Shown here piece after piece: positions 1-64,000 of a stretch of DNA of 64,000 nucleotides. The position numbers and the translations under genes are program-made. The notes under the pieces were generated by a model. It made no database searches. It saw only the letters and a program-made list of their open reading frames with translations, and was not told the origin of the DNA. Within the stretch, counting starts at the first letter, position 1. The number at the start of each line of letters is the position of its first letter. Location: the NCBI GenBank assembly GCA_028876335.1, contig JAGWSG010000134.1, forward strand, positions 1 to 64,000. The letters run 5' to 3'. Origin of the DNA: Acidobacteriota bacterium (GTDB lineage: Bacteria > Acidobacteriota > Terriglobia > Terriglobales > Acidobacteriaceae).

Positions 1-399
<399 letters not shown>

Positions 400-406
400 A
401 CTCACG

Positions 407-1822
407 ATGGCAACCAGTGAAGTGAACGTGAAAACCGCCGGTGTTGACCCGAAAACGGGCGAGTACCGGGTTGTGGGTGAAGGGCAGACCTTCGGGTCGG
501 TCACCGAAAAGATTACGCAGATTGTGCTTACTCCGCACACGCCGCTGGGCTGGTTCGCCCTGTTCGGCATTGGCGGCGCGGGTGCAACCATGCTGCTGGT
601 CGCCGTTACCTGGCTTTTCTTGAAGGGTGTCGGCATCTGGGCAATCACCCAGCCGGTCGCATGGGGCTTTGCCATCATCAACTTTGTGTGGTGGATCGGT
701 ATCGGCCACGCAGGAACGCTGATCTCGGCCATTCTCTTGCTGTTCAAGCAGAGCTGGCGCAACTCGATCAACCGCTTTGCCGAAGCCATGACGATTTTTG
801 CTGTCGTCTGCGCCGGTATGTTCCCGCTCATCCACGTTGGCCGCCCTTGGCTCGGTTACTGGCTTTTCCCACTGCCTCTCACCATGGACGTGTGGCCGCA
901 GTTCCGTTCTCCGCTTCTCTGGGACGTCTTCGCAGTTTCGACCTACGCAACCATCTCGGTGGTCTTCTGGTACATCGGCATGGTTCCTGACTTTGGAACT
1001 CTGCGCGACCGTGCGGAGTCGAAGTTTGCCCAATATATTTACGGTATGCTCTCGCTCGGCTGGCGCGGTTCGGTGCGTCACTGGATGCGTTATGAGACAG
1101 CATCGTTGCTCCTGGCCGGCTTAGCCACTCCGCTGGTGCTTTCCGTGCACACGGTCATCAGCTTTGACTTCGCCGTCGCCGTGCTCCCAGGCTGGCACAC
1201 CACCATCTTCCCGCCCTACTTCGTTGCAGGTGCAATCTATTCAGGCTTTGCCATGGTGCTTACGCTGGCCATTCCGCTGCGCAAGTTCTACGGTCTTGAA
1301 AAGCTGGTGACGGAGCGCCACATCGACAACATGGGTAAGGTCATGCTGGCCACCGGCTTTATCGTGGCCTACGGCTACGGCCTTGAAGCCTTCATGGCGT
1401 GGTATTCGGCGTCGCACTGGGAAGCATTTATGTTCTGGAACCGCATGTTCGGGCCCATGGGCTGGAGCTATTGGGTTCTGATTACATGCAACCTTGCGAT
1501 TCCCCTTACGACACTTTGGGTCCGCAAGTGGCGCCGGAATATGACCTTCATGTTCCTGCTCTCGCTGGTTGTTAACACGGGCATGTGGTTTGAGCGTTTC
1601 GTGATTGTGGTCACCAGCCTTTACCGCGACTTCCTGCCGTCCTCCTGGGGTACGTATCGCGCCACCAAGTGGGACTACATGACGTTCGTGGGTACGCTGG
1701 GACTCTTCACTGCGCTGTTCCTGCTCTTCGTCCGCTTCCTGCCCATGATTCCGATGAACGAAATTAAATTGATGCTGCCATCGGCAAAGATCAAGCCGAA
1801 GGCCGCGGAGGCTGCAGATTAA
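407..1822 (+). CDS. actC: Alternative complex III membrane subunit ActC (NrfD/PsrC family)
   Basis: A 471-residue polytopic membrane protein with about ten hydrophobic segments. NrfD-like features include the stretch [14 protein letters not shown] near residue 50 and a late [11 protein letters not shown] segment. ActC is one of two quinol-binding NrfD-like subunits of alternative complex III and anchors the iron-sulfur subunit in the membrane. It starts at ATG 407, 7 bases after the actB stop, and ends 2 bases before actD, so translation is probably coupled along the operon. The tail after the last helix is short and lysine-rich, as expected for a cytoplasmic C-terminus. ActF is a paralogue further down; ActC is distinguished by its place directly after actB. 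Confidence 0.93.
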
Positions 1823-1824
1823 CT

Positions 1825-2367
1825 ATGCCCCCTCGCGAAGGAACCTACGGCCTTCTGGCCGAATTCGATACGCCGAGCGACTTGGTACGGGCCGCTCAAA
1901 AGGCACGCCACGACGGATGGCGGCGCATGGATTGCTATACGCCCTATCCTGTCGAAGAAGCGGCTGAAGCCATCGGCTTTCATCGCAACAAGGTGCCGTT
2001 GGTTACATTGATCGGCGGGCTGATTGGCCTGTGCGCCATGTTCTCCCTTGAGACCTGGATCTCGACGCTGGCCTATCCGCTCAACATCGGCGGTCGCCCC
2101 ACCTATTCGTGGCCGGCATTTGTTGTGCCTGCGTACGAGTGGACCATTCTCTGGGCGGGCCTTTCTGCGGCCTTTGGCATGCTCGCGCTGAACGGACTGC
2201 CGAGTCTCTATCATCCTTTGTTCAATGCCCCGAACTTCCGCAATGGCGCTTCGAACGACAAGTTCTTCCTGTGCCTTGAAGCCCTCGATCCGAAGTTCGA
2301 TCTGGTCGAGACGAAAGCCTATTTGAAGACGCTCGATGCGGTTTCCGTTGTGGAGGTGGAGTACTAA
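1825..2367 (+). CDS. actD: Alternative complex III subunit ActD (DUF3341)
   Basis: A 180-residue protein with a soluble N-terminal domain (GTYGLLAEFDTPSDLVRAA, residues 6-24) and two transmembrane helices, near residues 59-78 and 106-125. This is the DUF3341 layout of ActD. ActD is a structural membrane subunit with no cofactor. It sits between actC and actE in the conserved order. The stop codon overlaps the first base of the actE ATG (TAATG arrangement), so the two are translationally coupled. No catalytic residues are expected and none are seen. Confidence 0.9.
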   Translation: MPPREGTYGLLAEFDTPSDLVRAAQKARHDGWRRMDCYTPYPVEEAAEAIGFHRNKVPLVTLIGGLIGLCAMFSLETWISTLAYPLNIGGRPTYSWPAFVVPAYEWTILWAGLSAAFGMLALNGLPSLYHPLFNAPNFRNGASNDKFFLCLEALDPKFDLVETKAYLKTLDAVSVVEVEY

Positions 2368-3161
2368 TGCACGCAGTCCAACTCCAAACGAAACACTCAG
2401 GTCTTGGCCGCATCGCTGCATGCGCCGCCCTCGCTGTTCTTGGCCTAATCACAGGCTGCCGGCAGGACATGCATAATCAGCCCAAAATGTACCCGCAGCG
2501 CGGATCCAGCATGTTCGCCGATCATCGCGGCGCCCGCCCGCAGGTTCTCGATACTGTAGCCCGCGGACAATTGCATGAGGACAGCTACTTCTATACCGGT
2601 GTGATTCAAGGGCCCAATGGATACAAGGAAGAGAGCAATCTGATGCCCTTCCCTGTAACCATGGAAGTCCTCGAGCGCGGCCAGGAGCGCTTCAATATCT
2701 ACTGCACTCCCTGCCACTCGCGGGTAGGCAACGGTCTGGGTGAAATTGTGATGCGCGGCTATAAACCGGCAGCCAATTTTCACGATCAGGTGCGCATGGC
2801 GCAGCCGATTTCGCACTACTTCTATGTCATGACCCACGGCTACGGAGCCATGCCGGATTACTCGGCGCAGCTTGCACCGGTAGACCGCTGGGCAGTAGCC
2901 GCGTACATTCGCGCTTTGCAGTTGAGCGGAAATGCAACGGTCGCCGATGTTCCCGCGGGCAAGGCAATCAAGAGCCTGAAGGAAGTGGCAAAGGAAGAGA
3001 ATCTGCCGGCAAGCGATGCGGAACCCTGGGAGCTTCCAACCACCGCGGTGCAAGCGTATCCGCATACCAACGAAGGAACGCCAGCAATGGCCCCGGGCAA
3101 CCCGGCTGACCCCAAAATTTTTATTCCCGCAAGCAAACCGGCTCCAGCAGCCGCCAAGTAA
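2367..3161 (+). CDS. actE: Alternative complex III mono-haem cytochrome c lipoprotein ActE
   Basis: A 264-residue exported lipoprotein. A hydrophobic signal ends in the lipobox LITGC, so Cys31 would be the acylated first residue. One haem c site, CTPCH (Cys113, Cys116, His117), is followed by a likely Met ligand in GAMPDYS. ActE is the mono-haem subunit at the periplasmic face and a likely exit point for electrons towards the oxidase. The C-terminal 60 residues are Pro/Ala-rich and probably disordered. The ATG overlaps the actD stop; actF begins 14 bases downstream. Confidence 0.93.
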   Translation: MHAVQLQTKHSGLGRIAACAALAVLGLITGCRQDMHNQPKMYPQRGSSMFADHRGARPQVLDTVARGQLHEDSYFYTGVIQGPNGYKEESNLMPFPVTMEVLERGQERFNIYCTPCHSRVGNGLGEIVMRGYKPAANFHDQVRMAQPISHYFYVMTHGYGAMPDYSAQLAPVDRWAVAAYIRALQLSGNATVADVPAGKAIKSLKEVAKEENLPASDAEPWELPTTAVQAYPHTNEGTPAMAPGNPADPKIFIPASKPAPAAAK

Positions 3162-3175
3162 GGGTGAGAGACTGA

Positions 3176-4477
3176 ATGGCTCACGAATCACATACGAAAA
3201 CGCTCCCCGCCTCGCTCAACGCACCGTCCTTTGTTGACGGCTGGTTCAGCAAGTCACTTGTGGTGGGCGCAATTGCAACGGTCGCAGCGTTGATCCTGGC
3301 GTTTCTCGGCCAATCGCAAGATGGTCTCGGCTGGGAGCATTTCTATCGCGCCTGGGTTCTAGGCCTGGCTCTCACCTTCGGTTTCGCCGTCGGCGGTCTG
3401 GCATTGTTGATGGTGCAATACTGCTCCGGCGGTAAGTGGGGACTGCTCCTGCGCCGCCCACTTGAAGCGATGAGCCGCACGCTGCCGCTTATCTTCGTCT
3501 ACTTCCTGGTGATGGGATTCTTCTTCACCAAGAAGCTCTTTCTCTGGGCGAAATATCCTGATGCGGCTTCCACAGAATCGGCTCTCAAGGGAGGCCTGAT
3601 CACTGAACTTCAAGCACACTGCTTGAACTTCAAGCGTCCCATGCTTTCCCCGGAGATGTTCTGGATCGTGTGCCTTCTGTGCTTTGCAATCTGGGCACTC
3701 TACACGTGGCGGCTTAACAAACTCGGTGCTCTGCGAGACACACAGCCTGCCGATACGACGCCCATGTGGATCAAGAAACTGGAGAATATTTCAGGTCCGG
3801 GGTTGGTGGTCTATGCGCTTACCATGACCGCCGTCATCATCTACTGGGTCATGTCAATGGACATCACCTGGTTCTCATCGGTCTATGGCCTTCTGTTCCT
3901 GGTGGGCCAGGGATATCAGGTACTGGCACTCTCGATCATTGTGGCCATCGCGCTTTCCAAGGAAGAGCCTTTCAAGACCCTGCTGCGCCAGACCGAACAA
4001 CACGACATGGGCAAGTTCCTCTTCGCCTTCGTCATGCTGAACATCTACCTTGCCTTCGGCCAATTCCTGATCATCTGGTCGGGTAACCTGCCTGAGGAAA
4101 TTCCCTGGTACTTGGACCGAATTCGCGGCCACTGGGGCATCATCATCACTCTCGACTTCATCTTCCACTGGCTCATTCCATTCTCTCTGTTGCTGTCACG
4201 CGACATCAAACGCAACAAGAAGCGCATTGTCCGGGTTTGTCAGTGGATGATCTTTGCCAAAGCCTTTGATCTGTTCTGGCTGATTGAGCCGAACTTCAAG
4301 GACGCGGCCCGCAATTTGCATTTTTCGTGGGGAATCCTCGAATATGCAGCACTGCCGGTGGCAATGACTGCCTTCTGGTTCGCCTATTTCTCCAAACAGC
4401 TGAAGACGCGCGCACTGGTGCAGACCAACGATCCGCACTTGGCCGAAATTCTGGAGCCCGAACATGCACACGCCTGA
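3176..4477 (+). CDS. actF: Alternative complex III membrane subunit ActF (NrfD-like)
   Basis: A 433-residue polytopic membrane protein with about ten hydrophobic segments. It is the second NrfD-like quinol-interacting subunit of alternative complex III. Large loops (for example WAKYPDAASTESALKGG near residue 125) separate the helices, and the C-terminus is short and hydrophilic. The start ATG 3176 follows AGGGTGAGAG. The last 14 bases overlap the next gene, another sign of tight operon coupling. It differs from ActC in sequence but shares the general fold, and position after actE supports the name. Confidence 0.9.
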   Translation: MAHESHTKTLPASLNAPSFVDGWFSKSLVVGAIATVAALILAFLGQSQDGLGWEHFYRAWVLGLALTFGFAVGGLALLMVQYCSGGKWGLLLRRPLEAMSRTLPLIFVYFLVMGFFFTKKLFLWAKYPDAASTESALKGGLITELQAHCLNFKRPMLSPEMFWIVCLLCFAIWALYTWRLNKLGALRDTQPADTTPMWIKKLENISGPGLVVYALTMTAVIIYWVMSMDITWFSSVYGLLFLVGQGYQVLALSIIVAIALSKEEPFKTLLRQTEQHDMGKFLFAFVMLNIYLAFGQFLIIWSGNLPEEIPWYLDRIRGHWGIIITLDFIFHWLIPFSLLLSRDIKRNKKRIVRVCQWMIFAKAFDLFWLIEPNFKDAARNLHFSWGILEYAALPVAMTAFWFAYFSKQLKTRALVQTNDPHLAEILEPEHAHA

Positions 4478-5066
4478 TCCTCACGACCATAAGCCGGAAG
4501 AAATTGACGCATCCGCAGGCTATGAGAAAACTGACGTCCGAGTTACGGGCATCCTGGTCTTTCTCACCGCATTGGCCATTCTCGTCGCTGTAGTCGGGGT
4601 GCTGACTTACGGCATCGGTAAAGTTATCAATGCCCATCTGAACAAGGAAGATGGGCCTGATACCAAATGGACCAAGACTGCGGATGTTCGCGATCTGGGC
4701 GATTTGCCGAACAATCCAGCCATCCAGAAGAAGATGTCGGATATCGTCAACTCATTCCCTACACCCCGCTTGCAGCTAGACGATGGGGAGCAGGACATTG
4801 TGGATCTGCATCAACGTGAGGATCTGCTCCTCAATCACTACACCTGGGTGGATCAAGGCAAAGGAACCGTACGTATCCCCATTGAACGTGCCATGGAGTT
4901 AATCGCTCAGCGCGGATTGCCCGTGGCTCCTGCGACCACGCAGGCGCCCTTAATGACCGGCGACCATCGGCCCACCCTCACTATGCCGCTCACCAACGGT
5001 TTTGCTCGCACGGGGTATGAGCAGGAACTCGCAGCCTCTGAGGGCGAAGGCACGAGCCAGAAGTAA
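4464..5066 (+). CDS. Single-helix periplasmic protein of the ACIII-oxidase operon, function unknown
   Basis: A 200-residue protein I cannot assign to a named family. A charged, His-rich cytoplasmic start (HTPDPHDHKPEE) is followed by a single transmembrane helix (about residues 30-51, ILVFLTALAILVAVVGVLTY) and a soluble periplasmic part of about 145 residues. The soluble part includes NNPAIQKKMSDIVNSFPTPRLQLDDGEQDI and LNHYTWVDQGKGTVRIPIERAMELIAQRG. It overlaps actF by 14 bases and precedes the SCO gene, so it is probably made with the respiratory complexes and may help assemble or bridge them. No haem, copper or iron-sulfur motif is visible. Confidence 0.8.
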   Translation: MHTPDPHDHKPEEIDASAGYEKTDVRVTGILVFLTALAILVAVVGVLTYGIGKVINAHLNKEDGPDTKWTKTADVRDLGDLPNNPAIQKKMSDIVNSFPTPRLQLDDGEQDIVDLHQREDLLLNHYTWVDQGKGTVRIPIERAMELIAQRGLPVAPATTQAPLMTGDHRPTLTMPLTNGFARTGYEQELAASEGEGTSQK

Positions 5067-5144
5067 TGCAAGGACGCAACCGCCATGGAGATCGTGGTTG
5101 CAGGAATTGATCACGCAAGGGAGAGCCAAGAAGGAGTCAGAATC

Positions 5145-6143
5145 ATGCAGTGCCAAAACACAATCCGGACAAACTTGCGAGGAGCCGTTGGTGTAGCTGC
5201 GGCGGCGATTGTGTTGTGCACGGCATTTCAGGCTGCTTTGCTCCGAGCTCAAGAGTCACAACAGACCCAGAAACAGAAGCAGGCGCAACAGGCCAGTAGC
5301 CCCGTTCAGGGCATGTGGAGCTATGGCAACATGCGGCGGTCCGTGGAAGAGAAGACCGAAGGTCCTGCCAATACTACACCGGGTCTGTTGTCGCATGTCG
5401 GCATCTCGCAACATCTGAATCAACAGCTGCCGCTGAATGCGCCATTCACAGATGAGTCCGGCAAACCAGTCCATCTCGGCGATTACTTCGGCAAAGTTCC
5501 AGTTATTCTCTCGCTCGTCTATTACCGCTGCCCCATGCTCTGCTCTGAAGAAATGGACGGCTTGGCAAGTGCGTTGCAGATGGTGCACTTTACACCGGGC
5601 AAGGACTTCCAGATTGTCTTCATCTCCATTGATCCAAACGAAACACCTGCAATGGCGATGCAGAAGAAAACTACGTATGTGAAGCGATACGGCAAGCCTG
5701 AAACTGCGAATGGCTGGCATTTTCTGACGGGCCCGCAGTCAAGCATTGACGCCATGGCTGCTGCCGTGGGCTTCAATTACGTAAAGCTCAAGGTGCCGGG
5801 AACCAATATCACTCAATTTGCACACGCCAGCGCCATTCAACTCTGCACGCCGCAGGGCAAAATTGCACAGTATTACATGGGTGTCGAATACTCGCCCAAA
5901 GATTTGTTGCTTGGACTGAACGAGTCCTCAAACAACAAGATTGGATCTCCGGTACAGAACATCATTACGTACTGCTACCACTATGATCCGACGACAAATA
6001 CCCACTCGCTTATCGTGGCACGAGTGGTGCAGCTGGGAGGCCTTGTGACGCTGCTTGTGCTCGGCGGTTTCATGGCCCTGATGTTCCGCCGCGACTATAA
6101 ACAAGCTCACAAGCCCATGAAAGAATCGAAGGTGAACGGATAA
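5145..6143 (+). CDS. SCO1/SenC-family copper chaperone for cytochrome oxidase
   Basis: SCO proteins deliver copper to the CuA site of oxidase subunit II. This 332-residue protein has the thioredoxin-like SCO domain with the copper motif CPMLC (Cys129, Cys133) and the partner His in FAHASAIQL. ATG 5145 is chosen because AAGGAG ends 8 bases before it; an in-frame ATG at 5085 lacks such a site. An N-terminal signal or anchor (residues 11-34) is followed by a Gln-rich linker. Unusually, a second hydrophobic helix lies near the C-terminus (VVQLGGLVTLLVLGGFMALM) with a positively charged tail. It lies 4 bases upstream of coxB, matching its role. Confidence 0.92.
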   Translation: MQCQNTIRTNLRGAVGVAAAAIVLCTAFQAALLRAQESQQTQKQKQAQQASSPVQGMWSYGNMRRSVEEKTEGPANTTPGLLSHVGISQHLNQQLPLNAPFTDESGKPVHLGDYFGKVPVILSLVYYRCPMLCSEEMDGLASALQMVHFTPGKDFQIVFISIDPNETPAMAMQKKTTYVKRYGKPETANGWHFLTGPQSSIDAMAAAVGFNYVKLKVPGTNITQFAHASAIQLCTPQGKIAQYYMGVEYSPKDLLLGLNESSNNKIGSPVQNIITYCYHYDPTTNTHSLIVARVVQLGGLVTLLVLGGFMALMFRRDYKQAHKPMKESKVNG

Positions 6144-6147
6144 CCGA

Positions 6148-7209
6148 ATGTCGCACATTAGTCCAGTACTATGGCAGTTCCTCGTCAAGTGGATGACGGA
6201 CTTTTCACTGTTTCCGCCTGAGGCGTCGAAGATTGCGCCCCAGATGGATGCGTTGTACTTTTTCATGGTGCTCGTCAGCCTCATTGGCCTGACCCTTGTC
6301 ATCCTTCTTGTCGTTGCCTTTTCGCTCTTGTATAACAAGCGCCGCCACCCGGTCGCGGTCCAGATCGAAGGTTCCACCCTTCTTGAGGCCACTTGGACTA
6401 TCATCCCTCTCGGCCTCTTCCTGGTGATGTTCGTCTGGGGTGCACTCATTTATTTCCGTGTTTATACTCCGCCTAATAACGCCATGAATGTATATGTGGT
6501 CGGCAAACAGTGGATGTGGAAGGCTGAGCATCCAGGCGGCCAGCATGAAATCAACGCACTGCATGTTCCCATCAATGAGCCGGTGCAAATAACCCTTATT
6601 TCGGAAGACGTGTTTCACAGCTTCTCCATTCCGGCCTTTCGCGTAAAGCGTGAAGCCATTCCGGGCCGGTACACATCTGTCTGGTTTGAGGCGACCAAGG
6701 TTGGTAAGTACCACCTCTTCTGTACGCAATACTGCGGTACGGACCACTCACATATGATCGGCTGGGTCTACGCCATGACACCGGACGACTACCAAAAGTG
6801 GCTCAATAGTTCGACCAGTGGATCATCGCTGGCACAAAATGGAGAGCGTCTGTTCGCAAGCCTCAGTTGCTCGGCCTGTCATAATTCCAGGCCCGATGCC
6901 AGAGGTCCGAACCTGGTGGGCGTCTATGGCTCCAAGCTTACTTTGACTGATGGCAGTTCCATCACGGTTGACGACGCCTATCTGCGTCAGGCGATTCTGA
7001 ACCCCTCGCAGCACGTTACTCAGGGATATGCGCCCATCATGCCCACCTATCAAGGGCAGATTAGCGAAGAAGGCGTAATCGATCTGGTGCAATACATCAA
7101 GAATCTGGACACCGATTACAGGTTGAAGCAGACTACAACCACGACGACCCTGCTGCCTGAAAGCCAAGGCAAGGCGACATCCGCAGCGAAAGGAATGGTG
7201 AAGCAATGA
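6148..7209 (+). CDS. coxB: Cytochrome c oxidase subunit II with fused cytochrome c domain (caa3 type)
   Basis: Subunit II receives electrons at the binuclear CuA centre. Two transmembrane helices (about residues 38-62 and 84-105) precede the cupredoxin domain. The CuA ligands are complete: His157, Cys192, Cys196, His200 and Met203 in [12 protein letters not shown]. After a Ser-rich linker comes a cytochrome c domain with CSACH (Cys241, Cys244, His245) and a likely distal ligand Met298. The fusion defines a caa3 oxidase, which can take electrons straight from alternative complex III. The stop overlaps the coxA start by 4 bases. Confidence 0.96.
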
Positions 7210-8867
7210 GCGATACGATCGTCGTTCTTCCCGACCAGGCAACCGCACGGCTACCCAAGACCAACTACCTGAACAAGGAGAATGGTCTCCTGAGCTGGTT
7301 GCTCACTGGCGATCACAAGCGCATCGCGATCCTCTATCTGATCTCGATCACCTTCTTCTTCTTCATAGGAGGTGCGCTGGCCAGCCTCATCCGCCTGGAA
7401 TTGCTGACCCCGCAGTCTGACCTGATGGCAACGGACACCTATAACAAGGTGTTCTCTATGCACGGCATCATCATGATCTTCTTCTTCCTGGTGCCATCGG
7501 TTCCTGCCACCATAGGCAATTTCTTCATCCCGATGATGCTCGGTGCAAAAGATCTGGCACTGCCCAAGATCAACCTGCTGAGCTGGTACCTCTATATGGC
7601 TGCTGGAACACTGGCCATTTATTCGATGATCGTGGGCGGCGTAGACACCGGTTGGACATTCACCACACCGCTGTCAACGCACTACGTCAACACGCATGTC
7701 ATCACAACAGGACTGGCTGTCTTCATAGCAGGGTTCAGCTCCATCTTCACAGGTCTGAATTTCATCGTGACCATTCACAAGATGCGCGCACCCGGTATGA
7801 CATGGTTCCGTATGCCTCTGTTTGTCTGGTCGCATTATGCAGCCAGCATATTGATGGTTCTCGGCACGCCGGTTCTGGCCATTGCACTGGTGCTCATCGT
7901 CCTGGAACGCACAATTGGTATCGGCGTCTTCGATCCGACTAAAGGCGGCGATCCACTGCTCTTCCAGCACTTGTTCTGGTTCTACTCTCACCCTGCCGTC
8001 TACATCATGATTCTTCCCGGTATGGGTGTAATTTCTGAGGTGATTTCCACCTTCAGTCGAAAACGAGTCTTCGGCTACACAGCTGTGGCATTCTCTTCGG
8101 TTGCCATCGCCGTATTTGGATTCTTTGTCTGGGCCCACCACATGTTCATCATGGGCATTTCCAACTACGCGGTACTGGTGTTCTCCCTCCTCACTATGCT
8201 TGTCGCAGTTCCTTCGGCAATCAAGATCTTCAACTGGGCTTTCACGCTCTATAAGGGATCAGTCACGTTTGAGACGCCAATGCTCTACGCATTTGGCTTC
8301 ATGGGCCTGTTCACTATTGGTGGTCTAACGGGCGTATTCCTCGGAACTGCCGGAACGGACATTCACCTGACCGAGACATACTTCATCGTCGCCCACTTCC
8401 ACTTTGTCATGGTGGGCGGTATGCTCATGGCCTTCCTCTCGGGTATTCATTTCTACTGGCCGAAGATGACGGGCAGGATGTATCCGGAGAAAATCTCTCA
8501 GCTGGCCGCCGTAGTCACGTTTATCGGATTTAACTTTACGTTCTTCCCTCAATTCATCCTGGGCACACTCGGCATGCCGCGTCGTTATGCGTCCTATCCG
8601 CCTGAGTTCCAGGTTCTGAATGTTTTCTCAACCGCGGGCGCTTCCATCCTTGGTGTCGGCTATCTGCTCCCAGTGCTGTACCTCACTTGGTCACTGAAAT
8701 ACGGCGCCATTGCAGGCAACAATCCCTGGCAGGCAACAGGCCTGGAGTGGCAAACGCAGTCTCCGCCATTGACTGAAAACTTTACTGAGATTCCTATTGT
8801 GGACCACGAGGCCTACGACTACGAGTGGCTTGAGCGTCAGAAAGAAAAAGAGGTTGCCAGTGCCTGA
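7206..8867 (+). CDS. coxA: Cytochrome c oxidase subunit I, A2-type haem-copper oxidase
   Basis: The catalytic subunit reduces O2 to water and pumps protons. It has 553 residues and twelve or more helices. Visible ligands are His86 and His399 for the low-spin haem, His397 for the high-spin haem, and His262, His311 and His312 for CuB, with cross-linked Tyr266. The motif reads YSHPAVY (residues 260-266), where the glutamate of HPEVY in A1 enzymes is Ala. The Tyr-Ser pair is the established signature of the A2 subfamily (as in Thermus and Rhodothermus caa3). It overlaps coxB and coxC, so it is part of the same transcript. Confidence 0.97.
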
Positions 8868-9618
8868 GAACACAGCCATTGCTGGTGCGACAGAGGTGGA
8901 AGGACATCACGAGCATCCGCCTTATCAGCGCCACCATTTTGAAACCATGGGCCAGCAGAACGATGCCACCAACTTCGCCATGTGGCTTTTTCTGCTCACC
9001 GAAATCATGTTTTTTGGCGGCCTCTTTACCGCCTATCTGATTTACCGGAACTGGTATTACCCGGCGTTCGTTCAGGGATCTCACCAATTGAGCATCTTCT
9101 GGGGAACGCTCAATACAGCTGTGCTCATCACCTCGAGCTTCACCATGGCAATGGGCGTATGGTGCGCAGAGATGCGCAAGAAGAGCGCCTTGGTGCTGTG
9201 CCTCGTGCTCACATTTGTTTTGGGCCTTGTCTTCCTTGGGATCAAGAGCATCGAATATCACGAGAAGTGGGAAAAGCACCACGTACCTGGGCTTCGCTAT
9301 AATCTGGATTCGTTTCTCAATCCTGCCTCAGATCATGAGGTTTATCAGGAGTATCACGATAAGCCATTGCCGCTCGACATGGCGCGACATACGGAGTTGT
9401 ACTTCTTCCTGTACTTCGCCATGACGGGTATGCACGCACTGCATATGATCATCGGAATTGGGATTCTCACGTTCATGATCATTCAAGCGCAGAGAGGGGC
9501 CTACACCACAGGACATGTAACCTTCGTGGAGAACTTTGGCCTTTACTGGCACTTTGTGGACATCATCTGGATTTTCCTGTTCCCACTGCTTTATCTGATA
9601 AGCAGACACGCGAATTGA
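8860..9618 (+). CDS. coxC: Cytochrome c oxidase subunit III
   Basis: A 252-residue membrane subunit that stabilises subunit I. GTG 8860 is preferred: it overlaps the coxA stop as GTGCCTGA and has AAAAAGAGG just upstream, while any upstream start would lie well inside coxA. Recognisable subunit III sequence includes [21 protein letters not shown] near the N-terminus and [20 protein letters not shown] at the end. A hydrophilic insertion of about 50 residues ([20 protein letters not shown] onward) lies in the middle between helices. Its function is unknown but such loops occur in related caa3 oxidases. Confidence 0.94.
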
Positions 9619-9641
9619 CAAAGGCAAACAAGGATACTGTT

Positions 9642-9950
9642 ATGAGCAATCACGCCGAAACCGAACATCATATCGTCAGTCCCAAGCTTTACGTGGTCAT
9701 CTTCCTCTCCTTGTTGTGCCTGACGGGGCTTACGGTCGCAGCTTCTTACGTTGAAATGTACAGTTTCAACGTGGTTGTTGCCTTGGGCATCGCCATCGTG
9801 AAGGCCATGCTGGTCGTGCTCTTCTTCATGCATGTCAAATACAGCAGCAAATTGACAAAGTTGACTGTCTTCTCTGGCCTGTTCACGTTCATGGTGTTGA
9901 TCTTCATGACGTTAGCAGACTACATCAGCCGCGCTTGGGGCCGCTGGTAA
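9642..9950 (+). CDS. Cytochrome c oxidase subunit IV (prokaryotic type)
   Basis: A 102-residue protein with three hydrophobic segments (LYVVIFLSLLCLTGLTVAAS, VVVALGIAIVKAMLVVLFFM and FSGLFTFMVLIFMTLADYIS). This is the usual layout of the small bacterial subunit IV that accompanies coxABC. ATG 9642 has AAGGA ending 7 bases before it; a TTG 27 bases upstream is in frame but has no such site. It is the last gene of the operon and is followed by a GC-rich hairpin at 9981-10002. Confidence 0.9.
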   Translation: MSNHAETEHHIVSPKLYVVIFLSLLCLTGLTVAASYVEMYSFNVVVALGIAIVKAMLVVLFFMHVKYSSKLTKLTVFSGLFTFMVLIFMTLADYISRAWGRW

Positions 9951-9980
9951 TTGGAAGAGTAAGATCCGCCGTATGTCCAT

Positions 9981-10012
9981 GAGGCCGCCTTTGGGCGGCC
10001 TCGCTGCTTTCG
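9981..10012 (+). terminator. Hairpin closing the ACIII-caa3 operon
   Basis: GAGGCCGCC at 9981-9989 pairs perfectly with GGCGGCCTC at 9994-10002 around a TTTG loop, followed by a weak T-containing tail. It lies 30 bases after the last oxidase gene and before an unrelated photolyase gene, where a terminator is expected. Confidence 0.75.
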
Positions 10013-10139
10013 ATGGCCATTTCGTGTCATAAAATCGACATCCCTCGATTATTGATTGGACTTGAGATAATTGCGACTAACTGAAGAGTGGGCCTTACGC
10101 GGCATCCATAATGAAGATGTCGCCCTCTCTCAGATTGGA

Positions 10140-11543
10140 ATGGAAACGGAAGCTGCACTCCCAGAGTCATTAACCCGATTGTGCACCAACCCGCGTATTC
10201 AGGTTCGACGTGGCGGCGAAGTGCGTCGCAACGCACGCTGTGTTGTCTACTGGATGCAGCGGGCACAGCGCATCCATGAAAACCCCGCACTCGATGTTGC
10301 CATTGAAGCAGCCAATATTCTGGGCTTACCTGTTGTTGTTTACTTCTCTGTTATTTCCAACTACCCCAATGCCAATGTCCGGCATTACCACTTCATGCAA
10401 CAGGGGCTGTGTGATGTCGAATCAGATGCAGCTGAACGTGGAGTTGGATTCATCCTTCGCCGGCAACCAGATAACTCGCTCGAGGCTTTTCTTGAGGAGG
10501 TTGAGGCAGCGCTCCTAATTGGCGACGAGAACCCCTGTCGTGAGCCGGAGCGCTGGCGCAGCGTGCTTTCTCGCCGGCTCAAGCTGCCTTTCTGGACAGT
10601 AGACTCAGATGTAATTGTTCCTTCAGCCGTGTTCGGCCGAAGCTTTCATCTCCTGCACCACTTTCGCCCTCATCTCAATCGCGAACTGCCGCAATTCCTC
10701 GTGCCAGGCGCCAATCTCAAGCCACAATACGCATGGAAACCCTGGAAGGCGCTGGCCCACTTCTCTCCGAACGGCGATATCACAGAGGGCTTCAAGTCCC
10801 TTGATCGCAAAATCCGTCCGGTGGATACTTTCACGGGTGGGACGCACGCAGCACTGCGCCGTCTCGACGACTTTCTTTGCAAGGGCATTTCAGCTTACAC
10901 GCGTGAACGTAATCTGCCCGAGCGTGACGGCACCAGCCGGTTGTCTCCTTATCTTCATTTCGGACACATCAGCCCAATCACAATTGCTTTTGGAGTTCAA
11001 CGGGCCGTTGAGGCCGGAAGAGTCACGACGGAAGAGAGCACCAGATTTCTTGATCAGGTCATTGGCTGGCGTGAACTCTCTGTGCTCTTTGTTAAATACG
11101 AACCAAATTACGACACCTGGGAGTGCGCCGAACCTTGGGCCCGCAAGACTCTTATGGAGCACGCAGGAGACGTGAGGCAACGCTACGAATATGACGCGCT
11201 TGAACGGGGCGAGACCGGGGATGATCTCTGGAATGCGGCGCAGCGCCAGATGGTGGATACCGGATGGATGCACAATTACATGCGCATGTACTGGGCCAAG
11301 AAGATTCTTGAGTGGGCCCCGGACCCTGCTCGCGCGTTTGAATGGGCCGTCACGTTGAACGACCGCTACGAACTCGACGGTCGCGACCCGAATGGCTACG
11401 CCGGTATTGCTTGGTCCATCGTCGGCAGACACGATCGCCCCTGGTTCAATAGGCCGGTGTTTGGTTTGATTCGTCCGATGAGCGGCGCATCCCTTGCTAA
11501 GAAATTCGACTCCGAACTATACAAACGTACTTACCTCGGCTGA
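10140..11543 (+). CDS. Class II deoxyribodipyrimidine (CPD) photolyase
   Basis: Light-driven repair of cyclobutane pyrimidine dimers using FAD. The C-terminal half holds the class II signature: MVDTGWMHNYMRMYWAKKI, followed by LNDRYELDGRDPNGYAGIAW and a late GRHDRPW. These are FAD- and DNA-contacting segments of that class. The N-terminal half contains a Rossmann-type antenna domain (VVYWMQRAQRIHENPALDVA near residue 35). ATG 10140 gives 467 residues, usual for the class. A TTG at 10071 would add 23 residues and cannot be excluded, as neither has a strong Shine-Dalgarno. It stands alone after the oxidase terminator. Confidence 0.93.
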   Translation: METEAALPESLTRLCTNPRIQVRRGGEVRRNARCVVYWMQRAQRIHENPALDVAIEAANILGLPVVVYFSVISNYPNANVRHYHFMQQGLCDVESDAAERGVGFILRRQPDNSLEAFLEEVEAALLIGDENPCREPERWRSVLSRRLKLPFWTVDSDVIVPSAVFGRSFHLLHHFRPHLNRELPQFLVPGANLKPQYAWKPWKALAHFSPNGDITEGFKSLDRKIRPVDTFTGGTHAALRRLDDFLCKGISAYTRERNLPERDGTSRLSPYLHFGHISPITIAFGVQRAVEAGRVTTEESTRFLDQVIGWRELSVLFVKYEPNYDTWECAEPWARKTLMEHAGDVRQRYEYDALERGETGDDLWNAAQRQMVDTGWMHNYMRMYWAKKILEWAPDPARAFEWAVTLNDRYELDGRDPNGYAGIAWSIVGRHDRPWFNRPVFGLIRPMSGASLAKKFDSELYKRTYLG

Positions 11544-11752
11544 ATGCCTGTACCCAAGCACTTCGTCTCGGACTCACTTCGAGCTCCTTCCTTATGGCTG
11601 TTGAAGTATGGGCCGATTGATGAAAGATACGAAAGTGATGGGGTCGAGTGCGTTACGTCACACCAACTCCCATCGAGCCGTCCTAAAATGGCTCACAATT
11701 CCATCCCCGGAATCAGGTTGTTTCACGTGTCATAAATTCTTGGATTCCGCTC
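11544..11752. other. Intergenic stretch between photolyase and propeller protein
   Basis: No gene is supported here. The non-coding part may extend to about 11905 if the downstream gene starts late, which would make it about 360 bases. A hairpin, CCCCTC pairing with GAGGGG (11758-11780), lies just inside the maximal downstream reading frame. That suggests this part may be leader rather than coding sequence. Confidence 0.4.
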
Positions 11753-14700
11753 ATGTCCCCCTCAGAAGTTACGAGAGGGGAGGCGGGACATCCGGCTCGG
11801 GCGCGTGTGACAGATTCTTCAGTTTGTGTTTTCAGGCACTATTTGGCGGCTTTGCGAGTTCGCGCCGGCGCTCTTCAGGGGCAGCCGCTTCCGTGCGTAA
11901 TCACGGTGAACGTATATGCGCTCTGCATTTTCATCGGTATTGTGGCTGCATTTGCGCAGGCACAAGGTGTGCCACCAATCAAACGAACAGGTCCGGTACC
12001 TCCTCGAGTTGTGCAAGCGCAGCGATTTCTTGCGCAGCGCGGCTGGTCCGTCCGCTCACCCAATCCTTCCGGAGAATTTAGGCCCTCTGCATTGCTGCGC
12101 CCTGTGCCTTCGGATGCCTCAGCCGGCCTTGCTGCGTGGCAACCCCTGGGCCCGGAATCTGTAACCACGGCCAGCTTTGGAGCCGTGACTGGGAGAATAT
12201 CTTCCATCGCATTCGACCCCGCAGATTCGACCGGCAATCACGTGTATGTGGGCACAACTGGCGGAGGTGTCTGGGTCTCGCAGAATGCGGCTACATCGAA
12301 CCAATCCAATGTTGCTTTTACTCCTCTGACGGACACCGTTGACGTGGGCAGTTTTGCCTCCAATGCCTCGATCAGCATTGGCGCGGTTTCTGTGCAGCCC
12401 GGTGGTACCGGTGTTGTGCTCGCCGGTACCGGCGATCCAAATGACGCTCTGGATTCGTACTACGGCGGTGGCATTCTGCGATCCACCGATAACGGCTCCA
12501 CGTGGTCGGTGATCGGTGCCACCTCCGACTATCGGTGGAGCTTCGCCGGCGAAGGATTCGCTGGATTTGCCTGGAGCACGACCAATCCCCAGCTTGTAGT
12601 TGCTGCAGTCTCGCAATCCTATGAGGGTATGCTTGTGGATGCTGAGCGGGCGAGCAGCAGCTATCGAGGGCTCTATTACTCGATCGACAGCGGCGCCACA
12701 TGGTCGCTTGCACGAATCACGGATGGCGCAACGGATGTGCAGGGGCCGAACGCGGCGTTTGCATTGCCGCATGGCAATGCGGTCACGTCGGTTGTTTGGA
12801 ATCAGGTTCGCAAGCTCTTCTATGCGGCAGTGCGTTATCACGGTTATTACCAATCAGTCGATGGACAGACCTGGACCCGCATGGTTACTCAACCGGGCAC
12901 CAATCTGACCGCGGCATTGTGTCCGTCCAATCCAGGCACTACGGGTTCGGTGGCTTGTCCCATCTTTCGAGGCACGCTGGCAGTCAATCTCATCACGGGT
13001 GACACCTTTGCGTGGACCGTCGATGTAAAGAACCAGGATCAAGGAATTTGGCAGGACCCGTGTGCCATTTCAAGTGGCGCATGCGGAAACACGACAGCAG
13101 CGTTCGCGCAACGGTGGAGTACGGCAGACCTTGAGAGCAACACGGTCGAAGGCGCCGCAACTATCGTAAATGGCGACTACACTCTGGCGTTGGCTGCTGT
13201 TCCATCCGGTCAGGACACGATTCTGATGGCGGGCGATGGCGATCTTTGGAAATGCAGCCTGGCGCTGGGATGCGTGTGGCGCAATAGCACCAACGCATTT
13301 AGCTGCAGAAGTGCCCATGTTGCGCCCTACCAGCACGCATTCGCTTGGAACGCAGCCAATCCACTGGAAGTTTTCGTAGGCAATGACAGCGGAGTTTGGC
13401 GTTCTTTCGATGCCATTTCTGAGAGTGGTGCAGCGTGCGATGCGTCCGATGCCACCCACTTTCAAAACCTCAATCAGAGCCTTGGTTCGTTGACGGAAGC
13501 CGCATTTGTTGCGCAGTCGCCCGTCACGCCCTACACCTTAATGGCTGGGCTGGGCGCAAACGGAACAGCAGGAGTGAAGGCCACATCCGGTGCGGTAGCG
13601 GATTGGCCACAGATTCTTGATGGGGAAGGTGGCCCCAATGCGATAGATGCCACCGATGATACCCATTGGTTCGCTAATAACCAGGCTGGAGTCGCGATTC
13701 ATCTCTGCGCGCAGTCGTCGGATTGCACACCAACCGATTTTGGTTCAACGCCCATAGTCACGGAAGCTGACGTAAGCAATGACGGCGTAACAATGACCGT
13801 TCCCGCAAACTTCCTCATCGATCCCTTGGATAACACCAGGCTGCTGGTTGCTACGTGCCGCGTGTGGCGTGGACCCATTGATGGTTCCGCATGGAGCAAT
13901 GCCAATGCCATCAGCGGGTTTCTCGATGGCGTAAGCGGAAAACTCAGTTGCAACGGAGACGCACTGATTCGCGTGCTTGCCGCCATGCCCATTGCGGGCG
14001 GTGATGAAGTGCTCTACGCCGGAATGTATGGCCAAAACGATGGCGGCGCAACGCGCGCGGGCCATGTCTTTCGCGCTGTATACACGCCGGGCGATGGTGT
14101 TCCTGCCTGGAGCGACCTTACATTCAATCCGGTAAGCAACGAGTCAGCCGGCTTCAATGTACAGGCCCTCGACATCACATCCATCGCAATCGACTCGGGA
14201 GATACGACGGGCAACACTCTATATGTCACCGTTGGAGGCGTAGGCAATCCGACGCAGCCCATCACGACAGCCTATCAGTCAACAGATGGCGGGGCGCACT
14301 GGCAGTCGATTGCGTCCAATCTGCCAACTACTCCGGCAAATGCAGTCGTTGTCGATCCACAGGACTCGGCCACGATCTACATCGCCACGGACGTCGGAGT
14401 GTATTCAACGCGTCAGATTTCAAGCTGCACATCCGGCATCGCAAATTGCTGGTCAAAATTTGGAACGGGCTTGCCCATGGCTCCGGTTGTCAGCCTCAGT
14501 ACCTCTGCGCCAGGTTCGTCGGAAAGTGTGTTGGTGGCTGGAACTTACGGTCGTGGAGTCTGGAAGACCGGTTTATGGACTGCAGGAACGCAGCAGACCA
14601 CCGCAACCGCGACTCCTTCCTCGTTGAGTTTTGCCAGCCAGACTGTCGGCACCACGAGCGCCGCACAAACAGTTACGATTACAAATGCTGGCTCCTCTCC

Positions 14701-16993
14701 GCTTGAAGTTTCGGCGGTGTCAATCACCGGGGACTTTGCGCAATCCGGAACCTGCGCGGGCGCAACCATCAATCCTGCTGGAACTTGTACTCTGCATGTC
14801 ACCTTCACGCCTACCCAGACAGGAACTCGAACCGGCAGTTTGTCTCTCGCTGCCAACATTTCCGGGGGGCAGCTGAGCATAGCACTTAGCGGTGATGGTA
14901 CGGCAAGTTCGGCCACATTTGTGTTGTCGCCTGCGTCGCTCGACTTCGGGCAAATTCAAGTGGGCAGTACCTCGCCACCTTTCAGTATCTCGGTAAGCAA
15001 CACGGGAATATCCGCGGTTACAGTTTCGAGTCTCACTGCCACAACGCCATTTGCAATCTCCAGCAGCGCATGTGGAGCTTCTATCGCTGCCAATAGCTCG
15101 TGTCAGGTAACTGTGACGTTTTCACCCACGCAGCAGGGAAGCGTCTCCGGCACATTGACCATGGTTGACTCCGTCGGGACGCAAACGGTCTCACTCATCG
15201 GCAACGGCGCATCCGCACCCACAGATTCCCTCAGCCCCACTTCGCTCACGTTTTCTTCGACAACAGTTGGCCAGGTCTCATCCGCGCAGTCTGTTACTCT
15301 CACCAATTCAGGCGATCTGGCACTCAATACAATCTCCGTACAGATGAGCGGGCCCTTTCAGGCGACAAACGGGTGTGGAGGATCTCTTGCGGCCCACTCA
15401 AGTTGCACCATCGGTGTTGTGTACGCACCAACTCAAACCGGCACGCAAACCGGGACGCTGACAGTGACGGACACTCTGCGTTCACAAACAGTATCCCTTT
15501 CGGGAGCAGGGGTTTCGGCTGCGGCGCTGTCAGTGACTCCAACAGCGGTAAACTTTGCAACGCAGGCACTTAACGTAACCAGTAGCGCGCAAACAATCAC
15601 CGTGCAAAATACAGGAGGCTCTGCTGCAGCCAATATTGGCTTCCAGATTACGGGTTCCTTCAGTAGCAGTTTTGCGGTCAGCTCCACCACCTGTGGAACT
15701 ACGCTCGCTTCTGGTTCAAGCTGTATCGCACAGATTACATTTACACCTCAAGTCGCTGGCGCCAATTCCGCTAATTTGACTGTTTCTTCTTCCACCATCA
15801 GTGTCTCAGCCGTCCAGGTTCCACTGAGCGGAGCTGGACAGGCAACTTCCGGCATCAATGTTTCTCCCGCGCAAATGAGCTTCATAGTAGCCACTCTGGG
15901 GCAGACAAGCGCTCCACAAATTGCAACAATCACCAACTCCGGTTCGCTCACAGCCAGTGGGCTTACCCTTTCCGTCACTTCTCCGTTCAGCCTTTCGCAA
16001 AATTCATGTGGAACAAGCCTTTCCGCTGGTGCGAGTTGTACGGCAAGTGTGGTCTTCACTCCCTCTTCCAACGGCACTGTGAACGGAACATTGACAGTTG
16101 GATCTGCGACCTATAACTCCGCCATCGTCACCCTGGCCGGGAATGGCGGGCAAACCGGTTCCATAACTTTGCAACCAGCGTTTCTCAATTTCCAAGTCAC
16201 AGGCGTTGGTAAGTCAAGCGCTTCACAGACAATGACGGTGACTAACTCCAGTATCACGACGGTTACAAGCGTCACCGTGAAGGTATCCACTAGTTATCAA
16301 TTGACGAGTAATAACTGCGGCACCTCGCTCGCGCCAGGCGCCAGTTGTTCCGTTGGTATTGCCTTTGTCCCAGCTGCGGCTGGCCAGCAGAATGGTTTTG
16401 TTGCTTTTTCGGGAAACGAGTTGCCCTCCCCTGTTCAGGCTCAGTTATCCGGAATCGGATTTGATTTCACGCTGGCCGTGATCGGACCTTCCAGTCAGAC
16501 AGTCAGCAGCGGCCTGACTGCTCAATTCAATTTGCAACTCACGCCACTCAACGGTTCCTCCGGCACCTTTACTTTTTCCTGCGGTGCATTGCCATCCAAC
16601 AGTTCCTGCACTTTCAGCCCCACCAGTGAGTCAGTACCAGCCAATACAACCGGAAGCTTTGTCGTCTTTGTCAAAACCGGCGAGGCACAGGCCGCCTCAA
16701 CCAACATTCCAGGATCATTAAATAGATTGCCATTGTGGCCGACCGGATTGACGATCGCTTTCGCCTGCCTTTGCTGTCCGTTTGTTCGGCAAAGGCGTTC
16801 CCACTCGTGGCTTTTGCTTCTTGTGCTCTGCATTGGCGCCCTCGGACTTGCAAGTTGCGCAGCCGCGGGCGGCGGCTCCAAAGGCACAGTTGGCGGCGGG
16901 CCGTCCACGCCTCCAGGGACATACACCTTTACTGTTACCGCAACAGCGAATGGTCTCTCGCACAGCACAAACCTGACTCTTACCGTCGACTAA
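11753..16993 (+). CDS. Giant secreted protein: BNR/sialidase-like propeller, six choice-of-anchor-D repeats, Ig-like domain with membrane hairpin
   Basis: Up to 1746 residues. ATG 11753 is the outer limit. The first hydrophobic signal-like stretch (VYALCIFIGIVAAFAQAQ, about residues 54-71) suggests the true start is later, possibly GTG 11906. Residues of about 110-940 carry repeated strand motifs such as TTGGGVWVS, STDNGSTWSVIG and STDGGAHWQSIA, typical of BNR/VPS10-like propellers. About residues 955-1570 hold six repeats of about 100 residues, each with SLxF, a Cys-Gly pair and a VxFxPxxxG strand (choice-of-anchor-D/ASPM-SPD2-Hydin type). The last Ig-like domain is interrupted by two hydrophobic segments and a lipobox-like LASCAAAGGG. 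Ligand unknown; likely a cell-surface adhesion or recognition protein. Confidence 0.85.
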   Translation: MSPSEVTRGEAGHPARARVTDSSVCVFRHYLAALRVRAGALQGQPLPCVITVNVYALCIFIGIVAAFAQAQGVPPIKRTGPVPPRVVQAQRFLAQRGWSVRSPNPSGEFRPSALLRPVPSDASAGLAAWQPLGPESVTTASFGAVTGRISSIAFDPADSTGNHVYVGTTGGGVWVSQNAATSNQSNVAFTPLTDTVDVGSFASNASISIGAVSVQPGGTGVVLAGTGDPNDALDSYYGGGILRSTDNGSTWSVIGATSDYRWSFAGEGFAGFAWSTTNPQLVVAAVSQSYEGMLVDAERASSSYRGLYYSIDSGATWSLARITDGATDVQGPNAAFALPHGNAVTSVVWNQVRKLFYAAVRYHGYYQSVDGQTWTRMVTQPGTNLTAALCPSNPGTTGSVACPIFRGTLAVNLITGDTFAWTVDVKNQDQGIWQDPCAISSGACGNTTAAFAQRWSTADLESNTVEGAATIVNGDYTLALAAVPSGQDTILMAGDGDLWKCSLALGCVWRNSTNAFSCRSAHVAPYQHAFAWNAANPLEVFVGNDSGVWRSFDAISESGAACDASDATHFQNLNQSLGSLTEAAFVAQSPVTPYTLMAGLGANGTAGVKATSGAVADWPQILDGEGGPNAIDATDDTHWFANNQAGVAIHLCAQSSDCTPTDFGSTPIVTEADVSNDGVTMTVPANFLIDPLDNTRLLVATCRVWRGPIDGSAWSNANAISGFLDGVSGKLSCNGDALIRVLAAMPIAGGDEVLYAGMYGQNDGGATRAGHVFRAVYTPGDGVPAWSDLTFNPVSNESAGFNVQALDITSIAIDSGDTTGNTLYVTVGGVGNPTQPITTAYQSTDGGAHWQSIASNLPTTPANAVVVDPQDSATIYIATDVGVYSTRQISSCTSGIANCWSKFGTGLPMAPVVSLSTSAPGSSESVLVAGTYGRGVWKTGLWTAGTQQTTATATPSSLSFASQTVGTTSAAQTVTITNAGSSPLEVSAVSITGDFAQSGTCAGATINPAGTCTLHVTFTPTQTGTRTGSLSLAANISGGQLSIALSGDGTASSATFVLSPASLDFGQIQVGSTSPPFSISVSNTGISAVTVSSLTATTPFAISSSACGASIAANSSCQVTVTFSPTQQGSVSGTLTMVDSVGTQTVSLIGNGASAPTDSLSPTSLTFSSTTVGQVSSAQSVTLTNSGDLALNTISVQMSGPFQATNGCGGSLAAHSSCTIGVVYAPTQTGTQTGTLTVTDTLRSQTVSLSGAGVSAAALSVTPTAVNFATQALNVTSSAQTITVQNTGGSAAANIGFQITGSFSSSFAVSSTTCGTTLASGSSCIAQITFTPQVAGANSANLTVSSSTISVSAVQVPLSGAGQATSGINVSPAQMSFIVATLGQTSAPQIATITNSGSLTASGLTLSVTSPFSLSQNSCGTSLSAGASCTASVVFTPSSNGTVNGTLTVGSATYNSAIVTLAGNGGQTGSITLQPAFLNFQVTGVGKSSASQTMTVTNSSITTVTSVTVKVSTSYQLTSNNCGTSLAPGASCSVGIAFVPAAAGQQNGFVAFSGNELPSPVQAQLSGIGFDFTLAVIGPSSQTVSSGLTAQFNLQLTPLNGSSGTFTFSCGALPSNSSCTFSPTSESVPANTTGSFVVFVKTGEAQAASTNIPGSLNRLPLWPTGLTIAFACLCCPFVRQRRSHSWLLLLVLCIGALGLASCAAAGGGSKGTVGGGPSTPPGTYTFTVTATANGLSHSTNLTLTVD

Positions 16994-17081
16994 CCTCTGC
17001 AACGAATCGAATTCGCATTGCTCCGCCGAGCTATACTTAAGCCTTGGGCGCGCGATCCGCGTCGCCGATTCGTTGCAGAGG
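16994..17081 (+). promoter_or_regulatory. Perfect 16-bp inverted repeat spanning the gatC leader, with a TATACT box between the arms
   Basis: CCTCTGCAACGAATCG at 16994-17009 is exactly complementary to 17066-17081. The left arm begins directly after the stop of the upstream gene. The right arm contains AGAGG (17077-17081), the likely Shine-Dalgarno sequence of gatC, 12 bases before its ATG. A -10-like TATACT lies at 17032-17037 between the arms, with no convincing -35. Read-through RNA from upstream could form the 16-bp stem and bury the gatC ribosome site. RNA begun at the internal promoter would lack the left arm and stay open. The repeat is seen; the mechanism is inferred. Confidence 0.6.
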
Positions 17082-17093
17082 AAACGCCCTTAA

Positions 17094-17399
17094 ATGACGG
17101 CCAATGTGACCGACGAAGATGTGACGCGCGTGGCAGAACTTGCGCACTTGAAGCTCACTGCTGAAGAGTCCGGTGCAATGTTGCATGATCTCAATGCAAT
17201 TCTCGACTACGTTGCGCAATTGAATGAACTGGACACGAAGGACATTGCACCGCTCGCGCAGGTGAGCGAACTTCACGGAACTATGGGTGCGCTCAGGACC
17301 GATACACTCGCGGGGTCTTTGGAGCGCGCTGAAGTCATGGCGCAGGCGCCGGAGACAGATGGCGCATTTTTCAAAGTCCCCAAAGTGATTGAGCGCTAA
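17094..17399 (+). CDS. gatC: Glutamyl/aspartyl-tRNA(Gln/Asn) amidotransferase subunit C
   Basis: A 101-residue protein with the GatC pattern: VTRVAELAHLKLTAEESGAM, a helix ending in LNAILDYVAQLNELDT, and a C-terminal FFKVPKVIE. GatC wraps around GatA and stabilises the GatCAB complex, which amidates mischarged Glu-tRNA(Gln) or Asp-tRNA(Asn). It lies 55 bases upstream of gatA on the same strand. No gatB is in the window, so it must be elsewhere. The start ATG follows AGAGG in the right arm of the inverted repeat. Confidence 0.95.
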   Translation: MTANVTDEDVTRVAELAHLKLTAEESGAMLHDLNAILDYVAQLNELDTKDIAPLAQVSELHGTMGALRTDTLAGSLERAEVMAQAPETDGAFFKVPKVIER

Positions 17400-17454
17400 A
17401 CGAAACGGGCGCAAACGGCAAACGCAAAAACATTAAGGATTGACGAGCGAAAGT

Positions 17455-18906
17455 ATGAGTGCGGAATCGTACGTAGAAATGCCGAAGTCCCTGAAAGAGC
17501 TTCAGGAGGGCGTGCGCTCTGGCAGCGTAAAAGCCACACATCTTGCCGAGAATTATTTTGAGCGCATCGCAGCAGTCAATCCAAATCTGAATGTCTATTT
17601 AAGCCTCACGCGTGAGCGTGCATTGCAGCAGGCCGCAAAGGTCGATGATGCCGCGTCGAAGGGAGAGCCGCTCGGTCCGCTTGCAGGCATTCCGGTTGGC
17701 ATCAAAGACGTGCTTGTTGCAAAGGGCGCACCCGCCACCGCAGGATCCAAGATCCTGAAAGGCTATCAGCCGCCCTACGATGCAACGGCGGTCAAAAGGC
17801 TGGAAGCGGCTGGAGCTGTAATCCTGGGCAAGCTTAATTGCGATGAGTTCGCCATGGGGTCCTCCAATGAAAACTCAGCGTATGGTCCGGTGCGCAATCC
17901 AGTCGACACCGATCGCGTACCCGGCGGATCGAGTGGTGGCTCCGCGGCCGCAGTAGCAGCCAATCTGGCAGTGGCCACGCTTGGAACGGACACTGGGGGC
18001 TCCATTCGTCAGCCTGCGAGTTTCTGCGGCGTGGTCGGCGTTTTGCCTACCTATGGACGGGTTTCGCGGTTTGGCCTGATTGCCTTCGCTTCGTCGCTCG
18101 ATCGTATTGGTCCGTTTGCAGGTAATGTTCGCGACGCAGCAACAATGCTGGGCGTGATTGCTGGACATGACCCCTGTGACGCAACAAGCTCTGAAGCGCC
18201 CGTACCAGACTTCGCCGTTGAATCAGATAAGCCCGCGGATGGGTTGCGAATCGGCGTGCCGGAAGAATATTTCGCAGAGGGTCTCGACCCCGAGGTGCGT
18301 GCAAGCATTGAGAAGGGAATCGATGCACTTCGTGTGGCTGGCTGCTCCATCAAGAAGATTTCGCTCCCAACCACTCGCTATGCCATACCGACCTATTATC
18401 TGGTTGCTACGGCTGAGGCGAGCGCCAATCTGGCACGCTTTGACGGAGTACGTTATGGGCATCGCTCTTCCGAATCAACAACGCTTGCGGACATGTATAG
18501 CCATTCCCGAGACGAAGGTTTCGGTGCGGAAGTCAAGCGCCGCATCATGCTTGGAACCTATGCGCTCTCTGCCGGCTACTACGATGCCTATTACCTAAAG
18601 GCCCAGCAGGTAAGGCGTCTCCTCGCCGAGGAGTTCCTGCGCGCATTTGCTGAGGTCGACGCCATCGTCACGCCTACCTCACCCACACCCGCTTTCCGGC
18701 TGGGTGAGAAGGCCAACGATCCGCTGGCAATGTACCTCGCTGATATCTACACGGTCACTGCAAGCCTGGCTGGCATCTGCGGTGTAACTGTGCCATGCGG
18801 AGCTACCTCGACTGGTTTACCGGTCGGCATGCAGGTCCTGGCGACGCATATGAGCGAAAGCACAGCATTTTGCGTGGCACGCGCAGTTGAGGCAGCGAAG
18901 ATTTAG
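17455..18906 (+). CDS. gatA: Glutamyl/aspartyl-tRNA amidotransferase subunit A
   Basis: The amidase subunit, which hydrolyses glutamine to supply ammonia for tRNA-dependent amidation. The amidase-signature Ser-Ser-Lys triad regions are all present: GIKDVL (Lys), then the glycine/serine loop GGSSGGSAAAVAA and GTDTGGSIRQPA. At 483 residues the length is normal. ATG 17455 is chosen (MSAESYVEM); a TTG 15 bases upstream is also in frame. It directly follows gatC in the usual C-A order. Confidence 0.96.
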   Translation: MSAESYVEMPKSLKELQEGVRSGSVKATHLAENYFERIAAVNPNLNVYLSLTRERALQQAAKVDDAASKGEPLGPLAGIPVGIKDVLVAKGAPATAGSKILKGYQPPYDATAVKRLEAAGAVILGKLNCDEFAMGSSNENSAYGPVRNPVDTDRVPGGSSGGSAAAVAANLAVATLGTDTGGSIRQPASFCGVVGVLPTYGRVSRFGLIAFASSLDRIGPFAGNVRDAATMLGVIAGHDPCDATSSEAPVPDFAVESDKPADGLRIGVPEEYFAEGLDPEVRASIEKGIDALRVAGCSIKKISLPTTRYAIPTYYLVATAEASANLARFDGVRYGHRSSESTTLADMYSHSRDEGFGAEVKRRIMLGTYALSAGYYDAYYLKAQQVRRLLAEEFLRAFAEVDAIVTPTSPTPAFRLGEKANDPLAMYLADIYTVTASLAGICGVTVPCGATSTGLPVGMQVLATHMSESTAFCVARAVEAAKI

Positions 18907-19146
18907 TCCGGCCCGCGCGTTAGCTTTACCCTGGCTTTCTCGCACTATTCTTCGATCTTGCAGCTGTGCAAAACCAGGGTTAGAATGGCACATACTCGGT
19001 ATCTGGCTCGCATCGAATACCACGAATAGTTACATCCCTTTTTCCTCTCCAATCTGCATTCCAATCGACGGCGCAGTGTGTGTGGTCGCGTGTATCCTGC
19101 GCAATTTGGAACACGGGCGCTCTGGCTTGCGCGAGGGGAGTAAATC

Positions 19147-19911
19147 ATGCGCTTCAACTTTTGTCTGATATTGATTGCAGTGGCCGCTGGCCTGCTTCCG
19201 GCCACACATTCGGCCACACCGCACAAAGTACACGCGGTTGCGCTTGGTCATTTTCGTACAGTTCCGTACTCCAAAACGGGTGATCCGGCAGGCGCTCTCC
19301 CCGATGAAGACTCGCTCAAAATCCGCCCCTTGGTGGTCGACGGCCGCATCAAAGAGTGGACCACCGGCGAGGTCCACGACATAACCGACCGGACATTCGT
19401 TGTGCGGCGCGTGGTTCGCATCAATGACGACCTTCCCGAAAACAGCACATCTGGCAAGGTCGCGGAAAGAGACCGCTGGGTCTGGCAGCGCGGGCCCTGG
19501 CTCCTGATTGAGAAGACCTCCGGGCGCGTAACACCTGTAAAACTGCCTGATTTCGATACTGCCGTGAGCCACGTCATCTGGTTCCGTGACTACGCTGCCT
19601 ATTGTGGCGTAACCCGCAGCGGCAAGAGCCTTTATGCGGTCGTGGCCCAGCTCACTATCCGCAAACCGGTCCTCTCCAGAAAACTCTCAAGCTTCGATGC
19701 CGAAAACCTGCCCGCATGCTCTGATCCCCAGTGGCAGCGCAAGCCTTTGCAAATCACGTTTTTCCCCACCGGTAAGCCTCCGGTAAGCTTCCAATTTATT
19801 CCAGGTTCAACCGCGCTGATTGAAGACTCCGGGGATGAAGTCGAAGGCGAGCAAACGGCGAGGACAGGCGCACAGCCGGAAACACGGGCTGACGCCCCTG
19901 CCAAGCCTTGA
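19147..19911 (+). CDS. Secreted protein of unknown function
   Basis: A 254-residue protein with a clear signal peptide (residues 1-20, CLILIAVAAGLLPATHSA, cleavage likely after THSA). GGGGAG ends 6 bases before ATG 19147. The mature part is predicted to be beta-rich, with segments such as EWTTGEVHDITDRTFVVRR, RWVWQRGPWLLIEKTSGRVT and a tryptophan-containing VSHVIWFRDYAAYCG. The last 30 residues are Glu/Ala-rich and likely unstructured. I do not recognise a family. It stands between gatA and yajC with 240 bases upstream and 340 downstream, so it is probably its own transcription unit. Confidence 0.75.
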   Translation: MRFNFCLILIAVAAGLLPATHSATPHKVHAVALGHFRTVPYSKTGDPAGALPDEDSLKIRPLVVDGRIKEWTTGEVHDITDRTFVVRRVVRINDDLPENSTSGKVAERDRWVWQRGPWLLIEKTSGRVTPVKLPDFDTAVSHVIWFRDYAAYCGVTRSGKSLYAVVAQLTIRKPVLSRKLSSFDAENLPACSDPQWQRKPLQITFFPTGKPPVSFQFIPGSTALIEDSGDEVEGEQTARTGAQPETRADAPAKP

Positions 19912-20252
19912 CATGCATATGTCTGCGCGTTTCTTATCAGTAGAAGGTGCGTTCTGAAACCTTGGGTCAAACCGAGCTTCGCGGTCGTCGCGATCGGTGA
20001 GAGGCGGGTTTCAGGATCACTTTGTCGAAGAGGAACCTGATGGTTGCTGGGCAGGCGGCGGACAGTCTGCGTGTGTGGAAATGAGCCCTTACACGAGAAT
20101 GCCGAACTTTCCTTCCCTAACCTGAGCCAAGTAGGTGCGTCAGGCCAGGAAATTCCCGGAGACAGACTTCTTTTCAGGCAGCGGCGATTTGGGGCCGAGT
20201 GTGCCTGTGCCCATCGATGCTTTTGTGAGATCGGGGCGAGCAAAGGACGAAC
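19912..20252 (+). other. Structured-looking leader or small RNA region upstream of yajC
   Basis: This 341-base gap carries no convincing gene. It holds a two-tier hairpin. An outer 10-bp stem pairs 19952-19961 with 20007-20016. Inside it ACCGA (19971-19975) pairs with TCGGT (19994-19998) and TCGCG (19979-19983) with CGCGA (19989-19993), with a 3-base bulge. Two weaker hairpins follow, at 20070-20095 and 20121-20144. I could not match it to 6S RNA, SRP RNA, tmRNA, RNase P RNA or a riboswitch class I know. It could be a yajC-secDF leader or a separate small RNA. Confidence 0.35.
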
Positions 20253-20573
20253 GTGGGTACGAGTTTTGCACTATGGGCCGCAGCGCCCGCTCCGGCCGGC
20301 AGTGGCCTGTTCACTCTTCTGCCACTTCTGCTGATTCCGGTGCTCTATCTTGTGATGATCCGGCCGCAGCAAAAGCGGCAAAAACAATGGCAAGAGATGT
20401 TGGCAAGTATCAAGACCGGTGATAGGGTTACAACCGCCGGAGGGATTCGCGGCACAATTCTCTCCATCAAGGATGACTCGATCATCGTTCGGGTTTCTCC
20501 GGATAATTTGAAGATTGAAGTGGCCAAGAGCGCCATCGCATCGGTCACCACACAGGATGGCTCGGACTCCTGA
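20253..20573 (+). CDS. yajC: Preprotein translocase accessory subunit YajC
   Basis: A 106-residue protein with one membrane helix (SGLFTLLPLLLIPVLYLVMI, about residues 17-36) followed by the family hallmark RPQQKRQKQWQEMLASIKTGDRVTTAGG and a small beta domain. YajC binds SecDF and the Sec translocon. The start is GTG 20253, with AAAGGA ending 5 bases before it. It precedes secD by 59 bases, the conserved yajC-secD-secF order. Confidence 0.95.
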   Translation: MGTSFALWAAAPAPAGSGLFTLLPLLLIPVLYLVMIRPQQKRQKQWQEMLASIKTGDRVTTAGGIRGTILSIKDDSIIVRVSPDNLKIEVAKSAIASVTTQDGSDS

Positions 20574-20632
20574 TTTTTAATGGATCGCATGCAAGAATGT
20601 CTCGATTTGCAACTGAAGAAGTGGAATAAAAA

Positions 20633-22252
20633 ATGAAAAAGAATTTCAAAGGCAAAGTCGCGGGAATTATCGCGGTTCTTCTGATTTGCGTTTATGGATT
20701 TTTGGGCATTCCCAAAGGGTTGAGCGGCAAGGCAATCCTTCAGTCCATTTCCAATCGCATTCACCTTGGTCTCGACCTGCAGGGCGGCGCTCACCTGATT
20801 CTTCAGGTTGAGGTAAAAGAAGCTGTTGGTGTGGAAACCGATAGCACGGTCGGCCGCCTCAACCAGGACCTGAAGACGGAAAACATCGGTGTATCGCAGG
20901 TCTACAAGCCGGACCCGCAGAAGCCCGAAGTGATCCGCATAGAGGGCACGACGGCCGAAAAGAACAGCGATGTGCGTTCTCTGCTTGATTCGAAGTATTC
21001 AAGCGAATTCGACGTCACGGGTGGTACGGACAACAACTGGACTTTGACCATGAAGCCTTCGTTCGAGAAGGCCTACGACGAAAAGGTCGTGCAACAGGCA
21101 ATCGAAACGATCCGCGACCGCGTGGATTCACTTGGTGTTGCAGAGCCAGTGATCCAGCAGTACGGACTTGGCGATAATCAGATTCTTGTCGAACTACCAG
21201 GCGTTAGCGACATGAATGAGGTGAAGCGCCTAATTTCTGAGACCGCGCGCTTGTCGATCCACGCAGTCGTCGGCGGCCCGTATCCTGACCAGCAGTCCGC
21301 GCTGGCTTCTGTCGGTGGCACGCTTCCCCCGGATGATGTGATTATGAGCGGCTCGGGCGCCATGGCGGGCGGCTCCGGCTCTGCGGACAGCTTCTACGTG
21401 CTGACGAGAACGCCGATTGTGGGCGGAGTCGACTTCCGTTCAGCTGATCCAGGCAATGACGCCAACACCGGTCAGCGTACGGTGGAGTTCACTCTCACCA
21501 ACGAAGCCGGCGACCGCTTCTACCAGTACACCAGCGCCAACATCAATCACAGTATGGCTGTGGTCCTTGGCGGACGCGTCCGTGAAGTGGCCAACATTGA
21601 AAGCGCCATTCGCGATCGTGGAGAAATTCGCGGCAGCTTCTCCCAGCAAGAGGTGATGGACCTTTCAAAGATGTTGCGCTCAGGTGCTCTGCCAGCCTCT
21701 CTACGTTATCTCGAAGATCGCACAGTAGGCGCGTCGCTTGGTGCTGACTCGGTGCGTGATGGCGTTACAGCCGCAGTGGTCGGCGTGCTAGTGGTCATGG
21801 TCTTCATGCTCATTTATTACAAGGGTGCAGGCATCAATGCTGATCTTGCCCTCTTCCTTAACCTGGTCATCCTGCTCGGTTTCATGGGGTTCAGCGGTTC
21901 GACTCTCACGCTGCCGGGCATAGCCGGAGTCATCCTTACCATCGGTATGGGCGTTGACTCAAATGTTCTGATCTTTGAGCGAATACGAGAAGAAATACGC
22001 GCTGGAAAAGCCGCTTCAGCGGCGGTTGAACAGGGCTTCGGCCACGCTTGGGTCACCATTCTGGATACACACGTTACGACGATTGTGTCCGCGGCAATTC
22101 TGTTCCTGTTCGGCACCGGCCCGGTGAAGGGATTTGCCGTTACCCTGACCTTCGGTTTGGCAGCCAACCTGTTCACGGCCGTATATGTTTCCCGACTCAT
22201 CTTCGACGCGCACCTTGCGAAGCTGAAGCCGGGCGAAATGGTATCGATTTAG
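20633..22252 (+). CDS. secD: Protein translocase subunit SecD
   Basis: SecD with SecF uses the proton-motive force to help pull preproteins through the Sec channel. The 539-residue protein has an N-terminal helix (residues 9-24), the signature LGLDLQGGAHLILQVE near residue 45, a large periplasmic domain (about 60-370) and five C-terminal helices. The helices include the conserved GVDSNVLIFERIREE and a charged helix-capping region. It is followed by secF after 79 bases. Confidence 0.96.
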   Translation: MKKNFKGKVAGIIAVLLICVYGFLGIPKGLSGKAILQSISNRIHLGLDLQGGAHLILQVEVKEAVGVETDSTVGRLNQDLKTENIGVSQVYKPDPQKPEVIRIEGTTAEKNSDVRSLLDSKYSSEFDVTGGTDNNWTLTMKPSFEKAYDEKVVQQAIETIRDRVDSLGVAEPVIQQYGLGDNQILVELPGVSDMNEVKRLISETARLSIHAVVGGPYPDQQSALASVGGTLPPDDVIMSGSGAMAGGSGSADSFYVLTRTPIVGGVDFRSADPGNDANTGQRTVEFTLTNEAGDRFYQYTSANINHSMAVVLGGRVREVANIESAIRDRGEIRGSFSQQEVMDLSKMLRSGALPASLRYLEDRTVGASLGADSVRDGVTAAVVGVLVVMVFMLIYYKGAGINADLALFLNLVILLGFMGFSGSTLTLPGIAGVILTIGMGVDSNVLIFERIREEIRAGKAASAAVEQGFGHAWVTILDTHVTTIVSAAILFLFGTGPVKGFAVTLTFGLAANLFTAVYVSRLIFDAHLAKLKPGEMVSI

Positions 22253-22331
22253 CGCTGCGAACGTTTCGCGGCACAAAGCGCAATCAAGGCAGGCCGAGAT
22301 TCCGACCTGCCCCGAGGAAGGCAGAAAACAA

Positions 22332-23291
22332 GTGGAACTGTTTCACGATGTCAACATTGATTGGTTGGGGAAGAAGTGGTATTTCCTTGGCTTTTCCCTC
22401 ATTTTCAGCATTGCCGGCATTATCTCCATGGGATTGCATTGGCAAAAGATCGGTAGCCCAATTCCCTTGGGTGTCGATTTCAAGGGCGGTACGCAGATCG
22501 AGCTTCAATTCAAGCAGACGCCTGATATTCCCCGCATTCGTACCGCATTGGCACAAGCTGGGGTGAATGATGCCCAGATTGTGCGCTACGACGATCCCAG
22601 CCAAAACGAAGTCCTCATTAGTCTGCCGGAACAGCACAATGAGTCCAACCTGGACACGGGTCGGGACCAGGTCTTTACCGCCCTTCAGCAGCACTATGAG
22701 ACCCCGATCGTTCGCAACGTGCAGGTCGTCGGTCCTACCGTGGGCAAGCAACTCCAGAATAAGGCGATCCAGGCCACGCTCTATTCCATGCTGGGCATGC
22801 TCATTTACCTGTGGTTCCGCTTCCAGCTCATCTATGGCGTGGCCGCGGTCGTAGCCTGCTTCCATGACACTTTGATCACCATCGGAGCATTCGCTCTTAC
22901 AGATCGCGAGATGTCGCTGACGGTAATTGCAGCCATTCTCACTCTCGTGGGCTACTCGATGAACGACACAATCGTCGTATTTGACCGAATTCGAGAAAAT
23001 CTGCGCTTGAGCCGCCGTGAAACGCTGCTTGATGTGGTCAATCGAAGCATCAATCAGACACTTAGCCGAACCGTGCTCACCTCGGGTTTGACGTTCCTGA
23101 CCGTGCTGTCACTTTTCATCTTCGGCGGTAAAGTGTTAAATGATTTCTCATTTGCACTTGTCGTAGGTATCCTGATTGGCACATACTCTTCCATTGCGGT
23201 CGCAGCGCCTATGCTCGTCTCTTGGCAACAGTGGAGAGCCGGGAAGGGGAAGTCCGCAGTTTTACCGCCTGCAAAACGGGCTCGTGCCTGA
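22332..23291 (+). CDS. secF: Protein translocase subunit SecF
   Basis: A 319-residue partner of SecD. It starts at GTG 22332 with GAGGAAGG about ten bases upstream. Family signatures are the early helix (FLGFSLIFSIAGIISMG), GVDFKGGTQIELQF at about residue 46 and GYSMNDTIVVFDRIRENLR in the membrane domain, which carries the conserved Asp and Arg of the proton path. The C-terminus is short and basic. There is no obvious terminator; the next gene has its own promoter. Confidence 0.96.
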   Translation: MELFHDVNIDWLGKKWYFLGFSLIFSIAGIISMGLHWQKIGSPIPLGVDFKGGTQIELQFKQTPDIPRIRTALAQAGVNDAQIVRYDDPSQNEVLISLPEQHNESNLDTGRDQVFTALQQHYETPIVRNVQVVGPTVGKQLQNKAIQATLYSMLGMLIYLWFRFQLIYGVAAVVACFHDTLITIGAFALTDREMSLTVIAAILTLVGYSMNDTIVVFDRIRENLRLSRRETLLDVVNRSINQTLSRTVLTSGLTFLTVLSLFIFGGKVLNDFSFALVVGILIGTYSSIAVAAPMLVSWQQWRAGKGKSAVLPPAKRARA

Positions 23292-23332
23292 GACGCGAAT
23301 CGCTTTCATCTGCACATTTTTTGCAGCACGTT

Positions 23333-23361
23333 TTGCAAGTGTTAAGGAGTTCTGATATAGG
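23333..23361 (+). promoter_or_regulatory. Predicted sigma-70-type promoter for tonB
   Basis: TTGCAA at 23333-23338 and TATAGG at 23356-23361 are separated by exactly 17 bases, about 100 bases before the tonB start. GTAAC and GTTAC, an imperfect inverted pair, follow just downstream near the predicted transcription start. Nothing in the sequence identifies a bound regulator. Confidence 0.5.
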
Positions 23362-23460
23362 TGTAACACGCTTACGCGTTACCACTTGGATGCTCTGGAA
23401 CAATCCCCCTCTCCACGGTGTCTAAATCAAAGGTAACGAACACTCGATTCGAGGCTGGTC

Positions 23461-24183
23461 ATGTTTGAAGATTCCACATTTGAATCAAACGGAAAGATTA
23501 AGAGCAAAAGCAAATATTGGATGATGGTGACCTTCATCATCAATGGCTCCATTTTGCTTGTCCTTGTTCTGATTCCGCTGATCTATCCTGAGGCGCTGCC
23601 AAAGGCTGCCATGCTAACGGTTCTCACGGCTCCTCCGCCTCCGCCGCCTCCACCACCACCACCGCCGCCGCCAGAGGTGCATATTGTTCACGTTCAATCT
23701 GAAATGATGAACAATCAGTTGACTGCGCCCACAAAGATTCCCCACGACATCAAGATGGTGGCCGAGAAAGAAGCTCCGCCTTCCAGCTTTGGTGTGGCCG
23801 GTATGGAAGGTCTCGGGGGAGGCAGCGCAGGCGGTGTAATGGGTAGCGTATTTGGAAGCGGAAACGCCCCACAGGTAAAGGCCGCTCCGCCGAAAAAGAT
23901 AACGATTTCAGGCGGCGTTGCCGTCGGCATGTTGATTCAAAGGACTCAACCGATCTATCCGCCGATTGCCAAGGCTGCTCGCGTGCAGGGCACGGTAGTG
24001 CTGCAGGCAAATATTTCTAAGCAGGGAACCATTGAAAACCTCCGTGTGATCAGCGGCCCCGCAATGCTTCAGCAGGCCGCGCTTGATGCCGTGCGGACAT
24101 GGCGCTACAAGCCATATTTGCTCAACGGTGAACCTGTGGAAGTTGAAACCACGGTGAACGTTATCTTCACCTTGGGTGGATGA
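23461..24183 (+). CDS. TonB-family energy transducer
   Basis: TonB links the ExbBD proton motor to outer-membrane receptors. The 240-residue protein has one membrane helix (residues 21-42), then a run of 14 consecutive prolines at about residues 59-72. A Gly/Ser-rich linker follows, then a C-terminal TonB domain with QPIYPPIAKAARVQGTVVLQ and RTWRYKPYLLNGEPVEVETT. The start at 23461 has no strong ribosome site nearby. It is first in a tonB-exbB-exbD-exbD cluster, but a strong hairpin separates it from exbB, so it may be transcribed partly on its own. Confidence 0.93.
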   Translation: MFEDSTFESNGKIKSKSKYWMMVTFIINGSILLVLVLIPLIYPEALPKAAMLTVLTAPPPPPPPPPPPPPPEVHIVHVQSEMMNNQLTAPTKIPHDIKMVAEKEAPPSSFGVAGMEGLGGGSAGGVMGSVFGSGNAPQVKAAPPKKITISGGVAVGMLIQRTQPIYPPIAKAARVQGTVVLQANISKQGTIENLRVISGPAMLQQAALDAVRTWRYKPYLLNGEPVEVETTVNVIFTLGG

Positions 24184-24188
24184 CCTTC

Positions 24189-24219
24189 GGCCTCTTCCCA
24201 CTTTGCGTGGGAAGAGGCC
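24189..24219 (+). terminator. Rho-independent-type hairpin after tonB
   Basis: A perfect 13-bp stem, GGCCTCTTCCCAC (24189-24201) with GTGGGAAGAGGCC (24207-24219), around a TTTGC loop, followed by ATACTTTTG. It begins 5 bases after the tonB stop. It probably ends or attenuates the tonB transcript ahead of exbB. Confidence 0.75.
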
Positions 24220-24325
24220 ATACTTTTGACCTGAATGCGTATTCCCGTAGAGCCGCATTCCCCAGCAAGCACCCGCCGCCGCGGGTTATGAAGTTTACAA
24301 GAAACTCCTTAGGAGGAACGATTCA

Positions 24326-25066
24326 GTGATTCTCGCTCAGCTCGCACATTTCGCATCTCACACGGTCTCCAGCCTGGCATTTCTTCAGGATGAACAGACA
24401 GTCAGCTTTAGCCCCATGGGCTTGTGGCAACACATGGGATGGCTGGCTAAGGCCGTCGCCATCATCCTGTTCATCGAGTCCATCTGGTCGCTGGCCGTGA
24501 TGATTGACCGTTATCTCTACTTCTCAGCGGCACGTAAGCAGTCGCGTGAGTTCGCCCCCAAAGTTGCTGGCGCTCTGAAGGATTCAAAGCTTGAAGAAGC
24601 CATCAAGATTGCCGATCGCAGCAAGAAGTCGCACCTCGCGGAAGTCGTTACTGCAGGTTTGCAGGAGTTCCGCGCATCCGCCGGCGCAGCGACGGAAAAC
24701 ACCATCGAGAGCTCGCAGCGCGCCCTTGAGCGTGCAGAAGCCATCGTGCATGCAAAGCTCAAGAGAGGCCTTTCAGTTCTCGCTACCATCGGTGCAACGG
24801 CTCCCTTCGTCGGACTTTTCGGAACGGTCGTCGGAATTCTGAACGCCTTCCAGCAGATCGCAACCCAGAAGACCTCTGGTATCGGCGCGGTTGCAGGCGG
24901 TATTTCGGAAGCTCTGGTCACCACGGCTTTCGGACTTCTCGTGGCCATCCCGGCCGTTATGGCCTTTAACTACTTCACCGGGCGCGTCGAAGCATTCGAT
25001 GTCGAGATGGACAACTCCTCGAGCGAGTTGATCGACTACTTCATCAAGCAGAGCGCAAAGCGGTAA
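24326..25066 (+). CDS. exbB: ExbB/TolQ/MotA-family proton channel protein
   Basis: A 246-residue inner-membrane motor component. The start is GTG 24326, placed by a strong AGGAGG at about 24311-24316. It has three hydrophobic helices: near residues 35-55, and the conserved pair SVLATIGATAPFVGLFGTVVGI (about 150-171) and AVAGGISEALVTTAFGLLVAIPA (about 190-212), which line the ion path. The cytoplasmic helical stretch between helices one and two is Ala/Glu/Lys-rich. It pairs with the two ExbD proteins downstream. Confidence 0.94.
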   Translation: MILAQLAHFASHTVSSLAFLQDEQTVSFSPMGLWQHMGWLAKAVAIILFIESIWSLAVMIDRYLYFSAARKQSREFAPKVAGALKDSKLEEAIKIADRSKKSHLAEVVTAGLQEFRASAGAATENTIESSQRALERAEAIVHAKLKRGLSVLATIGATAPFVGLFGTVVGILNAFQQIATQKTSGIGAVAGGISEALVTTAFGLLVAIPAVMAFNYFTGRVEAFDVEMDNSSSELIDYFIKQSAKR

Positions 25067-25221
25067 CAAAGCGTCTGCGGGTCTGAGCGAGACATTGATC
25101 GCGGGCGGGAATCAACTTAGAATCCTGCCCGCACTTTCCTCCCAGCCCCTGCGTTGGTGTTACTTATGCCCATCCGGAAAGCTTTTCCGGGATTAACTTT
25201 GAAAGGCACGGAGCCCAAACC

Positions 25222-25662
25222 ATGGCAATGGCAGTTCGCAACGAAGGCGCCAAGGTCAATTCCAACATCAATGTGACGCCGATGGTGGACGTGATGCTGG
25301 TGCTGCTAATCATCTTTATGGTCATCACGCCCATGCTTCAGAACAAGGTTCAGATTGACATGGCCAAGGTGAACAACCCAGTCGCAATGCCCGACGCCGA
25401 CAAGGAAGACGCGATCGTTGTGGCGGTTACCCGCGATGGCGGAGTGTACCTGGGTCGTGACAAGATCGCAGTTACTGATCTTGGACCCAAGGTGGCTGAC
25501 AGGCTCGCCGACAAACCGAGCAAGATGATCTATGTCCGCGCAGATGCTCGCGCACAGTTTAGAGCCGTCGAAGACGCGATTGACGCTGTTCGTACAGCTG
25601 GCGTCGATGAGGTCGGTCTTTTGACGCAGAAGAAAGAAGGAAATCTCGCGGGCGAAGAGTAA
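25222..25662 (+). CDS. exbD: ExbD/TolR-family biopolymer transport protein (first copy)
   Basis: A 146-residue protein with a short cytoplasmic tail, one transmembrane helix (MLVLLIIFMVITPML, about residues 29-43) preceded by the conserved NVTPMVDV carrying the essential Asp, and a periplasmic domain. It forms the rotor core in the ExbB ring. It lies 155 bases after exbB and 53 bases before a second exbD. The two ExbD copies share only the membrane region closely. Confidence 0.94.
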   Translation: MAMAVRNEGAKVNSNINVTPMVDVMLVLLIIFMVITPMLQNKVQIDMAKVNNPVAMPDADKEDAIVVAVTRDGGVYLGRDKIAVTDLGPKVADRLADKPSKMIYVRADARAQFRAVEDAIDAVRTAGVDEVGLLTQKKEGNLAGEE

Positions 25663-25715
25663 GTCCCGACGATTTCCAACCAGCAATTTTTTGAGTTGAA
25701 GAGGAGTTTCAAGCT

Positions 25716-26153
25716 ATGGCAATGACAAGTGGTGGTGGCGGCGGCGGCGCAATGGGCGAAATCAACGTCACCCCGATGATCGATATTTTGCTTGTGCTGC
25801 TGATTATCTTTATGGTCATCGTCCCTGTCACGCCCAAGGGTCTCGATGCGCTTGTGCCGCAGCCGCCCAAGGAAAAGCAGAAACAGCTAAACAATGACCG
25901 TACGATCGTTGTCCAGATCATGTATCGCCCAGGCGCTTCGCCAGCCTACAAGATCAACGACACGGATGTGTCTTATCAGGAGCTTCTGCCGAAACTGACT
26001 CAGATTTACGCGAATCGCGCAGAGCGTGTCATGTTCGTGAGAGGCGATGACGACATCAACTTCTCTTATGTTGCAGATGTCATTGACATCGCGCACGAAG
26101 CGAACGTAGATCACATTGGTATCATGACACCCAAGATCCAACAGGGTCAGTAA
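25716..26153 (+). CDS. exbD: ExbD/TolR-family biopolymer transport protein (second copy)
   Basis: A 145-residue paralogue of the preceding gene. A glycine-rich start is followed by NVTPMIDI and the helix LLVLLIIFMVIVPV. The periplasmic domain differs markedly from the first copy, with PPKEKQKQLNNDRTIVVQI and ERVMFVRGDDDINFSYVADV. AAGAGGAG lies about 12 bases upstream. Tandem unlike ExbD proteins suggest a hetero-oligomeric motor, which is an inference. Confidence 0.94.
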   Translation: MAMTSGGGGGGAMGEINVTPMIDILLVLLIIFMVIVPVTPKGLDALVPQPPKEKQKQLNNDRTIVVQIMYRPGASPAYKINDTDVSYQELLPKLTQIYANRAERVMFVRGDDDINFSYVADVIDIAHEANVDHIGIMTPKIQQGQ

Positions 26154-26325
26154 CTGAATTCGGGCAGGAGCGGTGAATGATTCTCACAGCTCCTGAGCTT
26201 GAAGAAGCAGCCCACTGAAGACGATGATCCGCTGCGGTATCGGAGCCTCCCTTCCATTGCCGGCAGCAATTTTAGATTCCGGGATTCGCGCCCGCGAGCG
26301 CGTCCTGAAGGAGATGAGGAAGAAA

Positions 26326-27162
26326 ATGAATGGACCCGTACGAATTACGGTTCTCGCGATCGCACTGGGAGGCTTGGTACTCTCCGTCAGTGGGTGCAAC
26401 AAGCTGGCTGCGCGCGACCAGCTGAACAAGGGAGTGGAGTCCTACAAGGCCGCCAAATACGAAGAAGCCATCGGGCACTTCCAGAAGGCAACGGAACTGG
26501 ATCCCACACTCCCCATGGCGAAAACCTACCTCGCCACTGCACTGGCGCAGAACATTGTGCCCGGTCTGGATACCCCGGAGAACCTGAAGAACGCAGATCA
26601 GGCTGTCGAGATTTTCAAGCAGGTTCTGCAGCAGGAACCTAATGACGTCAACAGTCTCAAGCAGATTGCCGGAATTTATTTCAATATCAAGAAATTCCAG
26701 GAAGCCAAGGATTGGCAAAAGAAGGTATTAGCTGTCGATCCCAAGGATCCAGAAGCTGCTTACACCATCGGCGTGATCGATTGGACGCTGGCACATGAAA
26801 ATGTGTTGAAGGCTCTGGCGGCCGTGAATATGAACGATGACGGTGAAGGCAACGTAAAAGCGCCGAAAAAGGTACTTCAGCAGATCAGTGAAGAGAATGC
26901 TCCTCTGGTGGAGGAAGCTCTCCAGTACCTCAATCAGGCAGTTGAAAATCGTGCCAACTACGACGATGCAATGTCCTATCTCAACCTAGTCTATCGCCGG
27001 AAGGCGGATGTGGATTACGCCGATCCCTCCGCAGTGAAGAAGGACGTCGACGCCGCCAAGGACTGGAGCGCGAAGGCAATGGGCGCTCGTAAGGCGAATG
27101 AAGCCAAGAAGAATGCCGGACCTGGTGGAATCACCATGGACTCCAGTGGTCATTTCAAATAG
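26326..27162 (+). CDS. TPR-repeat lipoprotein
   Basis: A 278-residue lipoprotein. The signal peptide ends in the lipobox SVSGC, so the mature protein starts NKLAARDQ after the acylated Cys. ATG 26326 has AGGAAG just upstream; an ATG at 26314 is also possible. At least three tetratricopeptide-like helix pairs are visible: LNKGVESYKAAKYEEAIGHF, then ADQAVEIFKQVLQQEPNDVN and QEAKDWQKKVLAVDPKDPEA. A later helical region follows (EALQYLNQAVENRANYDDAM). It lies downstream of the TonB-ExbBD genes and is probably a periplasmic scaffold. A good terminator follows it. Confidence 0.88.
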   Translation: MNGPVRITVLAIALGGLVLSVSGCNKLAARDQLNKGVESYKAAKYEEAIGHFQKATELDPTLPMAKTYLATALAQNIVPGLDTPENLKNADQAVEIFKQVLQQEPNDVNSLKQIAGIYFNIKKFQEAKDWQKKVLAVDPKDPEAAYTIGVIDWTLAHENVLKALAAVNMNDDGEGNVKAPKKVLQQISEENAPLVEEALQYLNQAVENRANYDDAMSYLNLVYRRKADVDYADPSAVKKDVDAAKDWSAKAMGARKANEAKKNAGPGGITMDSSGHFK

Positions 27163-27188
27163 AACGCGGCTAGATTGCTACTGTTCAC

Positions 27189-27221
27189 AGAGAGCCTCCG
27201 CCTGGCGGAGGCTCTCTTTTC
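27189..27221 (+). terminator. Strong intrinsic terminator after the TPR lipoprotein gene
   Basis: AGAGAGCCTCCGCC (27189-27202) and GGCGGAGGCTCTCT (27204-27217) form a 12- to 14-bp stem, directly followed by a T tract. It begins 26 bases after the stop codon and ends the tonB-exb-TPR region. Confidence 0.88.
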
Positions 27222-27796
27222 TGGGTGGTACCATCCCCCGCGAGCGTCTCTTCCGATGGACCTCTGTGCAATTACCTTAACTGACGGTGAGCGAGAAACA
27301 AGGACTGTCAGACCACTATGCCCACCTGGATTGGCATGACCATGTCCTCGCTCAAACTGCAAAAAAGCGATCAGGTTCGGTGTGAATATCGATAAAATCA
27401 CGCAAAAACTTGCACGTTTCAACGCGATTCTGTGCCCGATCGCTGGAAGCTCCATGTCCGTAAATCTATCCTTAAAGTTCTGTAAGTGATTACTTATCAA
27501 TAAGTTAATCAAATAAGGGCCTCCCTCAATTTCGCCTGGAATATGTACCGACTCAGGGAGGGGGTGGGTAAGGCTCCGTGATTCTCCAACAAGTAAGAAG
27601 GAAGGCCTCCGTAGTGAAGCCTATTGCCGGAGGACTGCGCCCGAGGGACTCCAGAACCATTGTGCGCTAAAGCGAACAATTGATTGGCAAAGGGAAGTGG
27701 CAAATGGGCAAACGAGCGCGGAGATATGGCCCTGAAGTGATGAAGACGGCTCGAAGCTAAGAAACGACCTCCGCCGGCGAATGCGGAACAGCACAG
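27222..27796. other. Long intergenic region with no supported gene
   Basis: About 575 bases lacking a credible coding frame. An AT-rich patch (about 27460-27515) is followed by a G/C-rich patch with two possible stems: CCTCCCT near 27521 with AGGGAGG near 27554, and CCTCCG near 27606 with CGGAGG near 27628. These could be parts of a small RNA on either strand, or decayed sequence. I recognise no RNA family. Confidence 0.3.
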
Positions 27797-27826
27797 ATCC
27801 CAGATGGAAGTTACTCCATCTGGGAT
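27797..27826 (-). terminator. 12-bp perfect hairpin after the SurA-like gene
   Basis: ATCCCAGATGGA (27797-27808) pairs perfectly with TCCATCTGGGAT (27815-27826) around a 6-base loop. It lies 20 bases beyond the stop of the minus-strand peptidyl-prolyl isomerase gene. There is no T tract after it on the minus strand, so it may protect the 3' end or need Rho. Confidence 0.55.
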
Positions 27827-27846
27827 AGATAGTGCCTGTTAAGCGG

Positions 27847-28923
27847 CTATTTCCCGCCGTCTTTAAGGATCTGTTCAGCGTAGTAATTTCGTATTTTGGC
27901 CTGGTTCTGCAGAACCTCGAAGTAAGCGTTCTTCAGTAACTGCGCGTGGCTCTGGCGCAAATACTGCCGAATCGACTGCTGCACGCGCGGATCCTTAAGC
28001 TCCCGCTGTCCGGCCGGTTCACGAGAGAAGAGCTTATAAATCACAAACCCCTTGAGGCGCTTGCTCGTTCCAGTGCTGTCGTAAACAGGAATAATGTCGG
28101 TAATATCGCCCGGCTTCAGTTTGCTGATTGCGTTGAAGACATCCGGTTGTGAACGCAGAACTGATTCGCCGACAAATCCCATATCGCCTCCGTTGGAAGC
28201 ATCATTGGGGTTTTCAGAGAAATTCATTGCCACCGCGCCAAAGTCCTCACCGCTGCGCAACCGGTTATAGAGGATCTGAATCTTCTTGCGCGCGTCTGCT
28301 TCGCTTGATGCCTTACTATTCTGCAGGTTGCCGGTAGTTTGCGATGGGCTGGGCGTGACTACAATTTCAGCCAGATGATACTGAGGTTGAATGAAGTTGT
28401 AGTCTGCTTTATGCGCGTTATAGTAGTCGGCGATGTCTGTATCGGAGATGTTGATTTTTGACTCAATCTCCTTGTTCATCAGCTTTTCGTAGGTGAGAGA
28501 ACGCCGAATATCGCGCTTCAGGTCGTCTACCGTCAGGTTTCTCTGCTTCAGCTGCTTGTCCCACTCTTCTTGCGTGAACGGGGCTTTCATATCCGTGAGC
28601 CGCGCGTTCACGTCCTCGTCAGACGCCGCAAGGTGGAGCTTGGCCGCCTGCTGCTGGATGATTTCATCCTGAATCATCTGCTGGAGGACCTTCAGCTTCA
28701 TGATCCTGGCCTGCTCCGGAGTAGGCTCTTCCGGCGTGTCGCCTAGGTTTGCCTTATACAGCCTCTCCACATCGGCCTGCATGATGTTTTTGCCGTTGAC
28801 TGTGGCCATGACATCCGGCCCAGGAGACCGATGGCAACCGCCTATAGTAGCCACAAGCATGGCTGCTATAAACGCATACGAGGCAAATTGGAATCTCTTG
28901 AAAATACGGCAATCGGGCTGCAA
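27847..28923 (-). CDS. SurA/PpiC-type peptidyl-prolyl isomerase lipoprotein
   Basis: A 358-residue exported chaperone-isomerase. The start is TTG 28923 with GGGAGAAG 6-7 bases before it. A signal segment (FASYAFIAAMLVATIGGC) ends in a lipobox, so it is likely tethered to a membrane. The N-terminal SurA-like helical domain (ADVERLYKANLGDTPEEPTP, MIQDEIIQQQAAKLHLAASD) is followed by a parvulin domain with YHLAEIVVTPSPSQ, IQILYNRLRSGEDFGAVAMN and GDMGFVGES. Such proteins escort unfolded outer-membrane proteins. It lies next to the DsbA-like and LptD genes on the same strand, which fits a role in LptD biogenesis. Confidence 0.9.
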   Translation of the reverse strand: MQPDCRIFKRFQFASYAFIAAMLVATIGGCHRSPGPDVMATVNGKNIMQADVERLYKANLGDTPEEPTPEQARIMKLKVLQQMIQDEIIQQQAAKLHLAASDEDVNARLTDMKAPFTQEEWDKQLKQRNLTVDDLKRDIRRSLTYEKLMNKEIESKINISDTDIADYYNAHKADYNFIQPQYHLAEIVVTPSPSQTTGNLQNSKASSEADARKKIQILYNRLRSGEDFGAVAMNFSENPNDASNGGDMGFVGESVLRSQPDVFNAISKLKPGDITDIIPVYDSTGTSKRLKGFVIYKLFSREPAGQRELKDPRVQQSIRQYLRQSHAQLLKNAYFEVLQNQAKIRNYYAEQILKDGGK

Positions 28924-29178
28924 CGAATCTTCTCCCAGGGGGCAATCTTGGCCCTAGTCCTTCAGGATAAATCCCTGGGACCGGGTACGGGTACCAAGCC
29001 TCACAATTAGAGCGGTTCCTCAAATACCTTAGACCTTTGAAATTTGTGCGGGGTGGCCATTTCCAGGCGAATCAGCCACTCGTATAAATTCCTTTGGTTT
29101 TGGCAATTCGGGAACCGTTCGAAGGCGACTCCAAGGGGACCGGCAAATAAGTGTCCAGCCGGTCCGTTCTTGCCCAAA
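28924..29178 (-). other. Intergenic space between DsbA-like and SurA-like genes, with a hairpin
   Basis: GGACCGGC (29137-29144) pairs with GCCGGTCC (29158-29165) 14 bases past the DsbA-like stop. It is a possible terminator without a T tract. The rest holds the presumed promoter and ribosome site of the SurA-like gene. No coding frame is credible. Confidence 0.45.
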
Positions 29179-30114
29179 TCAGCGCCCTTTTGTGGCGGGT
29201 TCAGGAGCCTTTGGATCAGCTGGTGGCTGTTCGCCTGCGGCGCGTAGCGCGCGGTCGATGACCAGCCAAAGCTGTTCCTTTGGAATCGCTCCATTTACCC
29301 TTTCTCCGTCGATGAAAAGTGCCGGCGTGCCGTCCACGCCCAGAGCATCTGCCTCATGAGCAGACTCTTTGATCTTGGTTTCATCCTGCTTTGTAATGCA
29401 TTCGTCGAGCTTGCCACTGTCGAGCTTTGCCTGTGTACCCTGCTCGCGCGCAAGCCGGTCGAGTGTTGAAAAGCTCTTCGCGAGATTGCGATCAGGCCCG
29501 GTAATCTCCTGGCCGTGGCTATGCAGATAGTCGACGTAAGCCCAGTACGCATCGCCACTCTGTGATGCAAGGCAATTCGCGTCCACTGCGGCGTGCATCG
29601 CCCATGGATGCAGATCAGTCAGCGGGTCATCCTTATAGATGAAGCGAACCTTGTCTCCGTAATGCTGCAGAGTGTCCGGGAAGAGCGATTCATGCATGCG
29701 GGCACAGAAGGGGCACTCCAGGTCGTCGAAATTGATGACCGTCACTTTTGCGGCAGGATTCCCACGAATTGGCCGGCCGGAAACATCGATGTTCATGGCC
29801 GGGTTCTTCGTAAGGTCGAAGGTCTCAAGGCGCGCCAGCGTCTTGTCATCCTTGGAAAGCAGGAAGTGAACAACAGTCGATTTCGAGCCCCGACTCAGAG
29901 TCACCGGCAGATCGTCGAATCCCGAGATCTTGCTGGGAGTGCGTGCGCCAATCTGAATCGTAAAATCCTGGGGCACATTGAATTGGCTACGCACCATGAC
30001 CTCAATGCTACGGTGCAATGAGGAGTCATTCGGAACCGCGGTTCCGGGTTGAGCCTTGCATCCAACAGCCAGGCAAAGTGCGAAAAGAAGTGGCCAAATG
30101 TAGTTCTTAGACAA
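29179..30114 (-). CDS. DsbA-like thiol-disulfide oxidoreductase lipoprotein
   Basis: A 311-residue exported protein. The start is TTG 30114 with GAGGAAA about ten bases upstream. Its signal ends in LAVGC, a lipobox. A first domain of about 100 residues (SIEVMVRSQFNVPQDFTIQI) precedes a thioredoxin-fold DSBA domain. That domain has the redox motif CPFC (in FDDLECPFCARMHESLFPD) and the cis-Pro region GVDGTPALFIDGERVNG. It probably introduces or isomerises disulfides in exported proteins. It sits between a SurA-like chaperone and LptD, an outer-membrane protein that needs disulfides in E. coli. The C-terminal tail is Pro-rich. Confidence 0.92.
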   Translation of the reverse strand: MSKNYIWPLLFALCLAVGCKAQPGTAVPNDSSLHRSIEVMVRSQFNVPQDFTIQIGARTPSKISGFDDLPVTLSRGSKSTVVHFLLSKDDKTLARLETFDLTKNPAMNIDVSGRPIRGNPAAKVTVINFDDLECPFCARMHESLFPDTLQHYGDKVRFIYKDDPLTDLHPWAMHAAVDANCLASQSGDAYWAYVDYLHSHGQEITGPDRNLAKSFSTLDRLAREQGTQAKLDSGKLDECITKQDETKIKESAHEADALGVDGTPALFIDGERVNGAIPKEQLWLVIDRALRAAGEQPPADPKAPEPATKGR

Positions 30115-30231
30115 GCCTGATATTTCCTCTATGCAAAAGGATACTCCACCTGAGCCCCTGTTCCATTCTCAAGCAGGTGGCGCAATACATTACTGATGAG
30201 TGGACGTATGTGGAGGCAAAAGGCAACCGGC

Positions 30232-32784
30232 TCAGTACGCTGGCGGCAGCGTGGGATCCCGGAACACCGTGTTGGAGCGCCGGATATCTCCTACCGAGCC
30301 GAAATTTGCCAGAGTAAAGCTGTAAAGGTATTGTGTTTCGTCGCGGACAGTGCCAAGCACAAAACGGCGGTACCCAAGGCTGAGGCCACAGCAGTTCCAG
30401 TTGTAGATGGCCTGTACGCCGGCATACTGCAGGGCGCCGTTGACGAAATCGTATCCGCCGTTTGCCGCCAAATTGAAGCCTGCCCTATTGGGTTGACCGA
30501 TATTGATAAAAGGCTGGATCTGCTGGCTCTGGATAATCGAAGCTTCGCTGCCCTCTTCGTCCACGGCATTCAAAAGAGAGTGTCCAACGCCGATGGTTGT
30601 ATTGCCCCAACTGTATCCTGCGTAAAGATTATCGGCACCAATCCGGCCCATGCGGGGGTCGTAATCCATATCCCATTCAAGACGCAGATTTTGAATTGCC
30701 TCAAAGCGTAACCGCGAAATGATGGGCGAGAGGTTGCGTCCTGTCGTGAGGAAAGAAATTCCTGTCAGGTCGAGTGCGGGGTCAAAAATATTGCGTCTGT
30801 CGGGAATGAGCGCGCCACCGAATTTGGGGTCGATGAAGAATTTTTGTGCAACCTGCCAGCTTGCCCACTCCCTCTGCAGCTGCGGGCAGTTGGTGTCCCC
30901 CTTTGCAATGTCGCATTTCACTTGCTCAATGGGGCGTGCATAGAGCCTTTGCGTGAGGGAGTAGCCAACTTCATTTGTGTTGGTGGCGGTGTCCGTGGTG
31001 TCAACAAAGAGCACGTTGTGCGCCTTTACGCCGATGCCGCCGACGAAGTTATACGTAATCTCGGGTTCAATTACGTGACGTAGTCTGCGGTTCCAGCGAT
31101 GAATCAGAAAATCTCGTTCGAGCGCCGGAGGCCGCATGTCCACCGAGGCTTCAATGTCGCTGCGGCTGAGTGGATCGTGACTGATCGTGGGTGTGCCGCT
31201 GTTTGAGCCCGTTAAATCGGGGTTCTGGCTTCCGGTATAGAAGGTCTCGCGCAAGGCAGCTTCAGGAATAACGCTCCATCCGGCCCCCACAAGCGGTACG
31301 GAAATGTGCGGATACAGGTCGAATCGGCCCACATTGCGTGCGTGGAAGCCAGGTTCCGAGCGGTTCAAATAACTCATGGAAGAGCCGAGGCCCCAGTAAA
31401 CCGAAGTTTGCCCAAGTGGGCGGTCCAGAGCGTCAAAGCGCAGACTCGGCAGGTGGATGATGCGCACTTCATCGCCGGAAGAGGAACTCGCAAAATTTTG
31501 CAGTCTGCTCAGGTAGGCCGATGGAATGTAGCCCTTTGAATCATTCGTGACCGAAATCGTGCTTTTGACTTCGGAGCTTACGGCCTGCTCGTAGTTGTCA
31601 TTGAATACCAGCTTGTAGACATACCTCGACAGATACTCAACGTCTGCGGCCATGTGCGTAGAAGGAGAAAAGTCACGCCGCCCCAGCGCGGCGATATCCA
31701 TTCCGCCCTGATTGACCGTGCCGGTTGCCGGTGGCGTGGCCGCAATGCCGCGGTCCAGCAAGGCATTCCAGCGCACGTTCAGGAAGTCGAGGCCGGCACC
31801 GCGATAGCGGAAATCCCCGTTTGGCGCAAATCCACGCTTGGAGAAGTATTCCGCACCGATCACCATATCCATGCTTCGATTGAGCACGAAATATGCCTGC
31901 TCGCCGAACGTGAAGCCCTTAATGGTGGAGTTGCTAAGCACTGGGATCAGCAGACCGCTTTCCCTTCCTGTTTCATCGACCGGATGACGCAGGTATGGAA
32001 TGTAAAAGACAGGCACTCCAAAGAGCTTGAACACTGTATTCTTAGCAGAGGCTTTTCCATCGGCAACGTCAATGGAATGCGCGATCAGTTGCCAGTCCGG
32101 GCGCGGCAACCTGCAGTTGGTCATTGTGCCGTCAACCACTTTGTAACGGCCCTCGCCCAACTGGAGAAGCACGCGGCCGGAAAACAGAAACGGATTCGGC
32201 GTTGAGAAGACCGCGGTGCGTCCCGCGCGCCGGATGCCCATTGTGCCTTGAACATCAAAGAAGCGGGCCGTATGCATATTGAGCCGTACTTCACCATGCA
32301 AAGCACTGAGCGAGATGTCTTCCGCTCCTCCCGTGACATGGATGTGCCCGTCAGCCGTGAGGTCGGTGGTTGCTTTGTTGTAAGAGACCTTATCCGCGGT
32401 GAGGGTGTAGCCACCGTAATGCACTTCCACATTTCCGCTCAACGTCCAAACATTGTTGACGTACGTTTGCAGATCGGCTTTCACCACCTGAGGCACACCT
32501 ACACTCTGTGGCGGTTGTGGCTTTGCAATGGGCAGCAATTCCTGCCCTGGGTCGTCGGGAAGAGAATCGGCTTGCTGGCCTGGAGATTTCACCTGTTGAC
32601 GATCTGGTGATGGGGGTAACGCAGTGGTAAACCCCTGTCCGTCAACTTGAAAGTGACAGAGGACCAACAGCGTGATAAACACGAAAGTGCGAGGGCGCAT
32701 TCCGGAACCAAAGGCCAGCATAGCAAATAGAGGCCTCATTCTCTGGGACACGAACCGAGAAACGTGGTTAGCAGAGATGTTCAC
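30232..32784 (-). CDS. lptD: LPS-assembly outer-membrane protein LptD
   Basis: LptD forms the beta-barrel that inserts lipopolysaccharide into the outer leaflet. Up to 850 residues; the outermost start is GTG 32784, but the signal-like stretch RTFVFITLLVLCHF makes ATG 32700 also plausible. An N-terminal jelly-roll (OstA-like) domain spans about residues 100-240, with LQTYVNNVWTLSGNVEVHYG and YTLTADKVSYNKATTDLTAD. A barrel of about 550 residues follows. Cys224 lies in the jelly roll and Cys798-Cys799 form an adjacent pair near the C-terminus. This matches the disulfide-forming cysteines of E. coli LptD in layout. Two further Cys lie between them. DsbA- and SurA-like genes follow downstream. 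Confidence 0.92.
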   Translation of the reverse strand: MNISANHVSRFVSQRMRPLFAMLAFGSGMRPRTFVFITLLVLCHFQVDGQGFTTALPPSPDRQQVKSPGQQADSLPDDPGQELLPIAKPQPPQSVGVPQVVKADLQTYVNNVWTLSGNVEVHYGGYTLTADKVSYNKATTDLTADGHIHVTGGAEDISLSALHGEVRLNMHTARFFDVQGTMGIRRAGRTAVFSTPNPFLFSGRVLLQLGEGRYKVVDGTMTNCRLPRPDWQLIAHSIDVADGKASAKNTVFKLFGVPVFYIPYLRHPVDETGRESGLLIPVLSNSTIKGFTFGEQAYFVLNRSMDMVIGAEYFSKRGFAPNGDFRYRGAGLDFLNVRWNALLDRGIAATPPATGTVNQGGMDIAALGRRDFSPSTHMAADVEYLSRYVYKLVFNDNYEQAVSSEVKSTISVTNDSKGYIPSAYLSRLQNFASSSSGDEVRIIHLPSLRFDALDRPLGQTSVYWGLGSSMSYLNRSEPGFHARNVGRFDLYPHISVPLVGAGWSVIPEAALRETFYTGSQNPDLTGSNSGTPTISHDPLSRSDIEASVDMRPPALERDFLIHRWNRRLRHVIEPEITYNFVGGIGVKAHNVLFVDTTDTATNTNEVGYSLTQRLYARPIEQVKCDIAKGDTNCPQLQREWASWQVAQKFFIDPKFGGALIPDRRNIFDPALDLTGISFLTTGRNLSPIISRLRFEAIQNLRLEWDMDYDPRMGRIGADNLYAGYSWGNTTIGVGHSLLNAVDEEGSEASIIQSQQIQPFINIGQPNRAGFNLAANGGYDFVNGALQYAGVQAIYNWNCCGLSLGYRRFVLGTVRDETQYLYSFTLANFGSVGDIRRSNTVFRDPTLPPAY

Positions 32785-32895
32785 ACCGCCCCCGCCTCAT
32801 GGAATTTGTCTGCAGTATTTTGACGGCCGTGACGAAGATTGAATACCGAGTGCAGAATCGGTGAGCGCATATGCGCCGGAAGGATTTAAAGAACA

Positions 32896-34158
32896 TTGAG
32901 CAATCGGGCAATCCAGTCCGCGACACTCCCTGATTGGAAACAGGAAGTGAATCGCCGGCTTGCGGAACGCAAAAACCGCAAGGATGCCTCCGTCTCGCAG
33001 CCACCCGCGGAATCGAAAAGCCACCTTCCTGCCAATTCACGCGGAGCGCAGGCGGCGGCTCGCGTTGCCGCGCGATATGCCAAAGCTCCTAGTTTTAATG
33101 AAATGCAGACTGCCGAAGCCCGCATGGCGTTGCGCGCTGCTGAGACAGCCACACGCGCAGCACTGGAGGCGCAGGCTGTGGCGCAAATGGCGCTTGCACA
33201 GCTTGAGGTGGAGCCCGAGGAAGAAGGTGAAGCCCCATTCCTGACAGAGGCAATCGCGCATCCGGAGATTCTTGAATCCGCCAGGCCAACGGTAAAGTTT
33301 GAAGCCGACGCCCAGGTGTACATTGCGCGCGAACGAGAATTCCAGCACGAAGACCTGCGTTACTCGTCCGGCTCCGCAAGCGAGGAAAATGAGCCCAAGT
33401 GGAATTGGGAAGAGTTCGGCAGAGGCAAGGCCGAGCAACCACCTGCTCCATCAGTGAATACCGTTGAACCCGTACAGAGTATTCATGCGAATCTGATTGA
33501 ATTTCCGCGCGAGATTGTGGCTACCCGCCGCGTGCGTCCGCACATTGCGGGCGAGGCGGTGGACTCCGCAGGCCAGTTGAGCATTTTTGAAGTGGACCCA
33601 GGCACGATTTCAACTGTGCCGGAAACCCCGGCGGAGCCCGCAGATCAGGATTCCAGCTGGCAAGGGCCTGAGTGGTCCGGCATAGAACTGGATGAACAGC
33701 CGGAATTCGAGCACGCTGCCGCGGTGGACGAAGCCGCGTTGCCCTTGCAATTGGATCTTGCGCCGTGGAACCTGCGTTTGATGGCTTCGCTCGTGGATTT
33801 CGCTCTGATTGTGGGCGTGCTCTGCGCGGCTGTTGCTGCTGCTGCGCGTTTTATGCATCCTGCTCTTTCCATGCGCACGAGTGAAATTGTTGGCGCAATT
33901 TTGCTGGCAGGGTCAGCAGCCGCGTACCACTGGTACTTCCTGGTGAAGAGAAGAGCGACACCGGGCATGCACTATGCGGGCATTAGCCTCTGCACGTTTG
34001 AAGACGAGCGCCCGACGGAAGAGCAACTGCGCGCTCGATTTGTAGCGACTTTGCTCTCGGTCGTCCCCATGGGTCTTGGACTCGCGTGGGCGATCTTCGA
34101 CGATGACCATCTCAGCTGGCATGACCGGCTTTCGCGAACCTACCAGCGCAGATTCTAA
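32896..34158 (+). CDS. RDD-family membrane protein with long disordered N-terminus
   Basis: A 420-residue protein starting at TTG 32896 (AAGGA about 12 bases upstream). The first roughly 290 residues are hydrophilic, with an Ala-rich helical run (MQTAEARMALRAAETATRAA) and acidic low-complexity stretches. The C-terminal 130 residues form an RDD domain with hydrophobic helices LMASLVDFALIVGVLCAAVA and VGAILLAGSAAAYHWYFLVK, then RRATPGMHYAGI and a late WHDRLSRTY. RDD proteins are membrane proteins of mostly unknown role, some linked to ion transport. It is divergent from lptD, sharing a 110-base promoter region. Confidence 0.85.
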   Translation: MSNRAIQSATLPDWKQEVNRRLAERKNRKDASVSQPPAESKSHLPANSRGAQAAARVAARYAKAPSFNEMQTAEARMALRAAETATRAALEAQAVAQMALAQLEVEPEEEGEAPFLTEAIAHPEILESARPTVKFEADAQVYIAREREFQHEDLRYSSGSASEENEPKWNWEEFGRGKAEQPPAPSVNTVEPVQSIHANLIEFPREIVATRRVRPHIAGEAVDSAGQLSIFEVDPGTISTVPETPAEPADQDSSWQGPEWSGIELDEQPEFEHAAAVDEAALPLQLDLAPWNLRLMASLVDFALIVGVLCAAVAAAARFMHPALSMRTSEIVGAILLAGSAAAYHWYFLVKRRATPGMHYAGISLCTFEDERPTEEQLRARFVATLLSVVPMGLGLAWAIFDDDHLSWHDRLSRTYQRRF

Positions 34159-34210
34159 GTCCGCTAAGGCGGAAAAACTCCAGATTTTACTAGCGGTATC
34201 GAACGCAGCC

Positions 34211-35110
34211 TTACCAGGTGAGGGCGCGCAGTGCGCTTACGCCGGCGCCAATAAGCGCAACATCGTCATCGGGAGGCAGCACTTCCAATGAGTAGCGAAG
34301 AAGCGGACTCATTTTGACCATTGTTTCCAGGTGTCCGCGCAGTACATCGAGTTCCAGGAAGCCGACATTGTGCCCCGTGAAATAGAACTTTCCCGGACCG
34401 GCAAGATGGATGAAAGAGGATGTTGCCGCGGCTAATGCGCGATGCCACAAATCCACGAAGTCACGACAGCGTACGTCGCCCTTTTTTGCATTTGCAAAAA
34501 CTTCCTCCGGCTCCATATCCAGAAAGCGCATGCGCATGGCCCGGTAGCCCATGATGCCTTCCAGATGTCCCACACCACCGCAGCCACAGTAGCGTTCCTT
34601 CGGATCGAGCGTGACCGTAATGTGGCCACCTTCCCAAACGCCCTCTGCATACGGCCAGCGTCCGTAACCAATGCCGTTGCCAATGGTCCACACGCGGGTA
34701 AGTTTGTTCAGGTGCCCATGCTTTGCCGCCACACCCGCAGCAATGGCATCCGCATCATTCGCAATATGGACCGGGGTTTCAATTCCATTAGACTTGAGAA
34801 CCTGTGTGAGGTGTTCTGCGAGCCGCATCCCCTTCAGCTGGGGAAGATTCGGTGATTCCTCCACGACTCCGTTTCGGATAACACCGGGAACGGCTACTCC
34901 AATTCCGTCGATGGGGCTTGCGCCATTTCTGCTTAACGTGGAAATCTGTCCCGCGATTTTTTCGACAAGTTCACTGCCGGGAATCGCAATCAAGGCATCC
35001 AGCTCGGCCTTGTCCGTGGGATATTGAAGCGTATTTCCAGTGGGCTTTTGGTCTTCCAATCGTCCCGCAACAATGTGCTCGGTCAATACAACGCCGATCG
35101 CGGTGCTCAA
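34211..35110 (-). CDS. ROK-family sugar kinase / glucokinase-like protein
   Basis: A 299-residue protein of the ROK family, which holds glucokinases, other sugar kinases and some repressors. No helix-turn-helix is present, so a kinase is favoured. The TTG start at 35110 has GGAGG 5 bases upstream. The catalytic region is PVHIANDADAIAAGVAAKHG, and the zinc motif reads CGCGGVGHLEG, where the usual third Cys (GCLE) is His. The ATP-loop region is less typical: the start is AIGVVLTEHIVAGRL rather than the DIGGTK-type phosphate loop. It follows sthA by 23 bases, so the two form an operon. Confidence 0.82.
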   Translation of the reverse strand: MSTAIGVVLTEHIVAGRLEDQKPTGNTLQYPTDKAELDALIAIPGSELVEKIAGQISTLSRNGASPIDGIGVAVPGVIRNGVVEESPNLPQLKGMRLAEHLTQVLKSNGIETPVHIANDADAIAAGVAAKHGHLNKLTRVWTIGNGIGYGRWPYAEGVWEGGHITVTLDPKERYCGCGGVGHLEGIMGYRAMRMRFLDMEPEEVFANAKKGDVRCRDFVDLWHRALAAATSSFIHLAGPGKFYFTGHNVGFLELDVLRGHLETMVKMSPLLRYSLEVLPPDDDVALIGAGVSALRALTW

Positions 35111-35133
35111 GGGAACCTCCTATGCTGCCACTG

Positions 35134-36537
35134 TCAGGCCTGATAACGGTGCAGGCGGCCAAGGCCATTGAAAGCGGCCACTTTATAGCACTCCGCCAGG
35201 GTGGGATAGTTAAATACGGTGTCTACAAAATAGTCCACCGTGCCTTCCAATGTCATCACCGCTTGGCCAATGTGGATCAACTCAGCTGCGCCTTCGCCAA
35301 TGATGTGTACGCCAAGTACCTTTCTGGTGTCGCGATGAAAGATGAGCTTGAGCCGTCCCGTGGTGTCGCCGCGAATCTGGCCGCGTGCCGTCTCGCGATA
35401 GTAGGCCATGCCGACTTCATATGGCACGTCTTCATCCGTCAGTTGCTCCTCGGTCTTTCCGATGAAGCTGATTTCAGGAATGGTGTAGATGCCGTACGGG
35501 TAAAAGCTTGGATTCGAGGTGGTGGCGTGGTCGTCAAAAACACGAGCCGCCGCAATGCGCCCCTGCTCCATGGAAACCGATGCCAGCGCGGGGAAGCCGA
35601 CGACATCACCGACAGCGTAAATATGAGGGACTTTGGTCTGATAGTGCTCGTCGACCGGTATGCGTCCGCGATTATCCGCTTCCAGTCCCGCCGCGGCTAG
35701 ATTCAATTCGTCCACATTGCCCTGCCGTCCAACGGCATAGAGAAGCGCATCGCCTGAGACTTTTTTCCTGCTTATGAGATTTGCGACTACAGTGCCGTCA
35801 GGCAGCTCTTCGACACTGTCCACTTCTTCGCCGAGCCTCATGGTCACTCGACTGTCGCGCAGATGGTAGCTGAGTGCTTCCACAATCTCCTGGTCAGCAA
35901 ACTCAAGTAGTTTTGCACGCTTTTCAATCAGAGTGACGCGCACGCCGAGAATTGCGAACATGCATGCGTACTCGACGCCGATGACACCTCCACCCACCAC
36001 AATGAGCGATTTCGGCAAGACGGGTAAATCAAGAACCTGGTCGCTGTTGACGATGGTTCGTCCGTTGATGGGCACTTTTGGTGAGGATGCGGGCCGTGTG
36101 CCGACAGCGATGATAATGTGGTCCGATTCAAGAGTTGTATCCGCCTGCGGGCCCTCCACGCGAACCTTGTTCGGATCGACAAAACGCGCAATACCATGCA
36201 CCACATCGATTCCGTTGCGTGAGAGCTGGGCCTCGGTTACGTCCACTTCCGTGCGGATGACGTTTTGCACGCGGAAGGCAAGATCAGCCATTGTGATCTT
36301 TTCCTTCACGCGGTAGTTCATTCCATAAACCGTCCGGTAGTTGTAACCGGAAAGATGAAGAACCGCTTCACGCATGGTCTTCGACGGGATTGTTCCCGTG
36401 TTGATGCAGACTCCGCCCACCACAGACCGTGCCTCCACCACCGCCACACGCTTTTTCATTTTTGCGGCGGCCACAGCGGCACGCTGGCCAGACGGTCCTG
36501 AACCAATTACGGTCAAGTCGTATTGGACAGCGCTCAT
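35134..36537 (-). CDS. sthA: Soluble pyridine nucleotide transhydrogenase (Si-specific)
   Basis: A 467-residue FAD flavoprotein of the dihydrolipoamide-dehydrogenase fold that moves hydride between NADPH and NAD+. The FAD motif is VIGSGPSGQRAAV near residue 10. The active-site region reads GGVCINTGTIPSKTM, where the second redox Cys of lipoamide dehydrogenases is Thr, as in SthA enzymes. A second nucleotide motif, VVGGGVIGVEYACMF, and the late FNYPTLAECYKVAAFNGLGR support the call. It is the first gene of a two-gene unit with the ROK kinase, linking NADPH balance with sugar phosphorylation (inferred). Confidence 0.93.
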   Translation of the reverse strand: MSAVQYDLTVIGSGPSGQRAAVAAAKMKKRVAVVEARSVVGGVCINTGTIPSKTMREAVLHLSGYNYRTVYGMNYRVKEKITMADLAFRVQNVIRTEVDVTEAQLSRNGIDVVHGIARFVDPNKVRVEGPQADTTLESDHIIIAVGTRPASSPKVPINGRTIVNSDQVLDLPVLPKSLIVVGGGVIGVEYACMFAILGVRVTLIEKRAKLLEFADQEIVEALSYHLRDSRVTMRLGEEVDSVEELPDGTVVANLISRKKVSGDALLYAVGRQGNVDELNLAAAGLEADNRGRIPVDEHYQTKVPHIYAVGDVVGFPALASVSMEQGRIAAARVFDDHATTSNPSFYPYGIYTIPEISFIGKTEEQLTDEDVPYEVGMAYYRETARGQIRGDTTGRLKLIFHRDTRKVLGVHIIGEGAAELIHIGQAVMTLEGTVDYFVDTVFNYPTLAECYKVAAFNGLGRLHRYQA

Positions 36538-36969
36538 GCGAAAGACTCCAGGGAATTGGCGGATTGGGGGATTTCTCAGCGGGCCACTCTTGCGGAACGC
36601 AATTGCGAAATGCCCTCAACCGGAGGCTAACATAGTGAGCCTCCGGGGCGATTGAACGATCAACATTTCCAGTTCTAAAGGACTGAATCGGAACACTTCG
36701 AAAGTTGTGTTCCTGTAGGCTTCCCAAGTATCCAACTCCTTTCAGTCGACCGACATTGTTCGCCGTTCTTCGCCTTGAATGGATACGCGGAGGTTTCCGC
36801 GGCAGAAAGCCGGCATCCGAAATTTCAATGGGCAGTGTAAGCTGTGCGATGCAACAATAGGTTTTGTTCCATGCGAAGGCCTTTGTACCCTAATCACGCT
36901 GCGTCTGGCTGGCCAATGGAAAGCCAGATTGGGCGTTTTGTCTCGGGAATTGGCGGCTCATTCCCGTTG
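36538..36969. promoter_or_regulatory. Divergent control region between sthA and the ASPIC/FG-GAP gene
   Basis: This region of about 430 bases contains two palindromic signals. CCGGAGGCT (36620-36628) and AGCCTCCGG (36638-36646) form a 9-bp hairpin in the presumed sthA leader. GGAACAC (36690-36696) and GTGTTCC (36707-36713) form an operator-like repeat with a 10-base spacer. No coding frame is convincing before the signal peptide of the right-hand gene. The regulator is unknown. Confidence 0.45.
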
Positions 36970-38739
36970 ATGCGAAAGTCTGATCGGCCTGCGGTTTTCT
37001 TTGTCCGGTCCCTGGTAGTGCTTCTTGCAGTCGTGGCCGGAGCGGGCACAATCGCATCGCCGCAGACCAAACTCCCCGCGTCAAAAACAGCCACTCAATC
37101 GAAAACCGGGACAGTAAACCAGAAGAGGCCAGCGGAGATTCATCCATTCCATTTTGAAAACATTCAGCCGCATTCCGGTGTGAATTTTGTTCTCAATAAC
37201 AGCATCAGTCCCTATCGTTACTCGATCGAAACGATGCTCGGCGGCGTCGCGCTCTTCGACTACAACAACGACGGACTGCTCGACATCTTCTTTACCAACG
37301 GAGCGGCGATTCCTTCGCTTGAAAAGACGGGGAAGCAATATGTAAACCGGCTCTACCGTAACAACGGAGACGGAACGTTTACCGATGTTACGGAGAAGGC
37401 AGGCCTGGCCGGCATCGGCTACTCGATGGGCGTTGCGGCCGCGGATTACGACAACGACGGGTACGTGGATCTTTATGTGACCGGGTACAACCGCAATCAG
37501 CTTTTTCACAATAACGGCAACGGCACATTTACAGACGTGACGGAAAAGGCCGGCGTCAGCGGGGTGATTCCCGGCTACGGCAAGGCCTGGGGCCAGACCG
37601 CCGGCTGGTTTGATTACAACAACGACGGGCGGCTGGACCTGCTGGTGATCAATTATCTCGATTACGACATTAAGACCGCGGCCCATTGCGAACAGTCCGG
37701 TGTGACTGCCTATTGCACTCCGCTCAGTTTCAAAGGAACGCCGAACATTCTGTATCGCAACAACGGCGATGGTACATTTACTGATGTCTCAAAGCAGTCC
37801 CACGTGGCGGACTTTGTGGGCAAGGGGATGGGTGTTTCGTTCGCGGACTACGACAATGATGGTTTTACCGATGTCTTCATCTCCAATGACACATTTCCAA
37901 ACTTTCTGCTGCACAACAACAGAGACGGGACATTTTCTGAAGTCGCGTTGCAGGCCTCTGTTGCGTACAACGGCTTTGGCAGTGTGGTTGCGGGAATGGG
38001 CACAGATTTTCGCGACATCGACGACGATGGCAAGCCGGACATTTTTCAGACGGCGATGTTCGGTGAAGGATATCCGGTATACAGAAATCTTGGGAACGGC
38101 GAGTTTCTTGACATGAGCGGTGCATCAAGACTCGCCGCTCAAACAACGCGGGTCACTGCCTGGGGCGCGGGCATTTTCGATTTCGACAACGATGGTCGGA
38201 AAGATCTCTTCACGGCAAACTCCGACATCCTTGATAACTCAATGGAAATCGCTCACCGGCCGTTCAAACTGCCCAGTGGAATTTTTCGCAATATAGGCAA
38301 TTTCACGTTCGATGATGAGAGCCGCTTTGCCGGTGAGGATTTTGCCGTACCGGAAGCCCACCGGGGGGCGGCCTTCGGCGATCTGAACAATGATGGCAAA
38401 GTGGATATCGTAGTCACCAACCTGAATGGTCCGCCGCAAATTCTGATGAATCACGCAAAGACCGCCAATCACTGGATCATTCTCAATCTTGTGGGAACAA
38501 AGTCCAACCGGGACGGACTAGGCACGAAGATCAAACTCACTACTGCCGCTGGAGTCCAATACAACCACGCCACAACGGCAGTGGGGTATAACTCGTCTAG
38601 TGATAAACGCGTGTACTTTGGGCTTGGTCTGGCGGACAAAATCCAAAGCATTGAGCTCGCGTGGCCCAGCGGCATAAAGCAGACACTGAAGGACGTGAAA
38701 GCCGATCAGATCCTGACCGTGACGGAAAGCACCAAGTAG
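36970..38739 (+). CDS. Secreted FG-GAP/VCBS repeat protein with ASPIC/UnbV C-terminal domain
   Basis: A 589-residue exported protein (start ATG 36970 chosen because a signal peptide, RSLVVLLAVVAGAGTIA, follows directly; in-frame ATGs at 36916 and 36844 exist). At least seven DxDxDGxxD calcium-type loops are visible, among them DYNNDGLLDIFF, DYDNDGYVDLYV, DYNNDGRLDLLV, DFDNDGRKDLFT and DLNNDGKVDIVV. They imply a beta-propeller of the integrin/FG-GAP type. The C-terminal part (DGLGTKIKLTTAAGVQYNHA onward, ending SIELAWPSGIKQTLKDV) is the ASPIC/UnbV domain. Such proteins are common in acidobacteria; the ligand is unknown. Confidence 0.9.
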   Translation: MRKSDRPAVFFVRSLVVLLAVVAGAGTIASPQTKLPASKTATQSKTGTVNQKRPAEIHPFHFENIQPHSGVNFVLNNSISPYRYSIETMLGGVALFDYNNDGLLDIFFTNGAAIPSLEKTGKQYVNRLYRNNGDGTFTDVTEKAGLAGIGYSMGVAAADYDNDGYVDLYVTGYNRNQLFHNNGNGTFTDVTEKAGVSGVIPGYGKAWGQTAGWFDYNNDGRLDLLVINYLDYDIKTAAHCEQSGVTAYCTPLSFKGTPNILYRNNGDGTFTDVSKQSHVADFVGKGMGVSFADYDNDGFTDVFISNDTFPNFLLHNNRDGTFSEVALQASVAYNGFGSVVAGMGTDFRDIDDDGKPDIFQTAMFGEGYPVYRNLGNGEFLDMSGASRLAAQTTRVTAWGAGIFDFDNDGRKDLFTANSDILDNSMEIAHRPFKLPSGIFRNIGNFTFDDESRFAGEDFAVPEAHRGAAFGDLNNDGKVDIVVTNLNGPPQILMNHAKTANHWIILNLVGTKSNRDGLGTKIKLTTAAGVQYNHATTAVGYNSSSDKRVYFGLGLADKIQSIELAWPSGIKQTLKDVKADQILTVTESTK

Positions 38740-38747
38740 ATCCGGGC

Positions 38748-41700
38748 TTATCGGGCTTCGGTCAGCGCATCCGTAGCTTTGCTCATCTTGGCAGTTCGTT
38801 CAAGTTTGTCCCAGTTAAAGGGCTTGCCGTCAATCGCACGCTTCAGCGTCTTGAAGAGCACGATGGAAAATACCTGGCGGTAAGCAAAGCGCTGCAGCCA
38901 GATATGGAAGAGCAGCCAGCCATCACCTTTATTGGCCGGATGCCTGCGCTCAAGTGAGAACGCGATTGTCGAGGTCACAAAGTCGATCAGCAGGAAGGTA
39001 AGGAAGTAGGCCAGCAGCTTCATGAAGCTCGCCGCAGACGCCGCCTCGGGGTGATAATGCCGATCGACCAGATACTGCACAATTCCGCCAAGGAACATGA
39101 GATCAATAAACGGCGAAACCAGAGGGAGCAGCATCTGAAAGATGAGGATGTTAGGCAGTGCGAACAGTCCCATGGCCTTGTTGCGCACAAAGGCGAGCCG
39201 ATGCTTCCAGACGGCCTGCAAAATGCCGAATGACCAGCGGAAGCGCTGCCGCATCAAACCCTTTGCATCGATAGGCGCTTCAGTGAAGGCCAGAGCCCTG
39301 TCTTCATACACCACACGATAGCGCTGCTCCAGCAAATTCATGGTAAGGTCGGCATCTTCCGCCACCGTATTCAAGGGGTAGCCGCCAGCCTTCTTGACTG
39401 GTGCAGTGCGCCACGCACCAATTGCGCCTGGCACCACAGTGACGACGTGGAAGAGATCCATTGCACGGCGTTCAAAGTTCTGGCTGGTGATGTATTCCAA
39501 CGCCTGCCACCGCGTCCACAGATTCACGCGGTTGCCCACTTTTGCGTTTCCGGCAACAGCACCGATACGAGCATCTTCAAAATGCGGAATCAGTTTCGAG
39601 ATCGCATCCGAAGCAATTACCGTGTCCGCATCAATGCCGACATAAAACTCTTCGTTCAAGTGTTCCAGTGCAAAGTTCAGCGCGGCTGCTTTGCCACCGT
39701 TTGGCTTGGTCAGCACTTCCACGCGTCCTTCGGCAATCTCGGCCCTGTAAGCCTCGCGTGCCACGCGAACCGTGTCGTCTTTTGATCCATCGTCAATCAC
39801 AATCACGCGCAGATGCGGGTAATCGGAATTCAACACGGAACGAACCGTGCGAACAATGACCTTCTCTTCGTTATATGCAGGAACAAGCACTGCCACCTGA
39901 GGCGCAAAGCCTTCCGAGGCATTGCGGTGGGGACGGCGCAATCGGTCGATGATGGCGAAAAGTCCTACGAGGACAAGTCGCGCGCTCATCAGAATGTCGC
40001 CGATAAAGAAGACGCCAACAATGAAAGTGCCGATCATTGAAAGCATTGAGAAGGCAATTGAATCAGGGATTGCGCGCACATACTGCCAGAATGTGAGCGC
40101 GGGCATGACCTGCGCCGTAGTTTTCCCCATCAGTGCGGAAACGGGAACAATCTTGTATCCGTGTGCACGGAGAGTGTCGATCAGAACAGGCAATGCCGCA
40201 ATTGTCGCGGAACGGTTTCCGCCGCCATCGTGCATCAGGATGATTGAGCCGCGGAGCTGCGGCCGCGTCTTCATCTCATTAAGCGTATCCAGCACCGTCT
40301 GCGTAATTTCCTGCGGCGACTTGTGGACACGCTCGTCCCAGTCATTCGTGTCAATTTTATTGCCGATGATAGTGAAGCCGAGTTGCTGCACATGGAAGAC
40401 CGGCGCGGCCTGATCGTCGGTGTCCGGCTCTTCGTCAATGTCGTACGGCGGTCTGAAGTAAAGTGGCTCAACGCCCAGCTTGCTGGCGAAGAGACGTTCC
40501 GTCAGTTTGACTTCCAGATCGAGCTGGCGCTGCGAGATTTCGCTGATGTCAGGATGCGTGTAGGTGTGATTGCCAATCTCATTCCCTTCACGCTCAACCC
40601 GTTGCATCAGCCCAATGTTTTCCTGGGCCTCATCGCCAATCATCATGAACGTAGCCTTCACGTTCTTCTGTTTCAAAATATCCAGGATCTTCGGCGTCCA
40701 ACGCGGATCGGGACCATCATCGAATGAAATTGCAACCTCATTGGGCTTATATCCGTAATATTCAACCGTGCAAGGGCGCGGATACACATCCATGTGCTCG
40801 TGGACGATGAGCTTCTTGCGGGGATCGGGTTCATCCGGATCGGCTTGTACAGTGCGCTTTCCGGGCTTTGGCAGGCCGGTTACGCGCAGAATATCCCCTT
40901 CGCCTTCCTGGTCCACCTCGTGACCCGGCTGAACGTTCCCAAGCGAAGTTAAGGCGGTCGGAAGCATGGGGCGATCCCAGATGCTCCACAGGGAACTGTC
41001 TTCAGACCCCAATCTCCACAGCGCAAAGGTTTGCAGCCCTAGCTCGCGCGCAGCACGCATTTCATTCAGCACAGTCACGCCGTCAAGGAACCAGACCACA
41101 TGCTTCTGGTTTGCGTCTTCATCAATGTATTCAAAGTGCGGATTCAGTGATGTCTGGTCCAGATCAAGATCGGCGTTCGCGTCAGAGGCGCGCTGCCACG
41201 CCTCCGACACAGTCAGATCCTCAGTGTTAACGACTTCAGGCTTTTCCGCTCGATGACCGCGTTTCGGCTTCTGCGGAATCGACAGGGTCCAGTCATATCC
41301 ATAACTACCCAGTGCACATATGAGCTTCTGCTTCGGGACAGCTTTCAAAGCCTTGGTTAGATTCGCAACGAACCATGCCTGGCTTGCAATAGGTCCAGGA
41401 TCGCTTTCGACCTCATGCTGGTCATAGTTCATCAGCACAAGTCCGTCGGCATTGGCGGCCATCTGCTTCAGTTGCGCAGCCGGTGTGGAGACCGGAACGT
41501 TGATGTAGAGGCGAAGATTGCGTTTTGAGAGACTCGCGTAAAGCTGCTGGATAAAAGTGAGGTAGTCGGGAACGGCGCTATCCGGAAGACTTTCAAAGTC
41601 CAATGAGATGCCGGGGTAAACCCAGTCACCCTTATCGGTGCGATACGTGGTGAGGAAGACAACGATCTCGTCAATCAGCTGAGTCCGCTGGTCAGCATTG

Positions 41701-42299
41701 GCCAGTACCTGTGAGAAGTTAGCATCCCATTTCTGCACAGAAGAGTCGAAATTGTCCAGGTGGGGAAAGACTTCAGTGTCTTCATGGGCCGCCGCAATCG
41801 CACGTTTGATCCGGTTCAGATCATCCGGGTCATGCACTGTGTTTCCATCAACGATGCGATAGCTTCTGTGGCTTTCGTTGTTGATTCCCAGAAGATGCGG
41901 GTTGGAACTCGTGGAATGAAGCCATGCGGGAAAGAGGATATCGATTTGATGAACGTGCTGCTTGAAGGACGAATAACTGGCTTCGTCATAGGGCACGTAA
42001 TAGGCGGCTCGCAGCCCTTCACCGCTGTTGAAGGGAATTTCGGAGGCTTTCCGTTGGGTTTTGCGATGACTTGGATGCACGGGGTGCCCATACCGCGTCA
42101 CAGCGGTGTTATCGCGGATTGCCCTGTAATTGTGTTTCGGTGACGGTAGCAGCAATTCGGGCAGCGGATTGCTGCGCAGCACATTGAAAATAAACCCGAT
42201 CAGCACCAGGGTAATGACAACGGCGGAAATATCAATCAAGCGACGAAGCCGCTTCCAGCGTTTGCGCTCAGGGTCGAAGAATATCTGATCTTCCGGCAT
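38748..42299 (-). CDS. Three-domain exopolysaccharide enzyme: GH18-like + NodB deacetylase + processive GT2
   Basis: A 1183-residue membrane protein. After one helix (residues 21-41) comes a GH18-like domain (about 95-445) with the catalytic-type motif LDFE (233-236). A NodB polysaccharide deacetylase domain (about 515-730) follows, with FDDGP (526-530), the metal-binding pair His578 and His582 in NHTYTHPD, RPPYD (616-620) and LMHDGGG. A helical linker (about 745-785) leads to a family 2 glycosyltransferase (about 800-1180) with DAD (890-892), EDADL (981-985) and QRFRW (1018-1022), plus C-terminal helices. This combines in one chain the activities of PgaB (deacetylase plus hydrolase) and PgaC (synthase). 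It likely makes and trims a partly deacetylated surface polysaccharide. Confidence 0.92.
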   Translation of the reverse strand: MPEDQIFFDPERKRWKRLRRLIDISAVVITLVLIGFIFNVLRSNPLPELLLPSPKHNYRAIRDNTAVTRYGHPVHPSHRKTQRKASEIPFNSGEGLRAAYYVPYDEASYSSFKQHVHQIDILFPAWLHSTSSNPHLLGINNESHRSYRIVDGNTVHDPDDLNRIKRAIAAAHEDTEVFPHLDNFDSSVQKWDANFSQVLANADQRTQLIDEIVVFLTTYRTDKGDWVYPGISLDFESLPDSAVPDYLTFIQQLYASLSKRNLRLYINVPVSTPAAQLKQMAANADGLVLMNYDQHEVESDPGPIASQAWFVANLTKALKAVPKQKLICALGSYGYDWTLSIPQKPKRGHRAEKPEVVNTEDLTVSEAWQRASDANADLDLDQTSLNPHFEYIDEDANQKHVVWFLDGVTVLNEMRAARELGLQTFALWRLGSEDSSLWSIWDRPMLPTALTSLGNVQPGHEVDQEGEGDILRVTGLPKPGKRTVQADPDEPDPRKKLIVHEHMDVYPRPCTVEYYGYKPNEVAISFDDGPDPRWTPKILDILKQKNVKATFMMIGDEAQENIGLMQRVEREGNEIGNHTYTHPDISEISQRQLDLEVKLTERLFASKLGVEPLYFRPPYDIDEEPDTDDQAAPVFHVQQLGFTIIGNKIDTNDWDERVHKSPQEITQTVLDTLNEMKTRPQLRGSIILMHDGGGNRSATIAALPVLIDTLRAHGYKIVPVSALMGKTTAQVMPALTFWQYVRAIPDSIAFSMLSMIGTFIVGVFFIGDILMSARLVLVGLFAIIDRLRRPHRNASEGFAPQVAVLVPAYNEEKVIVRTVRSVLNSDYPHLRVIVIDDGSKDDTVRVAREAYRAEIAEGRVEVLTKPNGGKAAALNFALEHLNEEFYVGIDADTVIASDAISKLIPHFEDARIGAVAGNAKVGNRVNLWTRWQALEYITSQNFERRAMDLFHVVTVVPGAIGAWRTAPVKKAGGYPLNTVAEDADLTMNLLEQRYRVVYEDRALAFTEAPIDAKGLMRQRFRWSFGILQAVWKHRLAFVRNKAMGLFALPNILIFQMLLPLVSPFIDLMFLGGIVQYLVDRHYHPEAASAASFMKLLAYFLTFLLIDFVTSTIAFSLERRHPANKGDGWLLFHIWLQRFAYRQVFSIVLFKTLKRAIDGKPFNWDKLERTAKMSKATDALTEAR

Positions 42300-42337
42300 C
42301 GTTTTACAATGATCCCACGCAAGAGACTATTGCGGGA

Positions 42338-43792
42338 ATGGTATACAGTTTGAATCGTATGGAAGCAGAGGCGTCGAGTCAATTTCAAGAGACTCCCTTG
42401 CTACGCTGGCGCCTTGTCGATTGGGTAATCCTATGGGCTGCAGTTGTTTGCGGCTTGCTGTTGCGCCTTTGGTTTCTTAAATCAATCTTCGCAGCCAATG
42501 GCGATACCCTCATCTACGGCGATATAGCTGCAAACCTGCTTACCAGGGGAAAGTACGCGGTCACCAGTTTGGATGGAGTGTTGCACTCCACTCTGATTCG
42601 CCTGCCCGGCTATCCATACTTCCTGGCGCTCTGCTTCTCGATTTTCGGCAAGGGCAACTACGTCGCGGTTGCGTTCGTTCAGATCGTGCTCGATCTTCTT
42701 ACGGCCCTGCTGATTGGCGATACCGCACGGCGGCTGGCGCCGCCTCCGATGCGCCGCATCGCGCTTCAGGGCACAGTCTGGCTTGCGATGGTTTGCCCTT
42801 TCACCGCTGCTTATGCGGTGATCCCACTTACGGAAGGGCCAACGCTGTTTTCGATAGCCCTGGCAATGTGGGCCGCGACTTGCCTTGCTCAAAAGCCACG
42901 TTGGACTTCGGCGCTTACTCTTACTCTTGCTCTCGTGTGGGCCGCATTACTTCGCCCGGACGGAGTACTGATCTCTGTGGTTCTGGTGCCGGCGCTGCTC
43001 CTGCAGTTGAAGGGCAACTTCACCCCCAAAGTGCTGCGCATTGTTACCGTCAGCATTGTGTTGGGTGTGATTCCGTTTGTTGCATGGACCTGGCGCAACT
43101 TCGAGATCTTCCATGTATTTCAGCCGCTGGTGCCAAAGTCTGCAACGGATCCCGGAGAGCCGGTGTATGGAGGGTGGGAGCGTTGGGTGAAGACCTGGAG
43201 TCTGGACTTTGCAACTACGTATTCAATTTATTGGGAGGTGCAAGGGGAAAAGCTCGACATCGACCTGCTGCCGTCCCGCGCATTCGACTCGGATGCACAA
43301 TACCGCCGAACGCAGGCTCTTGTCGATGCATACAATGCGGGAGGTTATTCGCTCAATGCATCCCTTGATGCGGGCTTTGCGAAACTCGCCGCCAATCGTA
43401 TCGCGGCCCATCCGCTGCGCTATTACGTACTGCTGCCGTTGGGACGTGTTGCGGACATGTGGTTTCGGCCGCGTGTCGACAATCTCAATATCGATCTGGA
43501 CTGGTGGGTGTATGAGAACCACCCGCACGAGACGATCTTGAGCTGGAGCTATGCACTGCTCAATGTGCTGTATCTTGCAGCTGGAATCGCGGGGATGTTC
43601 CTGCGCCCGCGCTTTTGGAAAGCAATGCTCGCATACTTCCTTCTGCGCAGCGCCCTGCTGGCCACCGTGGCAGCGCCGGAAACGCGCTACACGCTCGAGT
43701 GCTTTCCGATGCTGTTCCTTTTGGGCGGGCTAGCGATTGCACACCGGTGGATGAAGATGCGTACAGCCATCTCAGCTCAGCGAACGATGTAA
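42338..43792 (+). CDS. ArnT/PMT-like (GT39-type) membrane glycosyltransferase
   Basis: A 484-residue polytopic protein with about ten helices (DWVILWAAVVCGLLLRLWF, then many more). The pattern suits GT-C glycosyltransferases that use lipid-linked sugars: a first loop with acidic residues (NGDTLIYGDIAANLL) and a C-terminal region after the last helices. Starts at ATG 42338 (an ATG at 42359 is possible) and is divergent from the exopolysaccharide gene by about 38 bases. The two probably serve surface glycan synthesis together. Its stop overlaps the convergent LolA-like gene by 16 bases. The substrate is unknown. Confidence 0.8.
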   Translation: MVYSLNRMEAEASSQFQETPLLRWRLVDWVILWAAVVCGLLLRLWFLKSIFAANGDTLIYGDIAANLLTRGKYAVTSLDGVLHSTLIRLPGYPYFLALCFSIFGKGNYVAVAFVQIVLDLLTALLIGDTARRLAPPPMRRIALQGTVWLAMVCPFTAAYAVIPLTEGPTLFSIALAMWAATCLAQKPRWTSALTLTLALVWAALLRPDGVLISVVLVPALLLQLKGNFTPKVLRIVTVSIVLGVIPFVAWTWRNFEIFHVFQPLVPKSATDPGEPVYGGWERWVKTWSLDFATTYSIYWEVQGEKLDIDLLPSRAFDSDAQYRRTQALVDAYNAGGYSLNASLDAGFAKLAANRIAAHPLRYYVLLPLGRVADMWFRPRVDNLNIDLDWWVYENHPHETILSWSYALLNVLYLAAGIAGMFLRPRFWKAMLAYFLLRSALLATVAAPETRYTLECFPMLFLLGGLAIAHRWMKMRTAISAQRTM

Positions 43793-44475
43793 TGTGTCTT
43801 GCTGTCTGTCGGCAGTTTGAACGCATCCGATGGCAACGAGTGATTCATCTTTATGTTGAAGTACACGCTGACGCGATACTGTCCCGCACCTTCGTCGAAG
43901 ATCTGCTTCAGGCTGATGCCACGATCCAAATCCATCCAAAGAGTCACTTTTGGAAGGTTCTTTCGTATTGCGGGGTCTTTGGGGACCAACTCAAGCTTCT
44001 CTGTCTTTACTCCGTCCAGCGTTTCAGAACCTAGATCTCTGATGTCCCATTTCTCAGCCAGTTCTTTGCCGCTTGCTCCAAACCCAAGACCAAACCAATT
44101 CTCATATTGGCTCAACTTGGTCAGCGTCGTTACCTGGTTCGTGAGCTTTTCATACATGCGAATGGCGCCGTTCTGGCAACAGACCACGACTTTCGGTACG
44201 GATTTCCCGTTTACTTCGTCAATGTGCAGTCCCATTTGAAAGTGGTCGCTCTTGCGATCGAAATAGACGGTCCCCTTCTGGACATCTTTGTCAGGAATGG
44301 GATCGGTAACGTAGGAGTCGAACTCAAAGTCTGCTGAGAAAGTATGAAAATTCGCAGCGGCGACATCCAATTTTTGCAGAACCTGCTTTACATCGTCGGC
44401 AGCCTGCGCGTGGCGCGCAACCGCCAGCAAAGCCGTACATCCCAGCGCGATCGTCAGGAATCTGCGCAAATACAT
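43777..44475 (-). CDS. LolA-like outer-membrane lipoprotein carrier family protein
   Basis: A 232-residue exported protein starting at ATG 44475 (GAGGTGAAGAGA just upstream); a start at 44535 is possible but gives a poor N-terminus. Signal peptide LRRFLTIALGCTALLAVARHAQA. The mature part has the LolA/LolB fold pattern: VKQVLQKLDVAAANFHTFSA, FDRKSDHFQMGLHI, and a late VTLWMDLDRGISLKQIFDEG. It could carry lipoproteins or another hydrophobic cargo across the periplasm. It is the last gene of the ndh-serS-hypothetical run. Confidence 0.82.
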   Translation of the reverse strand: MYLRRFLTIALGCTALLAVARHAQAADDVKQVLQKLDVAAANFHTFSADFEFDSYVTDPIPDKDVQKGTVYFDRKSDHFQMGLHIDEVNGKSVPKVVVCCQNGAIRMYEKLTNQVTTLTKLSQYENWFGLGFGASGKELAEKWDIRDLGSETLDGVKTEKLELVPKDPAIRKNLPKVTLWMDLDRGISLKQIFDEGAGQYRVSVYFNIKMNHSLPSDAFKLPTDSKTHYIVR

Positions 44476-44559
44476 TCTCTTCACCTCTGCTTTAACCCAA
44501 AACCGGCGCTCTGGTTGCGGTGCTGCTTTTCGCATGCGTCCTGCGAAGTATCGAGTTTG

Positions 44560-44928
44560 CTATCGATGCGCCCAGATCTTCCAGACAAGCTTTCCGTCGC
44601 TGTCGGTTGCCGTTTCCCAGCGATCCACTGAAACCGCATCTCCCGTTACCGGCTCGATGGCCTTTCGCAACAGCTTGCGCGTTTCCTGCACGCCGGCGCC
44701 CTCGGGAATCGCTACATCCGATGCGTGCAGCGAGACGATCATGCCATGTCCGCTGCTGACTACCTGGATTGGATGCTGGGGCCCGGCCATACGGCTGGGT
44801 TTTGCGCCGTAATCCCAAACCCACGGCGTGACAAAGATAAACACCAGAATCAGTGTCACCATCACGTCGTAGTGAAAACTGCCGCGAGGGTAGGTCCAGT
44901 AGAAATAACTTTTGAGTGTCTTATTCAT
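44560..44928 (-). CDS. Small single-helix membrane protein of unknown function
   Basis: A 122-residue protein starting at ATG 44928 with AGGG 6 bases upstream. One transmembrane helix (YDVMVTLILVFIFVTPWVWDY, about residues 20-40) divides a short cytoplasmic start (KTLKSYFYWTYPRGSFHYD) from a periplasmic part. That part has ASDVAIPEGAGVQETRKLLR and a Trp-rich end. It follows serS by 7 bases and precedes the LolA-like gene by about 84 bases. I do not recognise a family; the context suggests an envelope role with the LolA-like protein. Confidence 0.72.
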   Translation of the reverse strand: MNKTLKSYFYWTYPRGSFHYDVMVTLILVFIFVTPWVWDYGAKPSRMAGPQHPIQVVSSGHGMIVSLHASDVAIPEGAGVQETRKLLRKAIEPVTGDAVSVDRWETATDSDGKLVWKIWAHR

Positions 44929-44935
44929 TGCAACC

Positions 44936-46264
44936 CTACTTTGAAATTGCTTCCAGGCCGCCCATGTAAGGCTTCAGCGCCTCTGGAATTCTTACGGAAC
45001 CATCTGCCTGCTGATAGTTCTCGAGAATTGCCAGCCATGTGCGTCCAACGGCGAGCCCGCTGCCGTTCAGCGTGTGGACAAATTCATTCTTGGCCTTCAG
45101 GCCGCCTGGTTTGAAGCGGATATTCGCACGCCGTGCCTGGAATGATTCGAAGTTCGAGCAAGATGAAATTTCGCGATATACCTGCTGACCGGGCAGCCAC
45201 ACTTCCAGGTCGAACGTCTTGGCGGAGGAGAAGCCTGTGTCGCCGGTGCAGAGAAGCATCCGGCGGTAGGGGAACTCCAGCGCTTCAAGAATCTCTTCCG
45301 CGTTGCGCGTCAGCTTTTCGTGTTCGGCGTCGCTGTCTTCCGGCTTGGTGAACTTTACCAACTCCACCTTTTGAAACTGGTGCTGGCGGATGATGCCGCG
45401 TGTGTCCTTGCCTGCCGCACCGGCTTCTGCACGGAAGCATGGCGTGTAGGCCGTCAGACAGATGGGTAGGCGCGCTTCCTCCAGAATCTCATCGCGATAG
45501 AGATTCGTTACCGGCACTTCCGCAGTAGGGATCAGCCAATGATCGTTGTCTTTGTATGCACCAGCTGCAGCGCTCTCGGCGTCGGCATCCGAGCAACGGA
45601 ACAGATCATCGGCGAACTTCGGCAACTGGCCGGTTCCATACAAGCTCTTGGAATTCACCATGAACGGCGGAAGCACCTCGGTGTAGCCGTGCTGCTGCGT
45701 GTGCATGTCGAGCATAAAGCTGATAAGAGCCCGCTCCAGGCGGGCACCCGCGCCCATGTAGACCGCGAACCGAGCGCCACTCAGCTTGGCTGCGCGCTCC
45801 AGATCCAGAATTCCCAGGCCCTCGCCAATTTCCCAGTGCGGCTTTGGCTCAAAATCGAAATTACGCTTTGTGCCCCATGTCTTTATAACGACGTTATCCG
45901 CCTCGGAAGTCCCCGCGGGCACCTCGTCGCGCGTAAGGTTCGGCACGCGGGCCAGCGACTGGCGCAATTCCTCGTCAAGAGCGGTGGCAGCCGTGTCCAA
46001 CTCGTCCAGCTTATCTTTAAGCGCGCGGGTTTCATCCATCACCGCGGCGGCTTCGTCGTTCTTGCCGGCCTTCTTGAGGGCGCCCACCTGCTGCGATAGC
46101 TCATTACGCCGGGCTTTCAGTTGTTCGGCTTGTGTAATCGCCTCGCGGCGGCGCTGGTCAAGTGAGTGGAAGTTCCCCAGCAGCGCCTCAGGGTCCGCCC
46201 CGCGCGCACGCAACTTTTCTTCCACTTTTCCGAGGTTCCCCCGGACGAAATTCAGGTCAAGCAT
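44936..46264 (-). CDS. serS: Seryl-tRNA synthetase
   Basis: A 442-residue class II synthetase that charges tRNA(Ser). The N-terminal coiled-coil arm ([20 protein letters not shown]) follows [10 protein letters not shown]. Motif 2 is [20 protein letters not shown] and motif 3 contains [23 protein letters not shown] 46264 gives the standard start; longer in-frame extensions lack support. It follows ndh by 13 bases and precedes the small membrane-protein gene by 7 bases, so it is part of a four-gene minus-strand unit. Confidence 0.96.
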
Positions 46265-46277
46265 GACTCTTATCAGT

Positions 46278-47681
46278 TTAACTGACCGGGGTTGCAGACC
46301 TGCTATCTTCGTGCCGCGGCTCGGCTTCCTCAATTTCCCGCCATCCTGGCAGCCGCTGGTCACCCGTAATGAGCCGCGCGCCGCGGGTAAAGGTGAAGTA
46401 CGACCATACCCAAGCCATGAATACCGAGATACGGTTGCGGAAGCCAATGAGGAAGAAGATATGCACAACCAGCCATGTAACCCACGCGGGCAGGCCGCTC
46501 ATGTGCGAGCGGAAGGGCCATTTGACGTTGGCCACAGCGGCCATGCGGCCGATGGTGGCCATGTCACCTTTGTCAAAGTAGCGGAAGCTGGGCCGCTTCT
46601 CACCGCGCAAATCCGCTGCAATCAATCGCCCAACGTGGTCGCCCATCTGCATGGCGGGCTGCGCCACGCCGGGCACTTGCCTGCCGTCCTGCTCCAAGTG
46701 TGCCAGGTCTCCCAGTACAAAAATCTCGTTGTGATCCGGCGGGTTAAGGTGTTCATTCACGATGACGCAGCCGCGCTTATCGAGTGGCGCACCGAGCATT
46801 TTGCCAAGAGGAGAGGCCGATACACCCGCAGCCCAAAGCGTCACTACAGCTTCGAGCTTTCCTTCCAGAGTGTTGGCACCTCGAACGTCTCCTGTAAATT
46901 TCGCTTCCACCCATCCGGGGCCGACGCCATTTACGTGGGTCTCCGTGTGAACCTCCACTCCGAGCTTGGCCAGAGAGGCCTCAGCCTTGGCGGATAAGTC
47001 AGGCGGATAGGCAGCCAGCACGCGTTTGCCCGCATCCAGCAGAATGACGCGCGCCTTCGACGGATCGATGTGGCGGAAGTCGTGGCGCATATAGAGCTTC
47101 GCAATATCGCTGATGGCTCCGGCCAGTTCAACCCCCGTGGGACCGCCGCCAATCACCACAAAGTTAAGCGGCGGATGCGTTCCCTGCTCCTGCTTCTCGC
47201 GCTCGGCCAGCTCAAAGGCCAGAAGCACGCGCCTGCGAATCTCAATGGCGTCTTCGATCGACTTCAATCCCGGTGCCTGCGCGGCCCACTCATCATGGCC
47301 AAAGTAGGAGTGTGTGGCGCCGGTGGCCAGAACAAGGTAGTCATAGCCGATGGCCGCGCCCGATTTCAGGCTCAATTCGCGCTTCTCGGAATCGATGGCG
47401 GTCACTTCATCCATCAGCACCTGTGTATTCGATTGGCCACGGAAAATAGTGCGGATGGGCTGCGCAATGTCAGCCGGAGACAGCACGGCCAGAGCCACCT
47501 GGTAAAGCAGTGGCTGAAAGGTATGGTGATTGCGCCGGTCGATAACGGTTACGTCCACAGGCAAATCCTTCAGTGCTTTTGCCGCATGCAATCCGCCAAA
47601 GCCTGCGCCTACGATTGCCACGCGTGGCCTGCCGCCGTGGTTTTGCGTCGGAGGAGTCAGGGGACGTCCGATTTGATTCAT
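46278..47681 (-). CDS. ndh: Type II NADH:quinone oxidoreductase (NDH-2)
   Basis: A 467-residue flavoprotein that oxidises NADH and reduces quinone without pumping protons. FAD motif [17 protein letters not shown] near residue 21 and NADH motif [18 protein letters not shown] in the middle. The quinone-side C-terminal helices ([20 protein letters not shown], then [10 protein letters not shown]) anchor it to the membrane. ATG 47681 has GGGAGGTGGT just upstream. It could feed quinol to alternative complex III encoded at the left of the window. It is followed by serS after 13 bases. Confidence 0.94.
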
Positions 47682-47783
47682 ACCACCTCCCTCTATTGTT
47701 GATGCTCCACAAGGTGCGAGGGTCACAAAGCTTGTCTCAGTTAGCGCAATCGGCGGCACTCCCGTTGCTACCATTGAGATTGC

Positions 47784-48905
47784 GTGACGGCGTTTATGCC
47801 GTTATCTGAGCCGAAGGGATTTTCTCCTGTGCCGCAAAATCTTGCCACGAACCTTATCATCGATGCCCATCTTGACCTTGCCTGGAACGCGCTCAGTTGG
47901 AACCGGGATCTTCATCTGAAGGTTGCGCAGATGCGCACATCAGAAGCAGGTATTGAAGGCAAGTCGCGTGGGCGGAATACGGTCAGTTTTCCGCAAATGC
48001 GAGAAGGACGCGTGGGTGTTTCGATGGTGACGCTTCTGGCACGTGCGAATCCTGAGGGGCGCTCCATTCTGGACTTTCGCAACCAACAGAGTGCTTCGGC
48101 CGCCGCACAGGGTCAGCTCGCCTGGTACCGGCTTCTTGAGGAAGAAGGCGTGTGCCACCTGATTAACGATTTGAACGCGCTTCGTGCGTCGACTTCGGCA
48201 TGGAAGGCGGGAAGTGGAGACGCGCCACTCGGATTCATACTGAGCATGGAGGGGGCTGATCCAATTATTTCCCCCTCACATGCAGAGTGGTGGTATCGCG
48301 CCGGATTGCGCGCCGTGGGGCTGGCGCATTATGGGCCGAGCGCGTATGCCAACGGAACGGCATGCGAGGGCGGGCTGTTTCCCGCAGGCAGAGAACTGCT
48401 GCGGGCGATGGAAGAGCTCGGTATGATTCTCGATCTCACGCATCTTGCCGACGAGGCTTTCTGGGAGGCGGCGAAACTCTTCCGTGGCCCGGTACTGGCC
48501 AGCCACAACAATTGCCGCGCCATTACGCCGCATCAGCGCCAGTTCTCAGACGATCAAATCCGCTTGCTCATTGAGCGTGACGCCGTAATTGGCACGGCTC
48601 TTGATGCGTGGATGCTCGTTCCCGGTTGGACGCAGGGGACGGGGAACGGGCCACGCGTGACGCTGGAGTCGGCCGTGGAGCACATTGATCACATCTGCCA
48701 GATTGCCGGCACATCGCGTCATTGCGCCATTGGCAGCGACCTGGATGGGGGCTTTGGCACCGAGCAGGGACCGGAAGATCTGGACACAATTGCAGACTTG
48801 CAGAGTCTCGGGCCGCTGCTGGCTGCGCGCGGCTACTCGGCAGAAGACGTGGAAGGCATCTTCCACGGCAACTGGCTGCGCTTCTTTGAGCGCGCCTGGG
48901 CGTAA
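47784..48905 (+). CDS. Membrane dipeptidase family (peptidase M19)
   Basis: A 373-residue metallo-dipeptidase. The zinc ligands of the M19 family are in place: HxD in DAHLDLAW, Glu in SMEGADP, His in LTHLADEAFWE and His in ASHNNCRAI, plus the late GSDLDGGFG. It lacks a clear signal peptide, so it may be cytoplasmic. The start is GTG 47784; an ATG at 47796 is also in frame. Probably hydrolyses dipeptides, often of mixed D/L form in this family. It is divergent from ndh, sharing a 100-base promoter region. Confidence 0.9.
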   Translation: MTAFMPLSEPKGFSPVPQNLATNLIIDAHLDLAWNALSWNRDLHLKVAQMRTSEAGIEGKSRGRNTVSFPQMREGRVGVSMVTLLARANPEGRSILDFRNQQSASAAAQGQLAWYRLLEEEGVCHLINDLNALRASTSAWKAGSGDAPLGFILSMEGADPIISPSHAEWWYRAGLRAVGLAHYGPSAYANGTACEGGLFPAGRELLRAMEELGMILDLTHLADEAFWEAAKLFRGPVLASHNNCRAITPHQRQFSDDQIRLLIERDAVIGTALDAWMLVPGWTQGTGNGPRVTLESAVEHIDHICQIAGTSRHCAIGSDLDGGFGTEQGPEDLDTIADLQSLGPLLAARGYSAEDVEGIFHGNWLRFFERAWA

Positions 48906-48932
48906 AGGCCCACAATCTGTAGCGGCACGCAA

Positions 48933-51854
48933 TCAAGGATGAATCTCAATCGCAATCGGCAGAGAACTCGCATTGCCTGTTGTTGCGGTTGCCACGGTGT
49001 TGGTGGCCACACCGGGAATGGATGCAGGGGTGAAGACAACCAGTCCGGAATTGTCTGACGTCGCCGTGGAAACCTGCGTGGCCAGCAAGGGGGACGCGGT
49101 GCAGCGGCCATGCGGCGGGCACGGCGGAGCCCAGGCGTAGAGCGACTGATAGAGCGTCACCGTGCCACCTGCCATGGGATTGCCGTTGAGGTCATGCACG
49201 CGAAGCACAATCTGGCTGGGAGTGCTCGAGACAGCAACGGACTGTGTGGTGCCGCTGACGGCTTTCACGGTGGCAAACTCCGGCCGCGCGCCAAGCACGG
49301 TGAAATCCGCGCAATTTGCTGTGCCGTTCACGCACGCCGTGGCTGTACTCAGCACTCCTTCGGTTCGCGGAGAGGCAGTGAGCATTTTGGTTGCGATGCC
49401 GCTTGAGCTGCTTGTTGAAGTAGAGCCTCCCTGCACCGTAATGTCGCATCCGCAGTTCGAATCCCACGCGACCATTTGTCCGCTCACCGGTGTTCCGTTG
49501 TTCAAAACGATGGCTTCGGTCGTCCAGTTGACCGAAGCGCCGGTTGCGACGGAGAGGAACGGAGTGAGCGCCGTTAGCACCGGCGCGCTGCCGCCCGTGA
49601 AGTGCGCCTGCAGACTCGCGTTGTTGGTGAGAGAAGCCGTCACGACCGCGGGCGAGGTGTTGAGCGCCGTGACTGTCATGGTGGCCAGCCCGTCGCCGGT
49701 TGCTGTTACCGAGCACACCGTGGAGCCGCAACCGAGGGTCGCCGATCCGCTGGTGACCGAATACGTCACGGTTACCCCGCTGGCCGGTACAAGGGATGCA
49801 TTCAAAGCCTGTACAGAGAAGGGAAGCGGCACGCCAACGGAGACTGTATTCGAAGGGGCAGTGACAAGCGTGAGCGAGTCGCCTGTGCCGGCGTCATAAC
49901 TGATGCCGCCAGTGATGATTGCCGCCGCGGAATAAAGGGGAAGATCGTCGACTTCAACGTCTGCCGAACCTGCAGCTGTCACGGCCGGTGCGATTGCCGT
50001 GATTTCTGTGGGCGAAATGCTTGTAACAACGGCCGGCCTGCCGCCTACGGTCACCGTGTCCTGCGAGCGAAAACCTGTTCCGCGAATCACGATCGGGCCG
50101 CCGCCCAGGGGCAGGTGCTCGGGTTGCACGGTGTCGGCATAGAGCAGCCAGCCGGTGTAGAGATAGTCGGGCCGCCCGTCTCCGCGCAGATCGGCAATAC
50201 CGATGCGCACGATATCGTCTGAAGCTGTGCTTACCTGCAGCCAGCTCTCACCGGTGGCGAAACCGTTGAATCCTGGTACCCAACCCACCGCGGGTGAGCC
50301 TGTTGTGTCGAGCGCATCCCACACGCCGAGAGAGGGCATGGCTCTTGAATTGCTCGGGATGCCGTTCTCATTGAGTGCCTGCGTGACCAGCGTGAAGGTA
50401 CGGTTGGCACGCACTGGAAAGAGGAACCAGTCGGTCTGTTCCACTTGACCAATGCGGCCTGTCCAGAGCCCACCCTGCGGCAAGGGCCGCGGGCTGTTCT
50501 CCGTTGCAATTGCATCCTGCGATCCGGTCGCTGCCGAGTCGGAGATGGGTACATCGAGTGTCTGGGTTGAACCCGGTGTCATGTTGGTCACAGTCAAAGT
50601 CGGCATGGTGCCGGAGGGGCTCGGTGAACCGTCCACATAAGGGCCAACAGCATTGTTCATGATGTAGAGCGGATTGATGGCTTCAAATGTGATCTGATAG
50701 GTCGCCGTCGTCATGCCCGGCGGTAAAGGCATATAGCTCAGATCAAAAAAGCCCTGTTGGCTCGGGTCCGTTCCGCCCCACTTGGAGTAAGGCACGCCGC
50801 TGGAATCCTGCCATCCCGTCACCGGATTACCGTGCTTGCCGCGAAACGTCGCCCCGCTGACCGCCGTGATCGTGTACTCGTAGAGCGGATTCCCGTTCGC
50901 GTCCAGCGGTCGTGCCACAACGTTCACACCCTGCATCCCCACGCCGGTGCGGAACTTGAGAGTTCCGCTGATCGAAGCCGTGTTTGCCGCCGTCAGCTCC
51001 TTCCCGGGGAAGCTGGAGAGATTCGTCGCCGTGATCGGGTAGATGCGGTTGAGTGCCGCAATGTCATCAAGCCGCAATTGCGTCGGGTTAGGGATGCAAT
51101 TCCCGCCACTGTTGCCGCATGCGCCGCTGATGGGCTGCATCACCGGCCAGCCCTGCGTGCCGTTCGGCATGCCGTTGGTAGCCGCGCCGTCGTTCACCTG
51201 TGAGTAGCCAAGGCCAAGAATGCGCCCGAAGGCGCGCTCCAGCTCAAAGCCAATCATGGTCAACTGGCTCGCCGTGCCCGCGCAGCGCCCGTTGACCAGG
51301 ATGACAGCGTGACTCACGGTGGCATCGGTGTTGATGCCGTCCATCCAAAACCAGACGCCGTTGAACTGGCAGCTTGTCGGGTCGCTGGCGCCTGTGCCGA
51401 AAAGCGCGTCGGTAACCGAGCCGTCGGTGTCAAAGACCACGCCGACGGGGTAGTTGGTTGCCGATGGCGTCATGTCCGAAGGTGCGGCGAAGACCTTGTT
51501 CCCCGCCACGGTATTCAGGCCGCTCACATCTTCGTTGAGCGTGCCCTTGTCGGTCAGCGTCACTCCGGCGGTCGGAACTGCGCTCCAAATAGCCGCCGCT
51601 GCGTCCACCATAGCCACGGCCTGTGCATTGCTCACGCTGGCGTTCAGCGGTCCCTGGTCCACGTAGTAATTAAGCGCACCGTTTCTCCAGTGGACCGGCT
51701 GGCCAATCACGGCGGGATCAAAATAGCTGGAGCCGGCGATGTACTTGGGGCCTCCGGCAAGCGCGGAAGCAGGGCACAGCGTAAGTGTGAATCCAAACAT
51801 TAGAAATGACTTAGAAAGCCAGACTTTTGTCTTCCTGTGGAGGCAGTGGGACAT
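48933..51854 (-). CDS. Secreted Ig/IPT-type protein with a degenerate matrixin-like N-domain
   Basis: A 973-residue exported protein (signal LSKSFLMFGFTLTLCPASALA). The N-terminal 270 residues resemble matrixin/metzincin peptidases in layout (WRNGALNYYVDQGPLNASVS and a long acidic-polar stretch). However, the zinc-site region is ELERAFGRILGLGYS (205-219), where all metal His of HExxHxxGxxH and the catalytic Glu are absent. Residues of about 290-400 are beta-rich, and a region of about 400-550 may be a CARDB/pre-peptidase-like domain. About 570-660 is IPT/TIG-like (LPLGGGPIVIRGTGFRSQDT). The rest are Ig-like repeats (VTYSVTSGSATLGCGSTVCS). Convergent with the dipeptidase gene, 28 bases away. 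Confidence 0.85.
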   Translation of the reverse strand: MSHCLHRKTKVWLSKSFLMFGFTLTLCPASALAGGPKYIAGSSYFDPAVIGQPVHWRNGALNYYVDQGPLNASVSNAQAVAMVDAAAAIWSAVPTAGVTLTDKGTLNEDVSGLNTVAGNKVFAAPSDMTPSATNYPVGVVFDTDGSVTDALFGTGASDPTSCQFNGVWFWMDGINTDATVSHAVILVNGRCAGTASQLTMIGFELERAFGRILGLGYSQVNDGAATNGMPNGTQGWPVMQPISGACGNSGGNCIPNPTQLRLDDIAALNRIYPITATNLSSFPGKELTAANTASISGTLKFRTGVGMQGVNVVARPLDANGNPLYEYTITAVSGATFRGKHGNPVTGWQDSSGVPYSKWGGTDPSQQGFFDLSYMPLPPGMTTATYQITFEAINPLYIMNNAVGPYVDGSPSPSGTMPTLTVTNMTPGSTQTLDVPISDSAATGSQDAIATENSPRPLPQGGLWTGRIGQVEQTDWFLFPVRANRTFTLVTQALNENGIPSNSRAMPSLGVWDALDTTGSPAVGWVPGFNGFATGESWLQVSTASDDIVRIGIADLRGDGRPDYLYTGWLLYADTVQPEHLPLGGGPIVIRGTGFRSQDTVTVGGRPAVVTSISPTEITAIAPAVTAAGSADVEVDDLPLYSAAAIITGGISYDAGTGDSLTLVTAPSNTVSVGVPLPFSVQALNASLVPASGVTVTYSVTSGSATLGCGSTVCSVTATGDGLATMTVTALNTSPAVVTASLTNNASLQAHFTGGSAPVLTALTPFLSVATGASVNWTTEAIVLNNGTPVSGQMVAWDSNCGCDITVQGGSTSTSSSSGIATKMLTASPRTEGVLSTATACVNGTANCADFTVLGARPEFATVKAVSGTTQSVAVSSTPSQIVLRVHDLNGNPMAGGTVTLYQSLYAWAPPCPPHGRCTASPLLATQVSTATSDNSGLVVFTPASIPGVATNTVATATTGNASSLPIAIEIHP

Positions 51855-52179
51855 CGAGTGCGTTCCTCTGCCGAAGAACTGGCGATTTATGGGCCATTGT
51901 GGGCTAAAAATAATGAGAAATATCTAACCACCGGCGCGCTGCCCCCAACGGGCATCCGAGCAAAAACGCTCTGTCACTCAAAAATCAGCCTGTCAATGGT
52001 ACTGGAGTACTTCCGTCACTCTCATGGCATATGCCCTAAGTGATTTCAAAGCTTTGGTTTGCGCTCAAAATGCTGATTGATTGAGTAAGATGGGTACTAC
52101 CCGAGCAAGTTACTAAAGCTGCTCTACCAGGGAGCCGCTGCATGACTGCCCTTGAGGGGATTGGGCAGGGGAGGACATC
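51855..52179. other. Divergent upstream region of the Ig-type secreted and MshEN-AAA genes
   Basis: 325 bases with no supported gene, including a GGCATATGCC palindrome near 52025. It must hold the promoters of both flanking genes, but I see no strong -35/-10 pair. Confidence 0.35.
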
Positions 52180-52191
52180 ATCGCTTCGCAA

Positions 52192-53661
52192 TTGAGACTG
52201 GGCGATCTGCTGATTCGCGCCAAACTGATTACCGAGAAGGACGTTGCCAGGGCGCTCGAGCGCCAGGCAGAACATGGTGGGCGCCTCGGCGACAATCTCG
52301 TGGCCATTGGCGCGATTCAGCCCAAGCAACTCGAAGCGTTTCTCCGGCGCATTCCGGGTGAGCCGGCAGATATCCGCGCCACCGGCATCGACGAGATTGA
52401 CCTGATGGCCATGCTGCTGAAGCTGATCTATCGCGATCGGCTTGAGACTACCCGCCAGTTCATTGATGCCATCAAGCTTCCGTACCACATTGTCCTTGAT
52501 CTGATTCAGATGGCGATCAACCGCAATCTGTTGCAGACGCTCGGCTCACGTTATTCTGATAACCCCATCGACCTCAGCTACACCTTCACCGATTCGGGCC
52601 GCACCTGGACACTCGACGCCCTTTCGCGTCTTCGCTATACCGGTCCGGCGCCCGTAACACTGGAGGATTTTTCTGAGCAGGTCAGCCTGCACAAACTCAC
52701 CAACGAACTGATCACCTTTGATCGCCTGCGTAAGGGAATGCATGGACTCACGTTCGATGACAGCATGCTGGAGCAGGTGGGCCCGGCTCTCAACTCCGGC
52801 CGCTCCATACTGCTTTATGGGCCTCCAGGCAATGGCAAAACCTCCACTGCGCTGCGTATCACCAACATCTTCCACGACGTGATTTACGTGCCGTATTCGG
52901 TGATTGTCGAAGGCCAGATTATCCGCATTTTCGATCCAAGCATCCACATCAGGATTGATCCGACCGAGATTGCAGACGATCCCGAAGTCTCAATCATGCG
53001 CCGCGAGCAATATGATGCCCGCTGGGTGCCATGCAAGCGTCCCTTCGTCGTGACAGGCGGAGAACTTACGCTTGAGATGCTCGACCTGCGTTACGACGAA
53101 ACCGGCCACTACTATGAGGCGCCTCTACACGTGAAAGCCCTCGGCGGGACGTTCATCATCGACGACTTCGGCCGCCAGATTGTCAGCCCCACACACCTTT
53201 TGAATCGCTGGATTGTGCCCCTGGAAAGCAAAATTGACTATCTGAAGCTGCACACCGGCAAGAGTTTCAGCATTCCGTTTGAAGAGCTGGTCATCTTCTC
53301 CACCAATCTTGAACCGGAAGACCTGATGGATCCGGCCTTTCTGCGCCGCCTTCCATACAAGATTGAAGTGGGATCTCCGTCGCTCGAAAGCTTCAGAACC
53401 ATCTTCAAGAAGGAAAGCGAACGGCAGGGAATGGAGCTGCCGGACGACATCTTCAACCTCATTGTGGACAAGCTTCAGAATGAAAAGAAGATGGACTTTG
53501 GCGCATACATGCCGCGATTCATCGTCGATCAAGTGGTGGCCGCATGCCGCTTTCTTGACCAGCCCGCGCATTACGAGCCGCGTTTCATTGAGTACGCACT
53601 CGACAACCTGCGCGTAAAGACCAAAGCAACCAAGGGTCCGACTTCAGCACGCGTTTCCTGA
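52192..53661 (+). CDS. MshEN-domain AAA-family ATPase (putative c-di-GMP effector)
   Basis: A 489-residue ATPase. The N-terminus carries two successive MshEN-type blocks: RLGDLLIRAKLITEKDVARA ending LERQ, a 5-residue spacer AEHGG, and RLGDNLVAIGAIQPKQLEAF. This fits the published tandem c-di-GMP-binding motif almost fully (two deviations: Val for Leu at residue 18 and Ile for Gln at residue 54). The AAA part has Walker A GPPGNGKTS (210-218), Walker B FIIDDFG (321-327) and arginine-finger-like FLRRLP. It is not GspE/PilB-like in the ATPase region. The start is TTG 52192 or an ATC at 52180, which has GGGGAGG 5 bases upstream. No partner genes are adjacent. Confidence 0.8.
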   Translation: MRLGDLLIRAKLITEKDVARALERQAEHGGRLGDNLVAIGAIQPKQLEAFLRRIPGEPADIRATGIDEIDLMAMLLKLIYRDRLETTRQFIDAIKLPYHIVLDLIQMAINRNLLQTLGSRYSDNPIDLSYTFTDSGRTWTLDALSRLRYTGPAPVTLEDFSEQVSLHKLTNELITFDRLRKGMHGLTFDDSMLEQVGPALNSGRSILLYGPPGNGKTSTALRITNIFHDVIYVPYSVIVEGQIIRIFDPSIHIRIDPTEIADDPEVSIMRREQYDARWVPCKRPFVVTGGELTLEMLDLRYDETGHYYEAPLHVKALGGTFIIDDFGRQIVSPTHLLNRWIVPLESKIDYLKLHTGKSFSIPFEELVIFSTNLEPEDLMDPAFLRRLPYKIEVGSPSLESFRTIFKKESERQGMELPDDIFNLIVDKLQNEKKMDFGAYMPRFIVDQVVAACRFLDQPAHYEPRFIEYALDNLRVKTKATKGPTSARVS

Positions 53662-53674
53662 TGCACTGACCTCC

Positions 53675-53716
53675 ACCGCTCCCGGCGCAACCACGCTGGG
53701 GGCGGTCTTCTTTTTT
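53675..53716 (+). terminator. Intrinsic terminator after the MshEN-AAA gene
   Basis: ACCGC (53675-53679) pairs with GCGGT (53702-53706), with further imperfect pairing inside, followed by CTTCTTTTTT. It lies 14 bases after the stop and suits Rho-independent termination. Confidence 0.75.
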
Positions 53717-53795
53717 CTGCGGGGTGCTTCATCGGAGAGACGATGAAGTCTCGCACGCATCCTGTCGTACGCGATGCGAGCGGGTCTGACGGCGA

Positions 53796-53993
53796 TTAGA
53801 TCTCGGGGTAGAAATCGAAAAACGCATCCAGGCTCTGCTTCAACTGGTTTTCAATTTCTTCGCGCGATCCCTCAAGCACATGCATGGTCACGTGCGCATC
53901 ATTGCCATTGGTGAGCTTGAGCGTAGCGTCGTGAATTTCTTTTACTTCGCCTTCGGGCAGCAGCCGCATTCCATACACAAGAGTCAAATTCGC
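53796..53993 (-). CDS. Small conserved-looking cytoplasmic protein, function unknown
   Basis: A 65-residue protein from ATG 53993 (AGGA just upstream), or 70 residues from 54008. The sequence NLTLVYGMRLLPEGEVKEIH and DAHVTMHVLEGSREEIENQL suggest a compact alpha-beta fold. No signal or helix. It is divergent from trxB, with about 90 bases between starts. I do not recognise a family, and with 65 residues the coding call rests on its ribosome site and plausible composition. Confidence 0.6.
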   Translation of the reverse strand, partial: ANLTLVYGMRLLPEGEVKEIHDATLKLTNGNDAHVTMHVLEGSREEIENQLKQSLDAFFDFYPEI

Positions 53994-54082
53994 CATAGTC
54001 CTCATCATATCTGCATGCCGTTTGTGCGTGCTGTGGACGCGATATTGCCTTCAGCCCGTTACAATCGACACGAGATAACAAC

Positions 54083-55030
54083 ATGAGTGAGACACGCGAT
54101 ACCGTCATCCTTGGTTCCGGCTGCTCCGGACTCACCGCTGCCATTTACACCGCACGCGCCGGCCTCAAGCCGCTGGTTCTTGAAGGGCATGAGCCCGGAG
54201 GCCAGCTTTCCATCACCACGCTGGTGGAAAACTTTCCCGGCTGGCCGGACGGCATTCAGGGACCGGAACTGATTGACAATATGAAGAAGCAGGCCGCGCG
54301 GTTTGGCGCCGAGTTCAAACTTGGCCACCTGCACGCCGTCGATCTCAACGTGCACCCCATCAAACTCGAGACCTCCGTCGGCGAGATCCGCACCCGTACG
54401 CTCATCATTGCCTCGGGGGCAAGCGCGCGCTGGCTCGGTTTGCCCAGTGAGCAGGCACTTATCGGGCATGGCGTTTCAAGTTGCGCCACATGCGACGGCT
54501 TCTTCTTCCGCGATAAGTCGATTGCTGTTGTGGGCGGCGGCGACTCCGCGATGGAGGAAGCGCTTTTTCTCACGCGCTTTGCAAGCAAGGTCACGTTGCT
54601 TCACCGGCGTGATGCCTTCCGCGCGAGCAAGATTATGCTGGACCGCGCCATTGCTCACCCCAATATTGAACTGCGCACCAACTGCGTGGTCGATGAAGTT
54701 CTCGGCGTCGAAGAGAAATCCGTCAAAGGCCTTGCATTGCGTGACACGAAGACAGGGGAGAAGAGCACGCTTCCGGTCGAGGGATTGTTCCTTGGTATTG
54801 GTCATGAACCCAATGCCAAAATGTTTTCCGGTCAGCTCGATCTTGACGATGACGGCTACATCAAGACGCGCGACAACGTCTTCACCACATTCCACGGGCA
54901 GGTGGTGAACGGCGTGTTCGCATGCGGAGATGTGCAGGACCGCCGCTACCGCCAGGCCATTACGGCGGCGGGCACGGGCTGCATGGCTGCTCTTGAGGTG
55001 GAGAAATATCTCGAAGAGCACGGCCATTGA
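54083..55030 (+). CDS. trxB: Thioredoxin reductase
   Basis: A 315-residue FAD flavoprotein that reduces thioredoxin with NADPH. The FAD motif is GSGCSGLTAA (residues 11-20), where the usual Pro/Ala is Cys. The redox pair is CATC (Cys134, Cys137) and the NADPH motif is VVGGGDSAMEEALFL. The late motif GVFACGDVQDRRYRQAITAA binds FAD. It starts at ATG 54083 and is followed by a DUF4188 gene after 28 bases. Confidence 0.95.
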   Translation: MSETRDTVILGSGCSGLTAAIYTARAGLKPLVLEGHEPGGQLSITTLVENFPGWPDGIQGPELIDNMKKQAARFGAEFKLGHLHAVDLNVHPIKLETSVGEIRTRTLIIASGASARWLGLPSEQALIGHGVSSCATCDGFFFRDKSIAVVGGGDSAMEEALFLTRFASKVTLLHRRDAFRASKIMLDRAIAHPNIELRTNCVVDEVLGVEEKSVKGLALRDTKTGEKSTLPVEGLFLGIGHEPNAKMFSGQLDLDDDGYIKTRDNVFTTFHGQVVNGVFACGDVQDRRYRQAITAAGTGCMAALEVEKYLEEHGH

Positions 55031-55058
55031 TAAGCCCTAATCTCTAACGAGGTCGGTC

Positions 55059-55601
55059 ATGCCCCAGATCTTTCCCGGTCGCTTCGCCGCAAAAATGGAG
55101 GGCCCCTTCGTGGTCTTCCTCATTGGCATGCGCATCAATCGCCTGTTTGCCTTTCGGCAGTGGATGCAAGTCGCCAGGGCCATGCCGCCAATGATCAAAG
55201 AGCTCATGCGGCAACCAGAACTTGGACTGCTTCACGTTGAAAATGCAGTCTACTGGCCAGGGGCACTCATCATTCAGTACTGGCGTAGCTTTGACCAGCT
55301 GCATGCATACGCGCATGACCGCAACGCCGCGCATCTGCCAGCCTGGGCGGAGTTCAATCGCCGCATCGGTAATAACGGAGCCGTCGGCATCTGGCATGAG
55401 ACCTATGTTGTTCAGCCCAATTCCTTCGAATCCATCTACGCCAACATGCCGCGATTCGGGCTGGCGCGCGCCGGCGGGCACGAGCCCGTAATCGGCCGCA
55501 TCAATTCCGCGCGTCGCCGCATGGGAATGGCGGATGATCCGACGGTGGAAACACCCCAGCTGGCTCCGCAGCCCTTGGCCAGGAACGCGCCCAATCCATA
55601 G
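55059..55601 (+). CDS. DUF4188 protein (ferredoxin-like monooxygenase-type fold)
   Basis: A 180-residue soluble protein with the DUF4188 pattern: FPGRFAAKMEGPFVVFLIGM near the start, WPGALIIQYWRSFDQLHAYA and WHETYVVQPNSFESIYANMP near residue 115. The fold resembles small heme-degrading or antibiotic-biosynthesis monooxygenases, but activity is unknown. It follows trxB closely and probably shares its transcript. Confidence 0.85.
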   Translation: MPQIFPGRFAAKMEGPFVVFLIGMRINRLFAFRQWMQVARAMPPMIKELMRQPELGLLHVENAVYWPGALIIQYWRSFDQLHAYAHDRNAAHLPAWAEFNRRIGNNGAVGIWHETYVVQPNSFESIYANMPRFGLARAGGHEPVIGRINSARRRMGMADDPTVETPQLAPQPLARNAPNP

Positions 55602-56135
55602 GCGTCCTCGTTTAGCCATGGAAGCAACTCGCCCATACGCCCCCTGCAGAAAATTTCCAGCTTTCAGTGCACACTGGTCTATGGGAAGCCTGCGGCATCT
55701 GGCCCATGCAGCCCAGGGGACCAATTTTTGCCTACCCTGTCTCTATGTCCCATAACTTCCTTAGAATCAAATATGGTGCGGTAACTCTTTTAGAATCAGA
55801 TACGAGATAGATATATACCTCACTCAACTCTTGTGAAATCATGCACATACGGGATAGGGTGGGGTAGGGGGGTACCTCAAAACGGGGGGTATAGACCGGG
55901 CGGAAGTCAGACTTCCACCTGGCCGCTCTAAGTACAGTCCGCCCTGCTAGTAATTCAAACTCAGAACTCCGTTGTCCGAACATGAAACGTGACGGCGGCT
56001 CCGGAACGCATGCAGATCATAGAAACTCCGTTTTGAGGCGAGCACATAGGAGAATGGTTGACAAACCGGCGATGGAGAAACGCAGCTGTATGCCATGCGC
56101 AGTGCACCCGGCCTGGATGAGCAATCTGCGCCGGA
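55602..56135. other. Intergenic region with a G-quadruplex motif and short direct repeats
   Basis: 534 bases without a supported gene. Direct repeats TTAGAATCA lie at 55761-55769 and 55790-55798. Four G tracts of 3, 3, 4 and 6 bases separated by 1-3 bases lie at 55851-55872, followed by a further run of six Gs at 55884-55889; together they form a clear G-quadruplex motif. A short hairpin GGAAGT-ACTTCC is at 55902-55916. Base composition shifts sharply between AT-rich and G-rich patches. It could be a dispersed intergenic element; a second copy is not evident in the window. Confidence 0.5.
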
Positions 56136-56465
56136 TCAGAATGTGTGAAACGCAAAAAACACTGCGCCAATGAGCATCACACCGGACACAGCGTGGTTCC
56201 ATTTCAAGTGAGATCCAAAGTAGAAGGTTGTGAATACGGCGAAGACCGTAATTGTGATGACCTCTTGAATCACCTTGAGCTGCACCGGCGTAAAGCGGCC
56301 ATATCCAATGCGGTTTGCGGGTACCTGAAAGCAGTACTCGAGAAATGCGATCATCCAGCTGACCACAATCACCTTCCAGAGAGGTTGACTCTCAAACTTC
56401 AGGTGACCGTACCAGGCGATCGTCATGAAAATGTTGGAGCAAATCAGAAGCAAGATGGTCCACAT
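56136..56465 (-). CDS. DUF486 / DMT-like four-helix membrane protein
   Basis: A 109-residue protein with four hydrophobic helices (MWTILLLICSNIFMTIAWYG, VIVVSWMIAFLEYCFQVP, VITITVFAVFTTFYFG, AVSGVMLIGAVFFAFHTF). The motif AFLEYCFQVPANRIG is typical of DUF486, a distant relative of small multidrug transporters. ATG 56465 is the natural start; longer frames add a hydrophilic stretch with no ribosome site. It is divergent from the YggS gene by 56 bases. Substrate unknown. Confidence 0.87.
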   Translation of the reverse strand: MWTILLLICSNIFMTIAWYGHLKFESQPLWKVIVVSWMIAFLEYCFQVPANRIGYGRFTPVQLKVIQEVITITVFAVFTTFYFGSHLKWNHAVSGVMLIGAVFFAFHTF

Positions 56466-56521
56466 CCAACTATTAGATGCCAGGTTGGCCCGCGTATCCT
56501 GTTGAAGAACTATATTGTGAG

Positions 56522-57241
56522 ATGAACTTTCTAGCTGAAAACTTGGCCCGGGTTGAAGACCAGATAGCCACGGCATGTAGCCAGGCCAACCGCTCCCGCA
56601 GTGACGTTGAACTGATGGCTGTCTCCAAGACCTATCCTGCGGAAGTAATCATCGAGGCTGCTGCGCTTGGCCTGAACGTTTTCGGCGAAAACCGCGTGCA
56701 GGAATTCATGTCGAAGTCGTTGCAACTCGAACAACTTCGTTTCAGTTCCGGAGGATCTGCACGGTTCCACCTTATCGGCCACCTGCAGTCCAACAAATCT
56801 GCCCGCGCGGCGGAAATCTTCGATGCTGTCGACAGCGTGGACTCACTAAAGCTTGCCGAGCGCTTGAACGAAGCAGCCGGTAAACTTGGCAAGCACCTGC
56901 CCATCTTGCTTGAAGTGAAGCTGAGCCCGGAGGAAACGAAGGAAGGCCTGGAACCGGAATCGCGCGATGCTGCTGAGCTGCTGGAGCGCCTTCCGGATTT
57001 AGCGCATATTGAAGTTCAGGGACTGATGACCATTGCCCCATGGGGCGCGCCGGACGAAATCACGCGCGCTTGCTTTCGCTCTTTGAGAGAGTGGCGCGAT
57101 CGCTGGGCCGCGGCTCATCCACGTCTCAATTTGCCGGTGCTCTCCATGGGTATGAGCGGCGACTTTCCGCTTGCCATTGCAGAAGGCGCAACGCGCATAC
57201 GCGTTGGCACGGCGCTGTTCGGCAAGCGGGTAAAGCGCTAG
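56522..57241 (+). CDS. PLP homeostasis protein, YggS family
   Basis: A 239-residue single-domain protein with the alanine-racemase N-terminal fold. It binds pyridoxal phosphate through Lys36 in LMAVSKTYP. Other family features are VFGENRVQEF, FHLIGHLQSNKS and MGMSGDFPLAIAEGATRIRV, then GTALFGKR. It regulates PLP pools and amino-acid balance without a known enzyme activity. ATG 56522 is used. It is convergent with the glucan phosphorylase gene (18 bases apart). Confidence 0.94.
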   Translation: MNFLAENLARVEDQIATACSQANRSRSDVELMAVSKTYPAEVIIEAAALGLNVFGENRVQEFMSKSLQLEQLRFSSGGSARFHLIGHLQSNKSARAAEIFDAVDSVDSLKLAERLNEAAGKLGKHLPILLEVKLSPEETKEGLEPESRDAAELLERLPDLAHIEVQGLMTIAPWGAPDEITRACFRSLREWRDRWAAAHPRLNLPVLSMGMSGDFPLAIAEGATRIRVGTALFGKRVKR

Positions 57242-57259
57242 CTCGGTGTTATTCGACGA

Positions 57260-59920
57260 TTAGCAGGGTGGCCGAATCTCACTCGACGTTCCGCCGGCTG
57301 CCGGAATATAGCACTTGCGCGTGTAATCCATCACCATGCGATCCGCGTTAAAGCGCCAGCCCAGTGTGCGGATGGTGCGCTTCATGCGCTTGATCCAGCC
57401 TCGGGGTAAACCATCTTCATCGCGCTGGTAATAGAGCGGAATTACCTCGTCATGCAGCGTGCGGTACAGCGCTTCGCCGTCGCGCGCATCATGCACATCC
57501 ATGCGTGAGTGCGTGCGTCCATTGCCAATGGCAAAGCCATTCAAGCCGTCGTACGCCTCGGCCCACCAGCCGTCCAGCACAGAGAGATTGAGACCGCCGT
57601 TGAGAACCACTTTTTGCCCGCTCGTGCCGGAAGCCTCAAGCGGCCTGCGCGGATTGTTCAGCCAAACGTCGACACCCTGCACGAGGAAGCGGCCCACATT
57701 AATGTCGTAGTTCTCAATGAAGACAAACTTATCGGCAAACTCCGGATCACGCATCATTTCCGCGATCTGTTGCAGAACCATCTTGCCGGGTTCGTCGTGC
57801 GGATGCGCCTTGCCTGCGAAGAGGAATTGGACTGGCCGTTTGGCGTCGTTCACAATCTTTGCCAGCCGCTCGATATCGGCGAGAACCAGATTCGCGCGCT
57901 TGTAGGTTGCGAAGCGCCGCGCGAAACCGATCGTGAGCGCGTCCGGTGAGAGCACGTGCGAGAGTTCGTCGAGTGTCTCCTGGTCCTCCTTGCGCCGCGC
58001 CGCCTGTTCCACTGCGCGCCGGCGTGTGAACTCAATCAGCCGAGATTTGAGCGTAAGGTGCGTCTCCCACAGCTCGGCATCTTCGACATTCTCGATGCCT
58101 TCCCACGTCCGTGCGGCGCTGCTGCGGCTTTGCCACCCAACACCAAGATGGCGGTCATAGAGACGGCCCATCTGCGGAGCAAGCCATGAGGGGACATGCA
58201 CGCCGTTGGTGATGTGGCCAATTGGCACCGCATCCTGCGATTTGTCTGAGTACAAATCCCACCACATGGCGCGTGAAACCTCGCCGTGCAAGGAGGAGAC
58301 TGCATTGGCGCGGCGCGAAAGCTTGAGGCCCAGCACGGTCATGCAGAAAGGTTCGCCGTAGTCTGTGGGCTGCACGCGGCCAAAGCCCATCAGATTTTCA
58401 TGGGTGATGCCAAGCTCATCACGCAGCGGTCCAAGATGTTCCTCGATCAGTTCGGCGGAAAAACGGTCATGCCCGGCAGGCACCGGCGTATGCGTTGTGA
58501 AAATCACTTCGCGTGGAATCATGCTTGCGGCAGCCTCGAAGCTGATTCCCTCTTCGGCCATGCGCGTGCGAATCGCTTCAAGCACCGCGAAGCCGCTATG
58601 GCCTTCGTTCAGATGAAGCACGCCGGGAGAGATGCCCATGGCTTTCAGTGCGCGGAATCCGCCCACGCCAAGCAACAGCTCCTGACGAATACGGGTTCTG
58701 CCATCTCCTCCGTACAGGCGCGAAGTAAGCTCGCGATCTTCCGGTGCATTGCCTTCCACATTCGAGTCGAGCAGTAGCAGATCACAGCGGCCCACCTTGA
58801 TGCGCCAGACTTTGGCCTTGATGGATCCGCTGCGCGTCTGGATTTCGATGACAACGGGTTGACCGGCCGGATCAATGGCCAATTGCATGGGGCAGTGACT
58901 GACGTCGGTGAGCAGGTATTCCTCGCGCTGCCAACCGGTTTCATCCAGCCGCTGCAGAAAGTAGCCCTGGCCGTAGAAAAGGCCGATGCCGACGAGAGGA
59001 ATATCCAGATCAGATGCGCTCTTGATATGATCGCCCGCGAGAACGCCAAGGCCGCCCGAGTAAATCGGCAGTGACTCATGCAAACCGAACTCCGCCGAGA
59101 AGTACGCCACCGGCCGAGGCCGAATGACACCCGCGTGCTCCGCTCCCCACGTGCGGTCGTCTTTCAGATATTCCTGATGGCGGCGATAGACGTAATTGAT
59201 GCGGCTGTGGAGTGAGAGCTCAGTCGCCCGCCGCTCAATCTCCGCCAACGGCAGTTCGGTCAGCAGTGCAATCGGATTCTGGTTCAGCTCACGCCAGCGC
59301 ACCGGATCGAGGTCACGGAAAAGCGAAACGCACTCATCGTCCCAGCACCACCAGAGATTGTGCGCAAGCGACCAGAGCTTTTCCTGCAACGGAGCAATAA
59401 ATCGGTCCAGCGTTCGCGCCTGCCGCACAACCGGCGCAACCTGCTTGGCGGCCTCGGTCAGCATCTCAATCTCGCTGTCGCTGAAGTCGCGCGACTCAGT
59501 GGTTTGCACAACCAAGACACCCTGCAGCACGCCTTTATCGATCAGCGGAACGCCCAGAAACGATTTGTAAATCTCTTCGCCCGACTCTTTGAAGAACTTG
59601 AAGCGCGGATGCCGCGAAACGTTTTCAACCGCCACCGGCTGAACCAGCTCGGCAACCAGGCCAGCCAGACCTTCATTCAAAGGCATGCGCAGTGTGCCGA
59701 TGCAGCGAGGGTCAAGACCGACCGTTGCGGCAAGCACCAGATTCGAGCGATCGGGCTCAAGCAAATATGCCGAACACACATCGGAACGGAAGCGGGATGC
59801 AATCAGCGCAACCACGTTCATCAACGTATTCGCGGAATTGGTTGAATCGCGAGTCAGATTGGCAATTTCTTCTATTGTCAGCACTGTGGTCGCCTCTGGA
59901 GTTTCAAATCCCATTGCCAT
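57260..59920 (-). CDS. glgP: GAF-domain alpha-glucan phosphorylase
   Basis: An 886-residue protein. Residues of about 15-165 are a GAF domain (NVVALIASRFRSDVCSAYLL, GTLRMPLNEGLAGLVAELVQ, GVLVVQTTESRDFSDSEIE). Residues of about 175-886 are a short-type glucan/maltodextrin phosphorylase (GT35) with DUF3417-like start (LQEKLWSLAHNLWWCWDDE), FSAEFGLHESLPIYSGGLG and the PLP Lys770 in ASGTSGQKVVLNGG. It releases glucose-1-phosphate from glycogen or maltodextrin. The GAF domain may sense a small ligand and regulate activity (inference). Starts at ATG 59920 with AGGA 8 bases upstream. Sits downstream and convergent to the YggS gene. Confidence 0.93.
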   Translation of the reverse strand: MAMGFETPEATTVLTIEEIANLTRDSTNSANTLMNVVALIASRFRSDVCSAYLLEPDRSNLVLAATVGLDPRCIGTLRMPLNEGLAGLVAELVQPVAVENVSRHPRFKFFKESGEEIYKSFLGVPLIDKGVLQGVLVVQTTESRDFSDSEIEMLTEAAKQVAPVVRQARTLDRFIAPLQEKLWSLAHNLWWCWDDECVSLFRDLDPVRWRELNQNPIALLTELPLAEIERRATELSLHSRINYVYRRHQEYLKDDRTWGAEHAGVIRPRPVAYFSAEFGLHESLPIYSGGLGVLAGDHIKSASDLDIPLVGIGLFYGQGYFLQRLDETGWQREEYLLTDVSHCPMQLAIDPAGQPVVIEIQTRSGSIKAKVWRIKVGRCDLLLLDSNVEGNAPEDRELTSRLYGGDGRTRIRQELLLGVGGFRALKAMGISPGVLHLNEGHSGFAVLEAIRTRMAEEGISFEAAASMIPREVIFTTHTPVPAGHDRFSAELIEEHLGPLRDELGITHENLMGFGRVQPTDYGEPFCMTVLGLKLSRRANAVSSLHGEVSRAMWWDLYSDKSQDAVPIGHITNGVHVPSWLAPQMGRLYDRHLGVGWQSRSSAARTWEGIENVEDAELWETHLTLKSRLIEFTRRRAVEQAARRKEDQETLDELSHVLSPDALTIGFARRFATYKRANLVLADIERLAKIVNDAKRPVQFLFAGKAHPHDEPGKMVLQQIAEMMRDPEFADKFVFIENYDINVGRFLVQGVDVWLNNPRRPLEASGTSGQKVVLNGGLNLSVLDGWWAEAYDGLNGFAIGNGRTHSRMDVHDARDGEALYRTLHDEVIPLYYQRDEDGLPRGWIKRMKRTIRTLGWRFNADRMVMDYTRKCYIPAAGGTSSEIRPPC

Positions 59921-60292
59921 CCGTCCATCCTCATATTCAGGTTTTCGTTGCGGTTAGTACTTTTGCCTCTAATGAAGTGACTCCTATGCCATCCTCTTCC
60001 CGAAGTTGAAGAGTTGGAACCTATCCAGTTTGAACCTTGTAATGAATGTGCGGGTACAAATTGAAGTCCGCGTTTGGTTACCAGTCCGAACAGAGAATTT
60101 CTGCCGCAAAATCGGGGCCTGGCCGGATCCGACTCTGACAATGAATTAGCAGCGAGACCCATCACATGGGTTTGGACGTGCTGTATACGGATTGGTTCAG
60201 GCTCCACGCTGTGAAGCACTGCTTTGATGTGACGATACCATCAAACAGGCTTCCTGAGAAATCAGGACGACATAAGGATTTAGCCGCCCTGC
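59921..60292. other. Intergenic region with no supported gene
   Basis: 372 bases between the glucan phosphorylase start and the carbonic anhydrase stop, both on the minus strand. It should contain the phosphorylase promoter. I see no convincing promoter pair, hairpin or coding frame. Confidence 0.4.
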
Positions 60293-60910
60293 TCAACCAA
60301 GGAGCGGCAGGAATCTGCGCAACTGCTCATCGTATTGCTCTATGCGGCCAGAAAGAATGTCGTAATACCATCCATGTACCGTGAGCCGCCCCTCATCAAC
60401 GGCATGCTTCACCGAAGGCTGCACCTGCAAATTGCGCAACTGAGCCACCACATTGCCACGGATAAGCGAAGCTAATTCGGCGCTGTCGCCGTCGGCGGGG
60501 TTCAGTGGCTGGCGATGCGCGAAGGCGGCTTCTACATGGTTGAGCCAGCGGCTGGCCTTCGGCAACGACTCGACCGCTTTTTTATCAAGCGCAGCCTTCA
60601 TGGCGCCGCAATCGGAGTGTCCACAAAGAATCGCGTGGCGGACGCGGAGAACTTCAACAGCATACTCAATGGTGGCAGTGCAGCCGTCTACGTCGTGACT
60701 CGTGACGGGGACAACGTTCCCGGCGTTTCGTGTGATGAAGAGATCACCGGGCCCTGTATCGAGCATCAAGTCGGGCACAATGCGCGAGTCCGAGCAAGTG
60801 ATGAAAAGCCAGCGCGGGGCCTGCTGCTCGGCAAGCAAGTGAAACTGATTTCTGCGAAGCGGAAAGATATCGTCAAGGAAATGCTTGTGACCTTCAATGA
60901 GCTTCTTCAT
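60293..60910 (-). CDS. Beta-class carbonic anhydrase
   Basis: A 205-residue zinc enzyme interconverting CO2 and bicarbonate. The zinc and catalytic residues are Cys39, Asp41 and Arg43 in CSDSRIVP, and His98 and Cys101 in HSDCGAM. ATG 60910 is preferred, 13 bases after GGAGG; an upstream ATG at 60937 is also in frame. It follows the winged-helix regulator gene by about 50 bases, so the two likely share a transcript that runs away from icd. Confidence 0.94.
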   Translation of the reverse strand: MKKLIEGHKHFLDDIFPLRRNQFHLLAEQQAPRWLFITCSDSRIVPDLMLDTGPGDLFITRNAGNVVPVTSHDVDGCTATIEYAVEVLRVRHAILCGHSDCGAMKAALDKKAVESLPKASRWLNHVEAAFAHRQPLNPADGDSAELASLIRGNVVAQLRNLQVQPSVKHAVDEGRLTVHGWYYDILSGRIEQYDEQLRRFLPLLG

Positions 60911-60959
60911 GGCTGTTCGATATCCTCCTTGCTTCACAAGGGTATTGGCGGTGGCCTAA

Positions 60960-61283
60960 TCAGTTCTTTGAGTGACTGGACTGGCGGCCATTGACCAGGA
61001 CGATGAGTTCGGCAACTTCACAATGCTCTTCAACCGGGTGACGAAGCTTGAGCTTTCCGTTGATCCGATAGCGATTGCGGCGGCCATCGCGCTCGATGTC
61101 GATGTAGCCTGCCTGTGCGAGATCATCGATGATCCGCTGCACCGCTCGCTCGGTAATCCCAACCATCGCTGCGAGATCCCTCATGCGGACTTCCGCGTCG
61201 CGTGCGATGCAGAGAAGTACGTGAGCGTGGTTGGAAAGGAATGTCCACGAGGCCACATTTGCCGCTTTTTTAACGCTCGGCAT
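60960..61283 (-). CDS. Winged helix-turn-helix transcriptional regulator
   Basis: A 107-residue protein from ATG 61283 (112 from 61298). A DNA-binding winged helix is visible: WTFLSNHAHVLLCIARDAEV, VRMRDLAAMVGITERAVQRI and DLAQAGYIDIERDGRRNRYR. The C-terminal 30 residues may mediate dimerisation. It resembles MarR/ArsR-like small regulators. It lies just upstream of the carbonic anhydrase gene and divergent from isocitrate dehydrogenase. The palindrome at 61302-61317 in the shared region is its likely operator. The inducer is not known. Confidence 0.86.
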   Translation of the reverse strand: MPSVKKAANVASWTFLSNHAHVLLCIARDAEVRMRDLAAMVGITERAVQRIIDDLAQAGYIDIERDGRRNRYRINGKLKLRHPVEEHCEVAELIVLVNGRQSSHSKN

Positions 61284-61287
61284 AAAT

Positions 61288-61320
61288 ACGACTTGCATTA
61301 CACGACTTAAATGTCGTATA
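61288..61320. promoter_or_regulatory. Inverted repeat in the regulator/icd divergent region
   Basis: ACGAC (61302-61306) and GTCGT (61313-61317) form an inverted repeat with a 6-base AT-rich spacer. A further ACGAC half-site lies at 61288-61292, 14 bases upstream in the same orientation. It is between the winged-helix regulator start (61283) and the icd start (61381), an ideal place for autoregulation and icd control. The binding protein is inferred. Confidence 0.5.
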
Positions 61321-61380
61321 TTTCCTTTCGTGAATCTAGTTCGAGTTTACAACAGTATGAAAACGAGAGGAGACCAAGCA

Positions 61381-62892
61381 ATGTCAGCGCTTGTCGAAGT
61401 ACCGGCACCGGGAATTCAGCACGCAGCGGAAGCTGCAACCAAAACGATAGTGACAGTCGCACACGGGGATGGAATCGGGCCGGAAATCATGCAGGCGACA
61501 CTCCGCGTTCTTGACGCAGCAGGAGCAGCGCTGGAGTATGAGCCGATTGAACTTGGAGAGAGAATCTACCTTCGCGGCGTGACTGCGGGAATAGAACAGG
61601 AAGCCTGGGATTCAATCCGACGTAACCGCGTGTTGCTGAAGGCTCCGATCACGACCCCACAAGGAAGCGGCTACAAAAGTCTTAACGTGACGCTGCGCAA
61701 AGCACTCGGTCTTTATGCGAACGTGCGACCCGCAGTTGCATACTCTCCGTTTGTCCATACGCGGCATCCAGGGATGAATGTGGTGATTATTCGAGAGAAC
61801 GAGGAAGACCTCTATGGAGGTATCGAGCATCAGCAGACCGACGAAGTGGTACAGTGCCTCAAACTCGTCAGCAGGCCAGGGTGCGAACGGATTATTCGGT
61901 ACGCCTTTGACTACGCTCGGCGTAATGGGCGCAAAAAGATTACGTGCATGACCAAAGACAACATCATGAAGAAGACTGACGGACTCTTCCACAAGGTCTT
62001 CGATGAGGTTGCCGTGGAATACCCGGAAATTCACAGTGAGCACATGATCATCGACATCGGCGCAGCACGCCTTGCCGATTCGCCCGAGATGTTTGATGTG
62101 GTTGTGACACTGAATCTGTACGGAGATATCATCTCCGACATTGCCGCGCAGGTGGCTGGTTCAGTCGGACTGGCGCCTTCAGCCAACATCGGCGAAAGTG
62201 CGGCTATGTTCGAAGCAATTCACGGTTCGGCGCCGCAGATTGCCGGCCAGGGCATTGCGAACCCCTCCGGTTTGTTGCTCTCGGCAGTTATGATGCTGGT
62301 CCATGTCGGCAAGCCGAGTGTCGCAGAAGTGATCCACAATGCATGGCTACGGACGATTGAAGACGGAATTCATACTGCGGATATCTATACGGAAGGCGTG
62401 AGCCGAAAGAAGGTGGGAACGCAGGAGTTTGCCGCAGCCGTCATCGAACGGCTGGGAATGGAGCCAAACACTTTGGTGCCGGTTCGCTACCGCGAGACTG
62501 TAAGCACTCTAGTAGAAGCAAAATTGGCAACCGCGGCATCGCGCGATATTTCGATGACAAAGGAACTGGTTGGGGTGGACGTCTTCGTGCACTGGAAGGG
62601 CTCGGATGCACAGGAGCTGGCGCGGAATCTGAAGCTGGCTGAGACCGCAACCATACCTTTGGAAATGATTACCAATCGGGGCGCGAAGGTATGGCCGAAC
62701 GGATTGCCAGAGACATACTGCACAGATCACTGGCGGTGCCGCTTCCATGCTGCGAGTGGCGAGGCCGTCGATCCTCGCCAGGTGTTTAAGCTCCTGGAGC
62801 AACTTCACGAACGGGGAATTGAATGTGTAAAGACGGAGAACCTTTACACCTTTGACGGGAAGCCTGCTTACTCGCTTGGCCAAGGCCAATAG
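61381..62892 (+). CDS. icd: NADP-type isocitrate dehydrogenase with C-terminal extension
   Basis: A 503-residue TCA-cycle enzyme oxidising isocitrate to 2-oxoglutarate with release of CO2. The substrate and metal loops are IIRENEEDLYGGIEHQQTDE, MTKDNIMKKTDGLFHKVF and NLYGDIISDIAAQVAGSVGL; the nucleotide region is FEAIHGSAPQIAGQGIANPS. An extension of about 140 residues (from EAKLATAASRDISMTKELVG) matches the Thermus-like long enzymes. ATG 61381 has GAGAGGAG about ten bases upstream. Divergent from the regulator/carbonic anhydrase pair. Confidence 0.93.
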   Translation: MSALVEVPAPGIQHAAEAATKTIVTVAHGDGIGPEIMQATLRVLDAAGAALEYEPIELGERIYLRGVTAGIEQEAWDSIRRNRVLLKAPITTPQGSGYKSLNVTLRKALGLYANVRPAVAYSPFVHTRHPGMNVVIIRENEEDLYGGIEHQQTDEVVQCLKLVSRPGCERIIRYAFDYARRNGRKKITCMTKDNIMKKTDGLFHKVFDEVAVEYPEIHSEHMIIDIGAARLADSPEMFDVVVTLNLYGDIISDIAAQVAGSVGLAPSANIGESAAMFEAIHGSAPQIAGQGIANPSGLLLSAVMMLVHVGKPSVAEVIHNAWLRTIEDGIHTADIYTEGVSRKKVGTQEFAAAVIERLGMEPNTLVPVRYRETVSTLVEAKLATAASRDISMTKELVGVDVFVHWKGSDAQELARNLKLAETATIPLEMITNRGAKVWPNGLPETYCTDHWRCRFHAASGEAVDPRQVFKLLEQLHERGIECVKTENLYTFDGKPAYSLGQGQ

Positions 62893-62954
62893 GGTGTTTG
62901 CAATCTGCTACGATGGCGCGGATGGATACATGTCCGCGCCGCGGAGGTTGCACC

Positions 62955-64000
62955 TTGATTCGGTCCCGAACACTTGCCATATTCTTGATCGCCGGCAGCA
63001 TCGCACTCACTCTTTCCGCACAGACTGTCGACACAATTGACACCGCCCAGAAGGCGCGTATCGACCAGATTGCCGAGCAGGTAATGCAGCAGCGCGGCGT
63101 TCCTTCGGCATCCGTTGCCGTTGTAAAGGGCGGAAAGCTGGTTTACACGCACACGTACGGGCTGGCGCACATTGACCCAGACAAGCCTGCAACGCCGGAA
63201 ATGCGTTATTCGATTGGCTCTATCTCAAAGCAGTTCACTGCGGCGGCCATTCTGCTTTTGCAGCAGGAAGGCAAGCTGACCCTGGATGACGCTGTGGGCA
63301 AATATGTTCCGGGATTGACGCGCGGCAACGAGGTTACGATTCGTGAGATTCTGAGCCACACCTCGGGTTATCAAGACTACTGGCCGGAAGACTACCTGAT
63401 GACGCCGATGATGAAACCGGCAACGGCACAGTACATCATCGACACATGGGCGAAAAAGCCGCTTGATTTCGAACCAGGCACGCAGTGGCAGTACTCGAAT
63501 ACGAACTTCGTGATTGCCGGGCTGATTGTGGAGAAGGTGAGCGGCGAAAAGCTGATGGACTTCCTCGAAGAGCATGTCTTTCACAAGCTGAAGATGCATT
63601 CTGTGTGGGATTCAGATGAAGAAAAGCTGACTTCAACCGATGCCACGCCGTATATTCGTGCAGCTCTTGGCCCGCTGCGTCCTGCGCCCAAAGAAGGCCG
63701 CGGCTGGATGTTTGCCGCAGGTGAACTTGCAATGACGCCGCACGATCTGGCCTTGTGGGACATCAGCCTAATGGACCAGTCAGTGCTCTCTAAAGACAGC
63801 TACAAGCAGATGTTTACCGAAGTGAAGCTGAAAGACGGCAAGGGAACGCACTATGGCCTTGGCGTGGAAGTGACGGATCTCGACGGACACCGCGCGATTG
63901 AGCACTCGGGAGAAGTGACTGGCTTTGTCTCGGACAATGTAGTGTTGCCTGACGACGGTGTGGCTGTTGCCGTAACAACCAATCACATGGCGGGCGGCGC
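62955..64000 (+). CDS. Serine hydrolase of the beta-lactamase (class C/penicillin-binding) family, 3' end missing
   Basis: At least 348 residues, running off the window end. The start is TTG 62955 with GGAGG 7 bases upstream; a signal peptide (RTLAIFLIAGSIALTLSA) follows. The catalytic motif SxxK is SISK in YSIGSISKQF, and the YxN motif is YSN in QWQYSNTNFVIAGL. The family includes class C beta-lactamases, esterases and D-aminopeptidases, so the substrate cannot be told from this part. It lies 62 bases after icd in the same direction but has its own ribosome site. Confidence 0.9.
   Translation, partial: MIRSRTLAIFLIAGSIALTLSAQTVDTIDTAQKARIDQIAEQVMQQRGVPSASVAVVKGGKLVYTHTYGLAHIDPDKPATPEMRYSIGSISKQFTAAAILLLQQEGKLTLDDAVGKYVPGLTRGNEVTIREILSHTSGYQDYWPEDYLMTPMMKPATAQYIIDTWAKKPLDFEPGTQWQYSNTNFVIAGLIVEKVSGEKLMDFLEEHVFHKLKMHSVWDSDEEKLTSTDATPYIRAALGPLRPAPKEGRGWMFAAGELAMTPHDLALWDISLMDQSVLSKDSYKQMFTEVKLKDGKGTHYGLGVEVTDLDGHRAIEHSGEVTGFVSDNVVLPDDGVAVAVTTNHMAGG

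Follow-up and report, generated by a model that had tools for sequence, protein, structure and literature searches.

In the poly-N-acetylglucosamine (PNAG) system of Escherichia coli, the synthase, deacetylase and hydrolase roles are divided between separate proteins, PgaC and PgaB. IcaA and IcaB of Staphylococcus are likewise separate, a GT2 synthase and an extracellular CE4 deacetylase with no GH18 part, and NodC and NodB are a GlcNAc polymerase and a NodB-type deacetylase, two proteins that yield a short oligomer. GH18 enzymes of the YdhD/YaaH/SleL kind, which are TIM barrels with a reduced DxE motif and a PGP(V/I)A stretch, are separate enzymes that stand outside any synthase. Streptomyces, a monoderm genus, already joins two of these roles. 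In MatB of S. coelicolor and S. lividans, an outer CE4 domain and an inner, PgaC-like GT2 domain form one chain with one joining helix, whereas the translationally coupled MatA is a protein of its own, in which the 2018 study found no known domain; matB and matA (SCO2962/SCO2963) are both required for antibody-positive, dispersin B-sensitive PNAG (PMC5972031).

The window analyzed here, a 64,000-nucleotide stretch of acidobacterial DNA, encodes all three roles in a single protein of 1183 amino acids. The open reading frame runs from an ATG at 42299 to a stop at 38748 and contains no internal stop in translation, while the other strand of the same interval contains many; the assignment to the minus strand refines the earlier note. 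Three Pfam domains exceed their curated cut-offs: Glyco_hydro_18 at residues 191-431 (E 4.4e-14), Polysacc_deac_1 at 518-619 (E 3.9e-28) and Glyco_tranf_2_3 at 800-1025 (E 1.4e-33). The expected motifs lie within them, namely LDFE (233-236), FDDGP (526-530) with H578/H582, DAD (890-892), EDAD (981-984) and QRFRW (1018-1022). The earlier note's reading of one three-domain polypeptide with recognizable catalytic motifs thus holds. The features of the locus are as follows.

38748..42299, minus strand: trimodular GH18-CE4-GT2 membrane protein, 1183 aa (ORF and translation, Pfam, AlphaFold model with pLDDT 89.5 and pTM 0.78)
42240..42299, minus strand: residues 1-20, predicted cytoplasmic N-terminal motif (I/V)FxDPxxRR, common to MatA-like proteins (alignment, profile search)
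42177..42263, minus strand: residues 13-41, first membrane helix, N-terminus predicted inside (hydropathy, model helix, K/R bias over 71 homologues)
40965..42017, minus strand: residues 95-445, GH18-like TIM barrel, predicted periplasmic (Pfam, PDB sequence matches, Foldseek)
41592..41600, minus strand: residues 234-236 (D-F-E), GH18 catalytic Asp/Glu, intact here (alignment)
40758..40964, minus strand: residues 446-514, beta-rich connector (model, conservation)
40116..40757, minus strand: residues 515-728, CE4 (NodB) de-N-acetylase with all five CE4 motifs (Pfam, alignment, Foldseek)
39936..40070, minus strand: residues 744-788, predicted single long membrane-crossing helix between CE4 and GT2 (model, hydropathy, positive-inside bias)
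39198..39914, minus strand: residues 796-1034, processive GT2 with DDG, DAD, ED and QRFRW (domain models, motifs, GT2 comparison)
38829..39179, minus strand: residues 1041-1157, C-terminal membrane helices 1041-1082, 1089-1116 and 1126-1157 (hydropathy, model)
42338..43792, plus strand: divergent GT-C (PMT_2-type) glycosyltransferase gene (Pfam PMT_2, 31 bits; neighborhood comparison)

As in MatB, the CE4 and GT2 domains of this protein share one chain with a single helix between them, and the closest characterized system is Streptomyces MatAB, not PgaB/PgaC. The earlier note's comparison with PgaB and PgaC stands for the roles and for the PgaC-like GT2 domain, but not for the nearest relative, since MatB already combines two of the three functions. 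Its remark that the domain order differs from PgaB is correct, as in PgaB the deacetylase comes before the GHL13/GH153 part. The hydrolase part is moreover a GH18 domain of the YdhD/YaaH/SleL kind rather than PgaB's GHL13 domain, and shares with that group the barrel, the reduced motif and the PGP(V/I)A stretch.

An AlphaFold2 model built from 48 sequences (mean pLDDT 89.5, pTM 0.78) shows the order helix 13-41, GH18 barrel, connector 446-514, CE4, helix 744-788, GT2 and three C-terminal helices. In Foldseek comparisons with the PDB, the GH18 part matches chitinase 5jh8 (TM(target) 0.85), the CE4 part peptidoglycan deacetylase 4l1g (TM(target) 0.84) and the GT2 part hyaluronan and cellulose synthases. 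Within the connector, G466, G468, G480 and P507 are near-invariant; a PDB sequence search with residues 446-514 returned no match. Hydropathy by itself could divide residues 748-785 into two helices and so bring CE4 and GT2 to the same side of the membrane, an outcome that the earlier note had named as evidence against its topology and for which it had proposed structure and topology prediction. The model has one unbroken helix at 744-788. Across 71 homologues, lysine plus arginine averages 5.8 before helix 1 versus 2.6 after it, and 4.0 in the 15 residues after helix 2 versus 2.5 in the 20 residues before it. Because the predicted helix is continuous and the charge bias indicates the N-terminus inside, CE4 outside and GT2 inside, the prediction places CE4 and GT2 on opposite sides. 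Model and charge bias together thus fit an inner-membrane polypeptide with its N-terminus in, GH18 and CE4 out and GT2 in, and with hydropathy they support both the single membrane protein and the outward GH18/NodB orientation that had been suggested from the sequence.

Could the gene be a chance or assembly fusion of adjoining genes? The source genome is a 236-contig assembly, but the ORF recurs at full length in dozens of independent genomes, single-contig chromosomes included, and this conservation rules out a fusion artefact, to which we give practically no credence. The window's genome has one copy of the full-length gene. Of 35 other genomes of the genus, 33 carry the gene, in some cases as a fragment at the end of a contig, and the two that lack it are incomplete (65% and 80%). 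In a sample of the phylum it is present once in each of the 31 genomes listed for the window's family (31/31), and 52 of 297 sampled Acidobacteriota have a match. Full-length homologues have 41 to 44% identity in distant Acidobacteriota and 30 to 40% in other phyla; 5 of 190 sampled Alphaproteobacteria and 9 of 198 sampled Bacteroidota carry the protein, and trimodular loci occur in Sphingomonas, Phenylobacterium, Rhodobacterales, Gemmatimonadota, Verrucomicrobiota, Mucilaginibacter, Prevotella and Deinococcus. The GH18-CE4-GT2 fusion is not a local one. The actinobacterial form is shorter, with CE4 and GT2 but no GH18, and is at times fused to an acyltransferase 3 domain.

Public annotations call the trimodular protein only "glycosyltransferase," and full-text searches of the open-access literature returned no description of the architecture. 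We know of no activity, product or phenotype for any trimodular member. The protein is thus widespread and, judging by the open literature, uncharacterized.

We next consider which parts of the protein are indispensable, using 120 trimodular relatives. In the CE4 domain, whose five motifs (DD, HxxxH, RPPY, DxxDW and LxH) are all found in the window protein, D527, D528, H578, H582, D653 and H690 are present in 120/120. The GT2 domain carries the DDG, DxD, ED and Q(Q/R)xRW motifs and the membrane helices of processive enzymes; D837, D890, D892, E981, D982, Q1018, R1021 and W1022 are likewise present in all 120, and D836 is kept in 118, with Asn in the other two. GH18 is the least conserved domain, with a median identity to the window protein of 0.37 against 0.51 for CE4 and 0.58 for GT2. 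The catalytic Glu236 of GH18 is kept in 105 of the 120 and replaced in 15 (Gln in eight, Ser in four, and Asp, Pro and Gly). Loss of catalytic residues in relatives, which the earlier note had counted as grounds for rejecting its reading, is therefore not seen for CE4 and GT2 and is seen in part for GH18. Since the CE4 and GT2 residues are essentially invariant while the GH18 Glu is lost in 15/120, synthase and deacetylase are the obligatory activities and GH18 cutting is optional. The three domains have evolved together (Mantel r 0.80 to 0.84 versus a null maximum of 0.18), as expected for an old fusion.

Which polymer would such a protein make? The best NCBIfam model for the GT2 part is PgaC_IcaA (TIGR03937), which it matches below cut-off (177.6 versus 422.3 bits), as does MatB-type GT2 (194.5 bits). 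A profile of trimodular and MatB-type GT2 domains scores PgaC at 213 bits, IcaA at 185, NodC at 140 and BcsA at 71, and in the GT2 tree the trimodular, MatB-type and PgaC/IcaA sequences are set apart from NodC and BcsA; the lower profile score and the separate branch argue against a NodC-type GT2, NodC being more distant than PgaC and IcaA. Together with the dispersin B-sensitive PNAG of MatB, these scores and the tree make a PNAG-like product the most likely one. The beta-1,6 assignment is nevertheless soft, as the PgaC_IcaA score falls well under its cut-off and PgaC lies on a long branch, and we give a PNAG-like polymer only about an even chance, because beta-1,4 chains are the substrates of GH18 enzymes and of the closest CE4 enzymes. 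The main alternative is a beta-1,4 chitin- or chitosan-type chain or oligosaccharide, made by NodC/NodB logic and directly cuttable by GH18. In its favor, the closest relatives of the GH18 and CE4 parts work on beta-1,4 GlcNAc substrates (chitin, peptidoglycan), and NodB-NodC pairs are the next matches in plasmids; yet the GT2 profile scores favor PgaC/IcaA well over NodC, the tree separates NodC, and MatB, whose CE4 domain shares those beta-1,4-type relatives, makes a polymer identified as PNAG with dispersin B and antibody (PMC5972031). We regard a beta-1,4 chitosan-like product as a minority prospect, and some other product as having the same modest probability.

The function of the GH18 part also admits more than one reading. 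The domain exceeds its Pfam cut-off clearly (PF00704, 53.3 versus 29.6 bits), and a PDB sequence search with it returned 5jh8, 3cz8 and SleL. Its signature reads PGISLDFE, which of the DxxDxDxE pattern retains only D234 and E236. Because the window protein keeps D234, E236, Y292 and D293, its GH18 domain may be catalytically active, judging from these residues. Loss of the Glu in 15/120 relatives means that trimming is not a conserved function; the earlier note's picture of a polysaccharide machine survives in outline for synthesis and modification, but its trimming step was put too strongly. On the CE4+GT2 tree the Glu236 state changes at least five times. Six of the Gln236 forms make up one well supported Granulicella/Bryocella clade, which is nested in the window's family among members that have the Glu; here the residue has clearly been lost.

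These replacements, the five state changes, the near-universal absence of the initial two Asp of DxxDxDxE among trimodular relatives and the lowest conservation of the three domains could all mean that GH18 is non-catalytic throughout, a lectin-comparable guide that binds the chain. We find this doubtful, though worth keeping in mind, since most of the 105 relatives with the Glu also retain Asp234 and Tyr292, a pattern expected only where catalysis is usually selected for, and YdhD and a Chromobacterium chitinase have the same reduced DxE motif. Less probable still is a role in which GH18 hydrolyzes peptidoglycan to make a local opening in the wall for the polymer, rather than trimming the polymer itself: the nearest solved relatives do include YdhD and the spore-cortex enzymes SleL/YaaH, and the domain faces the periplasm in the model, but several lineages have kept the domain while dispensing with the catalytic Glu, and none of the conserved neighbors points to wall assembly.

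The N-terminus provides a further link to the Mat system. It reads (I/V)FxDPxxRR followed by helix 1, and F7 and R14 are invariant in 71/71 representatives. A profile built on residues 1-55 was run against the 9591 ORFs of all loci. Its matches are the trimodular proteins and, ranking below these, one frameshifted trimodular fragment and, for 21 of 24 actinobacterial loci, the ORF immediately upstream of CE4-GT2 (E 1e-11 to 1.1e-5); the next unrelated ORF had an E of 0.046. The matched MatA-like proteins carry VFxDPxGRR and a helix, and a Pfam scan of three of them gave no match. Our comparison with MatA was made through the ftsE-linked locus of a relative, S. coeruleorubidus (L145, the same locus as L182), standing in for SCO2963; its upstream FtsE-type ATPase fits the mat locus, which has been described near ftsEX. 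Since motif and first helix match MatA-like proteins, the trimodular protein resembles, at the sequence level, a single chain made up of the N-terminus of MatA, a GH18 barrel and MatB. MatB, which lacks GH18, has its own first membrane helix, so the match with MatA represents a shared segment, not the simple split of one chain; a Kocuria CE4-GT2 protein bears the N-terminal segment itself. This link between MatA and the trimodular protein is new. A profile search found no trimodular-type GH18 partners beside actinobacterial CE4-GT2 genes, and a Kocuria neighbor called "chitinase" has a GH18 match below cut-off only. Some actinobacterial CE4-GT2 genes have an IcaC-like acyltransferase 3 downstream or fused to them; none was seen beside the window gene.

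The GT-C gene on the plus strand has its start codon 38 bp from that of the trimodular gene. It is the divergent neighbor in 61 of the 75 acidobacterial loci with enough flank, a conservation that bears out the divergent glycosyltransferase of the earlier note; it was not found upstream in the other 14 or outside Acidobacteriota. Five distant loci (L064, L066, L067, L072 and L092) keep it, and the other neighbors in the window were not found there. The label "ArnT-like" does not hold, as the PMT_2 match is weak and neither a curated ArnT model nor an NCBIfam family was matched. The GT-C enzyme may act on the same polymer. Elsewhere the neighbors are an MprF-type lysyltransferase and an AcvB-like protein (sphingomonads) or a DUF3131 protein (Rhodobacterales).

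We reject a canonical Pga system in this genome, which is 91% complete: the C-terminal GHL13 domain of PgaB (PF14883) was not found, with a positive E. coli control, and no PgaA porin (TIGR03939) scored over cut-off, with one control genome above it. Sub-cut-off PgaA-profile matches look like TPR proteins of a kind matched in 12 of 14 controls. Next to the trimodular gene, no counterpart of PgaD was seen.

Based on these observations, we consider it probable that the protein combines synthase and deacetylase of a glucosamine-type polymer in one membrane-embedded chain and works like MatA and MatB fused around GH18. Its domains, motifs, modeled topology and conservation, the loss of the GH18 Glu in relatives and the N-terminal match to MatA-like proteins rest on computation, whereas its substrate, processivity, product, role at the surface or in biofilms and the function of its N-terminal motif are inferred. 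The cytoplasmic GT2 would polymerize, most likely from UDP-GlcNAc, and its membrane helices would pass the polymer through the inner membrane as it grows. The periplasmic CE4 domain, held between helix 1 and helix 2, would de-N-acetylate the chain as it emerges, and the adjoining GH18-like barrel would bind it and may cut where the Glu is kept, as here; in several lineages it could only bind. The N-terminal motif and helix 1 would be the counterpart of MatA. More speculatively, and with distinctly less confidence, a one-gene glucosamine-polymer machine with MatA, GH18 and MatB in one chain might operate in at least six phyla and export without PgaA, the F7/R14 motif being a required docking or control element for GT2 that also explains the role of MatA, the GH18 barrel having repeatedly turned from cutter to chain guide, and a dedicated GT-C enzyme decorating the polymer in Acidobacteriota.

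The trimodular protein offers a single-gene system in which polymerization, translocation and de-acetylation can be studied jointly, and the natural E236Q clade is a ready comparison for the role of the GH18 part. The link to MatA suggests a testable role for a Streptomyces protein without recognized domains on which PNAG and the formation of pellets depend. Acidobacteriaceae are an abundant soil group. The protein is universal among their sampled genomes and present in many Gram-negative groups, yet it is annotated as "glycosyltransferase," so a probable matrix or surface polymer has been overlooked in these bacteria.

The N-terminal motif (I/V)FxDPxxRR and the first membrane helix of the trimodular GH18-CE4-GT2 proteins are also found in MatA-like proteins encoded 5' of actinobacterial CE4-GT2 genes. 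We name three examples, each lying upstream of a CE4-GT2 gene and sharing both the motif and the helix; further MatA-like proteins of the same kind exist. None of the three MatA-like proteins scanned had a Pfam match.

L145:6487-7515, MatA-like protein (Streptomyces coeruleorubidus, ftsE-linked locus)
L158:7033-7731, MatA-like protein
L144:6898-7734, MatA-like protein

Streptomyces coeruleorubidus carries, beside its ftsE-linked pair, a second MatA-MatB-like pair (L181:6097-9026) and a third relative (G356:C1:5464454), whose match is limited to the GT2 part. In Micromonospora, CE4-GT2 proteins bear an acyltransferase 3 domain at the C-terminal end (L155:100-3423; L152:38-3331), an IcaC-like fusion.

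The catalytic Glu of the GH18 domain (E236 in the window protein) is missing from the Rhodobacterales trimodular proteins (L031, L123, L137, L138) and from the GH18 domain of the Rhizobium albus trimodular protein (L126). A separate GH18 gene, with a strong match, lies near the latter (L126:12468-13697). A DUF3131-type protein (796-927 aa) adjoins every Rhodobacterales trimodular gene examined, at the same four loci.

In the window, the connector joining GH18 to CE4 (40758-40964) is beta-rich with near-invariant glycines and proline, and a sequence search returned no PDB match for it. Two other genes of the window are listed here.

36844-38739, FG-GAP/ASPIC-UnbV repeat protein, convergent with the trimodular gene
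48933-51854, protein of 973 aa carrying IPT/TIG and Big_1-type domains

A gap of 8 bp separates the end of the former from the stop codon of the trimodular gene, and a search of the regions flanking the other loci gave no homologue of its product; a homologue of the latter lies close to the Acidicapsa trimodular locus.

Close to the trimodular gene of sphingomonads, and at one locus from Gemmatimonadota, lies a gene for an MprF-type lysyl-phosphatidylglycerol synthase, often accompanied by one for an AcvB-like hydrolase (L029:6882-7634 and 14061-16655; L098:4994-7636; L101). These neighbours hint at a connection of the trimodular gene with cationic surface charge.
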